Below are positions 1 to 6,991 of a DNA stretch of 6,991 bases, piece by piece. The translations under genes and the position numbers were made by a program. The DNA lies in the NCBI GenBank assembly GCA_021789565.1, contig JAJYJL010000426.1, forward strand, positions 1 through 6,991, written 5' to 3'. The notes below the pieces were generated by a model. It ran no database searches and was not told the origin of the DNA. It saw only the letters and a list, made by a program, of their open reading frames with translations. Position 1 is the stretch's first letter. The number at the start of each line of letters is the position of its first letter. Origin of the DNA: Acidobacteriota bacterium (GTDB taxonomy: Bacteria > Acidobacteriota > Terriglobia > UBA7540).

Positions 1-183
1 GACAAAATCAATTCCGGCTTGTTGCGTTACGTCGGTGAAAACGATCGCCGGATGGTCCGCCGGCAGGTTCCGGGCCGCGCTGTCAAACACCTGCGGCTTT
101 GAATTCTGCTTTGAGCGTGAACAGGCCGTGGCGAATGCCGCAAGAGCGCCGGCGCCTGACAGGAGCATTTCCCGGCGCGTCAT
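1..183 (-). CDS. Tat-exported CRTAC1-like (ASPIC/UnbV, FG-GAP repeat) protein, N-terminal part
   Basis: The first 61 codons are present; the rest lies beyond the window edge. It begins MTRREMLLSGAG, a twin-arginine motif followed by a short hydrophobic stretch, and then ATAC at residues 18-21, a possible though imperfect lipobox (Ala instead of Leu at -3). After a linker comes IVFTDVTQQAGIDFV, at residues 47-61. This closely matches the opening of CRTAC1-type proteins of the ASPIC/UnbV and FG-GAP/VCBS beta-propeller group (typically F-x-DVT-x-x-AGI-x-F). The product is therefore probably exported folded and anchored or released outside the membrane. The start ATG overlaps the stop of the pentaheme cytochrome as ATGA, so the two are probably translationally coupled. 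The family's biochemical role is poorly known; the neighbourhood suggests a link to the cytochrome. The family call rests on about 15 residues. Confidence 0.7.
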   Translation of the reverse strand, partial: MTRREMLLSGAGALAAFATACSRSKQNSKPQVFDSAARNLPADHPAIVFTDVTQQAGIDFV

Positions 184-2306
184 CGGCCCGTCCCTGGTTT
201 GGGCAACGGAGCCAGCGCACTCACTTTGCTCCGCCCGGCTGCAGCGCCGGCTTGTCTGCGGCCCGCCAACTGCACTTCCACGCGGTCCGAAGAGAGGTCG
301 GTGATGGGAGTCGAAAGGTGCTGTCCGGGGAATGAAAAGTCCATAAAGTACTGGTTCGCCTTGCGGTAACGCAACCACGCCGTGATGGTCAGCGGGGTTC
401 GAGCGTTGCGCGGCAGGTTGAACTTGTATTCATACATGTCCGAATAGCCGGGGAAGATCGCCCGTTTCCACTTGGCGCCGACGTAATGCCAAAGGTCGTG
501 GCGGATGATTTCCTGGCCCTGCGGGTTGACCCCGACAGCTTTCAGGACGAAGGTGCCCGGCTCGGTGTGGCCTTGCGCCGTGAGCTCGCCGGAATGGAAG
601 ATGACGCGCCCCGAGGAGTCGCTGACCTTCACTTCGACCCAGGCGCGGATGAGATCGAGCGGACCGGTGGGGAAACTGTGCCCGGCCTTGTTGTTCGAGA
701 GAACGACGCGGAACTCTACAGGCGAGCCCGGACGGGCCGATGCAGGCGCGGCGATCTTGATGGGAATCACCGGGCCCTTTGGCCAGATGTTGGCAATCTC
801 CGGAATATATTTTTCCCCCTTCAACCATTTGATGACCCGTTCGGTCTGCCCGGCGGCGTCAGGCGAATGAATAGTTTCAGGCATCACCTGATTGGCGGCG
901 GCAAACCAGTGATTGCGGTGCTTGAGGCCGAGGCCGGCTTTCAAGTCGTAGGGGTCGGCCAACGCTGCGCTGGGCGCCTGCTGATAGTACATGTGGCACT
1001 GCTGGCAACGGAGCCGGTGAGCAGGATTGGGATCTGTATTCCATTTTCCATGTTTCCAGTCGTCGTACTGGTTCTGGAGCTGCACCCAGCCGATGTGGTT
1101 AATCTGTTTGTCAATGAACTGCTTGTGGCAGGAGGCGCAGGAGGCGGGGTTCTTGTCGAGCGCCAGATCGTAGTCCTCGTCATGCTGCCGGGGATAGGCA
1201 CGAATCAAAAAATGCGTGATGGACGACGCGCGTCCCGCGCCCGCATATTCAAACAGGTATGGCCTGGGAGGCCCCCAGACGTAATTCCCGTTCCCCTGCA
1301 CGTCCACGCGCCGCATCGAGTGACAGGCAATGCAGGAATCCCCTTCCTTGAAGCCCGGAGCCTCGATGCTGGTGCTCGCATTTTTATACGCCGAGAGCAG
1401 CGAGACGGGATCGTGGCAGCCGGCGCAGTAGCGCGTGGCGGGCGCTCCGGCCTCCTTAATCATCGCGCCCTGGATGGCCTGGAAGAATTTATCTTCGGAG
1501 GCCCAGCGATGCGCGCTCGCTCTCCACTCCTGATAAATTCCAGTATGGCAGCCCGCTGCCCCGCACGATTTCGACCCCGCGAGCAGCTCCGGCGCCACCG
1601 GCCCGCCGCTCACCGTCTTCGCCATGCTGGGTGCAAAAGGGTCCTTGCCGTAGGGCATCTTGTAATCGGTTGGCAGCGCGTAATGGCTGAAGTCCGGCGC
1701 GTAGGCCTGGTAAACAACCGCGAGGACGCCGACAACCGCCCCCAGGGCAATCAGAGTCAGGCCGCTGGCCAGCCACATGTGGCGGCGTCCAGGCCCGAAA
1801 TCAGGCAGGGGGGCCTGGCCCGAATTGCCCGGCACGTTCAGGCCGTTGCGCAGGTTCCCTCCCGCTTTCCTGGCATGCGGCCAGACGTGATACCCAAGGA
1901 ACGGCAGGGCCGCAATACCGCTCCACAAGTGCAACTGGCCCCAGAAGTGGCCGGTAAAAAGTCCGAACATCGCCTGCCAGGTGAGGACCAGCCCCGAAAC
2001 GGTCACCACCGCCATCGACCAGAACCCGGTGTAAGCGCAGAACTTCCGAAAAGAACGCCGCACCTTGCGCGTAGCCAGCCAGTGGCTCAACTGCCACAAC
2101 GTGAGAGGTATCACGATGGCAAGGCCCAGCACAGTATGCGCCAGCACCGAGACCTGGATGGGCACGCTGAAGGGCAGCAGCCAGATGGCGAGACCCGTCA
2201 GTGCCAGAAAAATCAGCGTTCCGCTCAGCAGGCTGAAACGGAAGATGCCTTTTTCATGAATAAAAGTATGCCGGATGGGCACAAGCCCATAAGCCGTTTC
2301 TTCCAT
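180..2306 (-). CDS. Membrane cytochrome b / pentaheme cytochrome c fusion protein (cytochrome c554-like)
   Basis: A 708-residue protein. Residues 1-205 hold five membrane helices (about 23-45, 53-75, 91-113, 124-142, 177-201). His57/His75 in helix 2 and His126/His140 (or His144) in helix 4 suit two b hemes. Basic loops at 79-89 and 144-176 put the C-terminal part outside the cytoplasm. Residues 240-440 carry five c-heme sites: CX4CH at 248-254, then CXXCH at 294, 325, 390 and 434. The first sits in a cytochrome c554-like context (SKSC...CHTGIYQEW). Residues about 510-680 form a beta-rich, Ig-like tail with NNKAGHSFPTGPLDLIRAW, as seen after multiheme domains. Likely role: quinol oxidation in the membrane and electron delivery to periplasmic partners (inference). 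The start was chosen because AAGGAG lies 6 bases upstream; an upstream ATG at 2399 lacks support. The substrate is unknown. Confidence 0.85.
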   Translation of the reverse strand: MEETAYGLVPIRHTFIHEKGIFRFSLLSGTLIFLALTGLAIWLLPFSVPIQVSVLAHTVLGLAIVIPLTLWQLSHWLATRKVRRSFRKFCAYTGFWSMAVVTVSGLVLTWQAMFGLFTGHFWGQLHLWSGIAALPFLGYHVWPHARKAGGNLRNGLNVPGNSGQAPLPDFGPGRRHMWLASGLTLIALGAVVGVLAVVYQAYAPDFSHYALPTDYKMPYGKDPFAPSMAKTVSGGPVAPELLAGSKSCGAAGCHTGIYQEWRASAHRWASEDKFFQAIQGAMIKEAGAPATRYCAGCHDPVSLLSAYKNASTSIEAPGFKEGDSCIACHSMRRVDVQGNGNYVWGPPRPYLFEYAGAGRASSITHFLIRAYPRQHDEDYDLALDKNPASCASCHKQFIDKQINHIGWVQLQNQYDDWKHGKWNTDPNPAHRLRCQQCHMYYQQAPSAALADPYDLKAGLGLKHRNHWFAAANQVMPETIHSPDAAGQTERVIKWLKGEKYIPEIANIWPKGPVIPIKIAAPASARPGSPVEFRVVLSNNKAGHSFPTGPLDLIRAWVEVKVSDSSGRVIFHSGELTAQGHTEPGTFVLKAVGVNPQGQEIIRHDLWHYVGAKWKRAIFPGYSDMYEYKFNLPRNARTPLTITAWLRYRKANQYFMDFSFPGQHLSTPITDLSSDRVEVQLAGRRQAGAAAGRSKVSALAPLPKPGTGR

Positions 2307-2312
2307 GCTCTT

Positions 2313-2318
2313 CTCCTT
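2313..2318 (-). promoter_or_regulatory. Ribosome binding site of the b/c fusion cytochrome
   Basis: AAGGAG is read on the minus strand, 6 bases before the ATG at 2306-2304. It is a near-ideal Shine-Dalgarno sequence. It decides the start over the in-frame ATG 31 codons upstream, whose extra residues are polar and would precede the membrane domain. Confidence 0.8.
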
Positions 2319-2340
2319 GGCGGGGTTGCCGTTTCCCTCC

Positions 2341-2375
2341 GCGCAATCGCTCCCCCGGTTGCCCGGCGATTGCGC
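2341..2375 (-). repeat. Perfect 10-bp inverted repeat in the leader of the cytochrome gene
   Basis: GCGCAATCGC (2341-2350) and GCGATTGCGC (2366-2375) are exact reverse complements separated by 15 bases. In RNA this forms a stable GC-rich stem that ends 22 bases before the ribosome binding site. No T-run follows, so it is not an intrinsic terminator of the usual kind. It could be a leader hairpin that affects mRNA stability or translation, or a DNA operator. Its function is not shown by the sequence. Confidence 0.6.
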
Positions 2376-2404
2376 ACCCGCAGTCTGCTGCAAACGCAAG
2401 ACGC

Positions 2405-2433
2405 AGAAAGCGAATTGCTACCTTCTATGTCAA
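2405..2433 (-). promoter_or_regulatory. Candidate activator-dependent promoter for the cytochrome gene
   Basis: A perfect TTGACA -35 hexamer is read on the minus strand at 2433-2428. At 17 bases' spacing the -10 position reads CTTTCT, a poor match to TATAAT. A start of transcription near 2398 would place the CRP-type palindrome at about -60, the classical class I activator position. A weak -10 with a well-placed activator site fits an activated promoter, but the call is tentative. Confidence 0.3.
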
Positions 2434-2449
2434 TGGCTGCGGAGGATGC

Positions 2450-2465
2450 TGTGACTCCGGTCACA
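2450..2465. promoter_or_regulatory. CRP-family operator, TGTGA-N6-TCACA
   Basis: The sequence TGTGACTCCGGTCACA is a perfect 6-4-6 palindrome and contains the full CRP consensus half sites TGTGA and TCACA at the standard 6-base spacing. It lies in the gene-free gap 144 bases before the start of the b/c fusion cytochrome, just upstream of a TTGACA hexamer. CRP/FNR-family regulators respond to cAMP, oxygen, NO or redox state depending on the member. The half sites are CRP-like rather than FNR/DNR-like (TTGAT-N4-ATCAA), so which regulator binds is unknown. Confidence 0.5.
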
Positions 2466-2477
2466 ATAAGTCATAAG

Positions 2478-2497
2478 AATTCCCGGGATAGGGAATT
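2478..2497. repeat. Inverted repeat AATTCCC-N6-GGGAATT
   Basis: Seven-base perfect arms (2478-2484 and 2491-2497) flank the spacer GGGATA. The element lies 12 bases from the CRP-type palindrome on its promoter-distal side. The total length of 20 bases suits a dimeric repressor or activator, but no known consensus is matched with confidence. Confidence 0.4.
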
Positions 2498-2549
2498 TAT
2501 TGGTTGGACTGTACATGAAACCGATTAGAGAAAAAGTGATGGCGGGTAG

Positions 2550-2576
2550 CCACGGTGAGTGGTGTTCTGACCGTGG
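2550..2576 (+). repeat. Inverted repeat CCACGGT/ACCGTGG followed by a T-run on the plus strand
   Basis: Seven-base perfect arms at 2550-2556 and 2570-2576 are separated by 13 bases. On the plus strand they are followed within two bases by TTTTT (2578-2582), the shape of a weak intrinsic terminator for plus-strand transcripts. No plus-strand gene is evident, so this could block antisense transcription or be coincidental. On the minus strand no T-run follows, so it would not end the nnrS unit. Confidence 0.3.
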
Positions 2577-2690
2577 GTTTTTCGTAAGGAAGAGGTCCAC
2601 GACAAGAAAGCGTTGTTAGTCGCTGCCCGCTTGCGAAGACGCAACGAGCCAGTCTCTTAAAGGCTCCCTTGCCTCTCGGCGTTCGCTGAC

Positions 2691-2705
2691 GACTTTTCAA
2701 AAGTC
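2691..2705. repeat. 15-bp palindrome GACTTTTCAAAAGTC
   Basis: This is a perfect 7-1-7 palindrome 22 bases after the stop of the small membrane protein gene. A one-base loop makes it a poor RNA hairpin as written, although opening central pairs would leave a short, weak stem. It is better read as a possible protein-binding dyad. It matches no consensus that I recognise. Confidence 0.35.
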
Positions 2706-2726
2706 CTCCGCGGGCGGGTGGCCGGC

Positions 2727-3134
2727 TTACCCGGAGTGAATCAGGTACAACACTGTGACAACTCCCAGGGCAGCAAGGACAAAGGCCTCTGCCGAGTCGA
2801 AGATGACGATGATTCGTTTCACCGTCGGGGATGCTGTAAAGGCCGGGCCCTTCTCTCTGTTGGGGGTGAACTCGTCTGCGCCCCAGATCCCCAGGTGGAC
2901 CAACGCAAATATGACGACCAGAACCTTCCAGACCAACGGCTGCCACAGAGGCCAGGCCGCCAGCGCCAGCAGCCAGAACACTCCTTCCACTCGCAAGGCG
3001 CGACGCGGCGTGAACCACCGGCTGATCCGGGAATCAGGCTGCTCATTCCACGCCCTGAGGATCCTTCCGGTTGACACATGGATCAGGAGCATCACCGGCG
3101 TATAAACAGCGATGACGAGAGCAAGGATTCTCAT
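2727..3134 (-). CDS. Small four-helix membrane protein, function unknown
   Basis: A 135-residue protein I do not recognise. It has four hydrophobic stretches at about residues 1-20, 50-66, 68-86 and 107-132, with a basic segment at 22-48 and a charged loop at 85-107. Single histidines sit within or at the ends of helices (His19 in helix 1, His80 in helix 3, His133 at the end of helix 4), so heme or metal binding is possible but unproven. No CXXCH is present. The start ATG at 3134 has a modest AAGAGA about 6 bases upstream; the gene begins 62 bases after the nnrS stop and is probably in the same transcript. It could be an accessory or assembly subunit of the adjacent heme-copper enzyme or a partner of NnrS; both are inference. 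Confidence 0.65.
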   Translation of the reverse strand: MRILALVIAVYTPVMLLIHVSTGRILRAWNEQPDSRISRWFTPRRALRVEGVFWLLALAAWPLWQPLVWKVLVVIFALVHLGIWGADEFTPNREKGPAFTASPTVKRIIVIFDSAEAFVLAALGVVTVLYLIHSG

Positions 3135-3170
3135 GGCGTTTCTCTTGTGAAATTAAGCGCCCCGGAATCA

Positions 3171-3185
3171 CGGCGAAAGTCGCCG
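3171..3185 (-). repeat. Short stem-loop between nnrS and the small membrane protein gene
   Basis: CGGCGA (3171-3176) and TCGCCG (3180-3185) pair perfectly around a three-base loop, 11 bases after the nnrS stop codon on the minus strand. No T-run follows, so it is not a normal terminator. It may be a 3'-end stabilising or processing hairpin that tunes expression of the downstream gene, or chance in GC-rich DNA. Confidence 0.35.
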
Positions 3186-3196
3186 CGCCGCAATGC

Positions 3197-4498
3197 TTAT
3201 CTTCCCACGCGTCGTGGCTGACGCTTTTGGAAGAATGCGTTCAATTCGTTGATGAGATGATTCAAGTCTGCGTGGTCTGCCGCTGCCGCCTCCGCCAGAC
3301 TCAGAGAATACGGCGCTTTTTTCGCCATTGAAAGTGTCTTCAGGCCGGCCCGGATGAGCACCGGCCTGGTTTTTGGAAAGCTTGTAACGTACCAGTAAAG
3401 GGGCAACCGGTCGCTGATGCCCTGGGCCGCAAACCAGGCAGGGAGCGGCTGCAGCAGCGTCGCCGCCAGATTGATGACGAAAGCAAGGACGCCCGCGAAT
3501 TCGAGATACGCCGAGACCGGCAGCAGGTTCCAGGCGCTTCCACCAATCGAATAGGCGACCGCTTCGCTTGAAACCCTCAACAGGCAGCCGGCGCTCAACA
3601 GCCAGAGGCTTGCTGCCATCCATCGCGTGCTGTAGAGTTCCCGGCCGTTGAGAAACGAAGGCAGCATTCGTGGGCCGAGCGCAAGAATCAGCAGGGCGAT
3701 AAAACCCACCGTCACGGCATGGCGGGAGGCGCCGCCCAAGCCCGCTGCGCTTGGCACAAGGTCAGCGGCAACACCCAACATCGCTGCTGCTACAAGCCAC
3801 GCGTAGGCAAGGCGAATAAAGGTCGGGTAATGCCGGTAGACTCCTGCGAGCTTGGCGGGCCGCGCTGGCCGGTGAAAAATGCGCAGAGCCCGGATTGCGT
3901 AGATCGAAAGCGCCAGGATCAGCAGGTCGGCGAGGAAGAACTGGCGTGCGAGGGCCAATACCAGAAGGGCGACAATGCCCATGCCGAATTGTCTGGCCGC
4001 CTGATGATGAGGAGGGCTGAGGCCGAGAAAAACCGTAACAAATCTTGTGCTGAAACCCCACGCCGTCACTACGGCAAATCCCCATACCATCAGGATCAGA
4101 AAAGTGTGGTCCCACTCCGGCGGAAACACCGGCGAGCGGCCCTCCAGCGCAAGCCAGGTGGAAAGGCCCAGGTTCAGAATCAGCGCCACGCCCAAGGATA
4201 CAAATCCCCAGATGCCCAGCCACGAGCCCAGGTCTACCGGCTTCTTGCTTTTCTTTTCCGCGCTATTAAAAACCAGGACCCTTTGCGTCACCACGAAAGC
4301 CGCAAGCTCCAGAACAGCAGAGGCGGGCAATCCGGACCGCCAGGTGGTTCCTTCAACGCCGACCCACCAGCGCAAAGCCACTCCCGCGGTCCACAGTCCC
4401 CAGATCAGCCAGACCAGAGAAAACGATCTCAATGGCCGGCCGCGAAACTTAGGGTCTTCAGTGAGGTCAGACGCGGAAATTTTCCAAACCCAATTCAC
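3197..4498 (-). CDS. nnrS: NnrS-family membrane protein with DUF1858-like C-terminal tail
   Basis: A 433-residue protein with about 12 hydrophobic segments up to residue 360. NnrS is a heme- and copper-containing inner-membrane protein linked to nitric oxide metabolism and tolerance. The family call rests on the segment at 258-283 (SRHAVTVGFIALL, then LALGPRMLPSF), which resembles the conserved NnrS pattern of His plus TVG followed by R-x-x-P, and on TRFVTVFLGL at 151-160. Residues about 367-424 (PVLIRAGLKTLS, later SLAEAAAADHADLNHLINELN) resemble the small helical DUF1858 domain and are not part of a minimal NnrS. The start GTG at 4498 forms a GTGA overlap with the stop of subunit I, typical of translational coupling. 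A TTG at 4540 is possible but would overlap by 46 bases. Its position right after the oxidase genes ties the cluster to NO. Confidence 0.75.
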   Translation of the reverse strand: MNWVWKISASDLTEDPKFRGRPLRSFSLVWLIWGLWTAGVALRWWVGVEGTTWRSGLPASAVLELAAFVVTQRVLVFNSAEKKSKKPVDLGSWLGIWGFVSLGVALILNLGLSTWLALEGRSPVFPPEWDHTFLILMVWGFAVVTAWGFSTRFVTVFLGLSPPHHQAARQFGMGIVALLVLALARQFFLADLLILALSIYAIRALRIFHRPARPAKLAGVYRHYPTFIRLAYAWLVAAAMLGVAADLVPSAAGLGGASRHAVTVGFIALLILALGPRMLPSFLNGRELYSTRWMAASLWLLSAGCLLRVSSEAVAYSIGGSAWNLLPVSAYLEFAGVLAFVINLAATLLQPLPAWFAAQGISDRLPLYWYVTSFPKTRPVLIRAGLKTLSMAKKAPYSLSLAEAAAADHADLNHLINELNAFFQKRQPRRVGR

Positions 4499-6069
4499 GA
4501 TCTGAATTGGCCTATTTGCCTTTTCCCGAACTGCCCCCAAATTATTTTCAGGTAACGTCTGCCAGTTTCCCAGAGATAGAGCAAGAGGCCCAAAACAAAC
4601 ACTCCGATAAAGACAACGCTTACCCGCGCGTCATGAGTTCCCCATGCAAGCTCTTGGGGATAGGCGGCATAGCGGCGGGGAATCGAGTGGGCCCCGGCCC
4701 AGAAGAACATCATGACAAATCCATACCCCCCGATGATAAAAAGGGTTACGATAACCCGCCGTACGATGCGGCTGTCCTTAATGCCGCTCAACTCAACGCC
4801 CAGATGGCTTGCAAAACCCAATATCATTAGCACCACGCCCATCAGATAATAGGTGTGGAAGTGCGCAGGCACCCAGAGCGTGTTGTGAAAGATGGAATTG
4901 ACGGAAATCGTGGAATCAATCACCGCGCCCACCCCTCCCACGGCCCAGCCCATCAGTCCCAGGAACATAAAGACTGATGCGATCGTCCAACGCATCCGCG
5001 ATCCATAAACTACCAGGAGACCGTCGAAGATGGAGACCACTGCCGCAGGCACGGCGCTGAAGTAAGACATCATCTGCCCCATGATCTGGAGCATCCGAGG
5101 TTGAACAAAATCCATGTAAAGGTGGTGAAAGTACCCGACCAGCACCATAACCAGAACAGAATTCCAGGCCAGAGCAATGATTCGGTTCATATTCCGTGAA
5201 CGGTTGCTGAAAGTGGGGAGCAGTTCATAGACAACCGCCACGCCGCAATACATTGTGGCGTGCACGCTCATATGGCCAAAGAAGAACGTCAGGTTCTTCA
5301 TCAACAGGGCGTTGGCGACGAAACCTTTCACTTGCCATTGGACAAGGTAAAAAGCGAAAACAACAAACGCATCCAAAAAGCCGACCACCCCGGAGATAAG
5401 GGCCACGATGGTAATCAGCACAATCGGGGGAACTTCCGGCTCCTGTTTGCCTGGATGCCCCCACAAGTAATGCCAGCAGAGGGAGACGCGAAGTGGATAA
5501 CGCCTCAGTATCGCTGCGATCGTGGCGAGCGACCAGACAAGCCAGACGCTGCAAAGTGTCACCAGAGATGCAAAAAAGCACCCCGTGGCCCAAGCAGGCC
5601 AGGTGCCCTGCGAATAAAACGGCAGTGGATAGAGAAAATACCAACCAGTTCCAAACAGCCCGTCCGTTGTTGCTACAACCAGCAACGCAAAGCCGATCAG
5701 GGTTCCACTGAGTGCCAGCCACGACGCCCACAATGGAGGACGAACATACCGGGCCAGCAGATAGCTCACCGCAGCCATTCCAGCAACAAACCACAAGCCG
5801 ACCATACCGACTCCGTGGAGCGTCAGCACGGCGTAAAACCATTCGGGTCGCATGGTTGGGAAAAACTTCGATTGGTACATGCGCAGGAAGTATCCGTCCA
5901 GACTGAAGGTAAGGAACAGCAAACTCGCAATGACCATCCAGAACAGAGTAACTTCCTGCAGCTTTTGAAAGGTCTTCGGATCTTGCAGGCTGGCTTCGAA
6001 AACCGTTGAAGAGTTTTCCGGCCGCCGCTCAATCTCTTGCTGCGGCAATCGGGGATCAGTATCCGACAT
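4495..6069 (-). CDS. Heme-copper oxidase superfamily subunit I (oxygen or nitric oxide reductase catalytic subunit)
   Basis: A 524-residue protein with about 12-13 membrane helices, the usual size. The six conserved histidines are visible: His85 in LTLHGVGM (helix II, low-spin heme), His266 in FFGHMSV (helix VI, CuB), His315-His316 in GYFHHLY (helix VII, CuB), and His403/His405 in WVPAHFHTYY (helix X, high-spin and low-spin heme). Canonical A- and B-type oxidases have Tyr four residues after the helix VI His; here it is His270. The cbb3-type Tyr, six residues before the helix VII HH pair, is Val309. The A-type K-channel Lys after AVP is Val345. The layout (short, CuA partner) is nearest B-type enzymes or the NO reductases derived from oxidases. 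The ATG overlaps the subunit II stop by 14 bases, with GGA upstream. Superfamily membership is certain; substrate is not. Confidence 0.93.
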   Translation of the reverse strand: MSDTDPRLPQQEIERRPENSSTVFEASLQDPKTFQKLQEVTLFWMVIASLLFLTFSLDGYFLRMYQSKFFPTMRPEWFYAVLTLHGVGMVGLWFVAGMAAVSYLLARYVRPPLWASWLALSGTLIGFALLVVATTDGLFGTGWYFLYPLPFYSQGTWPAWATGCFFASLVTLCSVWLVWSLATIAAILRRYPLRVSLCWHYLWGHPGKQEPEVPPIVLITIVALISGVVGFLDAFVVFAFYLVQWQVKGFVANALLMKNLTFFFGHMSVHATMYCGVAVVYELLPTFSNRSRNMNRIIALAWNSVLVMVLVGYFHHLYMDFVQPRMLQIMGQMMSYFSAVPAAVVSIFDGLLVVYGSRMRWTIASVFMFLGLMGWAVGGVGAVIDSTISVNSIFHNTLWVPAHFHTYYLMGVVLMILGFASHLGVELSGIKDSRIVRRVIVTLFIIGGYGFVMMFFWAGAHSIPRRYAAYPQELAWGTHDARVSVVFIGVFVLGLLLYLWETGRRYLKIIWGQFGKRQIGQFRS

Positions 6070-6670
6070 GTGCTTCCGTAGTGGTCGCGGCAGTAGCCGC
6101 AGAATTTGACTGCCTCGGAACTACTTCGAACTCGCCCCGCATGCGGTGGTGACCCATACCACAAAGTTCGAGGCAGAAGACCCAGTAGGTTCCAGGTTTT
6201 GAAAAACGCATTTGCAGATCATTGACATATCCTGGCATCGCCTGTACTTCGCCGAGCAAGTGCCCCGCAGATGAGTAGACACCGAACCCATGGTTTACGT
6301 CGAAACTCGTTACCCGGAATTCCACGAGAGAACCCACCGGAATCCTAATAGGAGGGGCGTAAGTCGCCTCCTGCCACTCATCTGCGTTCTTGATGGGTTG
6401 ACTTGAAAGGCCCCACGAGAATTGCATTCCCACTACGTAAACAACCCGATCGGGCTTCTGAGCGCCCTTAGGATAGGGCATGCGTGGGAACATCAATACA
6501 AAGGCCAGAATCAGCCCCCCGGTCAAAATCCCGAAAAACAACCCCCGCAGGCGACTGACAGATCGCGGTCTGGGCTCGCATTCGTGCCGGGTACTTAGCG
6601 CAACCCACACGAACACTCCCACCACCACTACATTAATGGCGACAAACAGGTAAAATGCCTTGATTTGCAC
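6056..6670 (-). CDS. Heme-copper oxidase subunit II with CuA domain
   Basis: Accepts electrons from cytochrome c and passes them to subunit I. With the GTG start at 6670 it has 204 residues: two membrane helices (about 5-25 and 43-62) separated by a basic loop that should face the cytoplasm, then an extracytoplasmic cupredoxin domain. All CuA ligands are present: His127 in DVNHGFGVY, and Cys166, Glu168, Cys170, His174 and Met177 in CLELCGMGHHRM. An intact CuA site argues that cytochrome c, not quinol, is the direct donor. The start is uncertain. GTG 6670 follows GGGAGGGG by 8 bases and puts the first helix near the N-terminus. ATG 6691, and GTG 6724 (AGGA 5 bases upstream, in-frame stop just before), are alternatives that add 7 or 18 residues. 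The C-terminal end overlaps the subunit I start by 14 bases. Confidence 0.92.
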   Translation of the reverse strand: MQIKAFYLFVAINVVVVGVFVWVALSTRHECEPRPRSVSRLRGLFFGILTGGLILAFVLMFPRMPYPKGAQKPDRVVYVVGMQFSWGLSSQPIKNADEWQEATYAPPIRIPVGSLVEFRVTSFDVNHGFGVYSSAGHLLGEVQAMPGYVNDLQMRFSKPGTYWVFCLELCGMGHHRMRGEFEVVPRQSNSAATAATTTEAHVGY

Positions 6671-6678
6671 TCGAGCCG

Positions 6679-6686
6679 CCCCTCCC
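6679..6686 (-). promoter_or_regulatory. Ribosome binding site favouring the 6670 start of subunit II
   Basis: GGGAGGGG is read on the minus strand and lies 8 bases before the GTG at 6670-6668. It is stronger than the AGGA (6733-6730) before the competing GTG at 6724, and the resulting protein begins MQIKAFYLF, going straight into the first membrane helix. Confidence 0.5.
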
Positions 6687-6851
6687 ACCATGCAGAGCAA
6701 AAGCGTCTGCGTCTCGCGCCCCACCTAATTCCTGGAGAGTAGTCTGAAACTGCTCGAACCCCCACATCAACTCTCCGGCATTCATCAGGCCCTGCGACAT
6801 CGTGCTTCTACGCGGCGATCCCGCGAACGCAAGCCTGAACGACCGCGCGCG

Positions 6852-6991
6852 TCAGAGAGTCTTCAGGTAGGCGATCAGGTTGTTCATGTCTGACGCTGAG
6901 AGCTTGCCCGCGAAAGGAGGCATGGGCATGGGCTTGCCCTGCGGGTTCCCCTTTTCGATCTGCTCCCGGACGTTGGCAACCGTTGCAGGCC
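6852..6991 (-). CDS. c-type cytochrome, C-terminal fragment
   Basis: The last 45 codons of a gene that begins beyond the window; the frame is open to the edge and ends in TGA at 6854-6852. The tail contains VREQIEKGNP, then KPMPMPPFAGKLS and DMNNLIAYLKTL. This is the usual end of a class I cytochrome c domain: a Met axial ligand in an MPPF-like loop, followed by the C-terminal helix ending AYL. The heme-binding CXXCH would lie upstream and is not seen. Its place directly before the CuA subunit suggests it is the electron donor or a heme c subunit of the same enzyme. A diheme or larger fused protein cannot be excluded. Confidence 0.8.
   Translation of the reverse strand, partial: PATVANVREQIEKGNPQGKPMPMPPFAGKLSASDMNNLIAYLKTL

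Follow-up and report, generated by a model that had tools for sequence, protein, structure and literature searches.

In the portions of the sources drawn on here, the oxygen reductases of the haem-copper superfamily carry a histidine-linked tyrosine that the NO reductases do not carry (PMC3475470), and the residues described in its place in NO reductases are Glu, Gln, Asp and Asn (PMC3475470; Table A4 of PMC8756737). The sNOR (NorSY-SenC) example used for comparison was the pair SPO_RS20760/20755 on the megaplasmid of Ruegeria pomeroyi DSS-3, which is annotated as a cytochrome oxidase. We take Silicibacter to be the former name of Ruegeria. The pair was regarded as an sNOR because the portion of Table A4 of PMC8756737 used here names Silicibacter, and because the pair has the Asn and a SCO gene. 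The function of sNOR is disputed, with the part of PMC6967387 considered here making the counter-proposal of a high-affinity oxidase against that of a NO reductase. For iron oxidation, the order of the Acidithiobacillus rus operon is given as cyc2-cyc1-cup-coxB-coxA in the relevant part of PMC10654088.

The locus described here lies in a stretch of 6,991 nucleotides, which was analysed as a whole and is called the window (Table 1). In a profile search the 524-residue subunit I matched PF00115 with 155.1 bits (E 3.6e-45), and the best solved-structure matches to its AlphaFold2 model (pLDDT 85.3, pTM 0.87) were haem-copper subunits I. All six ligand histidines are present (85, 266, 315, 316, 403 and 405); the metal given for each is a putative assignment that follows the alignment. 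The fold and ligand histidines are like those of the ba3 (B-type) oxygen reductase, but the cross-linked Tyr of the latter is a His in the window, as the Tyr of G-H-P-I-V-Y in Thermus ba3 faced His270 in a phmmer alignment. In the reference alignment the same column held Tyr in 8/8 A- and B-type oxygen reductases, Asn in the R. pomeroyi and Thermomicrobium roseum genes and Glu in the qNOR of the related genome G563. The preliminary description had reported the six ligands, His270 in the Tyr column and Val at position 309, and all of this was borne out. We take position 309 to be the site of the cbb3-type Tyr, and no family row had a Tyr there among the matches listed. Neither the helix VI nor the helix VII tyrosine of the A-, B- and C-types is found in this protein.

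Table 1. Positions of the features of the haem-copper locus in the window.
Feature	Positions	Strand	Basis
Subunit I, haem-copper superfamily, sNOR-like lineage, His270 form	4495..6069	minus	524 aa ORF
His403, proximal ligand of high-spin haem	4861..4863	minus	by alignment
His405, low-spin haem ligand	4855..4857	minus	by alignment
His315-His316, helix VII CuB ligands	5122..5127	minus	by alignment
Val309, place of cbb3-type Tyr	5143..5145	minus	Tyr in 0/168 rows, among matches listed
Tyr274, conserved family-wide, older than the His substitution	5248..5250	minus	Tyr in 167/168 rows, among matches listed
His270, codon CAC, active-site Tyr/Asn/Glu column	5260..5262	minus	alignment
His266, helix VI CuB ligand	5272..5274	minus	by alignment
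His85, low-spin haem ligand	5815..5817	minus	by alignment
CuA subunit II, CLELCGMGHHRM CuA motif, overlaps subunit I start	6056..6670	minus	ORF, PF00116
Small cytochrome c gene, 3' end, directly upstream	6852..6991	minus	PF00034, 21.8 bits against a cut-off of 21.3

The column of residue 270 was then read across 168 aligned family rows including the window, and among the matches listed it held Asn in 145, His in 14, Tyr in five, Leu in three and Glu in one. The rows comprise 120 among the matches listed of 1844, 34 of the 38 loci of one search and 14 loci from genome samples; duplicates were kept and part of the candidates was scored, so that rarer forms may be missed. Besides the window, the His rows among the matches listed were P0002-P0012, P0014 and P0016. 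These 13 proteins share 71-81% identity with the window and come from several sources (P0007 is a protein of an acidobacterial MAG), which excludes a sequencing error as the origin of His270. The Asn-type homologues, mostly from Acidobacteriota and Bacteroidota, have the same fold and ligands at 38-66% identity to the window among the matches listed. They are possibly the published nNOR, for which Murali et al. (PNAS 2024) is reportedly the key survey. In the source annotations the relatives are plainly called 'cytochrome c oxidase subunit I'. Counting all types, homologues were present in 10/396 genomes of the phylum sample and 13/162 genomes of the order of the Tyr-type genome G001, in 8/399 genomes of the class sample of G019, and in 2/40 genomes of the order of G563, which has the His form. 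The sole family row with Glu, as in cNOR and qNOR, among the matches listed was L084 4486-5931 (also L045), with GHVTAE, an altered helix X motif and a SCO gene near.

With His270, the window protein differs from each NO reductase type compared. The cNOR and qNOR are not known to carry CuA. They resemble the window protein in having another polar residue in the same column, but that residue is Glu, as in the G563 qNOR. The eNOR, gNOR and bNOR were compared by their description in the part of Table A4 of PMC8756737 used here, which gives Gln, Asp or Asn in this column. For sNOR the same part gives Asn four residues after the CuB His; an adjacent CuA subunit II and a SenC/SCO gene directly downstream were taken as further marks of this lineage. 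The window has His in the place of this Asn and has the adjacent subunit II; the downstream gene is lacking in the His-type locus L064, and the downstream DNA of the window crosses a doubtful junction (see below). As in the R. pomeroyi pair, the gene for a CuA-type subunit II adjoins that for subunit I, the HH ligands and Tyr274 are present, and the proteins group in the tree; in contrast, identity is 37%, His replaces Asn and no SCO/SenC gene lies beside L064. An unannotated sNOR-like subunit I, open in two different frames, was also seen on a Parasedimentitalea marina plasmid (L076 3991-5480). The suggestion that the enzyme is an undescribed variant fits in so far as His is outside the substitutions given in the parts of PMC3475470 and of Table A4 of PMC8756737 used here.

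The alignment with references and the tree proposed in the preliminary description were carried out with FastTree (178 rows) and with IQ-TREE and UFBoot (92 rows, rooted on A-types). The references were two sNOR-like proteins, one qNOR with a branch of 7.7, and A- and B-types, with bNOR, eNOR and gNOR left out. The H, Y and L forms made a single clade of 22 rows, or 21 distinct proteins (FastTree 1.0; UFBoot 100), and in both trees this clade was nested within the Asn-type, CuA-linked, sNOR-like family, apart from the A- and B-type references. The nodes that join R. pomeroyi and T. roseum, the only two references of this kind, to the family had UFBoot values of 96-97 in the 92-row tree, with labels taken after rerooting. 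The L-types grouped with two His-types (FastTree 1.0; UFBoot 100), while the Y-types fell weakly among the His-types in IQ-TREE (UFBoot 82 down to 39) and beside them in FastTree (0.258). Judged by hand, the IQ-TREE tree is most simply read with Asn replaced by His on the stem, and for the FastTree tree this is one of two such readings. Both trees place the Y-form Tyr as secondary and not as an ancestral oxidase Tyr. These trees thus place the window protein as a CuA-linked haem-copper enzyme within an Asn-type, sNOR-like (NorSY-like) lineage, and more closely within a small clade in which Asn was replaced by His and other lines lost CuB or haem ligands. By descent (the Asn-type family and the R. 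pomeroyi pair) they support the earlier view that the enzyme is not an ordinary oxygen reductase and belongs with an oxidase-derived, CuA-bearing NO reductase family or is an undescribed variant.

Close descent, together with the retained CuA and ligands, would also fit an ordinary sNOR in which the exchange of Asn for His was a neutral swap that left the function unchanged. We consider this very unlikely, as the stem branch of the clade is 0.26-0.34, the operon has changed and ligands were lost within the same clade. An oxygen reductase that still functions with another residue as electron donor is improbable too. The B-type oxidases are the next references to the family in the A-type-rooted IQ-TREE tree, beyond the one very long qNOR branch, sNOR was suggested as an oxidase in N. 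europaea in the part of PMC6967387 considered, and several tyrosines (274, 281 and 336) are conserved in the family; but there is a Tyr at neither of the known positions, and the conserved tyrosines are common to the Asn-types and hence none is new. For the same reason Tyr274, one turn beyond His270, does not provide the partial compensation once proposed for it, since it is present in the Asn-types and in both sNOR-like references and so predates His270.

Within the H/Y/L clade the ligand set is kept by the His-types only. All six ligands are present in 13/14 His rows, and the remaining one, P0016, is incomplete and lacks residue 85. The five Y rows (P0013, P0015, P0017, P0021 and L001 10001-11446) amount to four distinct proteins, since P0021 is the protein of L001, and all five have H266Q and H315N with Y270, although the haem ligands 85, 403 and 405 are kept. 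The Y-type subunit I is likely to be a natural haem-copper relative without CuB. The L-types have H403Y (P0018), H316Q (P0019) or H315D and H316Q (P0020), and together with the Y-types they suggest that the clade may be abandoning CuB chemistry altogether. Decay or non-respiratory reuse, with the binuclear centre being lost, His270 as an early step and the protein serving as a haem electron conduit or a gas-binding module and not as a fast reductase, would account for these losses. This is unlikely, because the His-types keep their ligands, the CuA motif is intact even in the subunit II of the Y-type L001, and dN/dS was about 0.13 for subunit I against L064, the nearest relative with DNA and also a His270 form (dN 0.137, dS 1.06). 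For subunit II, dN was 0.158 and dS 2.16; the dS values are close to saturation. Judged by these ratios, the His-type genes are under purifying selection.

With GTG 6670 as its start, which is the start in L064, subunit II would have 204 residues and a stop; the mechanical ORF start is 6724. Its CuA motif is intact in the window and in L064 as well, and its TIGR02866 score was 87.7 bits, below the cut-off of 147.7. A small cytochrome c gene matching that of the window lies upstream of subunit II in both L064 and L001. A SCO/SenC-type gene (PF02630) directly follows subunit I in 47/49 testable other loci, Asn-types included (two loci were too short), but none was found after subunit I in L064 (5.9 kb downstream) or in the Tyr-type L001, an absence from one His-type and one Tyr-type locus that also fits the loss of the binuclear centre. 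In L064 and L001 the genes for a cyc2-like porin-cytochrome, a cupredoxin-like protein, a cytochrome c, CuA subunit II and subunit I are consecutive. The first two of these, a one-haem protein of 455 residues (452 in L001) and then a 256-residue protein, were both missing in 29/30 other loci with enough upstream DNA, and the remaining one has the 256-residue gene only (21 loci were too short). The window ends inside its cytochrome c gene, so the Cyc2-like operon is not visible there and was read in two genomes. The Cyc2-like gene is apparently also on the same contig as the Tyr-types P0015 and P0017, and perhaps shares a contig with the His-type P0014 and the Asn-type P0027; since P0027 may share this operon, it need not accompany His. 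L064 has an extra cytochrome-like ORF with a weak class III cytochrome match (7288-7872), and L001 has only the cytochrome c, with no such ORF, between the 256-residue gene and subunit II.

The gene row of the two relatives, which runs from the Cyc2-like gene to that of subunit I, is like the rus operon. It differs from it in that the cupredoxin-like gene precedes the cytochrome c gene, the terminal enzyme is sNOR-like and not an aa3 oxidase, no coxC or coxD was noticed in the relatives, and the Cyc2-like protein is putative. The part of PMC8406198 used here gives the Cyc2 motif as AxPxFAR[QK][TY] ahead of one CxxCH, with PxL behind. The 455-residue protein of L064 comes near to this with FARQT-GLP-CSSCH-TIP-PEL, but its AITSFARQT has the Pro replaced. 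Among the listed homologues of this protein, the strict motif was found in 18/120, FAR[QK][TY]...CxxCH in 86/120 and PxL at +4 in 116/120; the family is large (6027 matches) and not tied to the haem-copper enzyme. Its AlphaFold model (mean pLDDT 69.6) has 16 strands, in agreement with Cyc2, whose fused porin barrel has about 16 strands and at least 365 residues, and the model matches porins, including OprO and OprP (TM-score by query, 0.38-0.49 for the 50 matches listed). The protein is a candidate Cyc2-like porin-cytochrome that may oxidize Fe(II). In the 256-residue protein a CxxHxxM motif was seen, and its match to a blue copper protein was weak (E 0.05), so that the name cupredoxin-like is a lead.

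Two contigs of G563 match the window in separate parts, C1 at 1-2318 and 2738-4453 and C29 at 4511-6671 and 6856-6989. Both are at 74-77% nucleotide identity, and such similar distances of the two halves fit one lineage for both. At the joint, 4453-4511, a NnrS gene lacks its 5' part, with about 105 N-terminal residues left out. The joint is a rearrangement or a chimeric contig, and the NnrS neighbour lies across this unreliable junction; the genes at 1-4453 are thus not to be counted as an operon of subunit I. The His270 finding is not affected, being placed entirely in the right half. In the left half, 180-2309 on the minus strand encodes a 709-residue protein with a DUF4405 membrane part and a multihaem cytochrome part (PF14522, PF13435 and MtrC/MtrF-like matches); L083 holds a copy of it with 75% identity. 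Between the G563 homologues of the window genes 2309-180 and 3134-2727 there is, at L083 6786-7475, a second NnrS-like match, which is weak (28%) and runs in the opposite direction; the window lacks the room for this match at that place.

The draft genomes of relatives give the background of the enzyme. G563 also encodes an A-type oxidase and an HxxxE-bearing qNOR, so its His-type enzyme is additional to these. Profile searches of G563 for NirK (TIGR02376) and Sec-type NosZ (TIGR04246) gave no NirK match and no NosZ over the cut-off, and a NO supply is therefore not evident in this genome. G001 has an A-type oxidase besides the clade enzyme, and a NirK-like match of 123 bits that is below the cut-off of 296.3.

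Taken together, we put a probability of about one half on the enzyme being a terminal reductase that is derived from NO reductases, possibly fed by an outer-membrane electron-uptake chain and no ordinary O2-to-water oxidase, with His270 on the distal metal or close to it. In favour of this reading are the nesting within the Asn-types, the R. pomeroyi pair next to the family, the retained ligands and CuA, the purifying selection, the A-type oxidase and qNOR that G563 has besides, and the operon of the relatives with its porin-like model. Against it stand the argument that sNOR is a high-affinity oxidase (PMC6967387, in the part considered), the ligand losses of the Y- and L-types, the NO supply that is not evident in G563, and an operon read in two genomes. 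In this reading, electrons would be supplied by a chain in the periplasm, whose donor is perhaps extracellular, for instance Fe(II), and would pass from cytochrome c to CuA, then to the low-spin haem and on to the haem-CuB site. There NO, or another small oxidant, would be reduced without requiring a tyrosyl electron; it is an established argument that two-electron reduction of NO needs no tyrosyl donor. The Glu of qNOR binds FeB, and because His270 shares the column of this Glu, it would most likely bond to, or hydrogen-bond beside, the distal metal or the bound substrate. The chemistry of the His270 enzyme is probably unusual. A distal site of four His (with CuB or FeB), joined to Cyc2-type electron uptake at the outer membrane and an oxidation of extracellular Fe(II) coupled to the reduction of NO or another oxidant, with the sister proteins then CuA-linked and haem-only, goes further and is unlikely. 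No four-His distal metal site is described for the haem-copper superfamily in the portions of the literature covered here.

The residue in this column is what splits O2 reductases (Tyr) from NO reductases (Glu, Gln, Asp or Asn) in current classifications. A natural clade with His and two ligand-losing lines thus offers a ready series on the need for the tyrosine and for CuB. In the relatives, a rus-like gene order is combined with a terminal enzyme that resembles NO reductases, which suggests that a particular respiratory wiring lies behind the plain oxidase annotation.
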